From: Desulfobulbaceae bacterium | GTDB taxonomy: Bacteria; Desulfobacterota; Desulfobulbia; Desulfobulbales; Desulfocapsaceae | DNA: 64,000 nt | Direction: 5' to 3' | Assembly: GCA_024636345.1 (NCBI GenBank) | Contig: JAGXHG010000040.1 | Coordinates: 1-64,000 of the forward strand | Shown: positions 1-64,000 of the stretch, one piece after another | Position numbering within the stretch: position 1 is the first letter of the stretch | How the letters are laid out: each line of letters starts with the position of its first letter | Translations under genes and position numbers: made by a program | Notes under the pieces: model-generated | The model's input: only the letters and a program-made list of their open reading frames with translations | The model's database searches: none | What the model was told of the DNA's origin: nothing

Positions 1-2
1 AG

Positions 3-278
3 TATGCATCGGGCATCTACCAAGACTCCATCAAAAAATCTGGCTTTATCTGTAGTATGAGTCGCAAAGGAAATTGCTGGGATAACGCGCCAGCTGAAAG
101 TTTTTTTCATACGCTTAAGACCGAATTAACTCATCATGAAAAATATGCAACCAGGGCCGAGGCGAAAAGTAATATTTTTGAATATATAGAGGTCTTTTAC
201 AATCGCCAGAGGCGTCACTCGTCTATAGGATACTTGAGCCCAGTAGCATATGAGGCTGCTTATCAAAAAGCTGCGTAA
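3..278 (+). CDS. IS3-family transposase OrfB, C-terminal part (5' end outside window)
   Basis: This is the C-terminal end of an IS3 OrfB transposase, a DDE (RNase H-fold) recombinase that catalyses strand transfer of the element. The reading frame is open from the window edge; the first internal ATG is at 57. The stretch [17 protein letters not shown] carries the third catalytic acid (Glu in PAESFF) in its usual context. The later [15 protein letters not shown] block is the standard IS3 integrase-core ending. The protein stops at 278, a few bases before the terminal repeat, as is normal for these elements. Full-length OrfB proteins are usually near 270-300 residues, so about two thirds lies outside the window. 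Confidence 0.9.
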
Positions 279-283
279 TTATT

Positions 284-308
284 TGTCCGGAAAAGTCTTG
301 CCAGATCA
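284..308 (+). repeat. Putative right terminal inverted repeat of the IS3 element
   Basis: These 25 bases directly follow the transposase stop and mark the border between insertion sequence and chemoreceptor coding sequence. The block has the TGTCCGG...CCAGATCA form known from IS3-group right ends. The exact boundary is inferred from that resemblance and from where chemoreceptor homology resumes (codon at 309). Confidence 0.6.
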
Positions 309-2073
309 CATCAATGCGCTCTCGGCAAATGGCTCTATGGAACGGAACGGCAGGAAGCAGAACGCCATATACCGGCTCTTGTTCCTCTCCTAAAAAATCT
401 CGAACAGCCCCATGCCCAGTTACATTCCTCCGTCAAACAAATTAACGACCTTGCATCAAAGCAGGAAAAGAGCACAATTCTGTCCGAGACTCAGGCCATT
501 TTCGAGACTTCAACCAAGCCGGCAATGGTCTCCGTTGAGGCTATTCTGGCGGAAGTGATTACCGCAGTCGATGCCAATTCAACCGCAGCTCGTGAAAAGG
601 TCAATTCCTCTATCTCTTTCAGTCGAGGACTTATTCTTCTCCTTTCGCTTCTGGCTGTGAGTGTAGGATTACTGATCAGCTTTGTCATCTCTCGCAGCAT
701 CTCCCGTACCACACGCCAACTGACCAATATCACTGACAGCCTTGCCAAGGGGGATATGACAGCTCGTAGTGCCCTGGAACAGAAAGACGAGATGGGCCAG
801 CTTGCCTGCTCTGCCAACAACCTTGCCACAAGCCTTGACAACATGTTTTCACAGACCGGATGCTCTTCATCGACGATCAACGCCTCTACACTCAATCTCG
901 ACCGCTTGTCAGCCTCTCTTTTTTCATCCGCCGAAACCATGTCGGAAAGTTGCAATACGGTAGCAACAGTCGCAGAACAGATGAGTTCTAACATGTCAGC
1001 CATTGCAGCTGCAGCCGAAGAGACCAGCACCAATATCAGCATAGTGGCTGCCGCTACTGAAGAAATGACCACTACCATTACTGAAATCGCCGCAGGCTCA
1101 GCCAAAGCAAGTGTCATTACCATGCAGGCCGTGCAGGAAGCAGAAAAAGCTTCTACCAGCGTCAAGGAACTCGGCGATGCTGCACAAATGATCAACAAAG
1201 TGACTGAAACCATTAACGAAATCGCAGACCAGACTAACCTGCTCGCATTGAATGCCACGATTGAAGCTGCACGGGCCGGTGAGGCAGGAAAAGGCTTCGC
1301 GGTTGTTGCCAATGAAATCAAAGAGCTCGCCAAACAGACCACCGAAGCTACGCGTGAAATAAAGGAACGGATCGAAAACGTACAGAAGTCAACCGGGCAG
1401 ACCATAGCGGTCATAGACACCATCGCGGAGACCATCAACAACACAAACGATATCGTTTCATCTATGGCTGCCGCCGTCGAAGAGCAGGCTGTCACCAGCA
1501 GAGAGATAGCCTCTAACGTCAATCAAGCATCCATTGGCATGCAGGAAGTCACGGAGAATATCGCCCAGGCGTCGATCGCCAATGCAGAGGTGAGCAAAGA
1601 TATCGCCTTGGTCAAAAATGAATCACTGATCGTCGCTGCCGGCAGTTCTGACGTCAAGGAACTCTCAGCGGAGATGAAAGCCAATGCGGCTGCCCTTGAA
1701 CTTATCCTGGATCGCTTTACCTTCCGACCAGCCCTGTTTGATATAGGTAAGATTAAGGACGGACGCCCATTTCAACTGGAAGATGCGACTGACATCTGTT
1801 CTCAGCGGCTACATCGACATGGAATCGAAAAACGTTCCTGATCACCACCAATGCGAGTTTGGCAAATGGTACGATAATGCTCCTGAAAAGATCAAGCTCC
1901 ACCCGCTATTCAAGGAGATAGGTCAGCACCACGAGGCAGTGCACCGGAGAGTTGTTGAAGCTGTTGATCTGTTCAACACCAACAAAACCAACGCTGCCCG
2001 CAACAAGGTGGATGAATTTGAAGACGTCAGAAAGAAATTGTTTATCAGCCTTGACGAAATGTATCTCTCCTGA
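309..2073 (+). pseudogene. Methyl-accepting chemotaxis protein, truncated by IS and frameshifted before its CZB domain
   Basis: This is the remnant of a transmembrane chemoreceptor. The open frame starts directly after the IS end with [11 protein letters not shown], a CZB-like motif in what would be the periplasmic part. It continues through a membrane segment (about 625-705), a HAMP linker and a full signalling hairpin containing the tip motif [18 protein letters not shown]. The frame ends at 1841 in a nonsense tail, but a +1 step near 1757-1767 restores a C-terminal CZB zinc-binding domain. That domain reads [12 protein letters not shown], then DHHQCEFGKWY, then HHEAVH, and ends at 2073. 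The two frames together give a normal MCP-CZB architecture, so I read one gene with an inserted base (probably the extra G in GACGGACG) plus a 5' loss to the IS. The first in-frame ATG is at 525, after the sensor region has been lost. A sequencing error could explain the frameshift but not the IS junction. Confidence 0.85.
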
Positions 2074-2098
2074 TTACTGCGGAAATAGTGCACTGGGC

Positions 2099-2137
2099 AA
2101 ATGAGCCAGGTAGTGATTTCGCTTCCTGGCTCATTTT
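2099..2137 (+). terminator. Rho-independent terminator after the chemoreceptor remnant
   Basis: A perfect 12-bp stem, AAATGAGCCAGG at 2099-2110 paired with CCTGGCTCATTT at 2125-2136, closes a 14-base loop and ends in a short T run. It lies 26 bp after the CZB-frame stop. That fits transcription end of the chemoreceptor gene and indirectly supports 2073 as the original gene end. Confidence 0.7.
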
Positions 2138-3060
<923 letters not shown>

Positions 3061-3127
3061 AGATGGACGCTGACGTGAAAAAAGGAACTGCGGATTCTAT
3101 GCAACAGAGAGGGTTCCGGATAATATT

Positions 3128-4599
3128 ATGATAAATTTTTGGCGAATTTTCTGTCATCTGGTCTGGCTTGTACTGCTGGCGCCACTGTCCCTGTGGGCTG
3201 ATCAACAACCGGGTGCAACGGGGCAGTACCATGTCTCACCGTGGGAGACTGAGGTACTGGTTGCTCTTTTGATGATTGGCACCTTTGGGGGATGCCTCAT
3301 ATGGTATCGTAATATAAAGAATTTGAACCGACGGTTACAGAATGCCTTGACACAAAAGGAAAAAACGGAGACAGAGGCAAAGAAATTTTTTCATGTGGTC
3401 AACGGATGTCCGGTTTCCATTATCATCACCAATGCGCAAGGATTCATTGAGTACGCAAATCCCATGTTTTGTACGGAAACGGGTTACACCAGCAAAGAGG
3501 TGATCGGACGCAAACCAAGCATGCTCCAAAGCACACACACTCCGCTGGAAGTCTATGAGGATCTGTGGCAGACTACCACCAGAGGAGAGGTTTGGCAGGG
3601 GAAACTGTGCTGCCAGAGAAAAGATGGCACCCTCTTTTGGGCAAAGAGCAGTATTGGACCCATTAAAGATCAGACCGGCAAGATAAGCCATTACGTAGCG
3701 GTGAAGGAAAATATTGATCAAACGGTCGCCCTGGAGCAGGAGTTACACTCTTATCAGGCAAAGCTGGAAAAGATTATTTCCCAACGCACCGAAGAACTGC
3801 AGAGATCATTGGAACAGATCGAACCGGCACAGAGGCACATTGACTGTATCCTGGCCTCCCTGGCGGACGGACTTCTGGTCACGGATGGGAACGACACGAT
3901 TATTCTTCTCAACGCGGTTGCGGAAGAATTTTTCAAGGTTCAGGCCAAGGATGTGATCAATACCACCACCCTTCAGGAACTGTTGGCCAGGCATGCCCTC
4001 AGTGTCATTGATCTGCGCAAGACAGAAACGGTAAAGGGTGCCCAGCGCTTTGATGTGGAGCTGCCCACCGAGGATCAACAAGGGATTCGCGTCTTACAAG
4101 CCTCTTCTTCACGAGTATATGACAAGTCAGGGGTTGAACTAGGGGGTACGGTTACCCTCTTTCATGACATTACCAGGGAGCGCGAACTGGACCGACTGAA
4201 GACGGAATTCGTCAGCACCGCCGTCCATGAACTGCGCACGCCTCTCACTTCCATTCGAGGTTTTTCTGAACTCCTGCTGGAGAGGACTTTTCCCCAGGAA
4301 GAGGAGAAGAAATTTCTTTTTTACATCAATCAACAGTCTGAAAATCTTACAAGCATTATCAACGACTTGCTTGATGTATCGAGAATCGAGTCCCGACAGG
4401 GACTTGGTCTTGCCAAGAAAGAAACGGCCATCGGTCCCCTCCTGCGGGAGGTGCTCTTGTTTTGTCAGGAGCCGGGAAATGGTCATCACTGCAACCTTCA
4501 CTTGGACGAGCAGGAAATCTTTCTTGATATCGACAAACAGAAGATCACCCAGGCGCAGGAACGACAGTCACCATAACCCTGCCTATTGGAGAAGCTTGA
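3128..4599 (+). pseudogene. PAS-PAS sensor histidine kinase with its ATPase domain deleted
   Basis: The open frame runs 3128-4576 (482 residues). It has a signal-like hydrophobic start, a membrane segment near residues 42-60, a PAS domain (about 87-190), a coiled linker, a second PAS (about 235-340) and a HisKA domain with phospho-acceptor His367 in AVHELRTPLTS. It breaks off after DKQKITQ, exactly where the ATP-binding N box should start, and ends in QERQSP. In the +2 frame from 4552, GAGTTVTITLPIGEA and a TGA at 4597-4599 give the last residues of a HATPase_c domain. About 100 codons holding the N, G1, F and G2 boxes are therefore missing through a frame-changing internal deletion. A protein made from this gene could sense and be phosphorylated in trans but could not bind ATP. 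Confidence 0.85.
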
Positions 4600-4769
4600 T
4601 GCCTCTCAAAAAAATACTCATTGTCGATGATCGTGTGGAATTACCCAATTTGGTGGGCGCCAGCCTCCGCTCAGCAGAATTTTTCATCACCAGCCTTATC
4701 TCTGGAACGGGAACCGCCTCAACACAAGGAAAGAATACTCAGTGCAAAAGTATCAAACCTGTAACATGA
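4599..4769 (+). pseudogene. Response regulator stub (receiver domain start only)
   Basis: An ATG overlapping the kinase remnant's TGA (4597-4601) starts MPLKKILIVDDRVELPNLV, a standard receiver-domain beginning with the acidic Asp-Asp pair. Similarity ends after about 28 residues, and the frame then runs through unrelated sequence to a stop at 4767-4769. The phospho-accepting Asp (normally near residue 54) and the rest of the receiver are gone. The overlap with the kinase shows the original kinase-regulator operon. The deletion probably ends next to msrAB, whose stop is 7 bp away. Confidence 0.75.
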
Positions 4770-4775
4770 AGGTTG

Positions 4776-5825
4776 CTAAAAACGGTTCCGATATTCTCCA
4801 TAGCCCTCTTCTTCCAGTTTTGAGAGCGGAATAAAACGCAGGGCGGCGGAATTCATACAGTAACGCAGCCCCGTAGGCATGGGACCATCGTCAAAGACAT
4901 GCCCCAGGTGCGAGTCCCCATGGACACTGCGTATCTCAGTGCGCACGGTAAAAAAACCACGATCCTTTTTCTCCACCACGTTCTTTTCTTCAAGGGGCCT
5001 GGTAAAACTGGGCCAACCAGTCCCTGAGGCAAACTTGTCCCTGGAGCTGAAAAGCGGCTCACCGGACACCACATCCACATAGATGCCCTCCTCTTTATTT
5101 TCCCAATACTCATTATGAAAGGCCGGCTCAGTAGCCTCTTTCTGGGTCACCTTATACTGCAGGGGAGTGAGGCGCCGGCGCAACTCTTCATCGGCTGGTT
5201 TTACATACTCTTTTTTCTGCTGCATCCTCTTTTGGGGCCACGCCTTTTCGAGAAATGCCTTTCTGCCTGAACCCTCTTTATAAGCTGCATAATGACTGTA
5301 ATTTTTCCGATAATAATCCTGATGGTACTCCTCTGCCTCATAAAAGGGGACTGGTGGCAGGATCTGGGTGACAATAGGGCCTGAGAAAAGACCTGAGGCC
5401 GCGAGGTCTGTTTTGGATTTTTCAGCCAGCGCCTTCTGCCCCTCATTTTGATAAAAAATAGCCGTTTTATATTGAGACCCACGATCGGCAAACTGGCCAC
5501 CACCATCGGTGGGATCTATCTGATGCCAGAATACCTCCAGCAACTGCGCATAGGATACCTTCGCAGGATCATAAACAACCCTCACCGCCTCATAATGATC
5601 GGTCCGGCCACTGCTCACCTGCTGATAATCTGCGGTCTCCTTGCTGCCACCCGCATAGCCGGCCGTTACCTCGAAAACCCCTTCCAGCTCCTGAAAAGGC
5701 GGTTCCATACACCAGAAACAACCACCGCCAAAAATGGCCACCTCCCGCTGTTCATTGGCCATCACCGGCGTAACGCAGCCCACACCCATCAACAACACAG
5801 CCAGGAAAGTAAAAGTTAAAGACAT
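4776..5825 (-). CDS. msrAB: Bifunctional peptide-methionine (S)/(R)-S-oxide reductase MsrA-MsrB, exported
   Basis: This 349-residue fusion repairs oxidised methionine in proteins: the MsrA part reduces the S epimer and the MsrB part the R epimer, using thioredoxin-type electrons. The MsrA motif [12 protein letters not shown] has its catalytic Cys at residue 36. The MsrB half (from about residue 210) ends in [13 protein letters not shown] with catalytic Cys323, and has GTGWPSF and GDSHLGHVF. It lacks the CxxC zinc pairs seen in some MsrB. The first 23 residues form a signal peptide with a likely cleavage after VMA, so the enzyme acts in the periplasm. A GGAGG box lies about 6 bases before the ATG. 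It is divergent from pyrG and convergent with the decayed sensory genes. Confidence 0.95.
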
Positions 5826-5906
5826 GACGTCCTCCAGGGAATAAGTTTTTGATAATAATTCTCGATAAAGAACAAAATAATTACGGCAAGGCTGAAAAAC
5901 AAGTAA

Positions 5907-7726
<1,820 letters not shown>

Positions 7727-7727
7727 A

Positions 7728-8579
7728 ATGACAGCCCAAAACGTCTCCCCGGTCGCTATTGACACCCCGAGTGGCGGCCTGATCCAGGTCGGTTCCGGCC
7801 AGCCTCTGCTGCTCATCGCCGGGCCCTGCGCCCTCGAGTCGGAAGAGATGGCCCGCAGGGTGGCAGGCACCATGCAGGAGATCTGCGCACGCCTCGGACT
7901 CTCCTATGTCTTCAAGGCCTCCTTTGACAAGGCCAACCGCACTTCTCTCTCCTCTTACCGGGGTCCTGGCCTGAAAGAGGGACTGGCCATTCTCTCCCGC
8001 ATCAAAGAAGAGCTGCAGGTGCCCGTGATCTCCGATGTCCATGAAACATCCCAGGTAGAGGCCGCCGCCGAGGTTCTGGACTTTATCCAGATCCCGGCAT
8101 TTCTCTGCCGACAGACCGATCTCCTCACTGCCGTGGCCGAAACAAGCAGACCCATTAACCTGAAAAAGGGGCAGTTTGTTTCTCCCTGGGACATAGAACA
8201 TGGTGTGAACAAGATCCGGGCGGCAGGCGGTAAAAAAGTCATGCTGGTCGAGCGGGGTGCAAGCTTTGGCTACAATAATCTGGTGGTCGATATGCGCGCA
8301 CTGCCCATCATGCGCTCCTTTGACTGCCCGGTAATCTACGATGCCACCCACTCTGTACAACTGCCAGGAGGTGCCGGCACATCTTCCGGCGGCCAGAGAG
8401 AGTTTATCGCCCCACTCAGCCGGGCCGCGGTTGCTGCCGGTATAGACGGCCTCTTCATGGAGGTCCATCCAGATCCGGACAAGGCCCTCTGTGACGGCCC
8501 CAATTCCATCGCCCTGGATCAGATTGAAGTAATCCTGACCCAGCTGGTGCAGATTCGTCAGGTATGTCAGGGATTTTAG
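7728..8579 (+). CDS. kdsA: 3-deoxy-8-phosphooctulonate synthase (KDO-8-phosphate synthase)
   Basis: This enzyme condenses phosphoenolpyruvate with arabinose 5-phosphate to make KDO-8-phosphate, the committed step to the inner-core sugar of LPS. At 283 residues it has the usual length. Motifs include LLLIAGPCALES, FKASFDKANRTS, DVHE, QIPAFLCRQTDLL and YDATHSVQLPGG. Cys34 in AGPC marks the metal-dependent class; the metal-independent enterobacterial type has Asn there. The ATG at 7728 is the only good start, but it has no Shine-Dalgarno sequence and sits directly behind the structured repeat, whose second helix closes 2 bases upstream. Translation may therefore depend on that structure, which is inference. 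Confidence 0.96.
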   Translation: MTAQNVSPVAIDTPSGGLIQVGSGQPLLLIAGPCALESEEMARRVAGTMQEICARLGLSYVFKASFDKANRTSLSSYRGPGLKEGLAILSRIKEELQVPVISDVHETSQVEAAAEVLDFIQIPAFLCRQTDLLTAVAETSRPINLKKGQFVSPWDIEHGVNKIRAAGGKKVMLVERGASFGYNNLVVDMRALPIMRSFDCPVIYDATHSVQLPGGAGTSSGGQREFIAPLSRAAVAAGIDGLFMEVHPDPDKALCDGPNSIALDQIEVILTQLVQIRQVCQGF

Positions 8580-8668
8580 GCCTTCAGTCCTTTGCTTTTT
8601 GATTCCCCAGCACATTCTGCGTAAAAAATAGAACAAGGCAGAATCACAGAAAAACTGGAGATTACGCC

Positions 8669-10711
8669 ATGAAGTTCCCGCAAACCTTCCTTCAAAAAAT
8701 AAAACAGGACGGTATGCTGTCTGCGATATTGGGCCTGTTGCTTTTAACAGCTTTTTTGTCGCCAATCGTATCGTCTGATGGTTATGCCTTCAGCAATACT
8801 CTTGTTGAGAAAAAAACCCTTGTGGCAAAGGCTAACCAGGATGGATCTATCAGGATTATTGTCAGGGTTAAAACAACGCAACCATTTCAGCCCATGGCAG
8901 ATACAGTATCCTCTTCGGCACGTGCGCAGATGAATCAAATCGATTCTGCACAAGAGTCTGTGTTACGCGGTTTGGCAGGGCATAAGATACTGAATAGTTA
9001 CAAGTTTAGATATACACCTTATCTCTCAATGACAGTTGACAGCGCAGCCTTGGATTCCCTTCTTGCATCTCCAGATGTGCAACAGATTCAAGAGGATACC
9101 TTGAACGCTCCTACTCTTGACAAAAGCGTTCCCCGCATAGGGGCCTCCAATCTACATTCTTCCAATATTAAAGGCACCGGAATCACCATCGCGGTGTTGG
9201 ATACAGGCGTTGATAAAACCCATCCGTTCCTCTCCAGAAGTGTGGTTTCAGAGGCCTGCTATTCAACGAATTATTTGCCATATAGCAGTACAACAATCTG
9301 CCCTGGGGGCGTGACGGAATCGACCGCCGTTGACTCTGCCATGCCATATATTAGCGGGATTTGTCCCGCAGAAGAGTGTGATCACGGTACCCATGTGGCT
9401 GGTATTGCTGGAGGCAGACAATCTGTCAGCGGGTCACCTGGTCCCGGGGTTGCACCGGAAGCTGATATCATAGCAGTGCAGGTTTTTTCACGATTTGATA
9501 GCGATGCATATTGTGGTGGAACGTCGCCATGTGCATTATCCTATACCAGTGACCAACTGAAAGGACTTGAACGAGTTTATGAATTAAGAGACACCTATAC
9601 TATTGCGTCTGTAAATATGAGTCTTGGAGGCGGTAAATATAGCAGTGTTAGCGAATGTGACAGAGACTCAAGGAAAGAAATCATTGATAATTTGCGAGCA
9701 GCAGGTATTGCCACCATTATTGCCTCAGGCAATGATGGCTATTGTGGCTATATCAACGCTCCTGCCTGTATATCGTCTGCCATAAGTGTGGGAGCCACTA
9801 CCGATACTGACTCAGTTGCCTCGTACTCTAACAGCGCCGATTTCATGAGTCTTTTTGCCCCTGGCTCAACGATCAATTCATCAATTCCCGGCAGCAGTTA
9901 TGCAAGTTGGAATGGTACTTCAATGGCAACTCCGCATGTAGCAGGCGCATGGGCATTGCTCAAACAACAAAGACCTGATGCCAGCGTAACAGAGATCCTT
10001 AGCGCCTTCCAGGCTACAGGATTATCTGTTACGGACGGAGACTGTTCTTCTGTAACAAAAAAAAGGATTAATGTGTTAGAGAATTTCATGACGGCACCAG
10101 CCTACAACCTCAATGTAAACTCCTCCCATGCGTCCAGCGTTGCCATTACCGGCAATCCCGGACTCTACTCAGGAACGACTAATTACAGCGAAAGCACTAT
10201 TGACCCAGACACAAACATCACACTGGCAGCACCATCAACCTCCGGCAGTGTAACCTTTATTAACTGGAGCGGATGTGACTCCACAGCCAGCACAGATTGC
10301 ACCGTTTCAATGACCAAAAACAAAACGGTAACTGCAAATTACACCTCAGCAGATGCTATTGCATTACAACATGATGTCACCGTAAGCAATCTCTCCGGTG
10401 CACAAGATGAAATGCTCGATTATTATATCACTGTCCCCACTGGTACCCACTCTCTAACAGTTCAGATATGGGGAGGGAACGGCGATGCCGACCTCTATGT
10501 CCGCTACGGTTCCAAGCCCACTCTAACTGACTGGGACTACAGACCCTATCTTACTGGAAACAAAGAGAATGTCTTCATCAGCAATCCCAAGGCGGGAAAC
10601 TGGTATATTTCAGCAAATGGATACAGTGCCTTTTCAGGAGTTAACCTTAAGGCAAAATTCGGCTCCCCCTGGAGCCTCTTTATGCCTGCGATCCTGAGCA
10701 AGCCACAATAA
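8669..10711 (+). CDS. Secreted subtilisin-like serine protease (S8) with InlB-like and PPC C-terminal domains
   Basis: A 680-residue exported protease. It has an N-terminal signal (hydrophobic segment about residues 17-33) and an I9-type propeptide (about 50-150). The S8 catalytic domain has Asp178 in AVLDTGVD, His239 in DHGTHVAG, the oxyanion Asn in ASGND, and Ser418 in NGTSMATPHVAG. It then has a divergent InlB-type repeat of about 75 residues (from NLNVNSSH to VTANYTS) and a C-terminal pre-peptidase (PPC) domain with DADLYVRYGS. Several Cys pairs suggest disulfides. A CTGGAG box precedes the ATG by about 9 bases. It is A+T-richer than its neighbours and sits between kdsA and kdsC, genes that are often adjacent, so it looks like a later insertion. 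The target is unknown; extracellular protein degradation is the simplest reading. Confidence 0.93.
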   Translation: MKFPQTFLQKIKQDGMLSAILGLLLLTAFLSPIVSSDGYAFSNTLVEKKTLVAKANQDGSIRIIVRVKTTQPFQPMADTVSSSARAQMNQIDSAQESVLRGLAGHKILNSYKFRYTPYLSMTVDSAALDSLLASPDVQQIQEDTLNAPTLDKSVPRIGASNLHSSNIKGTGITIAVLDTGVDKTHPFLSRSVVSEACYSTNYLPYSSTTICPGGVTESTAVDSAMPYISGICPAEECDHGTHVAGIAGGRQSVSGSPGPGVAPEADIIAVQVFSRFDSDAYCGGTSPCALSYTSDQLKGLERVYELRDTYTIASVNMSLGGGKYSSVSECDRDSRKEIIDNLRAAGIATIIASGNDGYCGYINAPACISSAISVGATTDTDSVASYSNSADFMSLFAPGSTINSSIPGSSYASWNGTSMATPHVAGAWALLKQQRPDASVTEILSAFQATGLSVTDGDCSSVTKKRINVLENFMTAPAYNLNVNSSHASSVAITGNPGLYSGTTNYSESTIDPDTNITLAAPSTSGSVTFINWSGCDSTASTDCTVSMTKNKTVTANYTSADAIALQHDVTVSNLSGAQDEMLDYYITVPTGTHSLTVQIWGGNGDADLYVRYGSKPTLTDWDYRPYLTGNKENVFISNPKAGNWYISANGYSAFSGVNLKAKFGSPWSLFMPAILSKPQ

Positions 10712-10778
10712 CAGATCCCTACAATATCATTAGCTAACTTAAAGAAGATAATTTTATCAATCAACCCCCCTGAAGCCC

Positions 10779-11426
10779 ATGTGCCCTGACTCCTGCATCC
10801 CCACAAAGCCCGGCCAGTACCCCTCAGACTGCGAGGTCCTCGAAGGCTATCGCAAAATGGCCGGAAATCAACCAGCCAGCCCCATTCGCAGTGCGGCCTG
10901 GCAGGCAGCGCTTTCCAAGGCTAAGCCCATCCGTATTCTGCTTCTCGATGTGGACGGCGTGCTCACCGATGGCAGTCTCATCTATTCCCATGAAGAGCAG
11001 GAATCAAAGGCCTTCAATACCCAGGATGGTTTTGGCCTGCGCCTCCTGCAGGAGGCAGGCCTGGAGCTGGGCGTAATTACGGCCCGCAGCTCCGAGGCCG
11101 TGGCCAGGCGTTGCGCCAACCTGAAGATGCACTATGTCTATCAAGGGGTCGGAAACAAAGTGGAGGCCTACAAAGAGATCCTGAAACAATCAGGCTGCAA
11201 ACCCTTTGAAATTGCCTACATGGGGGACGACTGGCTGGACCTTGTTCTCCTTACCCGGGCAGGATTCAGCGCTGCCCCGGCCAATGCGGTACCAGAAATC
11301 AAGGAAGCCGTACACTATACCACCGAACAATCAGGCGGCCATGGCGCAGTCCGGGAGATCTGCAATCTGATTCTTGAAGCCAAAGGTCAGTATCGGCAAC
11401 TTCTGCAAAGCTATATGAGTCGATGA
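10779..11426 (+). CDS. kdsC: 3-deoxy-D-manno-octulosonate 8-phosphate phosphatase
   Basis: This HAD-family phosphatase removes phosphate from KDO-8-P to give KDO. The nucleophile motif LLLDVDGVLTDGS has Asp57 and Asp59 (counted from 10779), followed by ITARSSEA (motif II Thr/Ser region) and YMGDDWLDL (motif IV acids). Family members are usually near 170-190 residues. The frame gives 215 from 10779, and the ATG at 10857, behind a GAAGG-like box, gives 189 and may be the true start. The stop overlaps the lptC start (ATGAGTATG), so the two are co-translated. Its natural partner kdsA is separated from it by the subtilase gene. Confidence 0.93.
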   Translation: MCPDSCIPTKPGQYPSDCEVLEGYRKMAGNQPASPIRSAAWQAALSKAKPIRILLLDVDGVLTDGSLIYSHEEQESKAFNTQDGFGLRLLQEAGLELGVITARSSEAVARRCANLKMHYVYQGVGNKVEAYKEILKQSGCKPFEIAYMGDDWLDLVLLTRAGFSAAPANAVPEIKEAVHYTTEQSGGHGAVREICNLILEAKGQYRQLLQSYMSR

Positions 11427-12010
11427 GTATGAACATTAACAGCAGAAACTTCATCTGGCTGGTTCCCCTTGCCCTGCTGCTCACCTTCCCTTTGTGGCGG
11501 ATGCCACTGACCGCCTTTCTTGCTCCCCGGGGCGGCTACGAACCGGCTTTGGCTCAGGGTCGGCAGAATGCCCATGACTTTACCATGAACACCGTTCATA
11601 TCATCCAGAGCCATAATGGACTGACCACCCTTGACATCGTTGCCAAACGTGCCATGACCGGCAAGACAACCGATGAATTCAAGATGGAGGATATCAATGC
11701 CACCATCACCAGCGAGCAGGGAGAACAAACTCACATCACCGCCCGACAGGGTATCTTTGACAAGGCATCCAGCATGCTCACTCTCATTGACAAAGTGGTC
11801 ATCAAAAAGCCCAAGGAAAAATACGAGATCTACACCGAGCTCCTCCATTATAACGACAAGAGTAAAATAGCCAAGTGCCCCGGCCCCACCAGACTCATAG
11901 GCAAGGACGTATCCATTAAAGGCGGGAGCCTCGAGTACAACATGCTTACCAATAGCTACGACATTGGCGGCAGAGTCTACTGCAAACTCAATGAATTTGT
12001 CCGCCCGTAG
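11423..12010 (+). CDS. lptC: LPS export ABC transporter periplasmic protein LptC
   Basis: LptC is a bitopic inner-membrane protein that receives LPS from LptB2FG and passes it to LptA in the periplasmic bridge. This 195-residue protein has a single N-terminal membrane segment (about residues 9-31) and a periplasmic beta-jellyroll-type region. Recognisable stretches include DEFKMEDINATI, ITARQGIFDK and LIDKVVIKKP. It overlaps kdsC by 4 bases. The usual next genes, lptA and lptB, do not follow; the next gene is trmO on the other strand. Assignment rests on the fold pattern and position after kdsC, since LptC sequences are poorly conserved. Confidence 0.85.
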   Translation: MSMNINSRNFIWLVPLALLLTFPLWRMPLTAFLAPRGGYEPALAQGRQNAHDFTMNTVHIIQSHNGLTTLDIVAKRAMTGKTTDEFKMEDINATITSEQGEQTHITARQGIFDKASSMLTLIDKVVIKKPKEKYEIYTELLHYNDKSKIAKCPGPTRLIGKDVSIKGGSLEYNMLTNSYDIGGRVYCKLNEFVRP

Positions 12011-12031
12011 GGCCGCTTTTCTTTTCCTCTC

Positions 12032-12745
12032 TCATTTTTCCAAAATCATCAGCACCAGAAAACGCTCCCCTTGGGCCTGCCAGCGGACATTCACATCCCA
12101 TAGCGCCATTCCGTATTCGCGCATCTGTCGGCGCTGACTTGCCGGACGGGGATCCTGCTCGAGAGTCTCATGAATCAAGGACTTGAGCCGGCGACCTGTA
12201 CGCTGTTCATAGTCGCTGCAAAATATCGCTGCCGCCCCGGAAAACACGACCTCCCGCTCCACAGACTCAGGGGGAGGGATGAATCCGCCACTGGCTCCAG
12301 CAATACTGTCACTGTAAGGAACATACGGCTTGATATCAACAACAGGCGTCTGATCGAGCAGGTCGATCTCCGCAATCTCCAAAAACAACCCATGCTTATC
12401 TTGACATATCCCTGTAAGCCGGACCACCGAAAGCCCCAGATAATTAGGCCGATGGGGACTGCGGCTGGCAAAAACCCCTACCCGCTTCTGTCCCCCCAGC
12501 CAGGGTGGCCGCACCGTCGGACGCCACCCGTCCACCACCGCCTCATGGAACAGAAACTGGATCCAGATATGCGAAAAGGCATCCAGTCCCCTGACCATCT
12601 CTACCCGGTTATAAGGCGGCAACAATTCAAGACGACCGCTGCTGCTTTTGACCAGACCCGGTTGCCGGGGAATACCGAATTTTTCCGGATAACAGGAATG
12701 AATGATGCCAATAGGCGATATACTGTGTGACGGGAATTCAATCAT
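12032..12745 (-). CDS. trmO: tRNA (N6-threonylcarbamoyladenosine-37) N6-methyltransferase TrmO
   Basis: TrmO uses S-adenosylmethionine to methylate t6A at position 37 of some tRNAs to m6t6A. This 237-residue protein has the TsaA-like beta-barrel landmarks: IGIIHSCYPEKFGIPRQPG near the N terminus, GLDAFSHIWIQFLFH, RVGVFASRSPHRPNYLGLS (the SAM-site signature) and DIKPYVPYSDS. A C-terminal region from about residue 175 matches the usual extra domain. It is convergent with lptC, with 21 bp between the stop codons, and no operon partner is evident. Confidence 0.93.
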   Translation of the reverse strand: MIEFPSHSISPIGIIHSCYPEKFGIPRQPGLVKSSSGRLELLPPYNRVEMVRGLDAFSHIWIQFLFHEAVVDGWRPTVRPPWLGGQKRVGVFASRSPHRPNYLGLSVVRLTGICQDKHGLFLEIAEIDLLDQTPVVDIKPYVPYSDSIAGASGGFIPPPESVEREVVFSGAAAIFCSDYEQRTGRRLKSLIHETLEQDPRPASQRRQMREYGMALWDVNVRWQAQGERFLVLMILEK

Positions 12746-12778
12746 TGAAATAACGATGTAAAAAAGGGTATTCTGGTT

Positions 12779-12919
12779 AGTGTCTGTCTATAAATGGTCT
12801 TTTTGTCCAATCTCTGCGTCATACTCAAATTAATGCTCGGAATATCATTTATATGCCTGCGCTTATTTTTTTCGCAGTCCTTGATATCGAACAAAAAACC
12901 TTATTTATGGACAGGCACT
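12779..12919. repeat. MITE-like element with imperfect terminal inverted repeats
   Basis: The left end AGTGTCTGTCTATAAAT (12779-12795) and the right end, whose reverse complement is AGTGCCTGTCCATAAAT (12903-12919), match at 15 of 17 positions. The similarity continues inward, with TTTTTGT on the left and its complement ACAAAAAA on the right. The element is about 141 bp, has no open frame and lies between the starts of trmO and the enoyl reductase gene. This form fits a non-autonomous transposable element or a palindromic repeat. No second copy was found in the window. Confidence 0.6.
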
Positions 12920-12940
12920 GATTAAGGAGCTTTCAAGCAA

Positions 12941-12961
12941 GAGACCATCTTTCATGGTCTC
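12941..12961 (+). promoter_or_regulatory. Perfect hairpin in the leader of the enoyl-ACP reductase gene
   Basis: GAGACCAT (12941-12948) and ATGGTCTC (12954-12961) form a perfect 8-bp stem with a 5-base loop, 31 bases before the fabI-like ATG. It is not followed by a T run, so it is not a standard terminator. It could be an operator palindrome or an mRNA 5' structure; nothing in the sequence decides which. Confidence 0.35.
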
Positions 12962-12992
12962 GCAAAAATAACCGCTTCCACAGGACTTGACC

Positions 12993-13805
12993 ATGGATTT
13001 TCTTAATCTCTCTGATAAAACTTTTGTTCTTTTCGGGCTGGCCAATAAAAAGTCCATTGCCTGTACCATTGGCAAGACCCTGATTGCCCAGGGAGCACGG
13101 GTGATCCATGTGGTCCGCTCCCAGGCCCGTCAGGAAACAGCGGCCATCCTGTTTCCCGGATGCGCGGTTTTTATCTGCGACGTCGAAGATGAGGCCAATA
13201 TTGTTCGCGTCCGCGATGAGATTGCCGCCGAGATACAAGCGAAAGGCGGCGGACGCATTCACGGCCTGGTTCACTCCATTGCCTTTGCCAATTACTCTGA
13301 GGGCCTGCAACCCTTTCATGCCACCTTGAAAAAGGATTTTCTCCAGGCCATGGACATCTCCTGTTTTTCCCTGATTTCCATCTGCAACCATTTTCAGGGG
13401 TTGCTGGATGCCAATGGTTCAGTGGTTACCATCTCCATCTCAACCACCAGGATGGCGGCAGAAAACTATGGGTATATGGCGCCGATCAAGGCAGCCCTGG
13501 ACTCATCCATCTGCTTTCTGGCCAAAAGTTTCTCCGCCTTTTCCAACATCCGCTTCAACGCCATTGCCCCGGGTCTGCTGAAAACATCAGCCTCCGCTGG
13601 GATTCCCGGCTATGTGGACAGTTATCTCTATGCGGAAAAAGCAACTCTGAGAAAAAAAGCGCTGACCACCCAAGAAGCTGCGGATACCGCCGTCTTTCTT
13701 CTCTCGGAACGCTCCTCCGGCATTACCGCCCAGACCCTGGTGGTCGATGCCGGCATGGCAATAAACTATTTTGACCGGGACATTGTCACGAGAGCAATCA
13801 GCTGA
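12993..13805 (+). CDS. fabI: Enoyl-[acyl-carrier-protein] reductase (FabI-like SDR)
   Basis: This short-chain dehydrogenase probably performs the last reduction of each fatty-acid elongation cycle, using NAD(P)H. The N terminus has the FabI-type dinucleotide fold ([17 protein letters not shown]), then LVHSIAFAN. The catalytic pair is Tyr159 and Lys166 in YGYMAPIK (Tyr-x6-Lys as in FabI), followed by [16 protein letters not shown] and [13 protein letters not shown]. At 270 residues it has the FabI length. I chose ATG 12993 because AGGA lies 6-9 bases upstream; a TTG two codons earlier is less likely. The substrate-loop sequence differs from classical FabI, so a related SDR role on another acyl substrate is possible. 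Confidence 0.8.
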
Positions 13806-13844
13806 GACATCTGTTCAATGAAAAACCACAGAGGAGGTACCAAA

Positions 13845-14951
13845 ATGGGAAAGCATCTGGTTCTGGCAGGCGGCGGACATGCCCACATGGTTACTTTGGC
13901 CAATATAAAACTGTTGTGTGATCTCGGGCACACAGTAACCGTCATCGGACCTTCAGACTATCATTACTATTCCGGCATGGGCCCCGGTATGCTGGGCGCG
14001 ACCTACGAACCCGACGATATTCGCTTTGCCACCAGGCAGACCGTGGAAGAACAGGGCGGTACCTTTATCCGCGACTCCATAACAGGCGTTGATCCTGTCG
14101 CCCGGCGGCTGCATCTGGCATCGGGTCGCATCGTCGACTACGACGTGGTCTCTTTCAATACCGGCAGCAGCGTCGATCTTCCCGAGATTATTGGTGATGA
14201 CTCCACCATCTATACCGTGAAGCCCATCGAACGCCTGTATGAGGCCCGCCAGCAGATCCAGGACAAGGCTATGCAACAATCAGTAGCTATTGCTGTTATT
14301 GGGGGTGGTCCAGCCGGGGCAGAGGTTGCGGGAAACGTCCGTCAGCTTGTCAGCGCCAGCGAACACAAAGTAAGGGTCTCCCTTTTTGCCGGTCATCAAT
14401 TCATGTCCAGGTTTCCCGAAAATGTACGTCGCAGAAGTCAAGACCTGCTGGAGAAGAATGGGGTCATCATCCATGAATATGGCTATCTGAAGACCATCAA
14501 AGACAACACTCTTATCTTTGATTGCGGGATCACCGAACATGCCGATTTTATTATCCTGGCAACCGGGGTTCACCCCTCTTCCTTTTTTAGTCAGGCAGGG
14601 ATCGCCACCGGCCAGGATGGCGGCCTCCTGGTGAATCACTACCTGCAAAGCCCTGAGTACCCCGAGATCTTTGGCGGCGGCGACTGCATATCATTTGAGT
14701 CGCACCCCCTGGACAAGGTGGGCGTCTATGCGGTAAGGGAAAATCCCATCCTCTTTCATAACCTCAAGGCATATCTCCAAGGTGAGGAGCTCATCCCCTT
14801 TGATCCCGGCAAGGACTATCTTCTGATTTTCAATCTGGGGAATGGACAAGGGGTATTTCGTAAAAAATGGCTGATCTTTGCAGGGACCCTGGCTTTTTGG
14901 ATCAAGGACTGGATTGATAAAAAATTTATGACAAAATTTAAGAATAAATAA
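13845..14951 (+). CDS. NAD(P)/FAD-dependent oxidoreductase (NDH-2 / sulfide:quinone reductase-like)
   Basis: A 368-residue two-dinucleotide-binding flavoprotein of the pyridine nucleotide-disulfide oxidoreductase superfamily. The FAD site is LVLAGGGHAHMVTLANI, a GGGHAH variant seen in NDH-2-like and selenide-water-dikinase-linked oxidoreductases. The NAD site is AVIGGGPAGAEVA, and a second FAD contact reads PEIFGGGDCISFE. The C terminus carries a hydrophobic helix (WLIFAGTLAFWIKDWIDKKF) suited to membrane attachment, so transfer of electrons from NADH or another donor to quinone is likely. I did not see the paired Cys of sulfide:quinone reductase. The start at 13845 follows a strong GAGGAGGT box; the earlier ATG at 13818 does not. 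Confidence 0.8.
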   Translation: MGKHLVLAGGGHAHMVTLANIKLLCDLGHTVTVIGPSDYHYYSGMGPGMLGATYEPDDIRFATRQTVEEQGGTFIRDSITGVDPVARRLHLASGRIVDYDVVSFNTGSSVDLPEIIGDDSTIYTVKPIERLYEARQQIQDKAMQQSVAIAVIGGGPAGAEVAGNVRQLVSASEHKVRVSLFAGHQFMSRFPENVRRRSQDLLEKNGVIIHEYGYLKTIKDNTLIFDCGITEHADFIILATGVHPSSFFSQAGIATGQDGGLLVNHYLQSPEYPEIFGGGDCISFESHPLDKVGVYAVRENPILFHNLKAYLQGEELIPFDPGKDYLLIFNLGNGQGVFRKKWLIFAGTLAFWIKDWIDKKFMTKFKNK

Positions 14952-15012
14952 TCGAATTACAGCGCCGTCTCTTTCAATTTGAAGCTCTGAACCTTAATAA
15001 AAAAGAAAAATT

Positions 15013-16533
15013 ATGCGCAAATTCTTTTCTACACTTTTACTTTCGATGTGTTACCTGGTGATTTCTTCCCCCGTACTAGCTGTTGATAAGGTTACGGTTA
15101 TTCCCTTGTTTTCAGGAATGGCAATTGGCCGCTCGATTACCTCAGCAACAGCGGGATCAATTCTTTTTACCGGCACCCCTGGAGTTCTGAGTCAAGATAA
15201 CAATAATCTCTTTTGGAATGACACGAATAATAGGCTGGGGATTGGAACGGCAACACCCAGTAACCCTTTAACAGTTGATAAATATTCTCCTCCCAATGGG
15301 CACTTAGATGCTCCAATTAAGGGATATTATGAAATTGATCCCGGCGACAGTGATGTCGCGACAGGGATTTTGGCTCATATCAAAAATATTGGTTCAACGT
15401 TAGGGACTTCTGGTCATATTGTCGGCTCATTTGGCTTAGCGGAAGATACTGAAAGTGGAAAACATGACATGTATGGCGCAGAAGGAAGAGTAAATGGTTT
15501 AGGAAGTGCAGGGAATATTTATGGAGTTTTAGGACTTGCTGCCTGGCAAGGATCCAGTTTTGATTCTCGCCAAGCGTATGGTGTTGTAGGACGGGTAGAG
15601 ATTACCACGGTTGAAGAAACTCCTCTTGCGGAGGGTATCGTTTCTGCTTTTTATGCTCCACAAATCATTGGCGGAGATCCAAATATAAAATATTCATTTT
15701 TTGGAAAGGATCCGATGAGAGTAGATAGTGCCATCTCTTCCTATGATTCAGCCACTCATGAAAAAAACATTTCTCTCTCGAACGACGGTACAACTTCTTA
15801 TCTTACAGCCAACGAAACCCCATTATCCATTGCAACTCTTTCGGATAATTCGATATCCTTCAGTCCCAATAATACTCCAGCGATGACAATTGTAAGCGGG
15901 GGCAATGTCGGCATCGGCATCTCCGCCCCCGCTTACCAACTGGAACTTTCCACAGACTCCGCTGCAAAGCCAGGTGAAGCTACATGGACTAATCCGTCAG
16001 ATAGAAGGTTAAAAACAGATATTAATAGTTTTACAGATGGTCTTGATGTTATTATGGATATTAAGCCAATAACATTTAAATACAATGGAAAGGCTGGTTT
16101 CACAGACACGAAAACAACGAACATCGGCATTATCGCTCAAGACATTATATCGATTGCCCCTTACACAGTAGGAACTTTCAAGGCAAAGCTTAATGCAAAT
16201 GATACAACCGAGACAGAACTCTATAGTTTTAATGCTGGAGCACTGACATTTGTGACCATTAATGCCATCAAAGAACAACAAACGGAAATTTCCAATCTAA
16301 TTCAAAAAACAGATTCTAATATTACGAAATATCAACAACTGCAAACCGCCATCAACGCCCAGCAAGAGGGAGTGCAAACAAGTCTCACAGACTTAACCAC
16401 ACGTGACATGGAACAAGAGGAAAAAATAGCTCATCTAGTGGCCCTAACGACCACCCTCCAACAACAAATCCAAGTACTGCAAGACATACTAATCAAAAAC
16501 TCAATATTGCCCAAACAGATCAAGACACCTTAG
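15013..16533 (+). CDS. Secreted fibre-like protein with C-terminal S74 (endosialidase-type) chaperone domain
   Basis: A 506-residue exported protein. A signal peptide ends near VLA (residues 21-23). The middle is a glycine/asparagine-rich, beta-repeat-like region (SILFTGTPGVLSQDNNN, NRLGIGTATPSNPLTV, GNVGIGISAPAYQLELS). The C terminus has the intramolecular chaperone signature SDRRLKTDI, with the Ser329/Lys334 self-cleavage pair at the expected spacing, and then a long coiled coil (about residues 420-500). In phage tail fibres this domain trimerises the fibre and cuts itself off. Chromosomal versions occur on secreted trimeric surface proteins. It sits directly before a GH9 glucanase and the exopolysaccharide genes, so a surface fibre linked to the polymer is a reasonable guess. 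Confidence 0.8.
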   Translation: MRKFFSTLLLSMCYLVISSPVLAVDKVTVIPLFSGMAIGRSITSATAGSILFTGTPGVLSQDNNNLFWNDTNNRLGIGTATPSNPLTVDKYSPPNGHLDAPIKGYYEIDPGDSDVATGILAHIKNIGSTLGTSGHIVGSFGLAEDTESGKHDMYGAEGRVNGLGSAGNIYGVLGLAAWQGSSFDSRQAYGVVGRVEITTVEETPLAEGIVSAFYAPQIIGGDPNIKYSFFGKDPMRVDSAISSYDSATHEKNISLSNDGTTSYLTANETPLSIATLSDNSISFSPNNTPAMTIVSGGNVGIGISAPAYQLELSTDSAAKPGEATWTNPSDRRLKTDINSFTDGLDVIMDIKPITFKYNGKAGFTDTKTTNIGIIAQDIISIAPYTVGTFKAKLNANDTTETELYSFNAGALTFVTINAIKEQQTEISNLIQKTDSNITKYQQLQTAINAQQEGVQTSLTDLTTRDMEQEEKIAHLVALTTTLQQQIQVLQDILIKNSILPKQIKTP

Positions 16534-16567
16534 CTATTAATACTCTCACATTACAGCAACTGTCATC

Positions 16568-18985
16568 ATGTTAAAGTTCAGCAATACTGTCGTTTTTTCG
16601 ATTTCTCTCCGTATCTTTTTCAGCATCCTGCTGCTTGTCGCCATAATACCGCAAGCAGCAGGCTCCACCGTTACCACCCTGACCCCAAGCGGAATATTCC
16701 CCGTTACCAGTTCGCTGATTTCAATTTCTTTCACCTCTCCACCTCTTCCCTATGGAACCCTGACCTCCTACACCAAACAAGCGACGGACCACATCAAAAC
16801 CGATGAAAACGGCAACACCTGGCTCTCCCGTAACGGGAAGAGAACAGGAGCCATCGTCGGTCTCCGCCAGGAAAATCTCTTTCGCTTTAGCGGGACATCG
16901 TTCACACTCCCCACGCCAACAATCTTTGATAAGGCCGGATCCTATACCATCTCTTCGGAAGAGGATCAAACATATCGCCAACCAGTTCCAGTCGAAAATA
17001 TCGGCAGAAAAAGCCTTCCTACAGACTCGGTCTGGGACAGTACGGGACTGCAGGTGCAGGTTGAGCACACAATCTACCTGAAGCTCGCAGCCCCCTTGCA
17101 AGCGGGAGCGACCTACCACCTTACGCTGCCTCCCGAACTTGATAATGCCCCCATCACCTTTACCTATCAACCTGAGCTGCAAATAAGCAAGGCAATCCAC
17201 GTTAATCAAATCGGTTTTCGGCCGGACGCGCCAGCAAAACAGGCGTTTCTTTCCCTCTGGGCAGGCAGCCTCGGCCCCATTGATTTTGCGCCGGATACCT
17301 CTTTCTCTCTCATTGAAGAAACCAGCGGGAAAAAGGTCTATTCGGCAACGATTGTCCAGAAAAAGAGCCTGTCAGACCAAAACGAGGATGCCTTTAACAG
17401 AAATTATAATGGCACCAACATCTACTTGCTCAATTTCAGTTCTTTTACCATCCCGGGAACCTATCACATCTTCGTCGACGGCGTTGGACGGTCTCCGGCA
17501 TTTAAGATCAACAGCCGAATCTGGCGGAATCCCCTATATCTGGCTCTGCGTTCTTTTTATCATCAACGGAGTGGCATTGCCCTTACTCCCCCTTACGCCA
17601 CCCTGCAAAGACCGCGCTCCCTCCATCCCGACGACGGTCAAGAGGTCATGACCTCTGACGCACGCCTGATGGACACGGGTAACGGTTTTATCGAAGGACT
17701 GGATAATTTCTCAGAACTGAAGCGACAGGCCACCAGCACCCCATTGAAAAACGGCTGGGGTGGCTACCACGATGCCGGAGACTGGGACCGCCGCATCCAG
17801 CATCTTCTCGTTACCCGGAATCTACTGGATCTTTATACTCTGTTCCCAGAGTTCTTTTCCACCATGAGTCTTAACATCCCCGAGTCCACCAATACCCTGC
17901 CGGATACGCTTGACGAAGCCCTCTGGCCTCTTGATTTCTTCTGCCGCCTGCAGGAAGCTGACGGCAGTGTCCGCGGTGGTATCGAAGCCACGGGCCATCC
18001 GTACTTCGGAGAGCCCAGCTGGCTTGAGAGGCACCAGCTCCTGGCTTACCGTCCCGGCATCTGGTCGACGTACCTCTTTGCGGCAACTGCTGCCCAGGCC
18101 GCCCGAACCCTTTCTCAGTCAACCCCGGAACGAGCGGAAGACTATCGCCGGCGGGCCATTTTGGCCATGCAAAAGGCTGAAGAGCTCCTTGCTCAAGATC
18201 CGCATCAACCCTTTCAGGTCAACGATGCCCGCAACCTTGCCGCAATCGAACTCTTCAAATTGACCAATGATCCTGTCTGGCACCAGATCTTCCTGGAGAC
18301 CACAGTTCTGACGCAACCCGGCACCCCCCTTTTTCGTGACGAACAGCATGATCAAGCCGAAGCTGCCTGGTCTTACCTCCAAGCAGCAAATGAGCATACC
18401 AACTCCGAAATCAGGGCCAACTGCCGCAGTGCCATTCTCTCTTCGGCTGACTCTTTGGTTGCCGCCCAGGAAAAGGCTGGTTTCAGCTGGTTAAAAGATC
18501 CCAGTCGGCCACCCTTTGCAGGGGCCTTTACCATCCCGTTTACCAGGGATGTTATTCGAGCCTGGATTCTGACCGGAAACCCCCGTTATTCGGCTGCAGT
18601 GGAATTATCCATGCAGTCCGTTCTCGGGGCAAACGCACTCAACCTGAGCTATACTACAGGGCTGGGAAGTACACCGGTTCGCCATCCATGTTACCCTGAT
18701 GCCCGGATAAGTGGCCAGGAAGCACCAGCTGGTATCACCGTCCTGGGCCCACTCGACCTCTCTTTTATTAGGGGCAATAAAGACAAACTGCTGCACTCAT
18801 ACGGTTCTTTCTGTTATCCGGATATTCGCCAGTGGCCTGTTGTGGAGACCTTTCTCGATCTCTTCTGGTTTCCTCTTATGACCGAATTTTCTATTGAGAC
18901 AATGGCCAAGCAGGTGTATACATGGGGCTTTCTTGCAGCATATCCAACTAGGGAAATTACCCCTGCAGCATACACTACCCCATGA
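16568..18985 (+). CDS. Secreted glycoside hydrolase family 9 (endoglucanase-like)
   Basis: An 805-residue exported hydrolase with a signal peptide (about residues 10-33). An extra N-terminal beta region precedes a CelD_N-type Ig domain starting at AIHVNQIGFRPDAPAKQA (about residues 210-310). The GH9 (alpha/alpha)6 catalytic domain follows. Asp402 and Asp405 in GGYHDAGDWD match the catalytic base pair of the family, and Glu773 in LMTEFSIETMA matches the acid. GH9 enzymes cut beta-1,4-glucans with inversion. The gene overlaps the following glycosyltransferase by 4 bases (ATGA), so it belongs to the polysaccharide operon. A role in trimming, length control or release of a beta-glucan-containing exopolysaccharide is more likely than feeding on cellulose. 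The true substrate is unknown. Confidence 0.87.
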   Translation: MLKFSNTVVFSISLRIFFSILLLVAIIPQAAGSTVTTLTPSGIFPVTSSLISISFTSPPLPYGTLTSYTKQATDHIKTDENGNTWLSRNGKRTGAIVGLRQENLFRFSGTSFTLPTPTIFDKAGSYTISSEEDQTYRQPVPVENIGRKSLPTDSVWDSTGLQVQVEHTIYLKLAAPLQAGATYHLTLPPELDNAPITFTYQPELQISKAIHVNQIGFRPDAPAKQAFLSLWAGSLGPIDFAPDTSFSLIEETSGKKVYSATIVQKKSLSDQNEDAFNRNYNGTNIYLLNFSSFTIPGTYHIFVDGVGRSPAFKINSRIWRNPLYLALRSFYHQRSGIALTPPYATLQRPRSLHPDDGQEVMTSDARLMDTGNGFIEGLDNFSELKRQATSTPLKNGWGGYHDAGDWDRRIQHLLVTRNLLDLYTLFPEFFSTMSLNIPESTNTLPDTLDEALWPLDFFCRLQEADGSVRGGIEATGHPYFGEPSWLERHQLLAYRPGIWSTYLFAATAAQAARTLSQSTPERAEDYRRRAILAMQKAEELLAQDPHQPFQVNDARNLAAIELFKLTNDPVWHQIFLETTVLTQPGTPLFRDEQHDQAEAAWSYLQAANEHTNSEIRANCRSAILSSADSLVAAQEKAGFSWLKDPSRPPFAGAFTIPFTRDVIRAWILTGNPRYSAAVELSMQSVLGANALNLSYTTGLGSTPVRHPCYPDARISGQEAPAGITVLGPLDLSFIRGNKDKLLHSYGSFCYPDIRQWPVVETFLDLFWFPLMTEFSIETMAKQVYTWGFLAAYPTREITPAAYTTP

Positions 18986-20109
18986 AAAAAACAAAAAGAC
19001 ATCTGAGAATCCTCGGGACTCGCGGTATTCCGGCACAACACGGTGGTTTCGAGACCTTTGCTCAGGAGTGTTCCCTCTATATGGCGAAACAGGGGTGGAA
19101 AGTCACCGTCTACTGCCAGGATACGGGTGGCGGTCCTATCACTGAAGATACCTGGAACGGCATAAGACGAATCATTATCCCAGTTAACCGAAGCGGCCCC
19201 CTCTCCACCATAATCTTCGACTGGCGTGCCATCTGTCATGCCAGTCAGGAAGAGGGGCTTGTGCTCTGTCTTGGATACAATACCGCTCTATTCAATATGC
19301 GTCTGCGTCTCAAGGGTATCCCCACCATTATGAATATGGATGGTATTGAATGGAAGCGGGATAAATGGAGCACACCGGCAAAGATCTGGCTTTATCTGAA
19401 CGAAAAGGCAGGTTTGTATATCTCGGACCATCTCATCGCCGACAATCCAGGTATTGCTGAACACTTACGGGGTTTCTTACATCATACCCCCCTGACCACT
19501 ATTCCCTATGGGGCACCGTTTCTGCAAGCGACCTCACCAAACCCTCTGGTTCAGTTTGGTCTTACCAAAAATGACTATCTGCTGCTCATCGCCCGGCCCG
19601 AACCGGAAAATTCCATTCTAGAGATTGTGCAAGCCTTTACCGCCCGGCCCCGCCAGCACCGACTCGTTATTCTTGGGAACTATTCAAAAAATCATCCCTA
19701 CCAGAAAAGCATACTGGATGCAGCCAACGATCAGGTCCTTTTCTGCGGTGCCATATACGATCAAGAGGTTGTCGCCGCCCTGCGATATCACTGTCTTTTT
19801 TATGTACATGGCCATACAGTCGGCGGTACCAATCCCTCACTGGTAGAGGCTATGGGGGCAGGAAACGCCATTCTGGCTCACGGAAACAAGTTTAATCGCT
19901 GGGTAACCGGCCCCGAAGCTGCCCGATTTTTTCTAGACGAATCCGAGTGCCTGGCCAAGATGGATGAAATGCTCACTTCTCCTACAACCATTGTCAGCAT
20001 GAAAGAGGCCAGCCGGAAAAGATTCCTTGAGGCCTTCACCTGGGAAAAGGTGCTGAAGGCCTATGAAACCTGCTTTAACCGCTATCTGAATGAAAACGAT
20101 CAGACCTAA
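18982..20109 (+). CDS. Glycosyltransferase, DUF1972/GT4 type
   Basis: A 375-residue cytoplasmic sugar transferase. The N terminus has the DUF1972 signature RILGTRGIPAQHGGFETFAQ. The C-terminal GT-B half contains PTIMNMDGIEWKRDKWS, a PEPENSILEIVQAF stretch and GGTNPSLVEAMGAGNAILA, the nucleotide-sugar-binding end. Related proteins are rhamnosyl- or glucosyltransferases of exopolysaccharide repeat units; the sugar cannot be told from sequence. Its ATG overlaps the GH9 stop, and its 3' end overlaps the next gene by 20 bases, so translation is coupled. Confidence 0.88.
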   Translation: MKKTKRHLRILGTRGIPAQHGGFETFAQECSLYMAKQGWKVTVYCQDTGGGPITEDTWNGIRRIIIPVNRSGPLSTIIFDWRAICHASQEEGLVLCLGYNTALFNMRLRLKGIPTIMNMDGIEWKRDKWSTPAKIWLYLNEKAGLYISDHLIADNPGIAEHLRGFLHHTPLTTIPYGAPFLQATSPNPLVQFGLTKNDYLLLIARPEPENSILEIVQAFTARPRQHRLVILGNYSKNHPYQKSILDAANDQVLFCGAIYDQEVVAALRYHCLFYVHGHTVGGTNPSLVEAMGAGNAILAHGNKFNRWVTGPEAARFFLDESECLAKMDEMLTSPTTIVSMKEASRKRFLEAFTWEKVLKAYETCFNRYLNENDQT

Positions 20110-21556
20110 AAATAATTACGATGTTGGTAATTATCAAACCAACATGCCTCTTATCGTCCCCGTCATTGATGGTCTGATAATTCTCTGTTCCCTGTTTGCT
20201 ATCGGTCTTTGTTACTGGCAGACAAAAGAAGGAGATCTTCTCTACAGGACTAAATGGTGGCTGAATGTTTGGCTTGCCGGTTACATAAACATCACGGTCA
20301 CCTCTATATCACTTTTTTTCCTGTTCTCAATTTTCCTGAAGGTTTACCGGGGCAGTCTCTGCGACAAGCTGTCCTCCTGCATCTCGCCCGTCCTGATCTC
20401 CTGGATGCTGACTATCTTCACCCTGCTTATCGTGGGCAGCGGAGCCCAGGTAACCTTGGACTATTCCCGTGTTGTCCTCGGCATCTGGTTTATTACAGTG
20501 CCCATTATGCTGTCTATCTGGCGCATTATCTTTGTCTATCTGTTGGCTGAGTCCTATGAGAAAGAGGCCCGACAAACACGCACTGTCATTATCGGCCTTG
20601 AAGACAACGCCCGCCATCTTGCAACCTTTCTAAACGATACCCCGCATCTAAGCATCCATCTCATCGGTTACTATGATGATCGACCACCCGAGTCAGAGCG
20701 ACACATCTCCATACGTGCTCCATACCTGGGTACTCTTAATCAATGTGTGGAAGATGCCCGGAACGATGTTTTCGATCTTGCCTATTTGTGCATGCCCATA
20801 AATATTCAAGACCGCATCCACAGCTTAATCCAGAGACTCTCGGATACTACTGTTTCTGTGTTTTACCTGCTCCCGCAGGACCTCTTCTTCAACACCCTGA
20901 AACCGACATGGCACAGCGTTGCCGGTTATTCGGCAATTAGTGTCTTTGAAAGTCCGCATATCGGTTTCGATAGTCAACTCAAGCGAGCAGAAGACATTTT
21001 TCTTTTAGGCATCATTCTGCCGCTTATCATCATTCCCCTGCTGCTTATCGCTCTGGCCATCAAGGTGAGTTCCCCGGGACCGGTACTTTTCAGACAAAGA
21101 CGTTACGGTCTCTCCGGACGAGAATTCCATATGTTCAAATTCCGTTCCATGACCACTACCGATGACGGTAATATCATCAAACAGGTAACAGTCAATGACT
21201 CGCGCGTCACCGCTCTTGGCAGATATCTGCGTAAATTTTCCCTTGACGAACTGCCGCAGTTCATTAATGTCCTCCAGGGAGATATGTCTATTGTCGGTCC
21301 TCGCCCCCACGCCATCGCCCACAATGAAGAGTACCGGCCGCTGATCCCCGGCTACATGCTGCGCCACAAGGTCAAACCAGGGATTACCGGCCTGGCCCAG
21401 ATCAGTGGTTGTCGAGGGGAGACGGAAACCCCGGGAAAGATGGAAAATCGGGTACGCTATGATCTCGATTATATCCAAAACTGGTCCCTCGGTCTGGATA
21501 TGAAAATCATTCTGCGCACCATTTTTCAGGTCGTTAGCGGAAAGAATGTCTACTGA
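20090..21556 (+). CDS. wcaJ: Undecaprenyl-phosphate glucose-type phosphotransferase (WcaJ/CpsE family)
   Basis: This polyprenyl-phosphate hexose-1-phosphate transferase starts the repeat unit by moving a sugar phosphate, usually glucose-1-P or galactose-1-P, onto undecaprenyl phosphate at the inner membrane. The 488 residues give the full WcaJ layout: four N-terminal membrane segments, a CoA-binding-like middle region, a membrane hairpin (about residues 302-325) and the catalytic domain with FRQRRYGLSGREFHMFKFRSM, DELPQFINVLQGDMSIVGPRP and KPGITGLAQISGCRGET. It overlaps the preceding glycosyltransferase by 20 bases and the acyltransferase by 11. The symbol reflects the family; the exact sugar is inferred. 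Confidence 0.9.
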   Translation: MKTIRPKNNYDVGNYQTNMPLIVPVIDGLIILCSLFAIGLCYWQTKEGDLLYRTKWWLNVWLAGYINITVTSISLFFLFSIFLKVYRGSLCDKLSSCISPVLISWMLTIFTLLIVGSGAQVTLDYSRVVLGIWFITVPIMLSIWRIIFVYLLAESYEKEARQTRTVIIGLEDNARHLATFLNDTPHLSIHLIGYYDDRPPESERHISIRAPYLGTLNQCVEDARNDVFDLAYLCMPINIQDRIHSLIQRLSDTTVSVFYLLPQDLFFNTLKPTWHSVAGYSAISVFESPHIGFDSQLKRAEDIFLLGIILPLIIIPLLLIALAIKVSSPGPVLFRQRRYGLSGREFHMFKFRSMTTTDDGNIIKQVTVNDSRVTALGRYLRKFSLDELPQFINVLQGDMSIVGPRPHAIAHNEEYRPLIPGYMLRHKVKPGITGLAQISGCRGETETPGKMENRVRYDLDYIQNWSLGLDMKIILRTIFQVVSGKNVY

Positions 21557-22550
21557 ATCCCGGCCATATACAGGGTATATACGTGAGATGCAGATCGCCA
21601 GAGGTATCGGCATTTTACTGGTAACTCTCGGCCATAGTGAACCAGTGGCCCAGGCTTTCCCTTTCTTTTGGGATATCATCTACAGCTTTCACATGCCTCT
21701 CTTCTTTTTCCTCTCGGGCTTTTTTTCACTTCGACTGGTCAGCAGGCCCTGGCTTCAAGAAATTCTTCCACGAACCGCGCGCCTCTATCTGCCTTACTTT
21801 GTCATCAGCCTGTCCTACGGTCTGATCAAATTCTTTATACCAGCCCTGAAACGCCCGGTTATTCCCCAAGAGCTTCTAAGTCAGATCGTTTTCTATCCAT
21901 TTGAGAACCCGGCATTGTTTCTCTGGTTTCTCTATATCCTGTTGCTCATGAAAATGCTCTCCCCGCTCTTTCGTGGCCGAGGCCCTCTCCTGTTTCTACC
22001 GATCTTCACCATTACTGCCTGCTGGTACGGCTCCATAGAGTTGTTTGGCATCTCGTCCCTGCTGAAACACCTGCTATATTATAACTGTGGCCTGTTGCTT
22101 GCCGGACAACATACTGTTTTCTTCAGCTGGCTTCGCAACAGAAACCTGCGGCTTGCCGTCATCCTTCTTTTCCCGCTCTTATATTCCTTCAGCACAAAAA
22201 GCAACAACGGCCCATTACCGGTGGCAACGGCACTGGCTGGAATCTGGTTAGTCCTATCGTTTTCTTTTCTTGGTCTTCCGGAGAGGATCAGTGGCTGGCT
22301 GGAATATTGCGGCAAACTATCATTGGAAATCTATCTATTGCAGTACTATTTCATTTTCCCGGTACTGGTTGCACTCACCCATATTGGCATCGAGCCCCGA
22401 CTCATCGTCCTCTTCACTTTTACAGCAGGACTCTGCGGGCCTATTCTTACCAGCCGTCTGATACTGGAGAAAAGCAAGATACTGGCACTGGTGTTGAGCG
22501 GCAGAACGAAAAAACCGGGACGATCGACAAAGAATGAAACAGCCTTTTAA
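21546..22550 (+). CDS. Acyltransferase family 3 membrane protein
   Basis: A 334-residue polytopic membrane protein of the acyltransferase-3 family (OafA/ExoZ-like), which transfers O-acetyl or succinyl groups onto polysaccharides. The N terminus MQIARGIGILLVTLGHSEPV has the family's conserved R-x-I-x-I-x3-x-GH motif with the catalytic-type His, followed by FHMPLFFFLSGFF. About ten hydrophobic helices follow. It is the last gene of the + exopolysaccharide series, 7 bp from the stop of the convergent series. It probably decorates the repeat unit made by the neighbouring enzymes. Confidence 0.85.
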   Translation: MSTESRPYTGYIREMQIARGIGILLVTLGHSEPVAQAFPFFWDIIYSFHMPLFFFLSGFFSLRLVSRPWLQEILPRTARLYLPYFVISLSYGLIKFFIPALKRPVIPQELLSQIVFYPFENPALFLWFLYILLLMKMLSPLFRGRGPLLFLPIFTITACWYGSIELFGISSLLKHLLYYNCGLLLAGQHTVFFSWLRNRNLRLAVILLFPLLYSFSTKSNNGPLPVATALAGIWLVLSFSFLGLPERISGWLEYCGKLSLEIYLLQYYFIFPVLVALTHIGIEPRLIVLFTFTAGLCGPILTSRLILEKSKILALVLSGRTKKPGRSTKNETAF

Positions 22551-22552
22551 AG

Positions 22553-22576
22553 AGCCGTCAGGATTGAATAACGGCT
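22553..22576. terminator. Short hairpin between the convergent exopolysaccharide series
   Basis: AGCCGT (22553-22558) pairs with ACGGCT (22571-22576) over a 12-base loop. On the minus strand it is followed by CTTTAAAAGG, and on the plus strand by TTGATAG. It overlaps the stop codon of the minus-strand glycosyltransferase. It could end transcription of either series, but the stem is short and the T tract weak. Confidence 0.3.
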
Positions 22577-23706
22577 TTGATAGCCCCTGAAACCGCCGCC
22601 ATATAGCGGTCTTCATGGTAGTATTTCTCGTAACGCTTTCTGCCTTCAGTGCCATGAGCGATCACAAGATCAGGTTGTTCAACATAGGTGCGAATAGCCG
22701 CCGCCAAGGCCTCCGGGTCACCTGGACAAAAACGCAATCCTGTTTCTCCGTCCACGACAATATCCACCAGACCTCCATGATCGGCGGCAATGACCGGACG
22801 CCCGTGTCCCATGGCCTCAATGGCCACCAGCCCAAAGGGCTCTGGAAGCAGTGAAGGAACTACGACAACAGAGGACCAGTGATAGAGGTCCGTTGGATCT
22901 TCCACAAATTCACGAAATTCAATACATTCCTTCAGCCCCGACTCCTTGGCCTGACGAATAACATTATCCCTGAAATGATACTGATCCCGATAAACGCCAC
23001 CTACCATGACCACCCGAATTCGTTTTTGCAATGACGCCTCCAGCCGGGTAAGCGCAGCCACCAGCACTCCTTGCCCTTTCCAGCTGTTAAAACGCCCAAT
23101 CAGCAAAATCCGCAGGGTATCATCCACCCCTACAGGCTCATAATCCCGAATAAGCGTTCCATTGGCAATAACCAGATGGCGGGAATCTTCCAGCACATCA
23201 AAGGCCTTTCTGGTCGCCTGGGAATTAAAGATCACCGTGGCGCCGGAAAGCCTTACAATGATCCGCAACACTATTCTCGAAAATCCAACGGGAAGCTCCC
23301 GGACGTGGAGAATAGCAGGGATTCTCTTCAGCCTGCAGGCAATGATATAATCTAAAATCACCGTTGTATTGATATAAACCGCATCATAATTGCCTACTAG
23401 CGTCATGGCCTTTCTGATCGCCTCCAGCTGTGCCGGGATATTAAACAGTGCTCCATTTTTGAGAAGCTGTTTACGCAACACGAAAAGTGGGGCGATGATA
23501 ATCTCGTCGATATGGGGCTTCAGAAGTTCTACAAGCGGACCATGTGTTGCCAGCAGCACTGTGATATGGCTCTCCGGTACTGCCCGACGGAAACCGCGTA
23601 CCGATCTCTCAAATGATCTATCGGATCCATAGAGTTCAGCACCTTGATGCACGAACAACACCCGAATGCACTCCGAGCTGAGGTTTGTATTCCTACAGGT
23701 AGTCAT
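22558..23706 (-). CDS. Glycosyltransferase family 4
   Basis: A 382-residue GT-B glycosyltransferase. The N-terminal acceptor half starts VLFVHQGAELYGSDRSFE. The donor half has the glycosyl_transf_4 landmarks ILLIGRFNSWKGQG and PEPFGLVAIEAMGHGRPVIA, with the E-x7-E motif, then GGLVDIVVDGETG. It is the last gene of the minus exopolysaccharide series. Its start overlaps the stop of the unknown secreted protein gene by 4 bases. It adds one sugar to the lipid-linked repeat unit on the cytoplasmic side; donor and linkage are not predictable here. Confidence 0.9.
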   Translation of the reverse strand: MTTCRNTNLSSECIRVLFVHQGAELYGSDRSFERSVRGFRRAVPESHITVLLATHGPLVELLKPHIDEIIIAPLFVLRKQLLKNGALFNIPAQLEAIRKAMTLVGNYDAVYINTTVILDYIIACRLKRIPAILHVRELPVGFSRIVLRIIVRLSGATVIFNSQATRKAFDVLEDSRHLVIANGTLIRDYEPVGVDDTLRILLIGRFNSWKGQGVLVAALTRLEASLQKRIRVVMVGGVYRDQYHFRDNVIRQAKESGLKECIEFREFVEDPTDLYHWSSVVVVPSLLPEPFGLVAIEAMGHGRPVIAADHGGLVDIVVDGETGLRFCPGDPEALAAAIRTYVEQPDLVIAHGTEGRKRYEKYYHEDRYMAAVSGAIKAVIQS

Positions 23707-24281
23707 TCATTATCCTTTGGCATATCCATCACCTTTGGCATGTCCATCACACTTATAGGTTCAAGTTCACTGCCGGGTTCATCGCATTGAATAAGTGGCA
23801 CGGCCATCCAGAAGCAATGACTTTCATTGAGCGGTCGGACCGGCACCCACGTGCTTGTCACCCCCGCGCAATTAAAGGGCGGTAGTTCGTATCCCAGGAT
23901 ACGAGAAGTTCCACGCTGATTGCCCGATTGTTGGAAGTCACGAGCAATGGTCTGCAGATCATAGTCACAGGAAAAAATCGGTGTTCCCTTCTTCAGAGAA
24001 ATCAATTTACGATCAATAACCATGCGGTAAAACTCTGATTGCAGAGGATCCGGATGCAGATCCTCTGTATGGGTATTTAAAAATTCTCCCTGATTCACCA
24101 GATCCACATTAGCCCCATGACGAAAAAGAAAACACCCTCTGGTCACCATGTATGGCTGTGCGACGGCAAAGCACTGTTTGGCTGTATAACAGGTTTCAGC
24201 CAAGCTATGACCTGACAACAATAGACTGGTCAGGAGACAAAGAAAGAATGATATTAAAAAATGCTTCATTGTGGTCATCAC
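23703..24281 (-). CDS. Secreted protein of unknown function inside the exopolysaccharide operon
   Basis: A 192-residue protein I do not recognise. A clear signal peptide (hydrophobic about residues 8-26, cleavage near SLA-ETC) predicts export. The mature part has six Cys, including two near the N terminus (ETCYTAKQCF) and later C in FSCDYD, FNCAG, HCFW and IQCD, suggesting disulfide bonds in the periplasm. The C terminus repeats a short unit, SVMDMPKVMDMPK, which looks like a recent tandem duplication. It is translationally coupled to the downstream glycosyltransferase (4-base overlap) and follows the GT2 gene by 18 bp, so it belongs to the operon. A structural or assembly role is possible but unproven. 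Confidence 0.7.
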   Translation of the reverse strand: MMTTMKHFLISFFLCLLTSLLLSGHSLAETCYTAKQCFAVAQPYMVTRGCFLFRHGANVDLVNQGEFLNTHTEDLHPDPLQSEFYRMVIDRKLISLKKGTPIFSCDYDLQTIARDFQQSGNQRGTSRILGYELPPFNCAGVTSTWVPVRPLNESHCFWMAVPLIQCDEPGSELEPISVMDMPKVMDMPKDNE

Positions 24282-24299
24282 GAGAAAGTAGAAATGTAT

Positions 24300-25298
24300 T
24301 TATTTCGAAAAATACCCTTTCAGGAACAGGTACTTGTACATTTTTTGATACAAGAACAGGCTCAGACGTTCGTTGCGGCTTTCAAAAAATCTGCCCGTCC
24401 AGCGAATCAATGGAAAGCTCAGGTCATTAACCACGAAACGGCGTAAACATTCCTTGATATTCGCCATGGAAAAGGGACAGTCACGATCCAAGAGAAAATT
24501 CATGCGCCGATTCAACTCCCTGGCCTCTTCTGGATCGCAGAGACTGGTCCATACGGCAAATCGTTTACCATAATCAAGAACTTTGTTGATATATTCATCA
24601 GGGCTACGGAAATGATAATGAAAGGCACGGATCGCGGGGTTATGCACCAATTTCATCCCCTTTTTTGCCAACCGCTGTGCCAATTCAGTATCTTCAAAAC
24701 CGGCCAGCTCGGCATTCTCATCCTGTTGACGCCTGAAACTGCCGTCGTCAAAACGAATCTTGTCTATAAAACGTCGTTTCAGGGACACATTGAGGGTGCT
24801 GAAATGAAGCCAGTCATAAGGATCGTCATTTTCACATTGAATGGCACTCATGCCTTGCACGACATTCCCCAGATACATCAGCGGTTTTATCTCCAGGTCT
24901 TCAGGCATAGCTGCCGCACCCAGTACCACGTAATAATCTTCCGCATAACGATCATGGCTTTCCAGATGTCCGCGCAGGTAGTTAGCACAGGGAATGGTGT
25001 CCCCATCCGAAAAAATAATAATTTCACCGCAGGCTAGATCCAGTCCACGGTTCCGGGTCAAGGCACGACCGCTGTTCACTGGATTCTGCAGGAAAATAAC
25101 CTGCGGAGCCCCTGCCTCCTTGCTGATTTCAGCCGCCGTATTGTCGGTGGAGCAGTCATCGATGACGATAATCTCATAGTCCTCGACCGGAACCGCTTGT
25201 TTACAAAAAGCCCGCAGGGTACGGCCGATTGTCTTTCCTGTATTATAGCAGGGTATGATAATAGAAGCTTTTTTCGTCATCGGGATAAAGTTTTCCAT
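24300..25298 (-). CDS. Glycosyltransferase family 2
   Basis: A 332-residue GT-A glycosyltransferase. KASIIIPCYNTGKTIGRTL begins the nucleotide-binding fold, VIDDCSTDNTA holds the first acidic pair and IIFSDGDTIP is the metal-binding DxD. FEDTELAQRL matches the catalytic ED motif seen in this family. A C-terminal extension of about 100 residues is helical. The start at 25298 lies within the end of the flippase gene (22-base overlap); an ATG at 25280 is an alternative. It is a cytoplasmic enzyme adding a sugar to the repeat unit. Confidence 0.9.
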   Translation of the reverse strand: MENFIPMTKKASIIIPCYNTGKTIGRTLRAFCKQAVPVEDYEIIVIDDCSTDNTAAEISKEAGAPQVIFLQNPVNSGRALTRNRGLDLACGEIIIFSDGDTIPCANYLRGHLESHDRYAEDYYVVLGAAAMPEDLEIKPLMYLGNVVQGMSAIQCENDDPYDWLHFSTLNVSLKRRFIDKIRFDDGSFRRQQDENAELAGFEDTELAQRLAKKGMKLVHNPAIRAFHYHFRSPDEYINKVLDYGKRFAVWTSLCDPEEARELNRRMNFLLDRDCPFSMANIKECLRRFVVNDLSFPLIRWTGRFFESRNERLSLFLYQKMYKYLFLKGYFSK

Positions 25299-26668
25299 AA
25301 CGGGACATTAAAGAGCACCAGCGCTCCTGGCCAGGCAACAAGCGCCAGGGCCAGACGCCAAGGGAGAGTAAATCCCGCCGAAACATGTACCACAACAAAG
25401 ATCAACAGGCATGACGCCCCCATGCGCCACCATATCTGGATACTGAATATATTTCCAATAGATTTAATAATATACAAAAATGAAACCAAAACGAATATAC
25501 ACTCAACCAGCAGAGTCGTCCAAGCAGAACCGTAAAAACTGAAGATCGGAATAAAAAAGTAATTGAGAACCACATTCAAGATGGCAGTAGCAGCACCAAG
25601 CCACATCTGAAAATTGACCACTCTGATCGCCACCAGTACCACAAAATTAAAGAGTGAATAAAATGACAGAACACCAATCCAAGCCATTATATTGAGTAAC
25701 GGTGCCACTTCCCAATATGCATGTCCAAAAAGAAGATCGACAAAGGGACCGGAAACAAGAGGAACCAGCAGAGCACCAGGAACAATAACGCAGGTCAACA
25801 GTTCCAGAATCCGGCTATAACGCCGCCGTAATCCCTCCCTGTCATCTTGGGCCAGTTTTGATAGAATCGGCAGCATGGGACTGGAGAGCATAACGGCAAA
25901 AATAACCGCCATATCCAGAAATCGATAGGCACTATTATACGTACCGACGGCATAGTCTCCCTTCATTGCTGCCAACATAAAGGTATCGGCTCTGGTGTGT
26001 ACAAGGGTAAGGATACCAGAAATCCCAACAGGAACGGCAATGGATAAAATCTGTTTCTGTATCGTCCACCGCCATCGGAACGAAGGGCGCAGAAGTGACA
26101 GACTCAGCCAGCCGGCAAAAAGAGTATAGATGATATTAGCCAGGACATAAATGGCGATCAGATCAAAAAGTGGTCGTTTTAAGAAAAGAATGACAACGGA
26201 AAAGAGAGCAAAGACCACAGCATATAAAGCCGATCCCCAAAGAGAATACCATGGTCGCCCATAAACCTGAAAAAGCGAGTCAAAAAATCGAGAACCCAAG
26301 AAAAAAAGCCCAAGCAATCCGACAAGCAGACTGGAGAACAGATCGGGTCGCACCAGCCAGGCAATTGGAATGGCAGTTACAATCACGATCAGGGTAATCA
26401 GCAGGCGCAGGATCAAAAAGTTACCCCAATAGGCAGGGGCTTCCTCGATGATCCGACCGATATCCGCAGCCAGGACACTGGTAGTCCCAAATTCGGCCAC
26501 CAGGATTGCCAATCCGAGAAATACAGTGATATAGGAATACTGGCCGAAGAGTTCAGTTCCAAGCAGTCGCGCCGCCAGGACAAAGACGACAAAGTTTGCC
26601 CCCATGGTACAGACCCTTCCCAAACTTTGGGCCGAGGCATTGGAAATATATTTTTTTTTAAAATCCAT
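25277..26668 (-). CDS. wzx: Oligosaccharide flippase (Wzx family)
   Basis: Wzx flips the undecaprenyl-linked repeat unit across the inner membrane. From ATG 26668 the protein has 463 residues and about 12-14 hydrophobic helices, of the MATE/MVF polysaccharide transporter type. It starts MDFKKKYISNASAQSLGRV and has GTELFGQYSYITVFLGLA, a typical Wzx first-helix context. The frame is open upstream to 26830, but that part overlaps the glycosyltransferase gene and has no membrane or family character, so I place the start at 26668, 10 bases after the upstream stop. It works with the polymerase at 29752-31245. Confidence 0.9.
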   Translation of the reverse strand: MDFKKKYISNASAQSLGRVCTMGANFVVFVLAARLLGTELFGQYSYITVFLGLAILVAEFGTTSVLAADIGRIIEEAPAYWGNFLILRLLITLIVIVTAIPIAWLVRPDLFSSLLVGLLGLFFLGSRFFDSLFQVYGRPWYSLWGSALYAVVFALFSVVILFLKRPLFDLIAIYVLANIIYTLFAGWLSLSLLRPSFRWRWTIQKQILSIAVPVGISGILTLVHTRADTFMLAAMKGDYAVGTYNSAYRFLDMAVIFAVMLSSPMLPILSKLAQDDREGLRRRYSRILELLTCVIVPGALLVPLVSGPFVDLLFGHAYWEVAPLLNIMAWIGVLSFYSLFNFVVLVAIRVVNFQMWLGAATAILNVVLNYFFIPIFSFYGSAWTTLLVECIFVLVSFLYIIKSIGNIFSIQIWWRMGASCLLIFVVVHVSAGFTLPWRLALALVAWPGALVLFNVPLWKTLSR

Positions 26669-26678
26669 TGTCACTCGA

Positions 26679-27866
26679 TTATTTGGGTCCGACCAAAGCC
26701 TTACCACAGCCTGTAAGTGTTCGTTCATATACGGCCAGGGTCTTGGCTGCTGTCTGTTGCAGCGAGAAGTGGCGCACCACCCGGGCACGTCCTTGCTCCC
26801 GCAAGTAATGGCACATGTTCCGGTCCACACACAGTCGACGCAGATGAGCTATCAGGGCAGCTTCATCTCCGACAGAAAACAACAGTCCCGTTTCTTCTTC
26901 AGGACTGATTATTTCCGGGATCCCCCCAACCCTGGTGGCAATCACGGCACATCCTGAGGCCATAGCCTCCAGAATGGTTAAGCCAAAGGCCTCAAACCGG
27001 GATGGCAGAACAAAACAGTCCAAAAACCGGTAAAATTCAGGAATTAATCTTTGAGAAATCGGACCGAGCAGATGAATGTTAGGAGCATCCGCCATTCTTT
27101 CAAGTTCCTCGGAAAAACCGGTATCGGCAGGCCCTGCTAAAAAAAACTCAACCTCTCCTCTCAGTTCTCCGGCAATCCGGCAGAGAAGATCGGTACCTTT
27201 ATTTCGGCTTAGCCTGGCCACCGTTCCCACCTTCAAACAACCGGGATCATAGGCACATTCCGGGTCAAAGCTGCTGGTCCCTGGAGAGAATCTACCGACA
27301 TCAACGCCATTATAAACGACATCAATAGCAGTACCCGGCATGACCTTCAAAAGTTCATCCCGAGCGAAGGATGAGCAGGCAATACAGCAATCGGTATGCC
27401 GGAGTATATATTTCCAGCATTTTCTGAACAGCGGCGGTGGCCAAGCCCCATGGAAATGGAGGATCTTTTTCATTTCCTCTGGAAGCCAAGGGAAAAGCAG
27501 ACCCTCGAGAGGATAATGGGCCTCCAACAGTTGGACGCCCTTGACAAATTTCGTAATCTTCCGACAAGATACGAGAGCGGAGAAACTTTCAAGATCCATC
27601 GGACAAATTTTTCTTCCTAGCGGGCTCCGGCCCAACAACCTCCCAAGCTGTGAATGCCTATCCAGCATCGGGAAATGACAGTCGTCAAAAGCCCCATTTT
27701 GTAACAGTTCTCGGAAGTCTGGGGTAAAATGTTCGGCTGGTCCACCTGTAATCAGCCGCAGGTCTGCAACCTTCCCCTTAAGCTGGTTTGCCAGTGTCTG
27801 AACATAGGTCTCAGTACCCCCATACTGGCAACCCATACTGGCGGAAAAAAGGGCAAGAGATTTCAT
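26679..27866 (-). CDS. Glycosyltransferase family 4
   Basis: A 395-residue GT-B enzyme. The N terminus MKSLALFSASMGCQYGGTET has the usual glycine-rich acceptor-loop pattern (YGGTETYVQTLA). The donor half has VGTVARLSRNKGTDLL, then SRFEAFGLTILEAMASGCAV with the E-x7-E pair, and VGGIPEIISPEE. It adds a sugar from a nucleotide donor during repeat-unit assembly. It lies 3 bp after the deacetylase gene and 10 bp before wzx, tightly packed in the minus series. Confidence 0.9.
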   Translation of the reverse strand: MKSLALFSASMGCQYGGTETYVQTLANQLKGKVADLRLITGGPAEHFTPDFRELLQNGAFDDCHFPMLDRHSQLGRLLGRSPLGRKICPMDLESFSALVSCRKITKFVKGVQLLEAHYPLEGLLFPWLPEEMKKILHFHGAWPPPLFRKCWKYILRHTDCCIACSSFARDELLKVMPGTAIDVVYNGVDVGRFSPGTSSFDPECAYDPGCLKVGTVARLSRNKGTDLLCRIAGELRGEVEFFLAGPADTGFSEELERMADAPNIHLLGPISQRLIPEFYRFLDCFVLPSRFEAFGLTILEAMASGCAVIATRVGGIPEIISPEEETGLLFSVGDEAALIAHLRRLCVDRNMCHYLREQGRARVVRHFSLQQTAAKTLAVYERTLTGCGKALVGPK

Positions 27867-27869
27867 TAA

Positions 27870-28736
27870 TTAGGAGTAAAGATGGTCATACAGACTGGAA
27901 AAACTGATAATTTCAACATCGGGTCGGTCAAGCAGATACGCCACGATATCGTGCCATGCGGTGAGAAATTCCTGATTCGGTTCATCCCAGTCCCAGAAAT
28001 ATTCCCAATAATGACTGACTAAAACCAAAACATCGTGGCTTGCAAGAAAGTCTGCAATCTGCGTCTTCATCATACCAAAATCATTAAACATAGAGAGGAA
28101 CGGACCTGGATACTCCAGAAGAAGGAAATCACCGTCCCGTAAATAGGGCGTACGATTCTGATCATTCAGAAACCTCCTGGCCACGGCCCTGGCTTTACGC
28201 GGCCAAGAGACATGGCGCTTGCCAAGACGATGCAGAGAGATTCCTTTAAAATAACATTTCAGAATCCTGATACTTTCGGCAGAAACATCATCCCAGGGCA
28301 CTATAAAAAAATCACTGGCCTGACCGAAACACTCTTTCAGAATGGTCCGGCTTGTTTCAATTTTTTCAGTAATCAGTTGCGTGTCTTTAAGCATTCCCTC
28401 ACGAACACCGTCTATAGTCATATGATTATAGCCATGCTGCACAATTTCATATCCTGGTCTGCTACGCAAATAGCGGACGATTTCACAATCAGGAGTCAGC
28501 GGGAAAATTTGTGCCTCTGCCCGCCGATGAGGAGGAAGACAGGGCAAATAATCAAGCCGGAATTGTTCCCAAAATGGTCCATTCAAAACCCCGGCAGGTT
28601 GGCCGCCAACAATAGCAGGAACTACGCTTAAGCCCACTGATTTTCCGGCATCCAGCAGTGGTTGATAGAGAATCTCCAGCATCTCAGGCTTGGTAAAAAG
28701 GCAGGTATCATCATCTCGAATCACTACATATTTCAT
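27870..28736 (-). CDS. Polysaccharide-deacetylase-like protein (NodB/DUF2334 type)
   Basis: A 288-residue protein resembling carbohydrate esterase 4-like (NodB-fold) deacetylases. VVIRDDDTCLF at the N terminus gives the Asp-Asp pair that binds the acetate and metal, YEIVQHGYNHM supplies the two metal His residues, and LVLVSHYWEYFWDWDE near the C terminus offers the late His/acid site. No signal peptide is visible, so it may act in the cytoplasm on a precursor, unlike many exported deacetylases. It sits between two glycosyltransferase genes and overlaps the upstream one by 4 bases. Removal of N-acetyl groups from a repeat-unit sugar is the likely role. Confidence 0.75.
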   Translation of the reverse strand: MKYVVIRDDDTCLFTKPEMLEILYQPLLDAGKSVGLSVVPAIVGGQPAGVLNGPFWEQFRLDYLPCLPPHRRAEAQIFPLTPDCEIVRYLRSRPGYEIVQHGYNHMTIDGVREGMLKDTQLITEKIETSRTILKECFGQASDFFIVPWDDVSAESIRILKCYFKGISLHRLGKRHVSWPRKARAVARRFLNDQNRTPYLRDGDFLLLEYPGPFLSMFNDFGMMKTQIADFLASHDVLVLVSHYWEYFWDWDEPNQEFLTAWHDIVAYLLDRPDVEIISFSSLYDHLYS

Positions 28737-29746
28737 CGTTTACCGTCTCCAGCAGAACGGTCCGAGAGGCTCCGGATGTCACCCCACAGCAGTCGTCCTG
28801 CAGCACGCAGGTAAAATCCGCCCTTACTTTTAGTCGACGGATCAGAGTTAATCGTACCCGATAGCAGATAAAGCACTGCACGTACAAGAAAAACCAGGGA
28901 CAATCCAGCACAGGTTAGATTACAGATCAGACTGCCGTACCGTTTTTGGAGAAGAAGCCGGTAAGAATCACAAGTTGCGAAGAGGGCATGGCCACTCATC
29001 CCCTTTTTGCCACCCCCTTCGAAATGACAGGTATCACCGCCCGCAACATAGGCAACTTTTTCACCTCGCTCACGTACCCGCCGACAGAGGTCTGAATCTT
29101 CACAATACATAAAAATATCACGGTCAAACCCTGAAAGCTCCTTCCATATCCTTCTCCTGATACAAAAAAAAGCTCCTGAGACCCAGTCAACCTCCTGGTG
29201 AGTCTGCTCATAAAACTCTGGCCGTTTTTCATGGATCTGCCAGCCGCTAAACCATGTGCAGGTACGTGGCAACATCCAGGACAACAAAATCCGGTAAGGT
29301 GTATGTTCATATCCGACAGAGGTCTGTACAGAGCCATCTGGATTGCGAAGTCGACCACCAACAACAGCAGTATCCGGGTGCGTCTCAAGGTAATCAATGA
29401 GTGGCTGAAACGCCTCCTGCATCTTGGTGTCATTATTCAACAACAGCAGAAATCGGCCACGGGCCTGTTCGGCACCGTAGTTATTTCCTCGGGAAAAACC
29501 AAGATTGTCCGGACTGCAGATTAATTGCACGCCGGGCCACGTTTTCGACAAATAATCCTGGCTGCCATCGTCGGAATTGTTATCAACAATAATGATTTCA
29601 TGCCGGCAGGATAGATTCTGGGACAAGGCGCGTAGACACGTTTCCAGAAATGACTGACCGTTGTAGTTGACGATGATGACAGAGAGCACTATTGCATCAA
29701 CCCCACCATTTATTTTTATGGCCGGTGGCCCACTTATAATTGTCAT
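28733..29746 (-). CDS. Glycosyltransferase family 2 (rhamnosyltransferase-like)
   Basis: A 337-residue GT-A enzyme. VLSVIIVNYNGQSFLETCL starts the fold, VDNNSDDGSQDYL and LLLNNDTKM provide the acidic and DxD-like metal residues, and MYCEDSDLCRRVRERG is the catalytic ED region typical of the rhamnosyltransferase-like GT2 branch. Hydrophobic stretches near residues 275-295 suggest membrane association. A dTDP-rhamnose route is encoded elsewhere in the window (rmlACDB), so rhamnose is a possible donor. That is inference. Confidence 0.88.
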   Translation of the reverse strand: MTIISGPPAIKINGGVDAIVLSVIIVNYNGQSFLETCLRALSQNLSCRHEIIIVDNNSDDGSQDYLSKTWPGVQLICSPDNLGFSRGNNYGAEQARGRFLLLLNNDTKMQEAFQPLIDYLETHPDTAVVGGRLRNPDGSVQTSVGYEHTPYRILLSWMLPRTCTWFSGWQIHEKRPEFYEQTHQEVDWVSGAFFCIRRRIWKELSGFDRDIFMYCEDSDLCRRVRERGEKVAYVAGGDTCHFEGGGKKGMSGHALFATCDSYRLLLQKRYGSLICNLTCAGLSLVFLVRAVLYLLSGTINSDPSTKSKGGFYLRAAGRLLWGDIRSLSDRSAGDGKR

Positions 29747-29751
29747 TTCAT

Positions 29752-31245
29752 CTAGACAGGTGACTTCTGCACAATTCCAGCCGCATTTTCGTTTCGATAA
29801 ATGATTGTGATAGCCCCGATCAGACCTATGAAGGTGTAAAACAACATGGACATATTCATCATGGTTTTAAAACCAGGATCAACCATGGCATGCACCGCCT
29901 GAGCCATAATCCCTGCGGCTCCACCGGCAAGAATCCCCCGATCCCAGTAATGCACGCGATAAAGGTGGTAAAATGCTGTATACAATACAATTATCAGCAT
30001 CGACAAAAAAGCAATTATCCCTACAGTCCCGACTTCGGACCAGATCTGCAGATACATGTTATGCACTACATGGTTTTTACCGACAAACATCCGAGAATAA
30101 CCGGTTGTATCATGTTTTTTGAAAACACTTGCCATGTTATTCAGTCCGACACCAAACACCGGAAATTGGCGAATAACTGAGAATGCCGCTTCATTAAGCG
30201 GTTTCCTGGTATCAGCGGAGCCATAATCATCATGGGTAAAGCGACTATAAATTACCGGGAAGCTTACAGCAATGATGGCACTGAAGACCAAGAGTGCACA
30301 CCAGACCCAGATAAAAGTCGAAAGACGCAGAAAGCGACCACGGAACATGATAAAGAATACCAGTGTAAATGATAGAGGTATAGTCATCCAAGCCCCGCGC
30401 GACAGGGTGGTATAAATCCCGGCACAGCCTATCGTGACAGCAAAAAGATACCAGCACTTGACCAAAAATCGACGTTCAGCAATAAACATGGCAAACATAA
30501 GCGGAATAAGCATCTCAAAAAAGTAGCCGAAGATATTAGGATCTCCGATCGTCCCCGAAGACCGCTTAGCCACAAAACCGATATTCTGCCTCAGAACTTC
30601 CTTTTCCCCAAAGACCTGTAAGCCCAGCATATGTCCGGTCTTGAACTGATAAAGCCCGATACAGGCTTCCACAACCAAATCAATAGACAAGCACAAAAGC
30701 AGCACATCAATATACTTCCGATCCTGAAGGTTCGTGATCACAAACAACAGAAAGAGCAAAGACAAGAGACGGGCAATCTCCAACAACGAAAGATCCAGAT
30801 ACTCGGCATCAACTAAGCTCAGGAAACCGGCAGCAATATAGAGCAGAAAAGCGATGAGAATCTTGCGGTTCATTTGAAAATGGTAGATTCCGCCATCGCG
30901 GAGCTTGGCATCATAAACGAAAAAACCGAAAAGGATGAGGAGTGACAGAAGACTGACCGAGATATCTACACTGGTAACCCCGACATAATCCCGGTAGAAG
31001 AAATTATAATCAAGATTAAAGGCAATACCAAAAGTAAAGGTTGCCACGAACAGACAGATCAACCGGGTTTTGGTCTGTGTTGAGATAATCAGATAAACAT
31101 AAGCCGCCGGAGCAAAAAACAAAAGAGTTCCTATAACACCAAGATAATACTTGGTCGGCAGAGCACTTACCTTGAGTGCAACCACACCCAGAAAGAGGCC
31201 AGAGACTAGATAACGGATATAGCGAAGGAGAATACGTTCATTCAA
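29752..31245 (-). CDS. wzy: O-antigen-ligase-family membrane protein, probable exopolysaccharide polymerase (Wzy)
   Basis: A 497-residue protein with about 12 hydrophobic helices and the Wzy_C landmarks: a long periplasmic loop holding RQFPVFGVGLNNMASVF and then VGKNHVVHNMYLQIWSEVG, where the conserved His-Asn-x-Tyr lies. The family includes both O-antigen ligases and Wzy polymerases. Within a locus that has Wzx, Wzz/Wzc-like and Wza genes, polymerase is the natural reading. It lies between the BY-kinase-like gene (64 bp) and a GT2 gene (5 bp). Confidence 0.82.
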   Translation of the reverse strand: MNERILLRYIRYLVSGLFLGVVALKVSALPTKYYLGVIGTLLFFAPAAYVYLIISTQTKTRLICLFVATFTFGIAFNLDYNFFYRDYVGVTSVDISVSLLSLLILFGFFVYDAKLRDGGIYHFQMNRKILIAFLLYIAAGFLSLVDAEYLDLSLLEIARLLSLLFLLFVITNLQDRKYIDVLLLCLSIDLVVEACIGLYQFKTGHMLGLQVFGEKEVLRQNIGFVAKRSSGTIGDPNIFGYFFEMLIPLMFAMFIAERRFLVKCWYLFAVTIGCAGIYTTLSRGAWMTIPLSFTLVFFIMFRGRFLRLSTFIWVWCALLVFSAIIAVSFPVIYSRFTHDDYGSADTRKPLNEAAFSVIRQFPVFGVGLNNMASVFKKHDTTGYSRMFVGKNHVVHNMYLQIWSEVGTVGIIAFLSMLIIVLYTAFYHLYRVHYWDRGILAGGAAGIMAQAVHAMVDPGFKTMMNMSMLFYTFIGLIGAITIIYRNENAAGIVQKSPV

Positions 31246-31309
31246 AGGATTATCCCTTCCTTTTTAAAAAACAACAGTTTACTACAACACCCTTTCTGCC
31301 GTACTCGTA

Positions 31310-31999
31310 TCAATCGGCCAGCAGGAGACGGTAGATCAGCCGCGGAATAAACATCTTTTTCTTGTTAAGAATGGCGCCAGTAAAACACACCCCGGCATCA
31401 GCAAGTTGCTGTTTATGATATTCAGCTACCTCCCATCGTGTTTTTTCGGCCTCAATGACCATAATGAGACCGTCAAGCTGTCGGGCCAGAATACTTGTTT
31501 CCGGACCGGTCATCAAATCTACGGAATCAAAGATAATAATATCAAACTGAGCCCTTGCCTGAGTGAGAAAGTTGTCGAACGCTTTACTGTCAAAGAGAAC
31601 GATAGGGTTTCCTGTCTTCCTGCCTGCCGGAATAAAGGAAAATGCACTCTTCTCATCTCTTTTGAGGACTTCTTCGAAACGGGCCTTCCCTTGCAGCACA
31701 TCTACAAGACCCGGTGCTTCAGGAGCAATCTTCAGCCAGGAATGGAGTATCGGTGATCGAATATTACCATCGACCAGGAGAATGCGCCTGTCAATACTCT
31801 TTAAGGAAAGGGCTACGGCCATATTAAAACTAACGGTGGAAGCTCCTTCTCCCTGACGGCATGAGGATACACAAAGTGACAGGCTGGACTCACGCCCGGG
31901 ATTGAGTTTTTCCAGCACAAGACTCAAAAATTGGTCATGGAGTTTTTCTAGAAGCAGGACACCCCGGTGTTTTTCCTGGCGCAGAGGTATCACTGACAT
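31310..31999 (-). CDS. CpsD/CapB-type BY-kinase-like protein with degenerate nucleotide site
   Basis: A 229-residue ParA-like ATPase-fold protein matching the cytoplasmic kinase half of Wzc/CpsD. The Walker A position reads RQGEGASTVS, with Ala53 replacing the invariant Lys of GEGKST. Walker A' reads LLVDGNIRSP instead of the usual VDADLRxP, and Walker B is IIIFDSVD. The usual C-terminal tyrosine cluster is absent; the end is IPRLIYRLLLAD. Autokinase activity is therefore doubtful, and it may act as a structural or regulatory partner of the co-polymerase encoded 37 bp upstream. It is encoded separately from that protein, as in Gram-positive CpsC/CpsD pairs. Confidence 0.82.
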   Translation of the reverse strand: MSVIPLRQEKHRGVLLLEKLHDQFLSLVLEKLNPGRESSLSLCVSSCRQGEGASTVSFNMAVALSLKSIDRRILLVDGNIRSPILHSWLKIAPEAPGLVDVLQGKARFEEVLKRDEKSAFSFIPAGRKTGNPIVLFDSKAFDNFLTQARAQFDIIIFDSVDLMTGPETSILARQLDGLIMVIEAEKTRWEVAEYHKQQLADAGVCFTGAILNKKKMFIPRLIYRLLLAD

Positions 32000-32036
32000 A
32001 ACCAGAATCTCCTTTTCACAAATCTTCTTTCAATCA

Positions 32037-33683
32037 TCATACTCTCTCCTGGTGACCAATAGACAACAAAAGCGGTACCTTCAAGATAGTTTCGACATCC
32101 TGACCATCCCTGAACACATGGGTAAAAAATTCTTTGACAGCCGAAAGGCCGAAACTGAGAAAAATTCCAAAAAAAGTGGCCGTCAAAAGGATAAGACCTT
32201 TTTGGGGAAAATAAGACTTCAGCGGTGCTATGGCAGTATTGATTGTAGTCAGACTGGTAATCTTACTTTTATCAAGATCATCATAGATTCTCAGATCTTC
32301 AGCTTTTTTGGTATAATTTAAAAGAGATTCGAGCGCGATATCCTTTTTCAATTTCATTTGCTGAAGGGTAAAATGGGCCTGAATCAATTCTTCGATACGT
32401 CTGTTTTTCTTTTCAAGCTCCGGCGTAATCCTGTGGATCAGAGGTTCAATGGTACTGCGGTTTAATTCCAGAATATTAATCAGACTCAGATATTTTTGTT
32501 TTCGGAGCTGGGCAATAGTAGAATCAAGCTGCTGAATCTCCCGTGACTTTTCAGTAAACTGGCCGATCAGACGTGATCGTTCCAGTTTAAGAGTAAAATA
32601 CTGTCGGTCAATATCCTGCAGGTATGCCTGCCGATCAACCATCTCATTTTCACTCATTTTTGGTGTTTCTATCCAACTTCCCGGAGAATCGTACATTTCC
32701 TTAACACCTCTCAGAAGCGCGCGATTCCGGTCATAGTCCTGCTGTGCATTAAGAAGTTCAACTTCAAGTTTTTCCCTGTTCAAGAGAAGAAGTTCCTGCT
32801 GCTTGGCAATCTCAGAAATATTCCATTTCCCTGCAAAGATCTTTTCCTCCTCTAGAAGAGAATCTGCTTTTTTCTGATACAAGGAAATTTGGTCGATATA
32901 AAACATGTGTGATTTTTTAATCTCGTAAATCTTGGTACGGAGCTTGATAAAGGCATTGGCAAATGCATTAGCTGCTTGCGCAGCAAACTCGGGATCAGGA
33001 TCACTGAATGACAGCTTGAGGATATCAGTCTCCGCCAGGAATTCTACCTTCAACGATTCCTTTAAGGAAAGAACGATCTTATCTTCACGGGTAAGCGTGG
33101 AACTGGTCAGATGCGCCTTCAGGCCGGAAAGAAAAACTCGTAACCCACTGCGAATTTTCTCTTCCCGGTCGAAATGTCCCTTGAGATCCTGATACACCAT
33201 ATGGGACAATTCATCGCCCTTAAAAATTTCCAGCTCGTTGTTTACATTCTGGTTCCGTTCCTGATAGAGGAAACTGACATTGTTGCTCTGTTCAGTGAGA
33301 TTAGGCATTTTTTCTCGGCCCAGCCTGATCATAAGCTTGGTGTCGGCCTTATACAGAGGTGTTACTGAAAACGAATAGAGAGCAGAGGTGATAAAACAGA
33401 CAGCAGTAATAATGGTGATTGACTGTAAGTGTTTGAAGAATATATACAAAAGGTCCCGGAGCGTCAAAATCTTCCGTTCCTTTATCCGCTCCCCAGTATA
33501 ACCGGGTATAATGGCTTCATGGCGGGGACGATCAGGCTCGCCATGACCTGTTCCGTTGGTATTCTGCTGTTTGTCACCTTGCCCATGGGCTTCTGGACCG
33601 TTTTCTGCAGAACGAGTATCAAATGAAGGCGGCGGCTCAGCTTCGGCGCTAAACATATCGCTATATGACTGTTTTTCAGACAT
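32037..33683 (-). CDS. Polysaccharide co-polymerase (Wzz/GumC/Wzc N-terminal type)
   Basis: A 548-residue inner-membrane chain-length and export regulator. It has a hydrophilic N-terminal tail of about 70 residues (rich in Gly, Gln and Glu) and a first membrane segment at about residues 90-112. The Wzz region includes SFSVTPLYKADTKLMI. A long periplasmic coiled-coil region follows (about 200-480), and a second membrane segment near residue 510 (LILLTATFFGIFLSFG). The tyrosine-kinase half of Wzc is missing; the next gene encodes it separately in degenerate form. It bridges the Wzy polymerase and the Wza channel. Confidence 0.88.
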   Translation of the reverse strand: MSEKQSYSDMFSAEAEPPPSFDTRSAENGPEAHGQGDKQQNTNGTGHGEPDRPRHEAIIPGYTGERIKERKILTLRDLLYIFFKHLQSITIITAVCFITSALYSFSVTPLYKADTKLMIRLGREKMPNLTEQSNNVSFLYQERNQNVNNELEIFKGDELSHMVYQDLKGHFDREEKIRSGLRVFLSGLKAHLTSSTLTREDKIVLSLKESLKVEFLAETDILKLSFSDPDPEFAAQAANAFANAFIKLRTKIYEIKKSHMFYIDQISLYQKKADSLLEEEKIFAGKWNISEIAKQQELLLLNREKLEVELLNAQQDYDRNRALLRGVKEMYDSPGSWIETPKMSENEMVDRQAYLQDIDRQYFTLKLERSRLIGQFTEKSREIQQLDSTIAQLRKQKYLSLINILELNRSTIEPLIHRITPELEKKNRRIEELIQAHFTLQQMKLKKDIALESLLNYTKKAEDLRIYDDLDKSKITSLTTINTAIAPLKSYFPQKGLILLTATFFGIFLSFGLSAVKEFFTHVFRDGQDVETILKVPLLLSIGHQERV

Positions 33684-33746
33684 TTTTCTATGAATCCTTT
33701 ATCATTTCCGGTTCATTCCTCATCCCCCTTACAATGACCCACACGG

Positions 33747-34811
33747 TTATTGATTATTAGGAATCTGGTAGTCTATGTTGAACTGTTCACCATTCCACAT
33801 CAGGATCCGACGGATATAGTCATCCACCCATTGTCCGACCTTGGCAACATCGGTCTTGGGCACATAGACAATACTGTTGTCAGGCAACAATACATCCTCT
33901 TCGAGGTGTCCTTCTTCCATCACCCTTTTCACGTTAACCGTACGCATAACAGGCTTGTTATCCTGGGAAATCAAGAGAACTTTGACGTGCTCATTAGTCC
34001 CTTCATTCGTGATACCACCTGCCTGAGCAATTGCCTGGGCTACCGTGAGAGGATGTTCTTCTTTCAACTTCCCGGGATTTTTTACCTGGCCAAAAACGAA
34101 AATCTGCCGACCAGCTATGGATTCCAAGAGGAGGGACACTTTCAGATTTTTGAACTCTTTATCGTAAAGCGTCTGAATCTCGGCCTCCACCTCATCGATA
34201 GCCTTACCAGCCGCCTTGATTCCATCCAGCAGAGGCAGATAGATATTACCATCCGGGCTGACCAGAATCTGTTTAGCCTGTCCCCGTGGTGAATTGGTAA
34301 TTGCCTTCTGAAGGGCGAAGATCTTCGAGGAGATCTTATTGACCGCTACCGAGACAACAGGATCCCTAATAATGTCTGAATATCCCTTAGCAATAATTTC
34401 TGCGCTTCGCTTAGGGGTCTCCCCGCCAATTTCAAAATCACCCTTAATCGGCAATGTTACCATACCATCGGGACGTACCACAACAGTGCGGTTCAATCCT
34501 GGATGATACTGGAATTCGACATTCACCTCGTCCTGGACTCCAATCAGATATGGAGTCTTTAGCTTGACAAGGTCAATATGATACATGACCTCGAGAGAAT
34601 CTCCCGCGTTCAGGGTATAATGGGCTGTCCCCAGCTTTAACCCGTCAATAATTTCATGACGCATAGCCTCTTTTTTCCCTTCACTGAGGTCTTCGACTAC
34701 CACTTTTTCCTGGCCAAGCTCCTGAATGGTTGATTTCGTTGAAGAGCCGCAGGAAATCAACAACAACATGGCCCACAGGCCCACACTTATCAAAACAATC
34801 CGACTACCCAT
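33747..34811 (-). CDS. wza: Outer-membrane polysaccharide export lipoprotein (Wza family)
   Basis: A 354-residue lipoprotein: the lipobox LLLISCGSS gives lipid-modified Cys at about residue 21. The poly_export domain (about 55-160) contains YTLNAGDSLEVMYHIDL and VVVRPDGMVTLPIKGDFE. Two SLBB-type regions follow (ISPDGNIYLP-like at about 185 and FVFGQVKNPGKL at about 245). The C-terminal stretch DYIRRILMW is amphipathic and suits the outer-membrane helix of Wza. It forms the exit channel for the polymer and is followed by the co-polymerase gene 63 bp downstream. Confidence 0.92.
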   Translation of the reverse strand: MGSRIVLISVGLWAMLLLISCGSSTKSTIQELGQEKVVVEDLSEGKKEAMRHEIIDGLKLGTAHYTLNAGDSLEVMYHIDLVKLKTPYLIGVQDEVNVEFQYHPGLNRTVVVRPDGMVTLPIKGDFEIGGETPKRSAEIIAKGYSDIIRDPVVSVAVNKISSKIFALQKAITNSPRGQAKQILVSPDGNIYLPLLDGIKAAGKAIDEVEAEIQTLYDKEFKNLKVSLLLESIAGRQIFVFGQVKNPGKLKEEHPLTVAQAIAQAGGITNEGTNEHVKVLLISQDNKPVMRTVNVKRVMEEGHLEEDVLLPDNSIVYVPKTDVAKVGQWVDDYIRRILMWNGEQFNIDYQIPNNQ

Positions 34812-35026
34812 TTCTTATACCAGTAAATTAATTTTATAATTCATTAATGATAACAATAGCTTTTTCATTTTATGATAATTAATTATTTTTACCACTATGT
34901 GCCATTTTTTTCATCTGGCTAGATGATATTCTGAAACGCCAAACAACAGTAAACTCAGAATCACAGGGGAATCACAAAAAAGAACATCGAATCTGAAAAT
35001 GCTCAAATGACGAAAGCTCAAAATGC

Positions 35027-35062
35027 GGTGAATATTTCTGCTCCAGAACTAAAATATTCACC
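35027..35062 (-). terminator. Hairpin terminator after the AAA/SPOR gene
   Basis: GGTGAATATTT (35027-35037) and AAATATTCACC (35052-35062) form a perfect 11-bp stem. It lies 11 bp beyond the stop of the minus-strand AAA/SPOR gene and is followed on that strand by GCATTTTGAG. A T-rich run on the plus side could make it bidirectional. If it works, wza and the genes behind it need their own promoter in 34812-35026. Confidence 0.5.
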
Positions 35063-35073
35063 TCGTATTTCTT

Positions 35074-36891
35074 TTATTTTCTGACAACAACGGCTGCGAT
35101 ACCTTCTTGTTGCAACTCCCGCACCCAAGACATTGCCTCCTTTCTTGAGGAATATGCTCCCAAAAAAAGACGAAACTGCCCATCTTCCAAACGTTCCGAC
35201 CAAGGATAGTAGCCATCAGCCTCCAGAGTCTTTTGCAACCCTTCGATACTTCCTGTCGTTTCAGGAATCGTAAGCAATAGGGCATAGGGAAGACAACGAA
35301 CATTATCCTCAGGCACACTGGCAATCCATATGCTCTTCAGGGCATCCTCCTCCGAGGAAAAGTTACCCAGGTAGATATTCCATCGGGGAGCCATGTGGTC
35401 GGTGCCAACCTCGGAAACAAATAAAGGTTCCATGCCTTTATCCTGCAACCGCTTAAGCTCCGTTTGTATAACAGCAGGTGTGGAACCACTGAATACCTGC
35501 AAGGTGTAGGGTCTGTCTCCAGGTAGGACTGAAGGCCCTGCCATCATGACATAGCCTTCAACTTCCTTCATTTGATGAATCTTAATGGACGGCCCAGAAT
35601 TATTCTTTTCATCAGGTATTTCCTGGCCTTGGTCTCCAGCTCCACTCGCCGTGGGTACCCCCTCATCATCCTTTTTTATCACTTTTATCCCGGAAACAGA
35701 ATCTGCACTATTATCCCCATCATTGTGGAAATAACGGGGAGCCTGATCACTATTTGCCGGAGATATTTTCTCCTGTGTACCGGAAACAGAATTAACAATT
35801 GTATTCCCGCCGCCTTTGGAATGAGCAGTAATCTTGCCATCATTTCTCCAAGAGAAAAACCACAGGAACATAAAACCTATTACCACTATCGCAGCCGCAA
35901 GCAGTATCGCAGTCAACCACGAATGTCTTGAGGCAGTTGGAACAAAGAGAGTCGACGGTTCAGCCGTTGTCTTCAGTTTGGCAGCATTCTCCTGTACAAT
36001 CATATTCAGGTCTATACCGGCATCCGTTTTTTGGGAGCGCCCCTCACTGACTTCCTGCATAAGAACATCTTCTTCGTTCTGCTCCATATGACAGACATCG
36101 CTGACCATTTCTAAATCGATACGATCAGACCCAAGATCAAAGGCCCTCAATAGCACTCGGTCGCAGAGATTGTTAATCAGTCGCGGGATTCTTTTACTCA
36201 CATCAGCTAGAAAGCGAAGGGCCTCAGGCTCAAACAGAGGCCGTCCTTTTGCGCCCGATTGCAGCAGTAGAAAGTAAATGTACTCCTTTAATTCATCTTC
36301 TTGTAAGGGCTTTATGTACAATCGTCGGCGAAACCGCTGCATGAAAGGGAGATATTTCGGATTTTTCTCCAGCTCCTCAATAAAACCGGAATGGGCAAAA
36401 CAGACAAGGCGAAAAGGGTAAAAGTCCTTGACATGGAAGTTGGCTAGATACCTAAAATTATCCAACATCTTCTGTTCATAATCCTGTAGATCATCAATAA
36501 TGATATATATAGATTTCCTAAGTTTTCCAGACATATACAGATAGAACAGCACCTCAATAAGCTGAGCTGCTGTTCTACAGGAATTGGCAGCCTCAGTCTC
36601 TTCGAGCTGCAAGACAATCGATTTAAGCAACATAGCAAACGGGGAGCTTGGAGAAGAAACCGTGACTGCCAAAAGATCGGTTTCTTCCTCCAAAAAACGG
36701 CAGAGCTTGAGAAGCAGAAGGGTTTTTCCCACTCCGTATTCACCTGAAACCAGGATATAAGGCTCTCCTTGTCTCACGCTTTCCGTGAGCAAGTGAAGCG
36801 CCTGCTCATGGGATCTGGACCTAAAATAATTATCCGGTACTGGATGCATGGCAAAAGGATCCTTTGCCATACAGTAAAAATCTCTGTACAC
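35074..36891 (-). CDS. ExeA-like AAA ATPase with membrane anchor and C-terminal SPOR domains
   Basis: A 605-residue protein in three parts. Residues 1-270 form an ExeA/GspA-type AAA ATPase, with Walker A SGEYGVGKT (Lys56) and the Walker B-like IYIIIDDLQDYE. A single membrane helix lies near residues 330-350, followed by a low-complexity Gly/Ser/Asp linker. The C-terminal 160 residues include GDRPYTLQVFSGSTPAVIQT and a second repeat ending GQFRLFLGAYSSRKEAMSWV, both SPOR-like, which bind glycan strands of peptidoglycan. The layout suggests a cytoplasmic motor coupled to the cell wall, perhaps to open or position the export machine. It is the first gene of the minus exopolysaccharide series. 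Confidence 0.82.
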   Translation of the reverse strand: MYRDFYCMAKDPFAMHPVPDNYFRSRSHEQALHLLTESVRQGEPYILVSGEYGVGKTLLLLKLCRFLEEETDLLAVTVSSPSSPFAMLLKSIVLQLEETEAANSCRTAAQLIEVLFYLYMSGKLRKSIYIIIDDLQDYEQKMLDNFRYLANFHVKDFYPFRLVCFAHSGFIEELEKNPKYLPFMQRFRRRLYIKPLQEDELKEYIYFLLLQSGAKGRPLFEPEALRFLADVSKRIPRLINNLCDRVLLRAFDLGSDRIDLEMVSDVCHMEQNEEDVLMQEVSEGRSQKTDAGIDLNMIVQENAAKLKTTAEPSTLFVPTASRHSWLTAILLAAAIVVIGFMFLWFFSWRNDGKITAHSKGGGNTIVNSVSGTQEKISPANSDQAPRYFHNDGDNSADSVSGIKVIKKDDEGVPTASGAGDQGQEIPDEKNNSGPSIKIHQMKEVEGYVMMAGPSVLPGDRPYTLQVFSGSTPAVIQTELKRLQDKGMEPLFVSEVGTDHMAPRWNIYLGNFSSEEDALKSIWIASVPEDNVRCLPYALLLTIPETTGSIEGLQKTLEADGYYPWSERLEDGQFRLFLGAYSSRKEAMSWVRELQQEGIAAVVVRK

Positions 36892-37169
36892 ACTTCCCCC
36901 TGGGGTTCAGAATAATCTCAATCCGTTTGCAAATACCCTTTGCCTCATACTGTAACCCTATACTTTCAACTCGATATAACAGATCATGCTTGGTGTCATA
37001 TGGTTGAGATAATTCTGTTCTTAAAATGTATTATCGTCATCTTTGAGTAATCTTTTATAATAAAGGGGCAGGAATAACAAGCGTGGATACAAAATTTAAG
37101 CGCTACTTTTATTAGTTTTTAAGAAGTGTGCTGGGAAAATATTAGTATCCAGGAGTCGTTAAAAACCAA

Positions 37170-38144
37170 TTACCACTTCTGCACCTGATGCCATTTCCAC
37201 GCTGTAGCTAAAATCTCCTCAACTTCCGTGTACTCAGCCTGCCAGCCAAGCTCTTTATGGATCAGCGTGCTGTCCGCTACCAAAGTGGCGGGATCTCCTG
37301 GGCGTCTCGCCTCGTAATCAAAGGGGATCTCACGGCCCACCACCTTTTGAGCCGCCTCGATAATTTCCAGGATGGAAAATCCCTTGCCGTTTCCCAGATT
37401 AAAGCCATGGGCTCCTTTTTTTGTGCCCATATAATCAAGAGCCTGGAGATGCGCTGTGCACAAATCATTGATATGGATATAATCCCGGACGCAGGTGCCA
37501 TCTGCGGTGACATAATCCTTACCAAAGACCTTGAGCCTTTTCCCATCTTTGAGCACAGCCTTCAGGACATTGGGGATGAGATGGGTTTCCGGGTTGTGTG
37601 CTTCTCCGATTTCTGCCTCAGGATCAGCGCCGGCCGCGTTAAAGTAGCGGAGGGTCACAGAATTAAGGCCATATGCCTGCGCATAGTCCTTTAAAATCCG
37701 TTCCACCATCAGCTTTGTCTGGCCGTAGGGGTTGATAGGGTTCTGGGGGTGTGTCTCGTCAATAAAATCTTTAATCGGATTGCCAAAGGTTGAGGCGGAA
37801 GAAGAAAAAACAAATTTCTTTACTTCATATTTTGTCATGGCATCCAGAAGGTTCAGGGTGCCGATCACATTATTTCGGTAATATAGCGCCGGGTTTTCCA
37901 TTGATTCGCCCACCAGGGACTTGGCGGAAAAATGCATGACCGCTTCAAAGCTTTGCTTGTTGAAAAGCTGGTCAAGGGCATTCTGGTCAAGAAGATCCCC
38001 TTCTGCAAGCTCCCCCCACTTAACCGCCTGGCGGTATCCGGTGGAGATGTTGTCAAACACAGTGATTTTATGATCCTGGAAGGCAAGCATCTTTGCCATG
38101 TGGGAGCCGATATATCCAGCCCCGCCGCAGATAAGTATGTTCAT
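37170..38144 (-). CDS. galE: UDP-glucose 4-epimerase
   Basis: GalE interconverts UDP-glucose and UDP-galactose with bound NAD. This 324-residue SDR enzyme has the N-terminal NAD site ILICGGAGYIGSHMAKML, the catalytic SSSAST-Tyr-x3-Lys arrangement (FSSSASTFGN then PYGQTKLMVE), and LRYFNAAGADP. It probably supplies galactose donors for the exopolysaccharide next door. It stands alone, 278 bp from the AAA/SPOR gene and 190 bp from phoU, so it is likely a separate transcript. Confidence 0.96.
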   Translation of the reverse strand: MNILICGGAGYIGSHMAKMLAFQDHKITVFDNISTGYRQAVKWGELAEGDLLDQNALDQLFNKQSFEAVMHFSAKSLVGESMENPALYYRNNVIGTLNLLDAMTKYEVKKFVFSSSASTFGNPIKDFIDETHPQNPINPYGQTKLMVERILKDYAQAYGLNSVTLRYFNAAGADPEAEIGEAHNPETHLIPNVLKAVLKDGKRLKVFGKDYVTADGTCVRDYIHINDLCTAHLQALDYMGTKKGAHGFNLGNGKGFSILEIIEAAQKVVGREIPFDYEARRPGDPATLVADSTLIHKELGWQAEYTEVEEILATAWKWHQVQKW

Positions 38145-38334
38145 ATTTTTTAACTAAAGTAAGTTTTCAATTTAAAATTTAACAGTAGAAAGATGAACAA
38201 AAACAATATCTTTCACAGAATGGATTGACAGAAAGTTAATGGTAGAATTTCAGAAGGGATAAGACATTGAATGAATCACGGACCGCATAAATCCTGATCG
38301 TTTCATGCAGTTCGTGATCCAGAACAGCGCCTGC

Positions 38335-39003
38335 TCAATCCTCAAAGACCTCCGGAGAATGGCGGATGATCTCGGCCTTCACCAGATAAATGACATCTTC
38401 GGCAATATTGGAGGCATGATCGGCAATCCGTTCCAGGTGGCGGCTGATTGACAGATTATGCAATATAATATTGATATGCTCAGGATGTTTTACCAGCTCT
38501 TCTTTCACAATGGCATACATGTCCCGGTTCATCGCATCCACCCTGTCATCGTCGGCACGTACCCGATAGGCCTTGTTCACATCCTGATTAACAAGGGCCT
38601 CGATACTGCGGGTAAGCATGCTTTCCACGGCTCGCATCATGGATGCCATATCAAAACCGATCGTAAATCCAGGATGCTCAATGAGATAACTGCTGCGCTC
38701 AGCAATACCAACCGCCAGATCCCCCACACGCTCCAGATCACTGTTGATCTTCAGGACGGCAATGATAAAACGGAGATCGGTGGCCACCGGCTGATGCAGA
38801 GCAAGGATCTTCAAACAATCCTCCTCAATAGCTACCTCCAGATCATCAATTTCATGATCCCCGGCAAGCACCGCCTGCGCCATCTGCTGATTGCTGTTAA
38901 TGAGTGAAACCGTGGCCCGATAGACCCGATCTTCCACCTCGGTGCCCATATAGATGATCTTTTCTTTGAGCTCGGCTATTTCTTTCTGTAAGTGCTGTGA
39001 CAT
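38335..39003 (-). CDS. phoU: Phosphate signalling complex protein PhoU
   Basis: PhoU is a cytoplasmic three-helix-bundle-repeat protein that links the Pst transporter with the PhoR kinase and represses phosphate-starvation genes when phosphate is plentiful. At 222 residues it has the usual length and the two metal-binding repeats, including DDLEVAIEEDCLKILALHQP with LRFIIAVLKINSDLERVGD, and DDRVDAMNRDMY with SISRHLERIADHASNIAED. It is last in pstSCAB-phoU, 16 bp after pstB. No phoB or phoR is present in the window. Confidence 0.96.
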   Translation of the reverse strand: MSQHLQKEIAELKEKIIYMGTEVEDRVYRATVSLINSNQQMAQAVLAGDHEIDDLEVAIEEDCLKILALHQPVATDLRFIIAVLKINSDLERVGDLAVGIAERSSYLIEHPGFTIGFDMASMMRAVESMLTRSIEALVNQDVNKAYRVRADDDRVDAMNRDMYAIVKEELVKHPEHINIILHNLSISRHLERIADHASNIAEDVIYLVKAEIIRHSPEVFED

Positions 39004-39019
39004 GAGCTGCTTCTCCCTT

Positions 39020-39805
39020 TTATCCGAAACGACCGGTTATATAATCTTCCGTCTGCTTTTCCCGTGGCTTGGTAAATATCTTCTTGGTGGCATTAAACTC
39101 CACCAAACTGCCTTCATAAAAAAAGGCGGTATAATCCGAGATACGGGCGGCCTGCTGCATATTATGGGTTACGATAACAATCGTATAGTCGTTTCTCAAC
39201 TCGCCGATCAGATCTTCGATACGAATGGTTGACTTCGGATCAAGGGCTGAGGCCGGTTCATCCATGAGCAGGATATCAGGGCCTACGGCCAGGGCCCTGG
39301 CAATACAGAGGCGTTGCTGCTGGCCGCCTGACAAGCCGATGGCATTGGTATCGAGCCGATCCTTCACCTCGTCCCACAGGGCGGAACGGATCAGGCTCTT
39401 CTCCACTATCTCGGCCAGCTCCTGCCTGTCCTTGGTGCCATGGATACGGGGACCATAGGCCACGTTGTCAAAAATGGATTTGGGAAAGGGGTTCGATTTC
39501 TGAAAAACCATTCCCACCTTTCTGCGCAGGCGTACAACATTACTGCCATTTTCATAGATATTCTCACCATTGATGCGGACCTCTCCTTCAAGCCTGGTCC
39601 CGGTAATGGTATCATTCATCCGGTTGAATATGCGTAAAAAGGTTGACTTGCCACAACCGGATGGACCAATAAAGGCAGTGACCCTACGGCCGGGAATATC
39701 CATAGTGATATCAAAGAGGGCCTGAGTCTCCCCGTAAAAAAAATTGACCTGCCGGGTGGTGATCACATGATCGGTATCTGCGGGGAAAATGGAAGTTTCT
39801 ACCAT
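39020..39805 (-). CDS. pstB: Phosphate ABC transporter ATP-binding protein
   Basis: This ATPase drives the high-affinity phosphate importer. The 261 residues include Walker [10 protein letters not shown], the Q-loop region [21 protein letters not shown] typical of PstB, the signature LSGGQQQRL and Walker [13 protein letters not shown]. It overlaps pstA by 7 bases and is followed by phoU. It acts at the inner face of the cytoplasmic membrane with PstA and PstC. Confidence 0.97.
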
Positions 39806-40650
39806 CGATATTTTTTCCTGAAATGAATGCGAATGATTATGGCCCCCAGACTGAGTCCGAGCACCAGAAGCAGCAGGACAAGGGCTGTAGCATACTGCAA
39901 CGGCAAGACCTTATCAGCCTCCGGGTGCTGAGTGGCCAGGATATATAAGTGGTATGGCAGGGCCATAACCTGATCAAAGATTGAATTGGGCAGCCTCGGC
40001 AGATAAAAGGCGGCAACGGTCAGCAGGATGGGTGCGGTCTCTCCAGCGGCCCGGCCGATTCCAAGAATAGATCCGGTGATAATGCCGGAGAGGGAATAAG
40101 GCAGGACATTGGTGCGGATCGTCTCCCACTTGGTGGCGCCAAGGGCCAGACTTGCGTCCCTGTAACCCCGGGGAACGGCCCGCAGGGCCTCTTCGCTGGA
40201 GACTATAATGGTGGGCAGGATCATGCAGGCGAGAGTCAGACTACCGGCCAGAATGGAGGTACCGAAATTAAGAAAAAGGACAAAAAGGCCGAGCCCAAAA
40301 AGGCCATAGACAATAGAGGGCACCCCGGCCAAGGTGATAATGGCCAGGCGAATCATAGCGGTAAAGCGATTCTGTTCCGCATATTCAGAGAGATAGATGG
40401 CACTGCAGATACCAAGGGGCAAGGCGACGATAATGGTACCAACCAGCAGCGACATGGTGCCGACAATGGCCGGCAGGATCCCGCCCTCGGCGCCGCTCTT
40501 CCGGGGATACTCCGACACAAACTCCCAACTCAGGGCCGGCAGCCCATTGCGGATAATATCAAAAAGGATATAGCCGATCACCAGGACAATAGAGTACATG
40601 ACCAGCCTGATCAACAAATAGATTATCTGCTCCGACCGTTGTCTTCTCAT
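39799..40650 (-). CDS. pstA: Phosphate ABC transporter permease PstA
   Basis: One of the two membrane subunits of the Pst importer. This 283-residue protein has six predicted helices and the binding-protein-dependent permease EAA region ([20 protein letters not shown]), which contacts Pst[17 protein letters not shown] is a PstA/PstC hallmark. It overlaps pstC by 4 bases and pstB by 7 bases, showing tight translational coupling. Confidence 0.96.
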
Positions 40651-41513
40651 TTCATCATCCCGTATCGAACCAGAACCCGCTGGGCAATGATATTGAGGAG
40701 AAAGGTCACCGCCAGCAGCACCAGGCCGATCCAGAACAGGGCCTGATAATGAAGGCTGCCAAAGGAGACCTCGCCCATTTCGGCGGCAATCGTCGCGGTC
40801 ATGGTCCGCACCGGCGCCAGCGGCGACCAGGTCATGAGAGCAGAATTCCCGGTGACCATGAGTACGGCCATGGTCTCACCGACAACCCGTCCAACGCCCA
40901 GCATGATCGCGGCGATAATACCAGGCAGAGCGGCAGGAATAATCACCTGAAAGATGGTCTGCAGATCACTGGCACCCAAGGCCCGAGAGGCATCCTTATA
41001 GGCGCGTGGCACACTCATGATGGCATCTTCGGACAAGGTGATCACCGTGGGAATGGCCATGAGAGTCAGCAGCAAGGCACCGGTCAGGGCACTCAGCCCG
41101 GTGCCGAGCCCAAAGAGGCTTTTGATCAGCGGCGCCAGAACCACCAGGCCGAAGAAACCAAGGACCACCGAGGGGATACTGGCCAGCAGCTCAATAAAGG
41201 GTTTCAGGATCTCCCGCTCCACAGGGCTGGCAATCTCGGCAATATAGATGGCGCCCAGCACTGACAGGGGAATGGTGAAGAGCATGGACAGCCCGGTGAC
41301 CAGGGCTGAGCCGGTCACCAGGGGCAGGATGCCATAACGTTCCTGGACAAAGGAGACAGGAATCCACTGACGATCAAACAAGGCGTCCAGCCCCGGCTTC
41401 AGGGCAAAGGGGGCGGCCTCCTTCACCAGAAAGATAAAAATGAGCGCAACAAGAAAAATACTGGTTGAGGCCGCGCTCAGCATCAAGAGGCGCATGGCCT
41501 TGTCTTTCCACAT
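40647..41513 (-). CDS. pstC: Phosphate ABC transporter permease PstC
   Basis: Second membrane subunit of the phosphate importer, 288 residues with six helices. The EAA loop reads EDAIMSVPRAYKDASRALGAS, followed by LGVGRVVGETMAVLMVTGNS, which is typical of PstC. It follows pstS by 5 bp and overlaps pstA by 4 bases. Confidence 0.96.
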   Translation of the reverse strand: MWKDKAMRLLMLSAASTSIFLVALIFIFLVKEAAPFALKPGLDALFDRQWIPVSFVQERYGILPLVTGSALVTGLSMLFTIPLSVLGAIYIAEIASPVEREILKPFIELLASIPSVVLGFFGLVVLAPLIKSLFGLGTGLSALTGALLLTLMAIPTVITLSEDAIMSVPRAYKDASRALGASDLQTIFQVIIPAALPGIIAAIMLGVGRVVGETMAVLMVTGNSALMTWSPLAPVRTMTATIAAEMGEVSFGSLHYQALFWIGLVLLAVTFLLNIIAQRVLVRYGMMK

Positions 41514-41518
41514 AAGCG

Positions 41519-42400
41519 TTACTTTACGGAGATATAACCGGTTTCTGTCACAATCTTCTGACCGGCTTCACTGAGACAGAAATCAACAAAGGCCTTTGCC
41601 TCTGGAGAGGAAGTTCCATTGGTATACAGATAGAGAGGCCGGGCCACCGGGTAGTGACCAGCACGCACCGTTTCATCACTGGGCAGCACTGCCGCAGCGT
41701 CATCTGCTGATTTAACTCCCACCATTTTTACCGTGGCCTTGGCTTCGAGGGCGAAAGCGAGACCGACATAGGCAATGGCCCCCTTATCCGAGGCCACAGA
41801 CTGCACCAGGGCTGATGTTCCTGCCAGCAGCCTGGCCTTGGGGGTATAATCAGCCTTCTTGAGTACATGCTCCTGAAAAAAGACAAAAGTGCCGGAACTT
41901 GATTCTCTGGAGAGGACGATAATGGGCAGGTCAGGCCCACCCATCTCCTGCCAGTTCGTATATTCACCGATAAAGATCTTGCGCAACTGCTCCATGGAAA
42001 GTTCCGTGACCGAGTTTGCCGGATTGACAATAATTGCCAAGCCGTCACGGGCCACAGCATACTCCACAAGATCAATTTTTTTCTGAGCAGCAAGCTCTTT
42101 TTCCTTGCCTTGAATCTCACGGGAAGAGGCGCAGATATCTGTGGTCCCATTGAGCAGAGCGGCGATACCCGTACCTGATCCGCCGCCTGTTACCGAGATT
42201 TGGGCATCAGGATGCTGACCCATGTACTGCTCCGCCCAGGAGCTGGTCAGGTGTACCATGGTGTCAGAGCCTTTAATGCTTATTGACTTCTGGGAGCCGG
42301 ACTGTGACGTCGCGGAATCCTTCCCGCCGGAATCACAAGATACCTGCAAAAGCAGAAGAAAAAAAACAGCAATCCATGAAAATATTCTCTTACTTATCAT
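41519..42400 (-). CDS. pstS: Phosphate-binding protein PstS
   Basis: PstS binds periplasmic phosphate and delivers it to PstC/PstA. The protein has an N-terminal signal ending in VSCDSGG, probably a lipid anchor although the lipobox (LQVSC) is not ideal. The phosphate-loop motif SISIKGSDTMVHL starts the mature domain, then SVTGGGSGTGIAALLNG, and SRESSSGTFVFFQEHVL closes the binding site. I chose the ATG at 42400 because AAGGGGA lies about 7 bases upstream; the ATG at 42406 touches that box. From this start it has 293 residues. It is the first gene of pstSCAB-phoU. Confidence 0.95.
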   Translation of the reverse strand: MISKRIFSWIAVFFLLLLQVSCDSGGKDSATSQSGSQKSISIKGSDTMVHLTSSWAEQYMGQHPDAQISVTGGGSGTGIAALLNGTTDICASSREIQGKEKELAAQKKIDLVEYAVARDGLAIIVNPANSVTELSMEQLRKIFIGEYTNWQEMGGPDLPIIVLSRESSSGTFVFFQEHVLKKADYTPKARLLAGTSALVQSVASDKGAIAYVGLAFALEAKATVKMVGVKSADDAAAVLPSDETVRAGHYPVARPLYLYTNGTSSPEAKAFVDFCLSEAGQKIVTETGYISVK

Positions 42401-42530
42401 AATCATTCCCCTTCGTTCATGATGTGCCCACTTGACAATGCTGAGATCTTAACACTCTGCAATCAGCCGATCACCAAGCACTATAACTTCAGTTCTTCCC
42501 AACAGCATCCTAATAAAATATTAACATCTT

Positions 42531-42566
42531 ACTATACTCAACACCAATCGGCCCTGTCAATGTCAA
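42531..42566 (-). promoter_or_regulatory. Candidate promoter of pstSCAB-phoU with tandem TTGACA
   Basis: On the minus strand TTGACA (42560-42555) and TATAGT (42536-42531) are separated by 18 bases, a good sigma-70 pair about 130 bases before pstS. A second TTGACA lies directly upstream (42566-42561), giving two tandem hexamers. Direct repeats of a TGACA-like core next to the -35 region are what a PhoB-type activator would bind, but the 11-base phase of a classical Pho box is not evident. Confidence 0.5.
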
Positions 42567-42628
42567 CCCTTTTATCCGCTTCATTTCTTTCCAGAATTCT
42601 CTTTTTCATCCAGGTGATGACCAACGGC

Positions 42629-43693
42629 TTACAACCAACCACGCCTCCTGAAAAATCTGACCATCACAACAGCCACCAGCAGGAGGACAGCCCAGAAGAC
42701 AAAGTAACTGTATTTATATTCCAGCTCAGGAAGATATTTAAAATTTGTCCCATAGATCCCGGCGATGAAGGTCAAGGGAATGAAGATTGCCGAAAAGATG
42801 GTCAAGACCTTCATGATCTCATTTAACTTATTGCTCACCCCGGTATTGTAGATATTAAGGTAATCAAAAAGCATCTCCCGATAGGTGTCAACAATCTCAA
42901 CCGACTGCAAGGCCAAGCCCTGCATATCCTTGAGAAAAGGATCCGTCTTATCGCTTATCAGCTCCGAGTCCAGAAAGCTCAACTGCTGAGTGAGCTCCTT
43001 GAACGGCCTGACAGCCTTACGGATATAGCTCATCTCCCTTTTATAGCGGATGATTTTTTCCAGCACCGCCTGACCGGGACCGAAGAGGACCTCTTCCTCA
43101 AGCTCTTCCACCTTCTCTCCCAACCTCTCTATAATAAAAATATAATTATCAACAACGGTATCGAGCAGGGCATATGCAAGATAATCAATCCCTGCCCCCC
43201 TGATCCGTCCTTTCTGCCTGCGGATTCTCTCCCGCACCGGTTCAAAGGTATCACCCGGTTGCTCCTGGAAGGTAAGAAGAAAGTTCGGACCCAGCACCAT
43301 GCTCAACTGTTCGCCCACGACCTGCTCCTCATCCTGGTCAAAATGCAACATCTTGACCACCAGAAAAATACAGTCATCATACTCCTCTACCTTGGGCCGT
43401 TGTCCGGTATGGACAATATCCTCCAGAATCAAGGGATGGAGCTCAAAGCTTCTGCCGATCTCCATGATCAGATCCGTGTCATGCACCCCGTCAACATTGA
43501 TCCAGGTGGCAGTCTCTGTTTTCTTGAACCGCGCACCCTCCGCCAGATCTTGCAGTTCCAGTTCCCGCAGATTGCCATGATCATAATCCATAACCGTGAC
43601 CCTGGCCTGATCCACTTTCTGACTCCCGACAAAAACAACAGAACCCGGCGAGCGATGTAAACTTGCCTCATTTTTTTTCAGAAACCGCGCCAT
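42629..43693 (-). CDS. corA: CorA-family magnesium/divalent cation transporter with GTN variant motif
   Basis: A 354-residue CorA-type channel for Mg2+ or related cations. It has a large N-terminal cytoplasmic domain, a long helix (about 200-290) and two C-terminal membrane segments, the first ending IYGTNFKYLPEL. The canonical CorA signature is YGMNF; here Met is replaced by Thr (codon ACA). The periplasmic loop residues PEL are kept. The family assignment is secure, but the ion preference may differ. The gene lies upstream of the pst operon on the same strand, separated by 228 bp that hold the pst promoter. Confidence 0.88.
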   Translation of the reverse strand: MARFLKKNEASLHRSPGSVVFVGSQKVDQARVTVMDYDHGNLRELELQDLAEGARFKKTETATWINVDGVHDTDLIMEIGRSFELHPLILEDIVHTGQRPKVEEYDDCIFLVVKMLHFDQDEEQVVGEQLSMVLGPNFLLTFQEQPGDTFEPVRERIRRQKGRIRGAGIDYLAYALLDTVVDNYIFIIERLGEKVEELEEEVLFGPGQAVLEKIIRYKREMSYIRKAVRPFKELTQQLSFLDSELISDKTDPFLKDMQGLALQSVEIVDTYREMLFDYLNIYNTGVSNKLNEIMKVLTIFSAIFIPLTFIAGIYGTNFKYLPELEYKYSYFVFWAVLLLVAVVMVRFFRRRGWL

Positions 43694-44080
43694 ACGTCTC
43701 TCTCTTTAGGGTATCAGCAAATAAGATTTGTATTTCTGTTCACTTGGTTACGACAAGCAAAGATGGTATCTTTGCGCTTTCTCTATGGGAAAATCTCTAT
43801 CGGTACTCAAATACTATCGCCAGATGCAGAAAAGAACAAGCAGATCTCTCCCTATCCCGGCAGAATACGTTAAAAAAAAGGCAAACAACAACAGCACCCG
43901 ACAGACATCACCGGCAGGATCCGCAGGAACCGCAGCAGCCACTTTTGACCGACAGCCGAACTCTCACCTTTTTTGTCACAGAATTATTGCAATCGTAACA
44001 AAGATGTGGCACAAGTTCTATTCTTTAAAGACCGCGCCGCTTACGAAGTGGTTCTATCGAAGAAAACGAGGAGCATTTAC
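43694..44080. other. Divergent spacer between corA and a Na/Pi symporter gene
   Basis: About 390 bases between the corA and symporter starts. No gene is convincing here; the frames that cross it are open by chance. Near the symporter, GTCACA (43976-43981) and GTAACA lie in an A+T-rich stretch that weakly resembles Pho-box half sites, but the spacing is irregular. Promoters for both genes must lie here; I could not place them with confidence. Confidence 0.35.
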
Positions 44081-45766
44081 ATGACAGTAGCGAATATTAT
44101 AATCACAGTGCTGGGAGGGCTGGCCCTGTTTTTATTCGGCATGAAAACCATGAGCGACGGTCTGCAGAAAGTGGCAGGACCAACCATGCGAACCATTCTA
44201 TCCAAAATGACGGGAAACCGTTTTTCAGGTGTTTGCACGGGCACGCTGATCACCTCGATGGTTCAGTCTTCGAGTGCCACCACGGTGATGCTTATCAGTT
44301 TTGTAAGCGCTGAGCTGTTGACGCTGACCCAGGCAGTCGGGGTCGTCATGGGTGCCAACATCGGCACCACCATGACCGGCTGGATTGTAGCGCTCTTCGG
44401 ATTCAAATTTAAAATAATTCTCCTCTCTTTTCCCGCCATTTTCCTGGGATTTCTGCCCCGATTGCTCGGCATGCACAGGATGGTGGACTGGGGGGAAGTG
44501 CTGTTGGGTTTCGGCGTGCTCTTTCTGGGGCTCGATTTCATGAAGGAATCTGCTGAAAGTCTCAAGGATTCCGCAGCCATCCTCGCTTTTGTCCAATCTG
44601 TAGATGCGTCAACCTTGATTCACCGGCTGCTGGCAGTGGCAGTCGGAGCAATCATAACCATGCTTATTCAATCCTCTTCGGCCACCATGACCATCACCAT
44701 GACCCTGGCCGCTCAAGGCATCATTGATGTGCCCTCGGCCTGTGCGCTGGTGCTCGGTGAAAACATCGGCACCACGATCACTGCCAACCTTGCCGCCCTG
44801 GGGGCCTCCCGCGAGGCCAAGCAGACGGCTATTTCTCACTCCATTTTTAACCTGTTCGGGGCTCTCTGGGCCATACTATTATTTAATCCTTATCTGCAAC
44901 TCATCGATAATATTGTTCCTGGAGAATTGATGGATTCGTCCACCGGCACGGCGATTTCCATGGTAGCCCTGGCAGCCCATGTCGCCATGTTCCACACCCT
45001 CTTTAACATCCTCAATACCGGCCTCTGCCTTCCGTTTGTAAAGCAGATTGCCTGGATCGCACGTCAGATCGTTCCCTCTGACCTCCTGAAACATCGCCCT
45101 ATTCTTCAGTACCTGGACCCGCACGTGATCAGCTCACCGCCCATGGCCCTGCACGCCGTACGTCTGGAAGTGCGCAACATGACCTATGAGGTCAAGTCCA
45201 TGCTTGACAAGGTGCTTCAGCTTATCGAATCACCCGTTGCCAAAATGGGGCTCGTGGCCGAGGCCATCAGTCAATCGGAAAACAAGGTGGATTATCTTGA
45301 AAAAGAGATCGTTCAGTATCTGGTGATCATCACCCAAGGCGAAACGTCACGCAGCGAAGCCCGCGAAATTACCGGCCTGATCGGTGCGGTCCACTATATT
45401 GAGCGCATCGGCGATCGCTGTGAGGCCTTACACAAACTGCTGGCCCGGCGCTACGATCAAAAAATTGAACAATCTGAAGAAGCGACAAAACAGCTAATGG
45501 AGATCGGCAATACCACTCGACAGTTCCTGCGGCTTATTTCCGATAATCTGGAACATCCTTCACCGGAAATCATGGTCACCGCCCAGGGGCTGGAAAACGC
45601 CATTGATGAAATGCGCATCCGCATGCGCGACAGCCACATTTCCCGGCTCAACGAACAGTGCTGTTCCGTGGCCAGTGGCCTGATGTTCATAGACATGCTC
45701 AGCTCTTTTGAAAAAAACGGCGATCACGCCTTCAGCGTGGCCCAGGTACTGGGCGGCGAGCACTGA
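44081..45766 (+). CDS. Na+/phosphate symporter family protein with C-terminal PhoU-like domain
   Basis: A 561-residue NptA/PNaS-family protein (Na/Pi cotransporter II related). The membrane half has the duplicated signature MVQSSSATTVMLI and MLIQSSSATMTITM, with GANIGTTMTGW and GENIGTTITANLA. The last 220 residues form a cytoplasmic helical PhoU-like domain (VDYLEKEIVQYL, HYIERIGDRCEALH). It moves phosphate with sodium, though related bacterial proteins may work in export. I chose ATG 44081 because GAGGAG lies 7 bases upstream; the frame is open back to 43973 without a good start. It neighbours pstSCAB-phoU and has a paralogue at 55521. Confidence 0.9.
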   Translation: MTVANIIITVLGGLALFLFGMKTMSDGLQKVAGPTMRTILSKMTGNRFSGVCTGTLITSMVQSSSATTVMLISFVSAELLTLTQAVGVVMGANIGTTMTGWIVALFGFKFKIILLSFPAIFLGFLPRLLGMHRMVDWGEVLLGFGVLFLGLDFMKESAESLKDSAAILAFVQSVDASTLIHRLLAVAVGAIITMLIQSSSATMTITMTLAAQGIIDVPSACALVLGENIGTTITANLAALGASREAKQTAISHSIFNLFGALWAILLFNPYLQLIDNIVPGELMDSSTGTAISMVALAAHVAMFHTLFNILNTGLCLPFVKQIAWIARQIVPSDLLKHRPILQYLDPHVISSPPMALHAVRLEVRNMTYEVKSMLDKVLQLIESPVAKMGLVAEAISQSENKVDYLEKEIVQYLVIITQGETSRSEAREITGLIGAVHYIERIGDRCEALHKLLARRYDQKIEQSEEATKQLMEIGNTTRQFLRLISDNLEHPSPEIMVTAQGLENAIDEMRIRMRDSHISRLNEQCCSVASGLMFIDMLSSFEKNGDHAFSVAQVLGGEH

Positions 45767-45830
45767 GCTGCCGCTTGTAGTTAGGGTTACCGTATATTTT
45801 CCTGATCATAGCATCAGACCAAGGCCTGCT

Positions 45831-46244
45831 TCAGGCTTCTAACTGCCGGCAAAAACAAAGATCTTCTGCTTCACTCCAGGACCACGTCCCCATGATCTTG
45901 AAGTGAAACAGAAAAAAGACCGCGCCCAGCAGACACATCCCGGCCCACAGATAATCCAGAGACAACTTCTCCTTCGCATAAAACAGTGAAAAGGGAACAA
46001 AGACTGACAGGGTCACCACCTCCTGGAGAATCTTCAACTGGCCCACATTCATAACCTGATGGCCAATACGATTGGCGGGAACCTGAAGTAGATACTCAAG
46101 CAAAGCCCCACAGCTCACCATGACCGCAAAAATCCATGTCCGGTGCGCCATCTTCGTCAAATGACCATATCAGGCAAAGGTCATGAACACATTGCTGCAA
46201 CAGAGTAAAATCAAGGTAACAATATAGAGATTCATCTTCTCCAT
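45831..46244 (-). pseudogene. DUF486 (DMT-like) small membrane protein interrupted by an in-frame TGA
   Basis: DUF486 proteins are about 110-120 residues with four membrane helices and unknown function. The downstream part, from an internal ATG at 46160, carries the family core EYLLQVPANRIGH and DYLWAGMCLLGAVFF. In the same frame upstream, from ATG 46235 or 46244, the sequence reads MNLYIVTLILLCCSNVFMTF, then Ala, then TGA at 46172-46170, then YGHLTKMAHR. Related proteins have Trp in the stop position (FAWYGHL), so TGG has become TGA. The stop removes the first helix from any protein started downstream. A sequencing error or readthrough cannot be excluded. Confidence 0.75.
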
Positions 46245-46369
46245 CCGCTCATACAGTAAAAATCAATCAACACAATCAAAAATTTTATATTAAAACATAT
46301 GGCGAAGCGTATCGTCAATCAGAGGCTGTGATTCGCCCATGAACAGTAACCCCTTTTCAACCCATAAAC

Positions 46370-46398
46370 TTGACATAACTCGATAAAACCATTCTAAT
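46370..46398 (+). promoter_or_regulatory. Sigma-70 promoter of nhaA
   Basis: TTGACA at 46370-46375 and TCTAAT at 46393-46398 are separated by exactly 17 bases. Transcription would begin near 46405 and give a leader of about 62 bases. The leader can form the hairpin TCAGAT/ATCTGA and repeats GCCCCT twice, once just before the start codon. Confidence 0.65.
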
Positions 46399-46467
46399 GA
46401 TCAACGATCAGATTCTTGAAGTGATCTGAAAAGCCCCTCTTTCTGCTTTTACATAACAGAGCCCCTT

Positions 46468-47832
46468 ATGACACCTGAAAATGAAACGGATTGCGACCAG
46501 AACCGGTCACAACTGGAACTGACATTTCAACTGCTCAAAACACCCCTTGATAAATTTATCCATTATGATGCCGCCTCTGGCCTCCTGCTCATAGGGTGCG
46601 CCATTCTGGCCCTGATCCTGGACAATACATCCCTGGCCGCCTCCTATGAGCATATCCGCCATACCGTCATCACCCTGAAACTTGGCTCATTCACTTTAAG
46701 CCATACCCTTCACCACTGGATCAACGACGGCCTGATGGCCCTCTTCTTTTTTTTAGTGGGACTGGAGATTAAACGGGAGATTCTGGTGGGCGATCTCGCC
46801 TGTCTGCGCCAGGCCTTCTTGCCCATTGGCGCCGCCTTGGGCGGCATGATTATCCCCGCCCTGTTCTATGCCGCCATCAACAAAGACGGAATTGGCGCGG
46901 GAGGCTGGGCCATTCCCATGGCCACCGATATTGCCTTTGCCGTAGGTGCCCTTGTACTCTTAGGAAAACGGGTGCCTAAAGCCCTGCTTGGCTTTCTTCT
47001 GGCCCTGGCCATTGTTGATGACCTTGGCGCCATACTGGTCATTGCCTTCTTTTATACCAAGACCATTGACCAGAACATGCTCCTTTGGGCAGCCTTTATT
47101 TTTTTCCTTCTGATCGGCTGCAATCGTGTGGGAATACGTAAGCCACTGCCATACTTTCTTCTGGGTGGTCTCCTCTGGCTTGCCCTTCTCAATTCAGGAA
47201 TCCATGCCACTCTGGCCGGGGTTCTCACCGCCTTGACCGTACCCGCACGCCCCAGGTGTCATCCTTCAAAATCTATTGAGCTAATGTCCAACTTGCTCAC
47301 ACGATTTGACAAAGTTCGCGAACCAGGCAGGACCATTGTTGGCAACACCAAGGCCCAAGGCGTCCTGCAGAATCTGGAAGATGCCATCCACAATATGACT
47401 TCTCCGCTCCAACGCCTGGAACTTCACCTCCACCCATGGAGCGCCTTTCTGATTATCCCACTTTTTGCCCTGGCCAATACCGGCATCCCCATAGAATTTT
47501 CCAGCCTGACCACTACCCTGCGCCATCCGGTCACCCTGGGAGTTATTGGTGGACTTGTGGCAGGGAAGTCCATCGGCGTCTTCACAAGTGTCTGGCTTAT
47601 GCAACAAACCGGGGTCTCGCGCCTCCCGCCTGGCATAAACCTGCACCATATTGCCGGGGTCTCACTTCTGGCAGGCATCGGTTTCACCATGTCCATCTTT
47701 ATCGGCGAGCTCTCTTTTGCGGGTCAGGAAGACCTTTTGCTCCAAGCTAAGACCGGAGTGTTGATCGGCTCACTGCTGGCAGGAATCAGTGGTTTTATCT
47801 GGCTTCTCCTGGCAGGATCGATGGATAACTAA
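46468..47832 (+). CDS. nhaA: Na+/H+ antiporter NhaA
   Basis: NhaA exports sodium or lithium in exchange for protons at the inner membrane. At 454 residues it is longer than the E. coli protein (about 390), as in several other bacteria. Key features are HHWINDGLMALFFFLVGLEIKRE, PMATDIAFAVGAL and the ion-binding Asp pair in ALAIVDDLGAILVIAFFY. The last helix pair includes HHIAGVSLLAGIGFTMSIFI. A good sigma-70 promoter lies 70 bases upstream, but no strong Shine-Dalgarno sequence precedes the ATG, so the leader may control translation. Confidence 0.96.
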   Translation: MTPENETDCDQNRSQLELTFQLLKTPLDKFIHYDAASGLLLIGCAILALILDNTSLAASYEHIRHTVITLKLGSFTLSHTLHHWINDGLMALFFFLVGLEIKREILVGDLACLRQAFLPIGAALGGMIIPALFYAAINKDGIGAGGWAIPMATDIAFAVGALVLLGKRVPKALLGFLLALAIVDDLGAILVIAFFYTKTIDQNMLLWAAFIFFLLIGCNRVGIRKPLPYFLLGGLLWLALLNSGIHATLAGVLTALTVPARPRCHPSKSIELMSNLLTRFDKVREPGRTIVGNTKAQGVLQNLEDAIHNMTSPLQRLELHLHPWSAFLIIPLFALANTGIPIEFSSLTTTLRHPVTLGVIGGLVAGKSIGVFTSVWLMQQTGVSRLPPGINLHHIAGVSLLAGIGFTMSIFIGELSFAGQEDLLLQAKTGVLIGSLLAGISGFIWLLLAGSMDN

Positions 47833-47859
47833 AAATATATATCCTTTATAAGCTTCAAC

Positions 47860-47888
47860 TTGTGGAACCTTCGCCAAAATTGTATAGT
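47860..47888 (+). promoter_or_regulatory. Candidate promoter of rmlACDB
   Basis: TTGTGG (47860-47865) and TATAGT (47883-47888) lie 17 bases apart, 49 bp before the rmlA ATG. The -10 element is strong and the -35 moderate. This is the first promoter-like signal before the four dTDP-rhamnose genes. Confidence 0.5.
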
Positions 47889-47936
47889 GCCGGACCTTTA
47901 AATTTATACTGACCCTCAACAAACCTACAGGACACC

Positions 47937-48818
47937 ATGCGCAAAGGTATCATACTGGCCGGCGGCTCCGGCACCAGGCTGCACCCCCTGACCCACTCGG
48001 TAAGCAAGCAGCTCATGCCGATCTACGACAAACCGATGATCTATTACCCCCTCTCCACCCTGATGCTGACCGGGGTCCGGCAAATCCTCATCATCACCAC
48101 CCCGGCAGACATGCCCCTGTTTAAAAACCTGCTGGGAGATGGCAGTCAGTGGGGCCTTGAACTGAGTTACGCGGTGCAGCCAAGCCCGGATGGCCTGGCC
48201 CAGGCCTTTCTGATCGGGGAAGATTTTATTGGCAACAGCCCGGTCACCCTGATCCTGGGCGACAACATCTTTCATGCCGAGGGGCTGTCTCATAAGCTGC
48301 AGCACGTCAGTCAACAGGAACATGGGGCCACGGTTTTCGGCTATTATGTACAACGACCTGAACGCTACGGCGTTGTGGTCTTTGACAAGGATGGTAAGGT
48401 CATTGACCTGGAAGAAAAACCGGCCCGCCCCAAATCATTCTATGCCGTCACCGGGCTCTATTTTTATGACAATGAAGTGGTAGAGATTGCTAAAACAATC
48501 CGTCCGTCAGAACGCGGTGAACTGGAGATCACTGATGTCAATCGGGAATATCTCAGACGGGGCACATTACAGGTCGAGATCCTCAGCCGCGGCACGGCCT
48601 GGCTGGACACCGGCACCCACGCCTCTCTCCTTGATGCTGCCAACTTTGTCCGGGTCATTGAGGATCGACAGGGGCTGAAGATCGCCTGTCCCGAAGAGAT
48701 CGCCTTCCGCATGGGATACATTGACCTCAAAGACCTGGAGGCGCTGGCCGCTCCTCTCTCCAAGAATGGCTATGGAGCCTACCTGCACTCCATCTGCCGG
48801 ATGGAGCTTCAGTCATGA
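47937..48818 (+). CDS. rmlA: Glucose-1-phosphate thymidylyltransferase
   Basis: RmlA makes dTDP-glucose from dTTP and glucose-1-phosphate, the first step to dTDP-L-rhamnose. The 293 residues start [20 protein letters not shown], the nucleotide-binding signature, and have [26 protein letters not shown] and [18 protein letters not shown]. It is followed by rmlC with a 4-base overlap. The product feeds O-antigen or exopolysaccharide synthesis; the GT2 enzyme at 28733 is one possible user. Confidence 0.97.
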
Positions 48819-49378
48819 AGGTGATCGAGACTCCGCTGGCTGGCCTGCTGGTCATTGAGCCCAAGGTTTTTGGTGACGAACGGGGGTTTTTCCTGGAGAC
48901 CTGGTCGCATAAGCGATACCAGGAGATGGGAATCAATGTTGATTTTGTGCAGGACAATCTTTCCTTTTCCGGGCGCGGAGTCCTGCGCGGACTGCACTTC
49001 CAGAACCCTCAAACCCAGGGAAAACTGGTCTATGTTCTCCAGGGTGAGGTCTTTGATGTGGCTGTAGATATCCGTAAAGGTTCACCAACCTTTGGCCGGT
49101 GGCACGGGGTTGTCCTTTCAGGCGAAAATAAACGCCAGTTCTGGGTACCTCCTGGCTTTGCTCATGGTTTTTGTGTGACCAGCGAGACCGCACTTTTTGC
49201 CTATAAATGCACAGAGCCATATGCCCCGCAACATGAACGGGCAATCCGCTGGGACGACCCGACCCTCGCCATTGACTGGCCGATAAGCGTAGCACAGGTC
49301 TCGGAAAAAGACCGCCATGCCCCGCTGCTGGCGGATATTGACCCCGCTCATCTCTATGAGTTTCATGGTGAAAGATGA
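48815..49378 (+). CDS. rmlC: dTDP-4-dehydrorhamnose 3,5-epimerase
   Basis: RmlC epimerises carbons 3 and 5 of dTDP-4-keto-6-deoxyglucose. This 187-residue cupin has [40 protein letters not shown] with the catalytic His, [13 protein letters not shown] and [13 protein letters not shown]. It overlaps rmlA and rmlD by 4 bases each. Confidence 0.97.
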
Positions 49379-50271
49379 AGGATAAATTCCCCATCCTGCT
49401 TACCGGGGCGGGTGGCCAGGTCGGATACGAAGTAAATCGTCTGGCCAGCGAAAGAGGCTGCTCCCTGATAGCCTTGACCCGCCAGCAACTCGATATCGGA
49501 GATGGTGAGGCGGTGGAGCAGATCGTCAGCCAATTGCACCCATCCCTTGTCATCAACGCTGCAGCCTATACAGCCGTGGATAAGGCCGAGAACGAAGTCG
49601 AGGCCGCCATGCGGGTCAACCGACAGGGGCCGGCCAATCTGGCCGCCAGTTGCCATAATCACCAGATCCCCCTGATCCATCTTTCCACCGATTATGTCTT
49701 TGACGGCAACAAGGCCGGGGCCTATGATGAAAATGATTCGGTTGCCCCCACCGGCGTCTACGGCCGGAGCAAGTGGGAGGGAGAAGAAGAAGTGCGAACC
49801 CGACTGAAAGAGCATCTGATCATCCGTGTCAGCTGGGTCTTCGGGCCGCACGGCAACAACTTTGTCAAGACCATGCTCCGGCTGGCCGCAGAACGTGACG
49901 AGCTGCGGGTGGTGGCTGATCAGCAAGGATGTCCAACCTGTGCCACCCACATTGCCGAGGCCCTGCTGACCCTGGCAGAAAAAATCACGAAAGGAATTGA
50001 TGATATTGCCTGGGGCACCTATCATTTTTGCGGCCTGCCGGAGACCACCTGGCACGGATTTGCGGAGACCATCATCGAAGAGGCCTGTAAAATTGGCCTT
50101 CTTGATCATGTAATACCGATACATCCCATCACCACCAGCGACTACCCGACCCCCGCGCGGCGTCCCCAGAATTCCGCCCTTGATTGCCGCAAAATTATGA
50201 ACACCTTTGACATGAAATTTCCCAATTGGCAGGAAGGATTAACCACCATGTTAAAAACCGTTATGAAATAA
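49375..50271 (+). CDS. rmlD: dTDP-4-dehydrorhamnose reductase
   Basis: RmlD reduces the 4-keto group with NAD(P)H to give dTDP-L-rhamnose, the last step of the pathway. The 298 residues include the dinucleotide site ILLTGAGGQVGYEVNRLA, NAAAYTAVDKAE, IHLSTDYVFDG and the SDR catalytic Tyr-Lys in GVYGRSKWEGE. The last codons and the stop fall inside the structured repeat at 50259-50354, at the same offset as the pyrG stop in the other copy. It precedes rmlB by about 116 bp, unlike the other overlapping rml genes. Confidence 0.96.
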   Translation: MKDKFPILLTGAGGQVGYEVNRLASERGCSLIALTRQQLDIGDGEAVEQIVSQLHPSLVINAAAYTAVDKAENEVEAAMRVNRQGPANLAASCHNHQIPLIHLSTDYVFDGNKAGAYDENDSVAPTGVYGRSKWEGEEEVRTRLKEHLIIRVSWVFGPHGNNFVKTMLRLAAERDELRVVADQQGCPTCATHIAEALLTLAEKITKGIDDIAWGTYHFCGLPETTWHGFAETIIEEACKIGLLDHVIPIHPITTSDYPTPARRPQNSALDCRKIMNTFDMKFPNWQEGLTTMLKTVMK

Positions 50272-50354
50272 CCATTAGCGTTCTATCCATTCCATTACTG
50301 CCCCTTATGCCGTTCACTGTATTTTCACATTACGATTATTTTTCAACAACGGCC
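50259..50354 (+). repeat. 96-bp structured repeat, copy 2 (rmlD end to before rmlB)
   Basis: Sister of 7631-7726 with the same length and block spacing. Helix 1 pairs 50259-50269 with 50289-50299 (8 of 11). It shares the T-T mismatch of copy 1 and has a T50264-A50294 pair where copy 1 has C-G. Helix 2 pairs GCCGTT 50309-50314 with AACGGC 50348-50353, where T50313-A50349 replaces C-G of copy 1. The middle 19 bases differ from copy 1. The rmlD stop is at offset 10-12. It ends 33 bases before the chosen rmlB ATG. Confidence 0.7.
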
Positions 50355-50387
50355 TGGCCCTGATAAAACATGAAAAAAGGAAATAAA

Positions 50388-51509
50388 ATGCTTTACCAGC
50401 CTAAAAAAATCCTGGTCACCGGAGGCGCTGGTTTTATCGGCGCCAATTTTGTCCACTTCTGGCTAAGAAATCACCCGGACAGTCGGATTGTAGTCCTGGA
50501 TGCCCTGACCTATGCCGGCAACCGAGCCAACCTGCTCTCTGTTGAATCCCAGGAAAATTTTCGTTTTGTTCACGGCGATATCAGGGATTTCGATCTGGTG
50601 CTCGGATTGCTGCAGGCAGAACAGATTGACACCATTGTCCATTTTGCTGCCGAATCCCATGTTGATCGTTCCATCCATGGTCCGGATGAGTTTATCGACA
50701 CCAATGTTATCGGCACCCATGTCCTGCTCAAGGCGGCCAAGAAGGTTTGGCTGGAAAATCTCCAAGTACCCCTAGCGCACCGCTTTCACCATGTCTCCAC
50801 CGATGAGGTCTATGGCACTTTACAACCTGAAGATCCGCCGTTCAGCGAAAACAACCAATATGCACCCAATTCGCCCTATGCCGCATCCAAGGCCTCCTCT
50901 GATCATCTGGTGCGGTCCTACCATGAAACCTATGGCCTGCAGGTAACCACCAGTAATTGTTCCAATAATTACGGACCTTACCAGTTCCCGGAAAAACTTA
51001 TTCCCCTGATCATCAGCAATATCCTCGATGGTCGGCCCCTGCCGATATATGGAGATGGACTGCAGATCCGCGACTGGCTTTATGTGGATGATCACAACCG
51101 GGGTATTGATCTGGTTATCCACCAGGGAAAGATTGGCGAGACCTATAATATCGGCGGCAACAACGAGTGGACCAATATTGAGATCGTCAAATTGATCTGT
51201 AATCTCTTAGATGAGAAATTTGCTGTCCATGATGAGATGAAACAAAGATTTCCCCACGCCCCGCAGGTCGCTGGCGACAAGGCTGAAAGCTTGATCACCC
51301 ATGTCACGGACCGGCTTGGTCACGATCGCCGCTATGCCATTGATGCCGCCAAAATCACCAATGAGCTTGGCTACTGTCCGCAGGAATCCTTTAAGACCGG
51401 CATTCGTAAAACCCTGGACTGGTATCTGGACAATGAAGGCTGGTGGCGGGCAGTTATGGATGGCAGCTATCGAAAGTGGGTGGAGCTGAACTATAGCAAG
51501 AACACTTAG
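50388..51509 (+). CDS. rmlB: dTDP-glucose 4,6-dehydratase
   Basis: RmlB converts dTDP-glucose to dTDP-4-keto-6-deoxyglucose, the second step of the rhamnose route, with bound NAD. From ATG 50388, which follows an AAAGGA box by about 6 bases, it has 373 residues; an upstream ATG at 50370 lacks such a box. ILVTGGAGFIGANFVHFWL is the NAD site, followed by FAAESHVDRSIHGP, HHVSTDEVYGTL and the catalytic SPYAASKASSDHLV with Tyr-x3-Lys, plus SNNYGPYQFPEKLIPL. It is the last rml gene and is convergent with the O-antigen ligase-type gene, with a 4-base overlap of the 3' ends. Confidence 0.97.
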   Translation: MLYQPKKILVTGGAGFIGANFVHFWLRNHPDSRIVVLDALTYAGNRANLLSVESQENFRFVHGDIRDFDLVLGLLQAEQIDTIVHFAAESHVDRSIHGPDEFIDTNVIGTHVLLKAAKKVWLENLQVPLAHRFHHVSTDEVYGTLQPEDPPFSENNQYAPNSPYAASKASSDHLVRSYHETYGLQVTTSNCSNNYGPYQFPEKLIPLIISNILDGRPLPIYGDGLQIRDWLYVDDHNRGIDLVIHQGKIGETYNIGGNNEWTNIEIVKLICNLLDEKFAVHDEMKQRFPHAPQVAGDKAESLITHVTDRLGHDRRYAIDAAKITNELGYCPQESFKTGIRKTLDWYLDNEGWWRAVMDGSYRKWVELNYSKNT

Positions 51510-52714
51510 ATCCGAGCTTCCGCAGACTCCTTTCGCATATAGAGCACGGCACTGAAAAGAGAGAAGAGAAATCCTGTCTGCGCAATGATCAGATAGGATT
51601 CGGTGAACATGATGGTCAGGAAAAAAAGGGGAAAGGCCAGACGGATCCGCTCCCAGCCGTCTGACAAGACAAAAGCCTGACGAATCTGAGTCACAAAGAT
51701 GCCAATCAGGGCAGCCAGCCCCAGTAGTCCCAGTTGGCACAGGACAAAAACATACTGGTTATGGGGATTATCGGTTGCCACCATCCGCGGTGATTGGAGT
51801 TTATTGACCTCGGCATAGGCCGACTGAAAATCACCAGTGCCCACCCCCAGCCATGGACTCTTTTTTATGATTTCCCAGGAATTCTGCCAGAAGAGCAACC
51901 GTAAGCCCACAGAGGTATTCGGATTACTTTTAAACTGGCGAACCTCGGAACAAGCCCGATCCACACGCCCATGAAAGACAGGGCTGAGCTGATACCCGGC
52001 AGTAAAGATTACCGGAAGAAGAAAGACCATGATCAGCCCGGCGCGCAGAATGTTTTTTCTGAAGATCTGCAGAAAAAGTAGGCCAAGCAGAACAAAAAAT
52101 ACAATCTGACCGCCCCGCCCTTCCGTAATAAACATGTTGAATATCATAAGAAAGGCCAATCCGACCAAGGGCCAACGCAGGGCCGATCTGATCTTACCCC
52201 ATATCAGCTCGTGACAGAGGAGATAAATGGCAAGGGCCAGCATGGGGTTGTAGATGACATGAAAGGTACCACGGGTGAGATGTTGTGTAGTGATATCCGC
52301 ATAATGCAAAAGACCGAACCAGGCCATATAGGTCATGGTCACGGCAACAGTCATCCCTGCTAGAAAAAAACCTGTATACACCCGCCGCATCTCCCAGCGA
52401 GCAGTCGTCAAAAATACAGGCAAAAGCATGAGTTTCCAGTATTTTTTCAGAACATCAAGACCATTTCCCAGATCTTCAGTCCAGAGCAGGCCGATCACAT
52501 AGAGGGCAAGATACAAAAGAACCGCCATGGTAACCGGGTTTGTGGAGATCAGCCGTAACTTTTCCCGGTAGCCTCCTTCAACAAGCCAGACAACCAGGAT
52601 CAAGATGGCCACTATCGAAAGGGCAGAGGTGGAAAGCGGCAGCACAAAGGCCATAACGGCCAGAAGCCATGCGTTCAGACGCCCTGCATTCTGTTGAAAA
52701 GTTCTATTATTCAT
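51506..52714 (-). CDS. O-antigen ligase family membrane protein (WaaL/Wzy type)
   Basis: A 402-residue protein with about 11 hydrophobic helices and the O-antigen ligase landmarks: VDRACSEVRQF in a periplasmic loop, SPWLGVGTGDFQSAYAEV and then TDNPHNQYVFVLCQLGLLGL, with the conserved His-Asn-x-Tyr. Its position next to rmlACDB rather than in the Wzx/Wzy locus makes a ligase joining O-antigen to lipid A-core more likely than a polymerase, but the family does not separate these by sequence. Confidence 0.82.
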   Translation of the reverse strand: MNNRTFQQNAGRLNAWLLAVMAFVLPLSTSALSIVAILILVVWLVEGGYREKLRLISTNPVTMAVLLYLALYVIGLLWTEDLGNGLDVLKKYWKLMLLPVFLTTARWEMRRVYTGFFLAGMTVAVTMTYMAWFGLLHYADITTQHLTRGTFHVIYNPMLALAIYLLCHELIWGKIRSALRWPLVGLAFLMIFNMFITEGRGGQIVFFVLLGLLFLQIFRKNILRAGLIMVFLLPVIFTAGYQLSPVFHGRVDRACSEVRQFKSNPNTSVGLRLLFWQNSWEIIKKSPWLGVGTGDFQSAYAEVNKLQSPRMVATDNPHNQYVFVLCQLGLLGLAALIGIFVTQIRQAFVLSDGWERIRLAFPLFFLTIMFTESYLIIAQTGFLFSLFSAVLYMRKESAEARI

Positions 52715-52977
52715 GATGTTCGTTTCGTAGCAAATACCATTATAAAAAACAAGATCTAAATTTGGACCTCTTCCTGCGTATCAACAGTTCAATCCGATAA
52801 CCTTGCTGTTGATTGTTCATTTCTTGTCCCTACATAAAAAAGATCATCTTGTTTTTCTTTTGCCAACCTTATTTTTTTGTGTAAAAGTAAAAAGATATCT
52901 TTGTGTGGAGCTCGTGCTTTCAACTGTTACTGGTTGAAAAAATAACCTTCTAAAGAGTAAACAAATGGAGCATTATT

Positions 52978-53163
52978 ATGTGGGAAGTCATTGTTGATAA
53001 AGATAAATGTCAGGGAAGCGAAGAATGTATCAGTGCCTGTCCATCAGCCGTCTATGAGTTGATTAACGGCAAAGCGGAACCAGTGAACGCCGACGAATGT
53101 ATCGGCTGTGAGACCTGTGTTGAGGTCTGTCCCAATGGGGCCTGTACCGTCACCGAAATTTAA
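52978..53163 (+). CDS. Small two-cluster ferredoxin with a Cys-to-Ser ligand change
   Basis: A 61-residue electron carrier of the bacterial 2[4Fe-4S] type. The second motif CIGCETCVEVCP (Cys41, 44, 47, 51) is complete. The first reads CQGSEECISACP: Cys11, Cys17 and Cys21 are present but the second ligand position is Ser14. A similar Cys-to-Asp change in some sulfate-reducer ferredoxins gives a cluster that switches between [3Fe-4S] and [4Fe-4S]. GGAG lies 7 bases before the ATG. It is monocistronic, 17 bp before rsmE. Upstream, TTTCAAC (52918-52924) and GTTGAAA (52933-52939) form a perfect inverted repeat that might be an operator. Confidence 0.92.
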   Translation: MWEVIVDKDKCQGSEECISACPSAVYELINGKAEPVNADECIGCETCVEVCPNGACTVTEI

Positions 53164-53180
53164 CCATCATATTTTTTTTA

Positions 53181-53924
53181 ATGATGCGTAGATTTTTTTT
53201 TGAACCGGCTGATAGAAATGGTGATGAGGTCCTGCTGCCCGAGACCGAATCACGTCACATTTCCAAATCCTTGCGTCTGCACGTTGGCTCCCAGATCCAG
53301 CTCTTTGATGGTACGGGGATGCGTTATCTGGCTGAGATAACAAACATCGGCAGACAGATTGTTGCCCGCATCCTGACGGCTGATGCCGATCAGCAGGAGG
53401 GAAGGGTGATGCTGCATGTGGAACAGGCAATGCTGAAAAATGCCAAGATGGATTTTGTCGTTGAAAAATGTACGGAACTGGGAGTCGCCAGTTTTACCCC
53501 TTTTGTCAGCAGCCGCTGCCAGGGCAAGCTGGATGATGAGCAGCGTGGCAACAAGCGGCAGCAGCGCTGGCAACGGATCGTGGAATCGGCCTGCAAACAG
53601 TGTTCCCGACCCCGGCCCATGGAACTGAAGGATGGTCTTTCCCTTGCCGCCCTATCTGCTTCTGCCAGTTCGGAGCAGCGCACCCTGCGCATCCTGTTCT
53701 GGGAAGAGGAAAAAGCAACCAGCCTGCACGACCTGCCTCCCCTTACTGAGTATGAGCAGATCCATCTCCTGCTGGGGCCTGAGGGTGGCTTCAGCAAAGA
53801 GGAGGTTGAGCTTGCCAGCCGCTCCGGCTATACAAGCGTCACTCTCGGACCGCGTATCTTGAGGGCCGAGACCGCCACAGTGGCCGCTGTTTCTATTGTT
53901 CGCTATCTAGCAGGCGATATGTAA
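53181..53924 (+). CDS. rsmE: 16S rRNA (uracil-1498-N3)-methyltransferase
   Basis: RsmE is a SPOUT-class methyltransferase that methylates U1498 of 16S rRNA in the assembled 30S subunit. The 247 residues have the PUA-like N-terminal region (ESRHISKSLRLHVGSQIQLFDG), KNAKMDFVVEKCTELGV and the knotted SAM site LLLGPEGGFSKEEVELA and LGPRILRAETATVAAVS. It starts 17 bp after the ferredoxin gene and is convergent with the unknown gene ending at 53939. Confidence 0.96.
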   Translation: MMRRFFFEPADRNGDEVLLPETESRHISKSLRLHVGSQIQLFDGTGMRYLAEITNIGRQIVARILTADADQQEGRVMLHVEQAMLKNAKMDFVVEKCTELGVASFTPFVSSRCQGKLDDEQRGNKRQQRWQRIVESACKQCSRPRPMELKDGLSLAALSASASSEQRTLRILFWEEEKATSLHDLPPLTEYEQIHLLLGPEGGFSKEEVELASRSGYTSVTLGPRILRAETATVAAVSIVRYLAGDM

Positions 53925-53938
53925 GGCCCGTAAGACCC

Positions 53939-55069
53939 TTAGGCACAGACCGCCAGAAGCGCATGGCGAGCCGGGGATTTCATCTCGGTGCCGCGCGCCT
54001 CTCCAATCAGCACGGAAAAGGGTATCTCGGCCAGAAGATGAATGGTCAGCGCCGTACGCCCATATTGACTGGCCGGAAAAGAGGATTCCAGCTTGGAGTT
54101 CCACACCTCCTTCCATGTCTCCGCCTGGGGTAGAAGCGAGGCCGGATCACTGACGTTCAGATTTTCGGCCTTGACCAGCTCGCCCAGGGCTGCAGCCAGC
54201 TCCTGCAGATGGGACTGCATCTCGCCCCTGAACTGCTCGATATTCCTTATCGCCTCCGTATCCTCCTGGCTGATCCTGGCCGGAAGATCAATCTGCAGAA
54301 CTGATAGCGGTTCCTGCCCGCATTCTTGTTCATACTTTTCCAGAAGGAGGTCCGCTGCCTCCTGACGCCTGGTTGTCCACAACCAGAAGTTTTCCGGCAA
54401 GGGACCTGACAGAAACAGTCTGCTCCAGGCCCGGAAACGATTCTTGATCATCCCTGGCCGGGGTTGATTCATCTTCTGTTTCAGTTCCAGAAGTTCAATG
54501 AAAGGATCTTCCTCAACAACATCCTCATCCCCACTCTCCCTGATTTCTCCCTGCAGACTTCTGAACAGGGCTATCTCCTCATCATCGATCGCGGCCAGTT
54601 GCCGGGCAAGTTCTTCTTCTTCCCAGTCAAGCACCTCGGCGATCTTCAGCACCAGCCGGGCCTGCCACAGAGCCTCATCATGGCCCTCAGCATCCTTATC
54701 CATGCCCTGGAGAAGCGAAGATATAATCGTCAGCTTGGAATTATCACCACGACTGGGCGGCGCGGACAAAGAGGCGAGGGAAAGATAATTCAACTGCTCA
54801 ACATAATTATCTTTTCTGTTTCTGATATCATGAAGGAGATGCAGAAAACGATCCCGGTCCACTCCCAGACCTGAAGGAGTATGTTCTTGACAGAACTCCG
54901 TTTCCGTGAAAAGATGACTGCCTGGGGTCAAAGAACCGTCCTGCTCATCTTTCCCTTCCTGTTCAACGGGCTGGAGCAGATGGACGCTATTGAAGAAAAG
55001 GGCCAGGGGCAACTGCTGATACAGGGGAAGAACGGTATCAGGGAAAAAAAGCGTATCAAGAGTGTTCAT
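53939..55069 (-). CDS. Conserved-looking cytoplasmic protein of unknown function
   Basis: A 376-residue soluble protein that I do not recognise. It has no signal peptide or membrane helix. It is rich in Glu, Asp and Leu, with helical stretches such as EVLDWEEEELARQLAAIDDEE and a long helical region near residues 240-310 that may form a coiled coil. It contains few Cys and no obvious catalytic motif. The reading frame covers the full length with codon use like its neighbours, and long shadow frames lie opposite it. The ATG at 55069 is used; a TTG two codons upstream is also possible. Its start abuts the start of the next gene on the other strand. Confidence 0.7.
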   Translation of the reverse strand: MNTLDTLFFPDTVLPLYQQLPLALFFNSVHLLQPVEQEGKDEQDGSLTPGSHLFTETEFCQEHTPSGLGVDRDRFLHLLHDIRNRKDNYVEQLNYLSLASLSAPPSRGDNSKLTIISSLLQGMDKDAEGHDEALWQARLVLKIAEVLDWEEEELARQLAAIDDEEIALFRSLQGEIRESGDEDVVEEDPFIELLELKQKMNQPRPGMIKNRFRAWSRLFLSGPLPENFWLWTTRRQEAADLLLEKYEQECGQEPLSVLQIDLPARISQEDTEAIRNIEQFRGEMQSHLQELAAALGELVKAENLNVSDPASLLPQAETWKEVWNSKLESSFPASQYGRTALTIHLLAEIPFSVLIGEARGTEMKSPARHALLAVCA

Positions 55070-55366
55070 ATGCAAAGCGTGAAGGAAAAAGTATCATTTT
55101 ATCTGACGGCGGCAGGCTACCTGCTTTTTAATTTGCGGCCTGGTGCCGATCTGACGGTGACCGTGCAGTCCACCCTGTGGCAGATCCTGCAGACGGCGCC
55201 CTATGTTGCCGGCGTCACCTGGTTTATCATCGCCCTGCTGCAATACATGTCCGAGGGCGAAAAGGTGTCATGGGAACGCCGCTTTCGATTGTTTTTCACC
55301 ATAGGAATTTTTGCCGGTCTTGTCCATGCAATTATTGAATATACCGGTAAAGGGGTTGGCCAGTAA
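55070..55366 (+). CDS. Small membrane protein of unknown function
   Basis: A 98-residue protein with two hydrophobic helices (about residues 35-58 and 73-93) separated by the charged turn SEGEKVSWERRF. I do not recognise a family. The frame is open upstream to 54881, but that part lies opposite the unknown gene 53939-55069 and lacks membrane character, so I place the start at 55070, where AAGAG lies about 8 bases upstream. The start codon is directly adjacent to that of the divergent gene, so the two genes' translation signals overlap each other's coding sequences. Confidence 0.6.
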   Translation: MQSVKEKVSFYLTAAGYLLFNLRPGADLTVTVQSTLWQILQTAPYVAGVTWFIIALLQYMSEGEKVSWERRFRLFFTIGIFAGLVHAIIEYTGKGVGQ

Positions 55367-55520
55367 ACTGGAAACAATGGCGATCTCAATCTGACTTCTT
55401 AAGATTATGGCGCTGATGTTTTTTTATCTTTTCTCTTTACCTACTGCTCTTCATCGGAACCGGAAGACAAGCATGTGGGAATAGAGTTAATCAATTGCTT
55501 TTTCAACGTCGGTCACGTCT

Positions 55521-57248
55521 ATGAATGATTCGTTAGATCTCTGGAAACTGCTGGCCGGTCTCTCTATCTTCCTCTATGGGATGTTTCTTCTGGAAGACGC
55601 CATCAAGGCCATGTCCGGCAGGGCCTTCCGCCAGATGATCAGGTATTATACCAACGGCCGTCTGCGCTCCATCGGCAGCGGCGCCTTTATCACCGCGATC
55701 CTCCAGTCCAGTTCGGCGGTCTCTCTCATGGTCCTGGCCTTTGTGGGAGCAGGGGTGATGACCATGGAAAACGGGATCGGAGTAATGATGGGCGCCAATA
55801 TCGGTACCACTCTTACCTCCTGGATCGTAGCGGTTTTCGGCTTTAAACTGAAGATCGAAGCCTTTGCCCTGCCTCTGGTCGCCGCAGGCGGGCTCATTTT
55901 CATTATTTTCGGCCCCTCTTCCAAGCTCTTTCAGGGCAGCAGGCTGCTGATCGGTTTCGGTTTTCTCTTTCTTGGTCTCGATTTCATGAAGACCGGGGTC
56001 GAGAACTTTGCCCAGCATATCGACATCAGTACCATTGCCGATTACGGGCTCTGGCTCTACCTTGTCTTCGGCATTGTGATCACTGCCCTGATGCAGTCGA
56101 GCTCAGCCTCCATCGCCATCGTCCTTACCGGATTGAACACCGGCCTGATCACCTTTGAGACCTCACTGGCCATAGTCATCGGCGCCAATATCGGCACCAC
56201 TGTTACCGTACTTCTCGGTTCCATCGGAGGGATCCAGTCCAAGAAACGGGTGAGTACCAGCCATCTGGTCTTTAACCTGGGGACCGGCATCGTGGCCTTT
56301 GCCGCCGTGCAACCCCTGTCGTGGCTGGTTTCCCGTTTCATTGATATCTCCACCAACGCGGTCATGGCCCTGGCCCTCTTTCATACCCTTTTCAACGTCA
56401 TGGGCGTGATCATCTTTTTTCCCTTTATCGGAATTCTTGCTCGTTTTTTGGTCCGCACCTTTCCCGACCGCAAGGAGGTGCTGACCGTCTATCTCAATAA
56501 TACCCCCACGGAAGTCACGGATGCGGCCACTTCCTCCCTGCGTAATGAGATCCTTCACCTCTTTGAAGAGTGTCAGTTATACAGCCTCCGGACTTTCAGA
56601 ATCGATGACAAATTGATTTTTGACCATGTGCTGCCCTTTGAAAAAAATTCACCCAAGCGCAACACACTCCCTGAGTTTTATGAAAACGTGAAGCTCCTGC
56701 ACGGTGAAATCATCGAGTTTTACGCCAAACTACTCAGTGCCCAACTGGCAGAGAAAGAGGCCAGAGAGCTGGAGCGTATGATTTATGCCTCGCGCAATAT
56801 CATGAACTCCATCAAGAACACCAAGGGAATGAAAAGTGACATGGACGAGTTTGAGAGCTCCGACAATGAATACCTGAATCAGCAGTACAAAGTGTTTCGG
56901 CGCCGCCTGGTGGAACTGTACCATGACATCAACCGCTTCCTGGCGATTGACAATCCGCAGGAACAATACCGTAGCCTGCTGCGGACGGTGGTTCACATTG
57001 AACAGATGGACAAGCAGTGCATCCAGATGGTGATGAAGAGGGCCGCTGCTGGAGAGATTAATGAACTGGAAATCGCCTCCCTGCTCATGGCCAACCGTCT
57101 CTTTAGCCAGTCCAGCCGACTCCAGGTATTTGCCCTCAAAGATCTACTCCTCACCGAGAAGGAGATCCACGAGTTTGACCAGGCCATGGACATGAAGGAA
57201 CTCATCGATGAGGAACAGCAAAAACCGGCGGAGACCCCGTCCGTCTAA
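55521..57248 (+). CDS. Na+/phosphate symporter family protein, second paralogue
   Basis: A 575-residue NptA-family transporter. The first repeat has LQSSSAVSLMVLAF and GANIGTTLTSWIV, and the second has MQSSSASIAIVLTG and GANIGTTVTVLLG. The C-terminal 230 residues form a soluble helical PhoU-like domain, more divergent than in the paralogue at 44081. The two share architecture but differ widely in sequence, so this is an old duplication or separate acquisition. It is followed 41 bp later by a small Lrp-type ligand-binding protein. Confidence 0.88.
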   Translation: MNDSLDLWKLLAGLSIFLYGMFLLEDAIKAMSGRAFRQMIRYYTNGRLRSIGSGAFITAILQSSSAVSLMVLAFVGAGVMTMENGIGVMMGANIGTTLTSWIVAVFGFKLKIEAFALPLVAAGGLIFIIFGPSSKLFQGSRLLIGFGFLFLGLDFMKTGVENFAQHIDISTIADYGLWLYLVFGIVITALMQSSSASIAIVLTGLNTGLITFETSLAIVIGANIGTTVTVLLGSIGGIQSKKRVSTSHLVFNLGTGIVAFAAVQPLSWLVSRFIDISTNAVMALALFHTLFNVMGVIIFFPFIGILARFLVRTFPDRKEVLTVYLNNTPTEVTDAATSSLRNEILHLFEECQLYSLRTFRIDDKLIFDHVLPFEKNSPKRNTLPEFYENVKLLHGEIIEFYAKLLSAQLAEKEARELERMIYASRNIMNSIKNTKGMKSDMDEFESSDNEYLNQQYKVFRRRLVELYHDINRFLAIDNPQEQYRSLLRTVVHIEQMDKQCIQMVMKRAAAGEINELEIASLLMANRLFSQSSRLQVFALKDLLLTEKEIHEFDQAMDMKELIDEEQQKPAETPSV

Positions 57249-57289
57249 AGAATAGTGGAAGAAACTAACAACAATGATAAGGAGAAAAA

Positions 57290-57568
57290 ATGGTTACATC
57301 GATCATTCTCATCAATTCGGAAAGAACCAAGATTAACGAAGTGGCCGAACAAATAGCCGCCATGGACGGGATATCCGAGGTTTATTCTGTAAGTGGCAAC
57401 TACGATCTTATCGCCATTGCCCGTGTTGCATCCAATGAAGACCTTGCCGATCTGGTTACGAATAAACTCCTGACTATCGAATCCATTGTCAAATCAGAGA
57501 CCATGCTCGCCTTTAAGGCCTTCTCCCGTCACGATCTGGACGGTATGTTTCAGATCGGTATGACATAA
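57290..57568 (+). CDS. Stand-alone Lrp/AsnC ligand-binding (RAM) domain protein
   Basis: A 92-residue protein matching only the C-terminal effector-binding domain of Lrp/AsnC regulators: MVTSIILINSERTKINEVAE, GISEVYSVSGNYDLIAIARV and SETMLAFKAF. The helix-turn-helix half is absent, so it does not bind DNA alone. Such small RAM-domain proteins form dimers or octamers that bind amino acids, and some pair with full regulators. GGAG lies about 7 bases before the ATG. Co-transcription with the Na/Pi symporter upstream is likely. Confidence 0.88.
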   Translation: MVTSIILINSERTKINEVAEQIAAMDGISEVYSVSGNYDLIAIARVASNEDLADLVTNKLLTIESIVKSETMLAFKAFSRHDLDGMFQIGMT

Positions 57569-57761
57569 TAGACTCACTGAGACAGACGATTGCCAAGGTT
57601 CTGGACAAAAAAGCACCTCGGCCAATACGCCATGATTTTGTGAAAGCGGTAAGCTCTGCTGATTGGCGAAGACGCACCACAACACCCTTCATGCCAGAAA
57701 TCAAAAACCACTTGATGCGGCCTTAAGCCCTCATCCACATAAGCTCAGCAAACACCAAACC

Positions 57762-60700
57762 ATGTTCTATCTCCATCTCTCTAACAGGACTGAAAATCTC
57801 CTCGCTCAGCTGGTTGAGATCCTGCGTAACGAGCCTCGTCGCAACCTGTTTGCCAAAGAGTATTTTCTCATCCAGAGTCAGGGGATGGAGCGGATGCTCT
57901 CCCAGCGGCTGGCCGATTCCTTTCCGGTCTGGTGCAATTTTGAGTATCTCTTGCCCACCCGGTTTTTTGATCTGATGGCCAGCCGGATGAACATGGTCAT
58001 CAATCCGGATGCCTTTGCCCGGGATGCGCTTGCCTGGCGTATTGATGCCCTGTTGCAGCAGATAAAGCAACAGGAACAAGAAAAGCCGAGCCCTCTCTTT
58101 GCACCACTTCTCCGCTATATGAGTGGGGAACAGAGCGGGTTGAAGCGCTATCAGCTTTCCCAGCAACTGGCCAATATCTTTGATCAGTATCAGATCATGC
58201 GGCTGGAAATGCTCGATGGCTGGCAGCAGCAGAGATTGAGTACCAGAAATCCGGCGGAAGAATGGCAGATGGCCCTGTGGACAAAACTGCGTACGTCCCT
58301 TGACAACACCCCGCACCGCGGAGAAATGCTGCGCCAGTTTCTCCAACGGCTGCAAGGACCGGAAGACGTTGCAGCCATCCTGCCCGCCCGTCTCTCGGTC
58401 TTTGGTCTGCACAGTATGCCGCCCCTGCTGCTGGATTGTCTGCACGCCATCTCCTGCCATTGCGAGGTCCATCTCTATCTCCTCACCCCCTGTCAAAACT
58501 ACTGGCTTGACATCCCCGGGAAGCGGCAGTTGATACGGGAAAATCTTTCCCGACTGCACGATAATATCGAACCGGTTCCGTTTATTCCTGAAATTCACCC
58601 CCTGCTGAACTCCCTTGGAAAACAGGGTCAGGACTTTCAGGCCATGCTCCTTGATCGTATTGACAACCTGATAGACACTGACAGCTACGAAGATCCGGTG
58701 CAGACAAAGACACCCTGCCTGCTGCACCGCCTGCAATCTGACCTGCTTGATGGCGGATGGAAAGAGAGACAGGATGATGAGAAGATCTGCCTTGATTCCT
58801 CTCTGACCATTGTCTCCTGCCACTCGGCCGTCCGGGAGGTAATGGTTCTCAAGGATCAGGTCCTGCGCTGGCTCGACTCCAATCCGGAGATGGAACTGCG
58901 GGATATTGTGGTCATGGCCCCTGACATCCAGGAATATGCCGCCATTATTCCAGCCATCTTTCATGATATTCAGCACTCCATTGCCGACCGCAGCCTGCGC
59001 CACCGCAACTCCAGCCTGGCCGTTTTTCTTCAGTTCCTTGATCTGGCAGTCAGCCGCTGCTCCTGGTCTGAGGTCATTGATCTATTGGCAAGGCCGGAGC
59101 TTATGCCTGCCTTTTCTCTCACCGAGTCCGACTGCGAACTGATTCAGCACTGGATCGTAAGCTCCGGTATCCGCTGGGGACTCTCGGTCAAACAGCTTAA
59201 GAGCCTGGACTTGGTCGCTCCTGCGCCATCCCTGGCACCCACAACACAGGACGCGCCCGTACAGGCAGAGGTCACCTGGCAGGCCGGACTTGATCGTCTG
59301 CTCATGGGATATGCCATGGATTGGGACCTGCCGGTGGATGGCATCCTGCCCTATCCCGATATCGAAGGAAGTCAGGCCCGGCCTCTGGGCGGCTTGTGTC
59401 AGTTCATCGAACTGCTGGCCCAGGCGGCAGAACTCCTTGCCCGGCCCCGTCCTCTGGCTGACTGGTCAACGCTCCTGCTCTCCTATGTTGATGCCTTGTT
59501 TGGCCCGGACAGGGAAGATCTTGCCCAGTTACGGGAGATCCTGACCACTCTTGACAGTAGTTTTGGCACCTTTCACCACCACGATGTCCCCCTTGAGGTG
59601 ATACGGGCCTGGCTGGAGACAACGGCCTCGGAGAGCAAGAGCAGCGCCGGATTTCTGCGCGGCCAGCTCACCTTCTGCTCCATGCTGCCCATGCGCTCCA
59701 TCCCCTTTCAGGCAGTCTGTCTGCTGGGGCTGAACGATGGGGTCTTTCCCAAGACCGACCGCCATCCGCCCTTTGATCTGCTGGGTGAGAAGTTCATCCC
59801 CGGAGACCGTTCCAAACGAGGCGATGACCGTTACCAGTTCCTTGAGGCCCTGCTCTCGGCCAGAAAGTATCTCTATCTCAGTCATGTAGGCCAATCGATC
59901 CGCTCGGGAAATGCTATCCCGCCCTCGGTGCTGATCACCGAACTGATCGAGGCCCTCAGGCTCTCTTACGGCATTGAAAATCCAATGCAGACCCATCCCC
60001 TGCAACCCTTTTCTCCCCGTTATTTCCGGGTCCCGCTTCATCCATCCATGGAGCGCGCGACACTGAGCCATCCCTGGCCTGCGTCCGGTCTGTTCAGCTA
60101 TAATGAGCATAACTGTGAAGTGGCCAAGGCCCTGGTCCAACCGCCGCAGATCCAGAACCCCGAACCATGGTGGTCGGGATCGCTGCCTGACGATGACACT
60201 CATATTGTAAACATCGTTGATCTGCTCCGCTTCTTTGCCCATCCGCAAAAATGGTTTGTGCGCAACAGACTGGATATCCGGCTGGATACTGAAGATGAAC
60301 TCCCCGGAGACAGCGAGCTCTTCAGCGTGGCCGGCCTTGACCGCTATCTGATCAATCAGGAGCTGGTCCAGAGCAAGATAGCGAGCGATGCTGGAGCGGA
60401 GAGAGCCATTCTCACCAGATTGAAGACCCAGGGCCGCTGGATGCTGGGCGCCCCCGGCCAACTTGCCTTTGACCGGATAATTCCGGAACTGTCAGCCTTT
60501 GTCGCCCGGATTCAGGCCAAAGAGATGGGCCGGCGCCTGCCGGATCTGCCCATTGATCTGCAGGTCGGCGAATATCGCCTGGTAGGCCAACTTGCAGAGC
60601 TCCATGAAAACGGCATCCTGCTAGCCCGCTATACAGAGTGCAAGGGCAAAGATCTTCTCAAGGCCTGGATTCATCACCTGCTCGCCGCTGCCACCATCCC

Positions 60701-61109
60701 TGGCTCGCGCGGCATTAGGCCATCCCTGGCCGTCGCCGCTGCCACCACACCCGTCACTACCCATCTGCTGACCAAGGACCTGGATCTCTGTTTTCCGCCC
60801 TGCCCTGATCCCCTTGCCCGACTTGGTGAACTGATGGCAATTTACAGGCAGGGCTATTCCTCTCCCAGCCCCCTGCTGGTGGAACCGGCCTGGACCTTTA
60901 TCCAGCAGCAGGACAAGCTCCGGGGCAGAACACCGCCACTGCAGGCGGCAATAACAGCTCTCGCCAACAATCTGGAACGGGGTTATGAACCCGAGCTGAC
61001 CCTGCTCTATGGTGATTGTGATCCGGACACCTTGCTTGGCCCGGAATTCCAGCGGCTGTGTCAGGAGTTCCTTGGCCCAATCTGGGCAGCAGGAGAGAAA
61101 AATCCATGA
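57762..61109 (+). CDS. recC: Exodeoxyribonuclease V subunit gamma RecC
   Basis: RecC is the Chi-recognising, non-catalytic subunit of the RecBCD helicase-nuclease that processes double-strand breaks for recombination and degrades foreign DNA. From ATG 57762 the protein has 1115 residues, the RecC size, starting MFYLHLSNRTENLLAQLVEIL. Family landmarks include FLIQSQGMERMLSQRLAD, SVFGLHSMPPLLLDCLHAI, RSIPFQAVCLLGLNDGVFP and RSKRGDDRYQFLEALLSAR. The frame is open to a TTG at 57663, but those extra 33 residues are unlike RecC. Its stop overlaps the recB start (ATGA). Confidence 0.95.
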   Translation: MFYLHLSNRTENLLAQLVEILRNEPRRNLFAKEYFLIQSQGMERMLSQRLADSFPVWCNFEYLLPTRFFDLMASRMNMVINPDAFARDALAWRIDALLQQIKQQEQEKPSPLFAPLLRYMSGEQSGLKRYQLSQQLANIFDQYQIMRLEMLDGWQQQRLSTRNPAEEWQMALWTKLRTSLDNTPHRGEMLRQFLQRLQGPEDVAAILPARLSVFGLHSMPPLLLDCLHAISCHCEVHLYLLTPCQNYWLDIPGKRQLIRENLSRLHDNIEPVPFIPEIHPLLNSLGKQGQDFQAMLLDRIDNLIDTDSYEDPVQTKTPCLLHRLQSDLLDGGWKERQDDEKICLDSSLTIVSCHSAVREVMVLKDQVLRWLDSNPEMELRDIVVMAPDIQEYAAIIPAIFHDIQHSIADRSLRHRNSSLAVFLQFLDLAVSRCSWSEVIDLLARPELMPAFSLTESDCELIQHWIVSSGIRWGLSVKQLKSLDLVAPAPSLAPTTQDAPVQAEVTWQAGLDRLLMGYAMDWDLPVDGILPYPDIEGSQARPLGGLCQFIELLAQAAELLARPRPLADWSTLLLSYVDALFGPDREDLAQLREILTTLDSSFGTFHHHDVPLEVIRAWLETTASESKSSAGFLRGQLTFCSMLPMRSIPFQAVCLLGLNDGVFPKTDRHPPFDLLGEKFIPGDRSKRGDDRYQFLEALLSARKYLYLSHVGQSIRSGNAIPPSVLITELIEALRLSYGIENPMQTHPLQPFSPRYFRVPLHPSMERATLSHPWPASGLFSYNEHNCEVAKALVQPPQIQNPEPWWSGSLPDDDTHIVNIVDLLRFFAHPQKWFVRNRLDIRLDTEDELPGDSELFSVAGLDRYLINQELVQSKIASDAGAERAILTRLKTQGRWMLGAPGQLAFDRIIPELSAFVARIQAKEMGRRLPDLPIDLQVGEYRLVGQLAELHENGILLARYTECKGKDLLKAWIHHLLAAATIPGSRGIRPSLAVAAATTPVTTHLLTKDLDLCFPPCPDPLARLGELMAIYRQGYSSPSPLLVEPAWTFIQQQDKLRGRTPPLQAAITALANNLERGYEPELTLLYGDCDPDTLLGPEFQRLCQEFLGPIWAAGEKNP

Positions 61110-64000
61110 ATATCCCCCAGGAAACATTTGACGCCGCCACCGCCCGTCTACACAAAGGGATCAATCTGGTGGAGGCCAGCGCCGGAACAGGCAAGACCTT
61201 TGCCATCGCCATGCTGGTCCTGCGTTTTGTAACTGAATTTGGTTTTCCCCTGCAGAACGTCCTGGTGGTGACCTTTACCAAGTCGGCCACTGAAGAGCTG
61301 AAAGAGCGAATCCGGGCACGGCTGGCTTCAGCCCGGGAGCTGCTTGACCACAGCCACAGGCCCGATATCTGCAGCCAGAGTGATCCCGCGCTTACGGCCT
61401 GGCACGCCGGACTCACCGAGCATGGTATCAGTGAACACCTTGCCCGGGAGCGGCTGGAACTGGCCCTCCTCGATATGGATCTTGCCGCCGTCTTCACCAT
61501 CCACAGTTTCTGTCAGCGCATGCTTCAGGAACAGGCACTGGAGAGCGGCCAGCTCTTTGACTTTACCCTGACTACCGATCTGAGCAGCCAGCGCAATCAG
61601 ATCATCCATGATTATTGGCGGCGCAATGTTTACAGACTCTCTCCCCTCCACTGCGCCCTGATCACCGAGAAGTACAGAACCCCTGACGATCTCTATAAAA
61701 GCATCCAGGGGACGGGGAGAAGGGGTGACCGGATTGAGCCGCAGGCGGAAACAGTAACAGATGCCCTGGATTCTTTTGACAAACGGTTGATCCGCCTCTC
61801 TGACTGGTGGCGGACCAAAGCAGACACCTTGCACATTTGTCTGGAAAAGGCCCTTGGTGAGGAGAAATTCAAGGCCGAGCTGCAGAATAATTTTTCCGGC
61901 TGGTGGCGGCAGATGGACGACTTCCTCCTCCACAACAGTCTGCAGCTGCCCGACAGCATGGAGTTCCTCAGCACAGACGGGATGATGAGGGCGCTCAATG
62001 GTCACAAATTCAGGGCCGGCGGCGGCCAGGGAAGCGAAGAAAAAAAACAGGCCTTTATCGATACCCTGCCCTTGCCGGCACAGGAGCTTGCCGACTTTCG
62101 CCAGGCCTGGCAGGATGTAACCCTAGCCTTCCGCAAGGGCCTTTTCTATGAACTTGCAACCGGGCTGTCCCACACCCTGCGCCGTCAAAAACTGCTCTCT
62201 TTTGATGATCTGATCTCCCAACTGGAAAAGGGACTGCGGGGCAGCCAGGGGCCGGAGCTGCGGCAGATTATCAGCAACCGCTATCAGGCCGCCCTGATTG
62301 ATGAGTTTCAGGATACGGACAACGCGCAGTACTCCATCTTTTCGACCCTCTTCGCCGGTTCCTCCCATTATCTGTACCTGATTGGCGACCCCAAACAGGC
62401 TATCTACACCTTCCGGGGGGCGGACATCTACTCCTATTTCAAGGCCCGGGAGCAGGCAGATATCCACCTGAGCCTGGCAAGGAACTACCGCTCTCATCCG
62501 GCTCTGGTTGAGGCCGTCAACCAGCTGTTCCAGTTACGGGAAGATGCCTTCGCCAGCGAAGAACTTTCTTATCACCCTGTCCTTCCGGCAAAAAATGCGG
62601 ACGATGGCCAACTGCTGGCTGATGGCAAGAGTATGGCCGTCATGGTCTATTGCGAACTGGCCGCCTCGGATGCCAAAGACGGCAGATGGAGTTCCGGCAA
62701 GGCAACAAAGCAGATTGTCTCTTATGTGGTCACAGAAATCGCGCGTCTGCTCAGCCCGGTGAGTCCCATCATGCTGACTGCCACAAGAGATAAGAGCTTG
62801 CAGCAACAAGTGCTGGCACCCAGAGACATTGCCATTCTGGTCAGGAGTCATAAGCAGGCGGAACAATTTCAGGCTGCCCTGGCCCATGCCGGAATTCCCG
62901 CAGTCATGGCCAGTCAGCAATCGGTGTTCACCACCAGTGAGTGCCATGATCTCTTTCTGCTCATGCAGGCACTCTCTTCTCCAGGAGACACCTCGCTGCT
63001 GAAGACCGCACTCACCAGTTCCTGGTTTTCCATGAATGGGATGGAGTTATATGCCTCCTGGCAGGACCCGGAACAGGTGGATCAGTGGCTGACCCGCTTC
63101 CATGACTACCATCTGCTCTGGCAGGAGCGCGGCTTTCTGGCCATGATGACCCGTCTCCTTGAGATGGAAAAGATCCTTATCAATCTGACTCGGCAGCCAT
63201 TGGCCGAACGTAAGATCTCCAATATCCACCACCTCCTTGAATTGATCCAGACAGCAGAAACGGACGAGGCCATGGGACCGGCCAAGACCCTGCAATGGCT
63301 GCAGACCATGAAGGAAGAACAACATGGCATGGAGAACACCGAACTGCGGCTGGAAAGCGACGAAGAGGCGGTCAAGATTGTCACCATGCACAGCGCCAAG
63401 GGACTGGAATATCCCGTGGTCTTCTCTCCTTTTCTCTGGCATCGCAACAATTACCTCAAATCGGAGAAGGATTGCGTAACCTGTCATGACGGCACTGAAG
63501 GAACCGGCAGGGAACTGGTAATGGATCTGGGTTCCCCGCTCTTTGAGGAACACAAGGCCCAGGCGCTGCAAGAAGAACTGGCGGAAGAACTGCGACTGGC
63601 CTATGTGGCCCTGACTCGGGCCCGCTGCCGCTGTTACGCCTTCTGGGCCGATGTGAAGGGGAACAGGTTTATCGCCGATTCCAGGGAATCGGCCCTGTCC
63701 TGGCTGTTATCCCTGGAACAGGGATTGGAGTTTGCCACCCAGATACAGACTTTGCAAACACAGGCTGCAGACAAGTCCGTGGTCTATGAACTTCTTGCCG
63801 CCGACAACAATGAACCTGTGGTGATAAGCAATCGGCAGGAAAAGGCGGATGAACTCATGCCCCTGGTATTCACCGGTCGTCATCTGCATACCGACTGGTT
63901 GCTGCACAGTTACTCATCCCTGACTCATCAACCTGACACCCCTCCTGCCAGGTCAGAGAGGCCTGCCAGCTCGAACGTATCAGAGTCCGACGGAACGGTC
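61106..64000 (+). CDS. recB: Exodeoxyribonuclease V subunit beta RecB (3' end outside window)
   Basis: RecB is the 3'-5' helicase and the nuclease of RecBCD. The frame is open from 61106 to the window end (965 codons), with the nuclease domain mostly beyond it. The UvrD-like helicase motifs are in order: Walker A EASAGTGKTFAIAML (Lys30), VVTFTKSATEELKERIRARL, FTIHSFCQRMLQEQA, Walker B AALIDEFQDTD, IGDPKQAIYTFRGADIYSY, LARNYRSHPALV and VTMHSAKGLEYPVVF. It overlaps recC by 4 bases; recD probably follows outside the window. Confidence 0.95.
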   Translation, partial: MNIPQETFDAATARLHKGINLVEASAGTGKTFAIAMLVLRFVTEFGFPLQNVLVVTFTKSATEELKERIRARLASARELLDHSHRPDICSQSDPALTAWHAGLTEHGISEHLARERLELALLDMDLAAVFTIHSFCQRMLQEQALESGQLFDFTLTTDLSSQRNQIIHDYWRRNVYRLSPLHCALITEKYRTPDDLYKSIQGTGRRGDRIEPQAETVTDALDSFDKRLIRLSDWWRTKADTLHICLEKALGEEKFKAELQNNFSGWWRQMDDFLLHNSLQLPDSMEFLSTDGMMRALNGHKFRAGGGQGSEEKKQAFIDTLPLPAQELADFRQAWQDVTLAFRKGLFYELATGLSHTLRRQKLLSFDDLISQLEKGLRGSQGPELRQIISNRYQAALIDEFQDTDNAQYSIFSTLFAGSSHYLYLIGDPKQAIYTFRGADIYSYFKAREQADIHLSLARNYRSHPALVEAVNQLFQLREDAFASEELSYHPVLPAKNADDGQLLADGKSMAVMVYCELAASDAKDGRWSSGKATKQIVSYVVTEIARLLSPVSPIMLTATRDKSLQQQVLAPRDIAILVRSHKQAEQFQAALAHAGIPAVMASQQSVFTTSECHDLFLLMQALSSPGDTSLLKTALTSSWFSMNGMELYASWQDPEQVDQWLTRFHDYHLLWQERGFLAMMTRLLEMEKILINLTRQPLAERKISNIHHLLELIQTAETDEAMGPAKTLQWLQTMKEEQHGMENTELRLESDEEAVKIVTMHSAKGLEYPVVFSPFLWHRNNYLKSEKDCVTCHDGTEGTGRELVMDLGSPLFEEHKAQALQEELAEELRLAYVALTRARCRCYAFWADVKGNRFIADSRESALSWLLSLEQGLEFATQIQTLQTQAADKSVVYELLAADNNEPVVISNRQEKADELMPLVFTGRHLHTDWLLHSYSSLTHQPDTPPARSERPASSNVSESDGTV

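Follow-up and report, generated by a model that had tools for sequence, protein, structure and literature searches.

The stretch analyzed here (64,000 nucleotides, referred to as the window; G000:C19:1-64000, base 1 being the first base of its contig) opens with the damaged copy of a signaling gene, which we consider likely to be a recently inactivated membrane chemoreceptor whose parent carried one CZB domain outside and one inside the membrane and which was hit by an IS3-family insertion and by a 4-base duplication. Judged by comparison with intact relatives, the parent would have run from membrane helix 1 through a periplasmic CZB-type zinc domain, membrane helix 2, a HAMP domain and the MCP signaling hairpin to a cytoplasmic CZB domain. 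The insertion would have cut off its first 86 residues, and the tandem duplication would have put it out of frame after residue 570, with 26 wrong codons and a stop in place of the cytoplasmic CZB domain. The broken copy would most likely yield no working receptor.

Layout of the remnant and its intact relatives

The receptor remnant lies on the forward strand in two segments. Receptor codons start at position 309 (CAT CAA TGC GCT CTC GGC AAA TGG) in a frame that stays open to 1838, and the first segment (309 to 1754, 482 codons) corresponds to residues 87 to 568 of the intact relatives, to 11 of which it is 54 to 75% identical. Scanning the frame 285 to 1838 with Pfam models placed a CZB match at its very start (from base 309), followed by HAMP and MCPsignal. 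The rest of the periplasmic CZB-like domain covers 309 to 443 (E value of 1.5e-10, profile positions 28 to 63 of 64, and alignment with the relatives), the HAMP domain covers 684 to 836 (E value of 2e-6), and the MCP signaling domain with its hairpin covers 1119 to 1583 (PF00015, E value of 1.9e-31). The second membrane helix was assigned by eye to 627 to 689, a hydrophobic stretch immediately ahead of the HAMP match that is also aligned with the relatives. In the shifted frame, the second segment (1765 to 2073) holds a complete C-terminal CZB domain and the end of the receptor, with 57 to 78% identity to the relatives; Pfam detects this domain in the frame 1783 to 2070 (PF13682, E value of 3.6e-12). 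Including the window receptor itself, the genome contains nine matches to the receptor query. No foreign base composition was seen, the G+C content being 0.50 both in 310 to 2073 and in the window as a whole.

The best foreign match in a first search of 38 relatives came from a genome of the same family (G017), with 64% identity, located in a 695-codon open frame. In total, eleven intact relatives from 10 genomes of one order were used for comparison: one each from G168, G169, G176, G174 (L046, a Desulfobulbaceae MAG record), G017, G158, G156, G136 and G139 and two from Desulfopila aestuarii DSM 18488 (L047 and L048, the places of the two G155 matches). All 11 are single open frames of 672 to 680 residues, counted from the chosen starts, and in the alignment each of the 11 shows a CZB site flanked by two membrane helices as well as a C-terminal one. 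All four periplasmic ligands (His, Cys, His, His) are present in 10 of them, G156 having Leu in place of the first His, and in the C-terminal domain the first His and the Cys, as well as the last two His residues in the alignment, are present in every one. The G017 receptor, the one of the eleven that was run through Pfam, returned two CZB stretches. The presence of both CZB domains in one frame in the relatives indicates that the parent receptor carried putative CZB domains outside and inside the membrane. By analogy with other CZB proteins, the intact relatives probably sense zinc or oxidant state both outside and inside the membrane and probably pass the signal to CheA via the signaling hairpin.

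We also looked at the structure of the periplasmic part. The D. aestuarii domain was modeled as a helical bundle (pLDDT of 77.8, pTM of 0.70; four sequences), for which the first Foldseek row was the CZB domain of DgcZ (3t9o; E value of 0.13, TM score of 0.68 by target), with none of the 404 matches below an E value of 0.001. A second aligner placed ordinary four-helix sensor domains above the DgcZ CZB domain (Z score of 10.3, rank 27), many four-helix bundles scoring alike. A PDB sequence search with the C-terminal CZB segment gave no match up to an E value of 1. For the periplasmic domain, the same search listed 8 entries, helical repeats and designs such as PPR proteins (best E value of 2.6e-9); they were taken for helical bias, no matched stretch passing alone.

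The two lesions

Contig C19, one of the 41 contigs of a draft assembly that is 83% complete, starts within an IS3-family element, whose 3′ part occupies 1 to 308 on the forward strand. The end of the transposase frame (3 to 278) matches positions 287 to 369 of the 369 positions of the NCBIfam IS3 transposase model NF033516 (E value of 1.1e-33), a match that falls under the whole-protein cutoff because only the end of the transposase, its last 83 positions, is present. This frame also matches Pfam rve_2 and rve_3 and represents a DDE transposase of the IS3 type, with the IS481 model matching far more weakly (E value of 1.4e-7). The right terminus of the element (284 to 308, forward strand) is a stretch of 25 bases that occurs five times in the genome, four times exactly and once with a single mismatch; the sequences that follow it differ in all five cases, and the end of the element is therefore well placed at 308. 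Transposase end and terminus are thus like those of other IS3-family insertion sequences, of which the window holds only the last 308 bases, with a G+C content of 0.41. Compared with the window's copy, those at C9 (309 bases), C33 and C34 (∼140 bases each) are 99% identical and the one at C16, a shortened internal copy, is 92% identical. The 99% identity among copies suggests that the element moved recently.

The right end of the element passes straight into the receptor frame, as the first-pass annotation had proposed, and its further claim that the start of the receptor is lost also stands: the window receptor begins at residue 87 of ∼672, the N-terminal 86 residues having been replaced by the element. 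Membrane helix 1 has gone with them, as has the first helix of the periplasmic domain, which bears a His ligand; the insertion point lies two codons ahead of the periplasmic Cys ligand. The ligands that are kept are Cys 315 to 317, His 411 to 413 and His 423 to 425, so that the window copy has no periplasmic CZB domain with all four predicted zinc ligands. Nor is it a complete MCP gene with a start and both membrane helices; the receptor frame contains no ATG, GTG or TTG from 279 until the ATG at 525. The CZB-like site that had been proposed for the periplasmic part is supported by the Pfam match and by the ligand set of the relatives, but the statement that most of the sensor was lost was too strong, given that the loss amounts to 86 of ∼672 residues and to one of four ligands.

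The displaced 5′ part, which had been expected beyond the other end of the element, is absent from the assembly. When the first 112 residues of the G017 relative served as a query against the genome of the window, only a paralogue on C35 was returned (42% identity). The one left end of the same element found at a contig end forms bases 1 to 178 of L042 (G000:C2:1-2500), at a contig start, and adjoins a response-regulator-like frame, recognized by eye, which ends at the junction; the flank is not the receptor.

The second lesion is a tandem GGAC GGAC at 1757 to 1764 (forward strand), where the window reads GGACGGAC and the G017 relative aligns a single unit with four bases gapped. The window has ten bases here, where all 11 intact relatives have exactly two codons (seven, G017 and six others, compared codon by codon and the other four by alignment). 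Exact tandem 4-mers are otherwise common, with 231 in the window, and this one stands out only through the absence of the extra bases from all 11 relatives. Tandem duplications of four bases are typical of replication slippage, which is the most likely origin of this one. Past the lesion, the first frame reads 26 wrong codons up to a stop at 1839 to 1841, while the true frame is back at 1765 and carries the CZB domain through to 2073. That domain is out of frame with the receptor owing to the four extra bases, but has its three His and one Cys (His 1768 to 1770, Cys 1852 to 1854, His 1930 to 1932 and His 1942 to 1944) together with the C-x-[LF]-G-K-W motif in one frame. The mechanically called open reading frame starts with the ATG at 1783, downstream of the first His of this domain. 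Both the frame jump near 1757 to 1767 and the complete CZB domain with His and Cys ligands in the other frame, as described in the first-pass annotation, were thus recovered, the jump being a property of the sequence as assembled.

Age and consequence of the probable inactivation

Apart from the two lesions, no stop interrupts the window frame over its 482 and 102 codons. With synonymous distances close to saturation, constraint was read from codon positions instead of dN/dS. Differences unique to the window numbered 23/343, 12/379 and 49/132 at codon positions 1, 2 and 3 of the first segment and 5/81, 4/81 and 10/35 in the second, compared with 14/334, 8/375 and 30/113 and with 2/78, 1/78 and 7/32, respectively, for G168. 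The proportions for G169 and G176, which together with G168 are the three nearest intact relatives, are similar to those of the window. Among the 171 positions of the first segment that are invariant in the 11 relatives, the window changes 8; leaving out the relatives in turn gave 0 to 10 changes, with 1, 4 and 6 for the nearest ones (G168, G169 and G176), close pairs shielding each other. None of the 35 invariant positions of the second segment is changed (0 to 3 when relatives were left out in turn). The coding-like substitution pattern on both sides of the frameshift argues that the gene was under constraint until recently. On this evidence, its inactivation looks recent and any relaxation of constraint in the window copy appears slight at most. 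A long-standing pseudogene is not supported, the codon-position pattern being like that of intact genes.

From the two lesions, the first-pass annotation had suggested that the gene no longer matters. The neighborhood supports the loss itself, since an orphan cheB-like fragment and a kinase gene without an ATPase domain lie beside the receptor. The fragment (2935 to 3036, forward strand), located between receptor and kinase, comprises only the last 34 positions of the CheB methylesterase domain (PF01339, E value of 9.2e-10, positions 140 to 173 of 174). The kinase gene (3128 to 4576, forward strand) has a PAS-PAS-HisKA architecture in Pfam, with no HATPase match at an E value of 0.001, and is probably truncated; a distant homologue (35%; G027:C46) sits in a frame of 678 codons. 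The region 3128 to 4766 is probably a further broken signaling gene. On the other hand, the substitution pattern of the receptor is still coding-like and the genome keeps flagellin, CheB and a paralogue, so the stronger suggestion is supported only in part. Loss of motility as the reason is not supported, since flagellin is matched twice (C1) and the CheB domain twice at nearly full length (C21 and C32); a third, weaker CheB-domain match is found at C22. The idea that the cheB fragment is a copy of the genome's own CheB at C21 was discarded as well, there being no DNA match and 60% identity over 40 residues. Taken alone, the broken gene is a case of ordinary decay.

Past the kinase, near 4605, the start of a response regulator was recognized by eye, without a Pfam match. 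A fused MsrA-MsrB gene (methionine sulfoxide reductase, involved in oxidant repair) lies on the complementary strand at 4776 to 5825, beside the broken receptor, which may be chance; no MsrAB was noticed near the relatives in G017 and D. aestuarii when their open reading frame lists were inspected by eye. Short repeats at 2248 to 2302 and 2423 to 2488 recur elsewhere in the genome, at C34:18913-18967 (95%) and C4:24970-25038 (86%).

Several other readings of the same sequence have to be weighed against a recent double hit. The insertion could be the only real lesion, and the frameshift an assembly or consensus error, as might be expected from a draft of 41 contigs at 83% completeness and from a shifted frame in which none of the 35 invariant positions is changed; the junction with the insertion element could likewise be an artifact of assembly. 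We regard an erroneous frameshift as unlikely: the lesion is a tandem duplication of four bases and neither a homopolymer slip nor a substitution, which would fit slippage in the cell and would be less typical of sequencing error, and the neighboring genes look broken too.

In the remaining alternatives, a product would still be made. If translation began at an internal start such as the ATG at 525, a shortened receptor could result that keeps helix 2, HAMP and the hairpin but lacks a working zinc domain, and it might be locked or interfering. The frame 525 to 1841 is indeed open for 438 codons and looks constrained, but recent inactivation accounts equally well for the constraint, membrane helix 1 would be missing, no Shine-Dalgarno-like sequence was seen by eye ahead of the ATG, and no plus-strand promoter-like site was found in 1 to 525 by a weak scan, which yields no more than shuffled sequences do; such a product thus seems improbable. 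Harder still to credit is programmed frameshifting that joins the two frames, so that the C-terminal CZB domain would still be made from the truncated gene. The downstream CZB domain is intact, as this would predict, but all 11 intact relatives encode theirs without any shift, no slippery run or stop was seen by eye at the junction, and the insertion has taken away the start.

Known CZB receptors and distribution of the two-sided form

CZB domains bind zinc through three His residues and one Cys residue, and the Cys can sense HOCl (PMC8262984); a 2026 preprint proposes that CZB domains read redox conditions via zinc availability (PMC13370339). According to the text of PMC8262984 available to us, a putative periplasmic (N-terminal) CZB domain occurs in membrane chemoreceptors (384 sequences, ∼3.9% of CZB domains), and membrane receptors with a C-terminal CZB domain have also been described. 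With the former, the relatives studied here share the CZB motif in the N-terminal periplasmic part, but they add a cytoplasmic C-terminal CZB domain, and co-occurrence among the 384 sequences is not stated in that text. With the C-terminal-CZB membrane receptors and with TlpD and McpA, as portrayed in the accessible parts of PMC8262984, PMC6715182, PMC12871147 and PMC13370339, they share a CZB domain with three His and one Cys located after the hairpin; TlpD and McpA, however, are soluble, whereas the receptor described here spans the membrane with two helices and carries a further CZB domain outside, and its window copy is broken. Each placement of the CZB domain is thus known separately in the texts at hand, and the layout with both in one receptor is a variant.

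In the literature searched, mostly open-access main texts, we found no description of a receptor that combines a periplasmic with a cytoplasmic CZB domain. The layout can be expected to be listed in domain databases. It is of more interest than the broken gene that points to it. Provided that zinc is bound at both sites, a receptor of this kind would lend itself to testing the zinc-availability proposal, as outlined in the accessible text of PMC13370339, because the two compartments could be titrated separately.

An alternative architecture is found in the C35 paralogue (G000:C35:20233-22410, complementary strand, 726 amino acids; 234 to 2411, complementary strand, of L035, G000:C35:20000-23500). 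Its order of periplasmic CZB, HAMP and MCP domains is that of the window receptor, to whose remnant it is 45% identical, but it has a C-terminal bacteriohemerythrin domain where the second CZB domain would be. This combination of periplasmic CZB and C-terminal bacteriohemerythrin is also present among relatives. Queried with the N-terminal part of the G017 receptor (225 residues), 122 of the 257 genomes of the order gave a match, and the 30 loci returned from that scan were sorted by motif into 10 with a C-terminal CZB domain, 10 with hemerythrin, 6 with neither, 2 that are cut and 2 unresolved. This sorting by regular expressions is rough, since at least two of the six with neither (G133 and G148) and one of the two cut loci (G008) look hemerythrin-like at their end by eye. 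By analogy with known CZB proteins, it is possible, though rather doubtful, that the intact relatives form a distinct class that would compare zinc or redox state across the membrane, with two CZB sites feeding one hairpin, and that the alternative form in the order swaps the inner CZB domain for bacteriohemerythrin (oxygen), the outer zinc site being paired with different inner sensors.

To place the window receptor among these sequences, we used a tree of its first segment with 15 other sequences, in which all proteins were sliced at the same residue numbers, only a rough fit for the hemerythrin-type outgroup. The window groups with G168 and G169 (support of 0.82) and then with G176 (0.98), all three belonging to genus g27, while its own genus is g1. 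Within the latter, 10 of the 16 other genomes match the N-terminal query, at identities of 35% or less. The best match in each of these ten ends hemerythrin-like in nine cases and is without a C-terminal sensor in G001, the ends being judged by look and, for G011, G002, G013 and G001 only, by Pfam. Since the same-genus matches are of the hemerythrin type or sensorless, the two-CZB form is patchy, which may reflect lateral gain or repeated loss. A further variant is seen at L032 (G026:C2), where the frame 679 to 2835 encodes a receptor with two periplasmic CZB stretches (Cys motifs at residues 94 and 185) and no C-terminal CZB domain.
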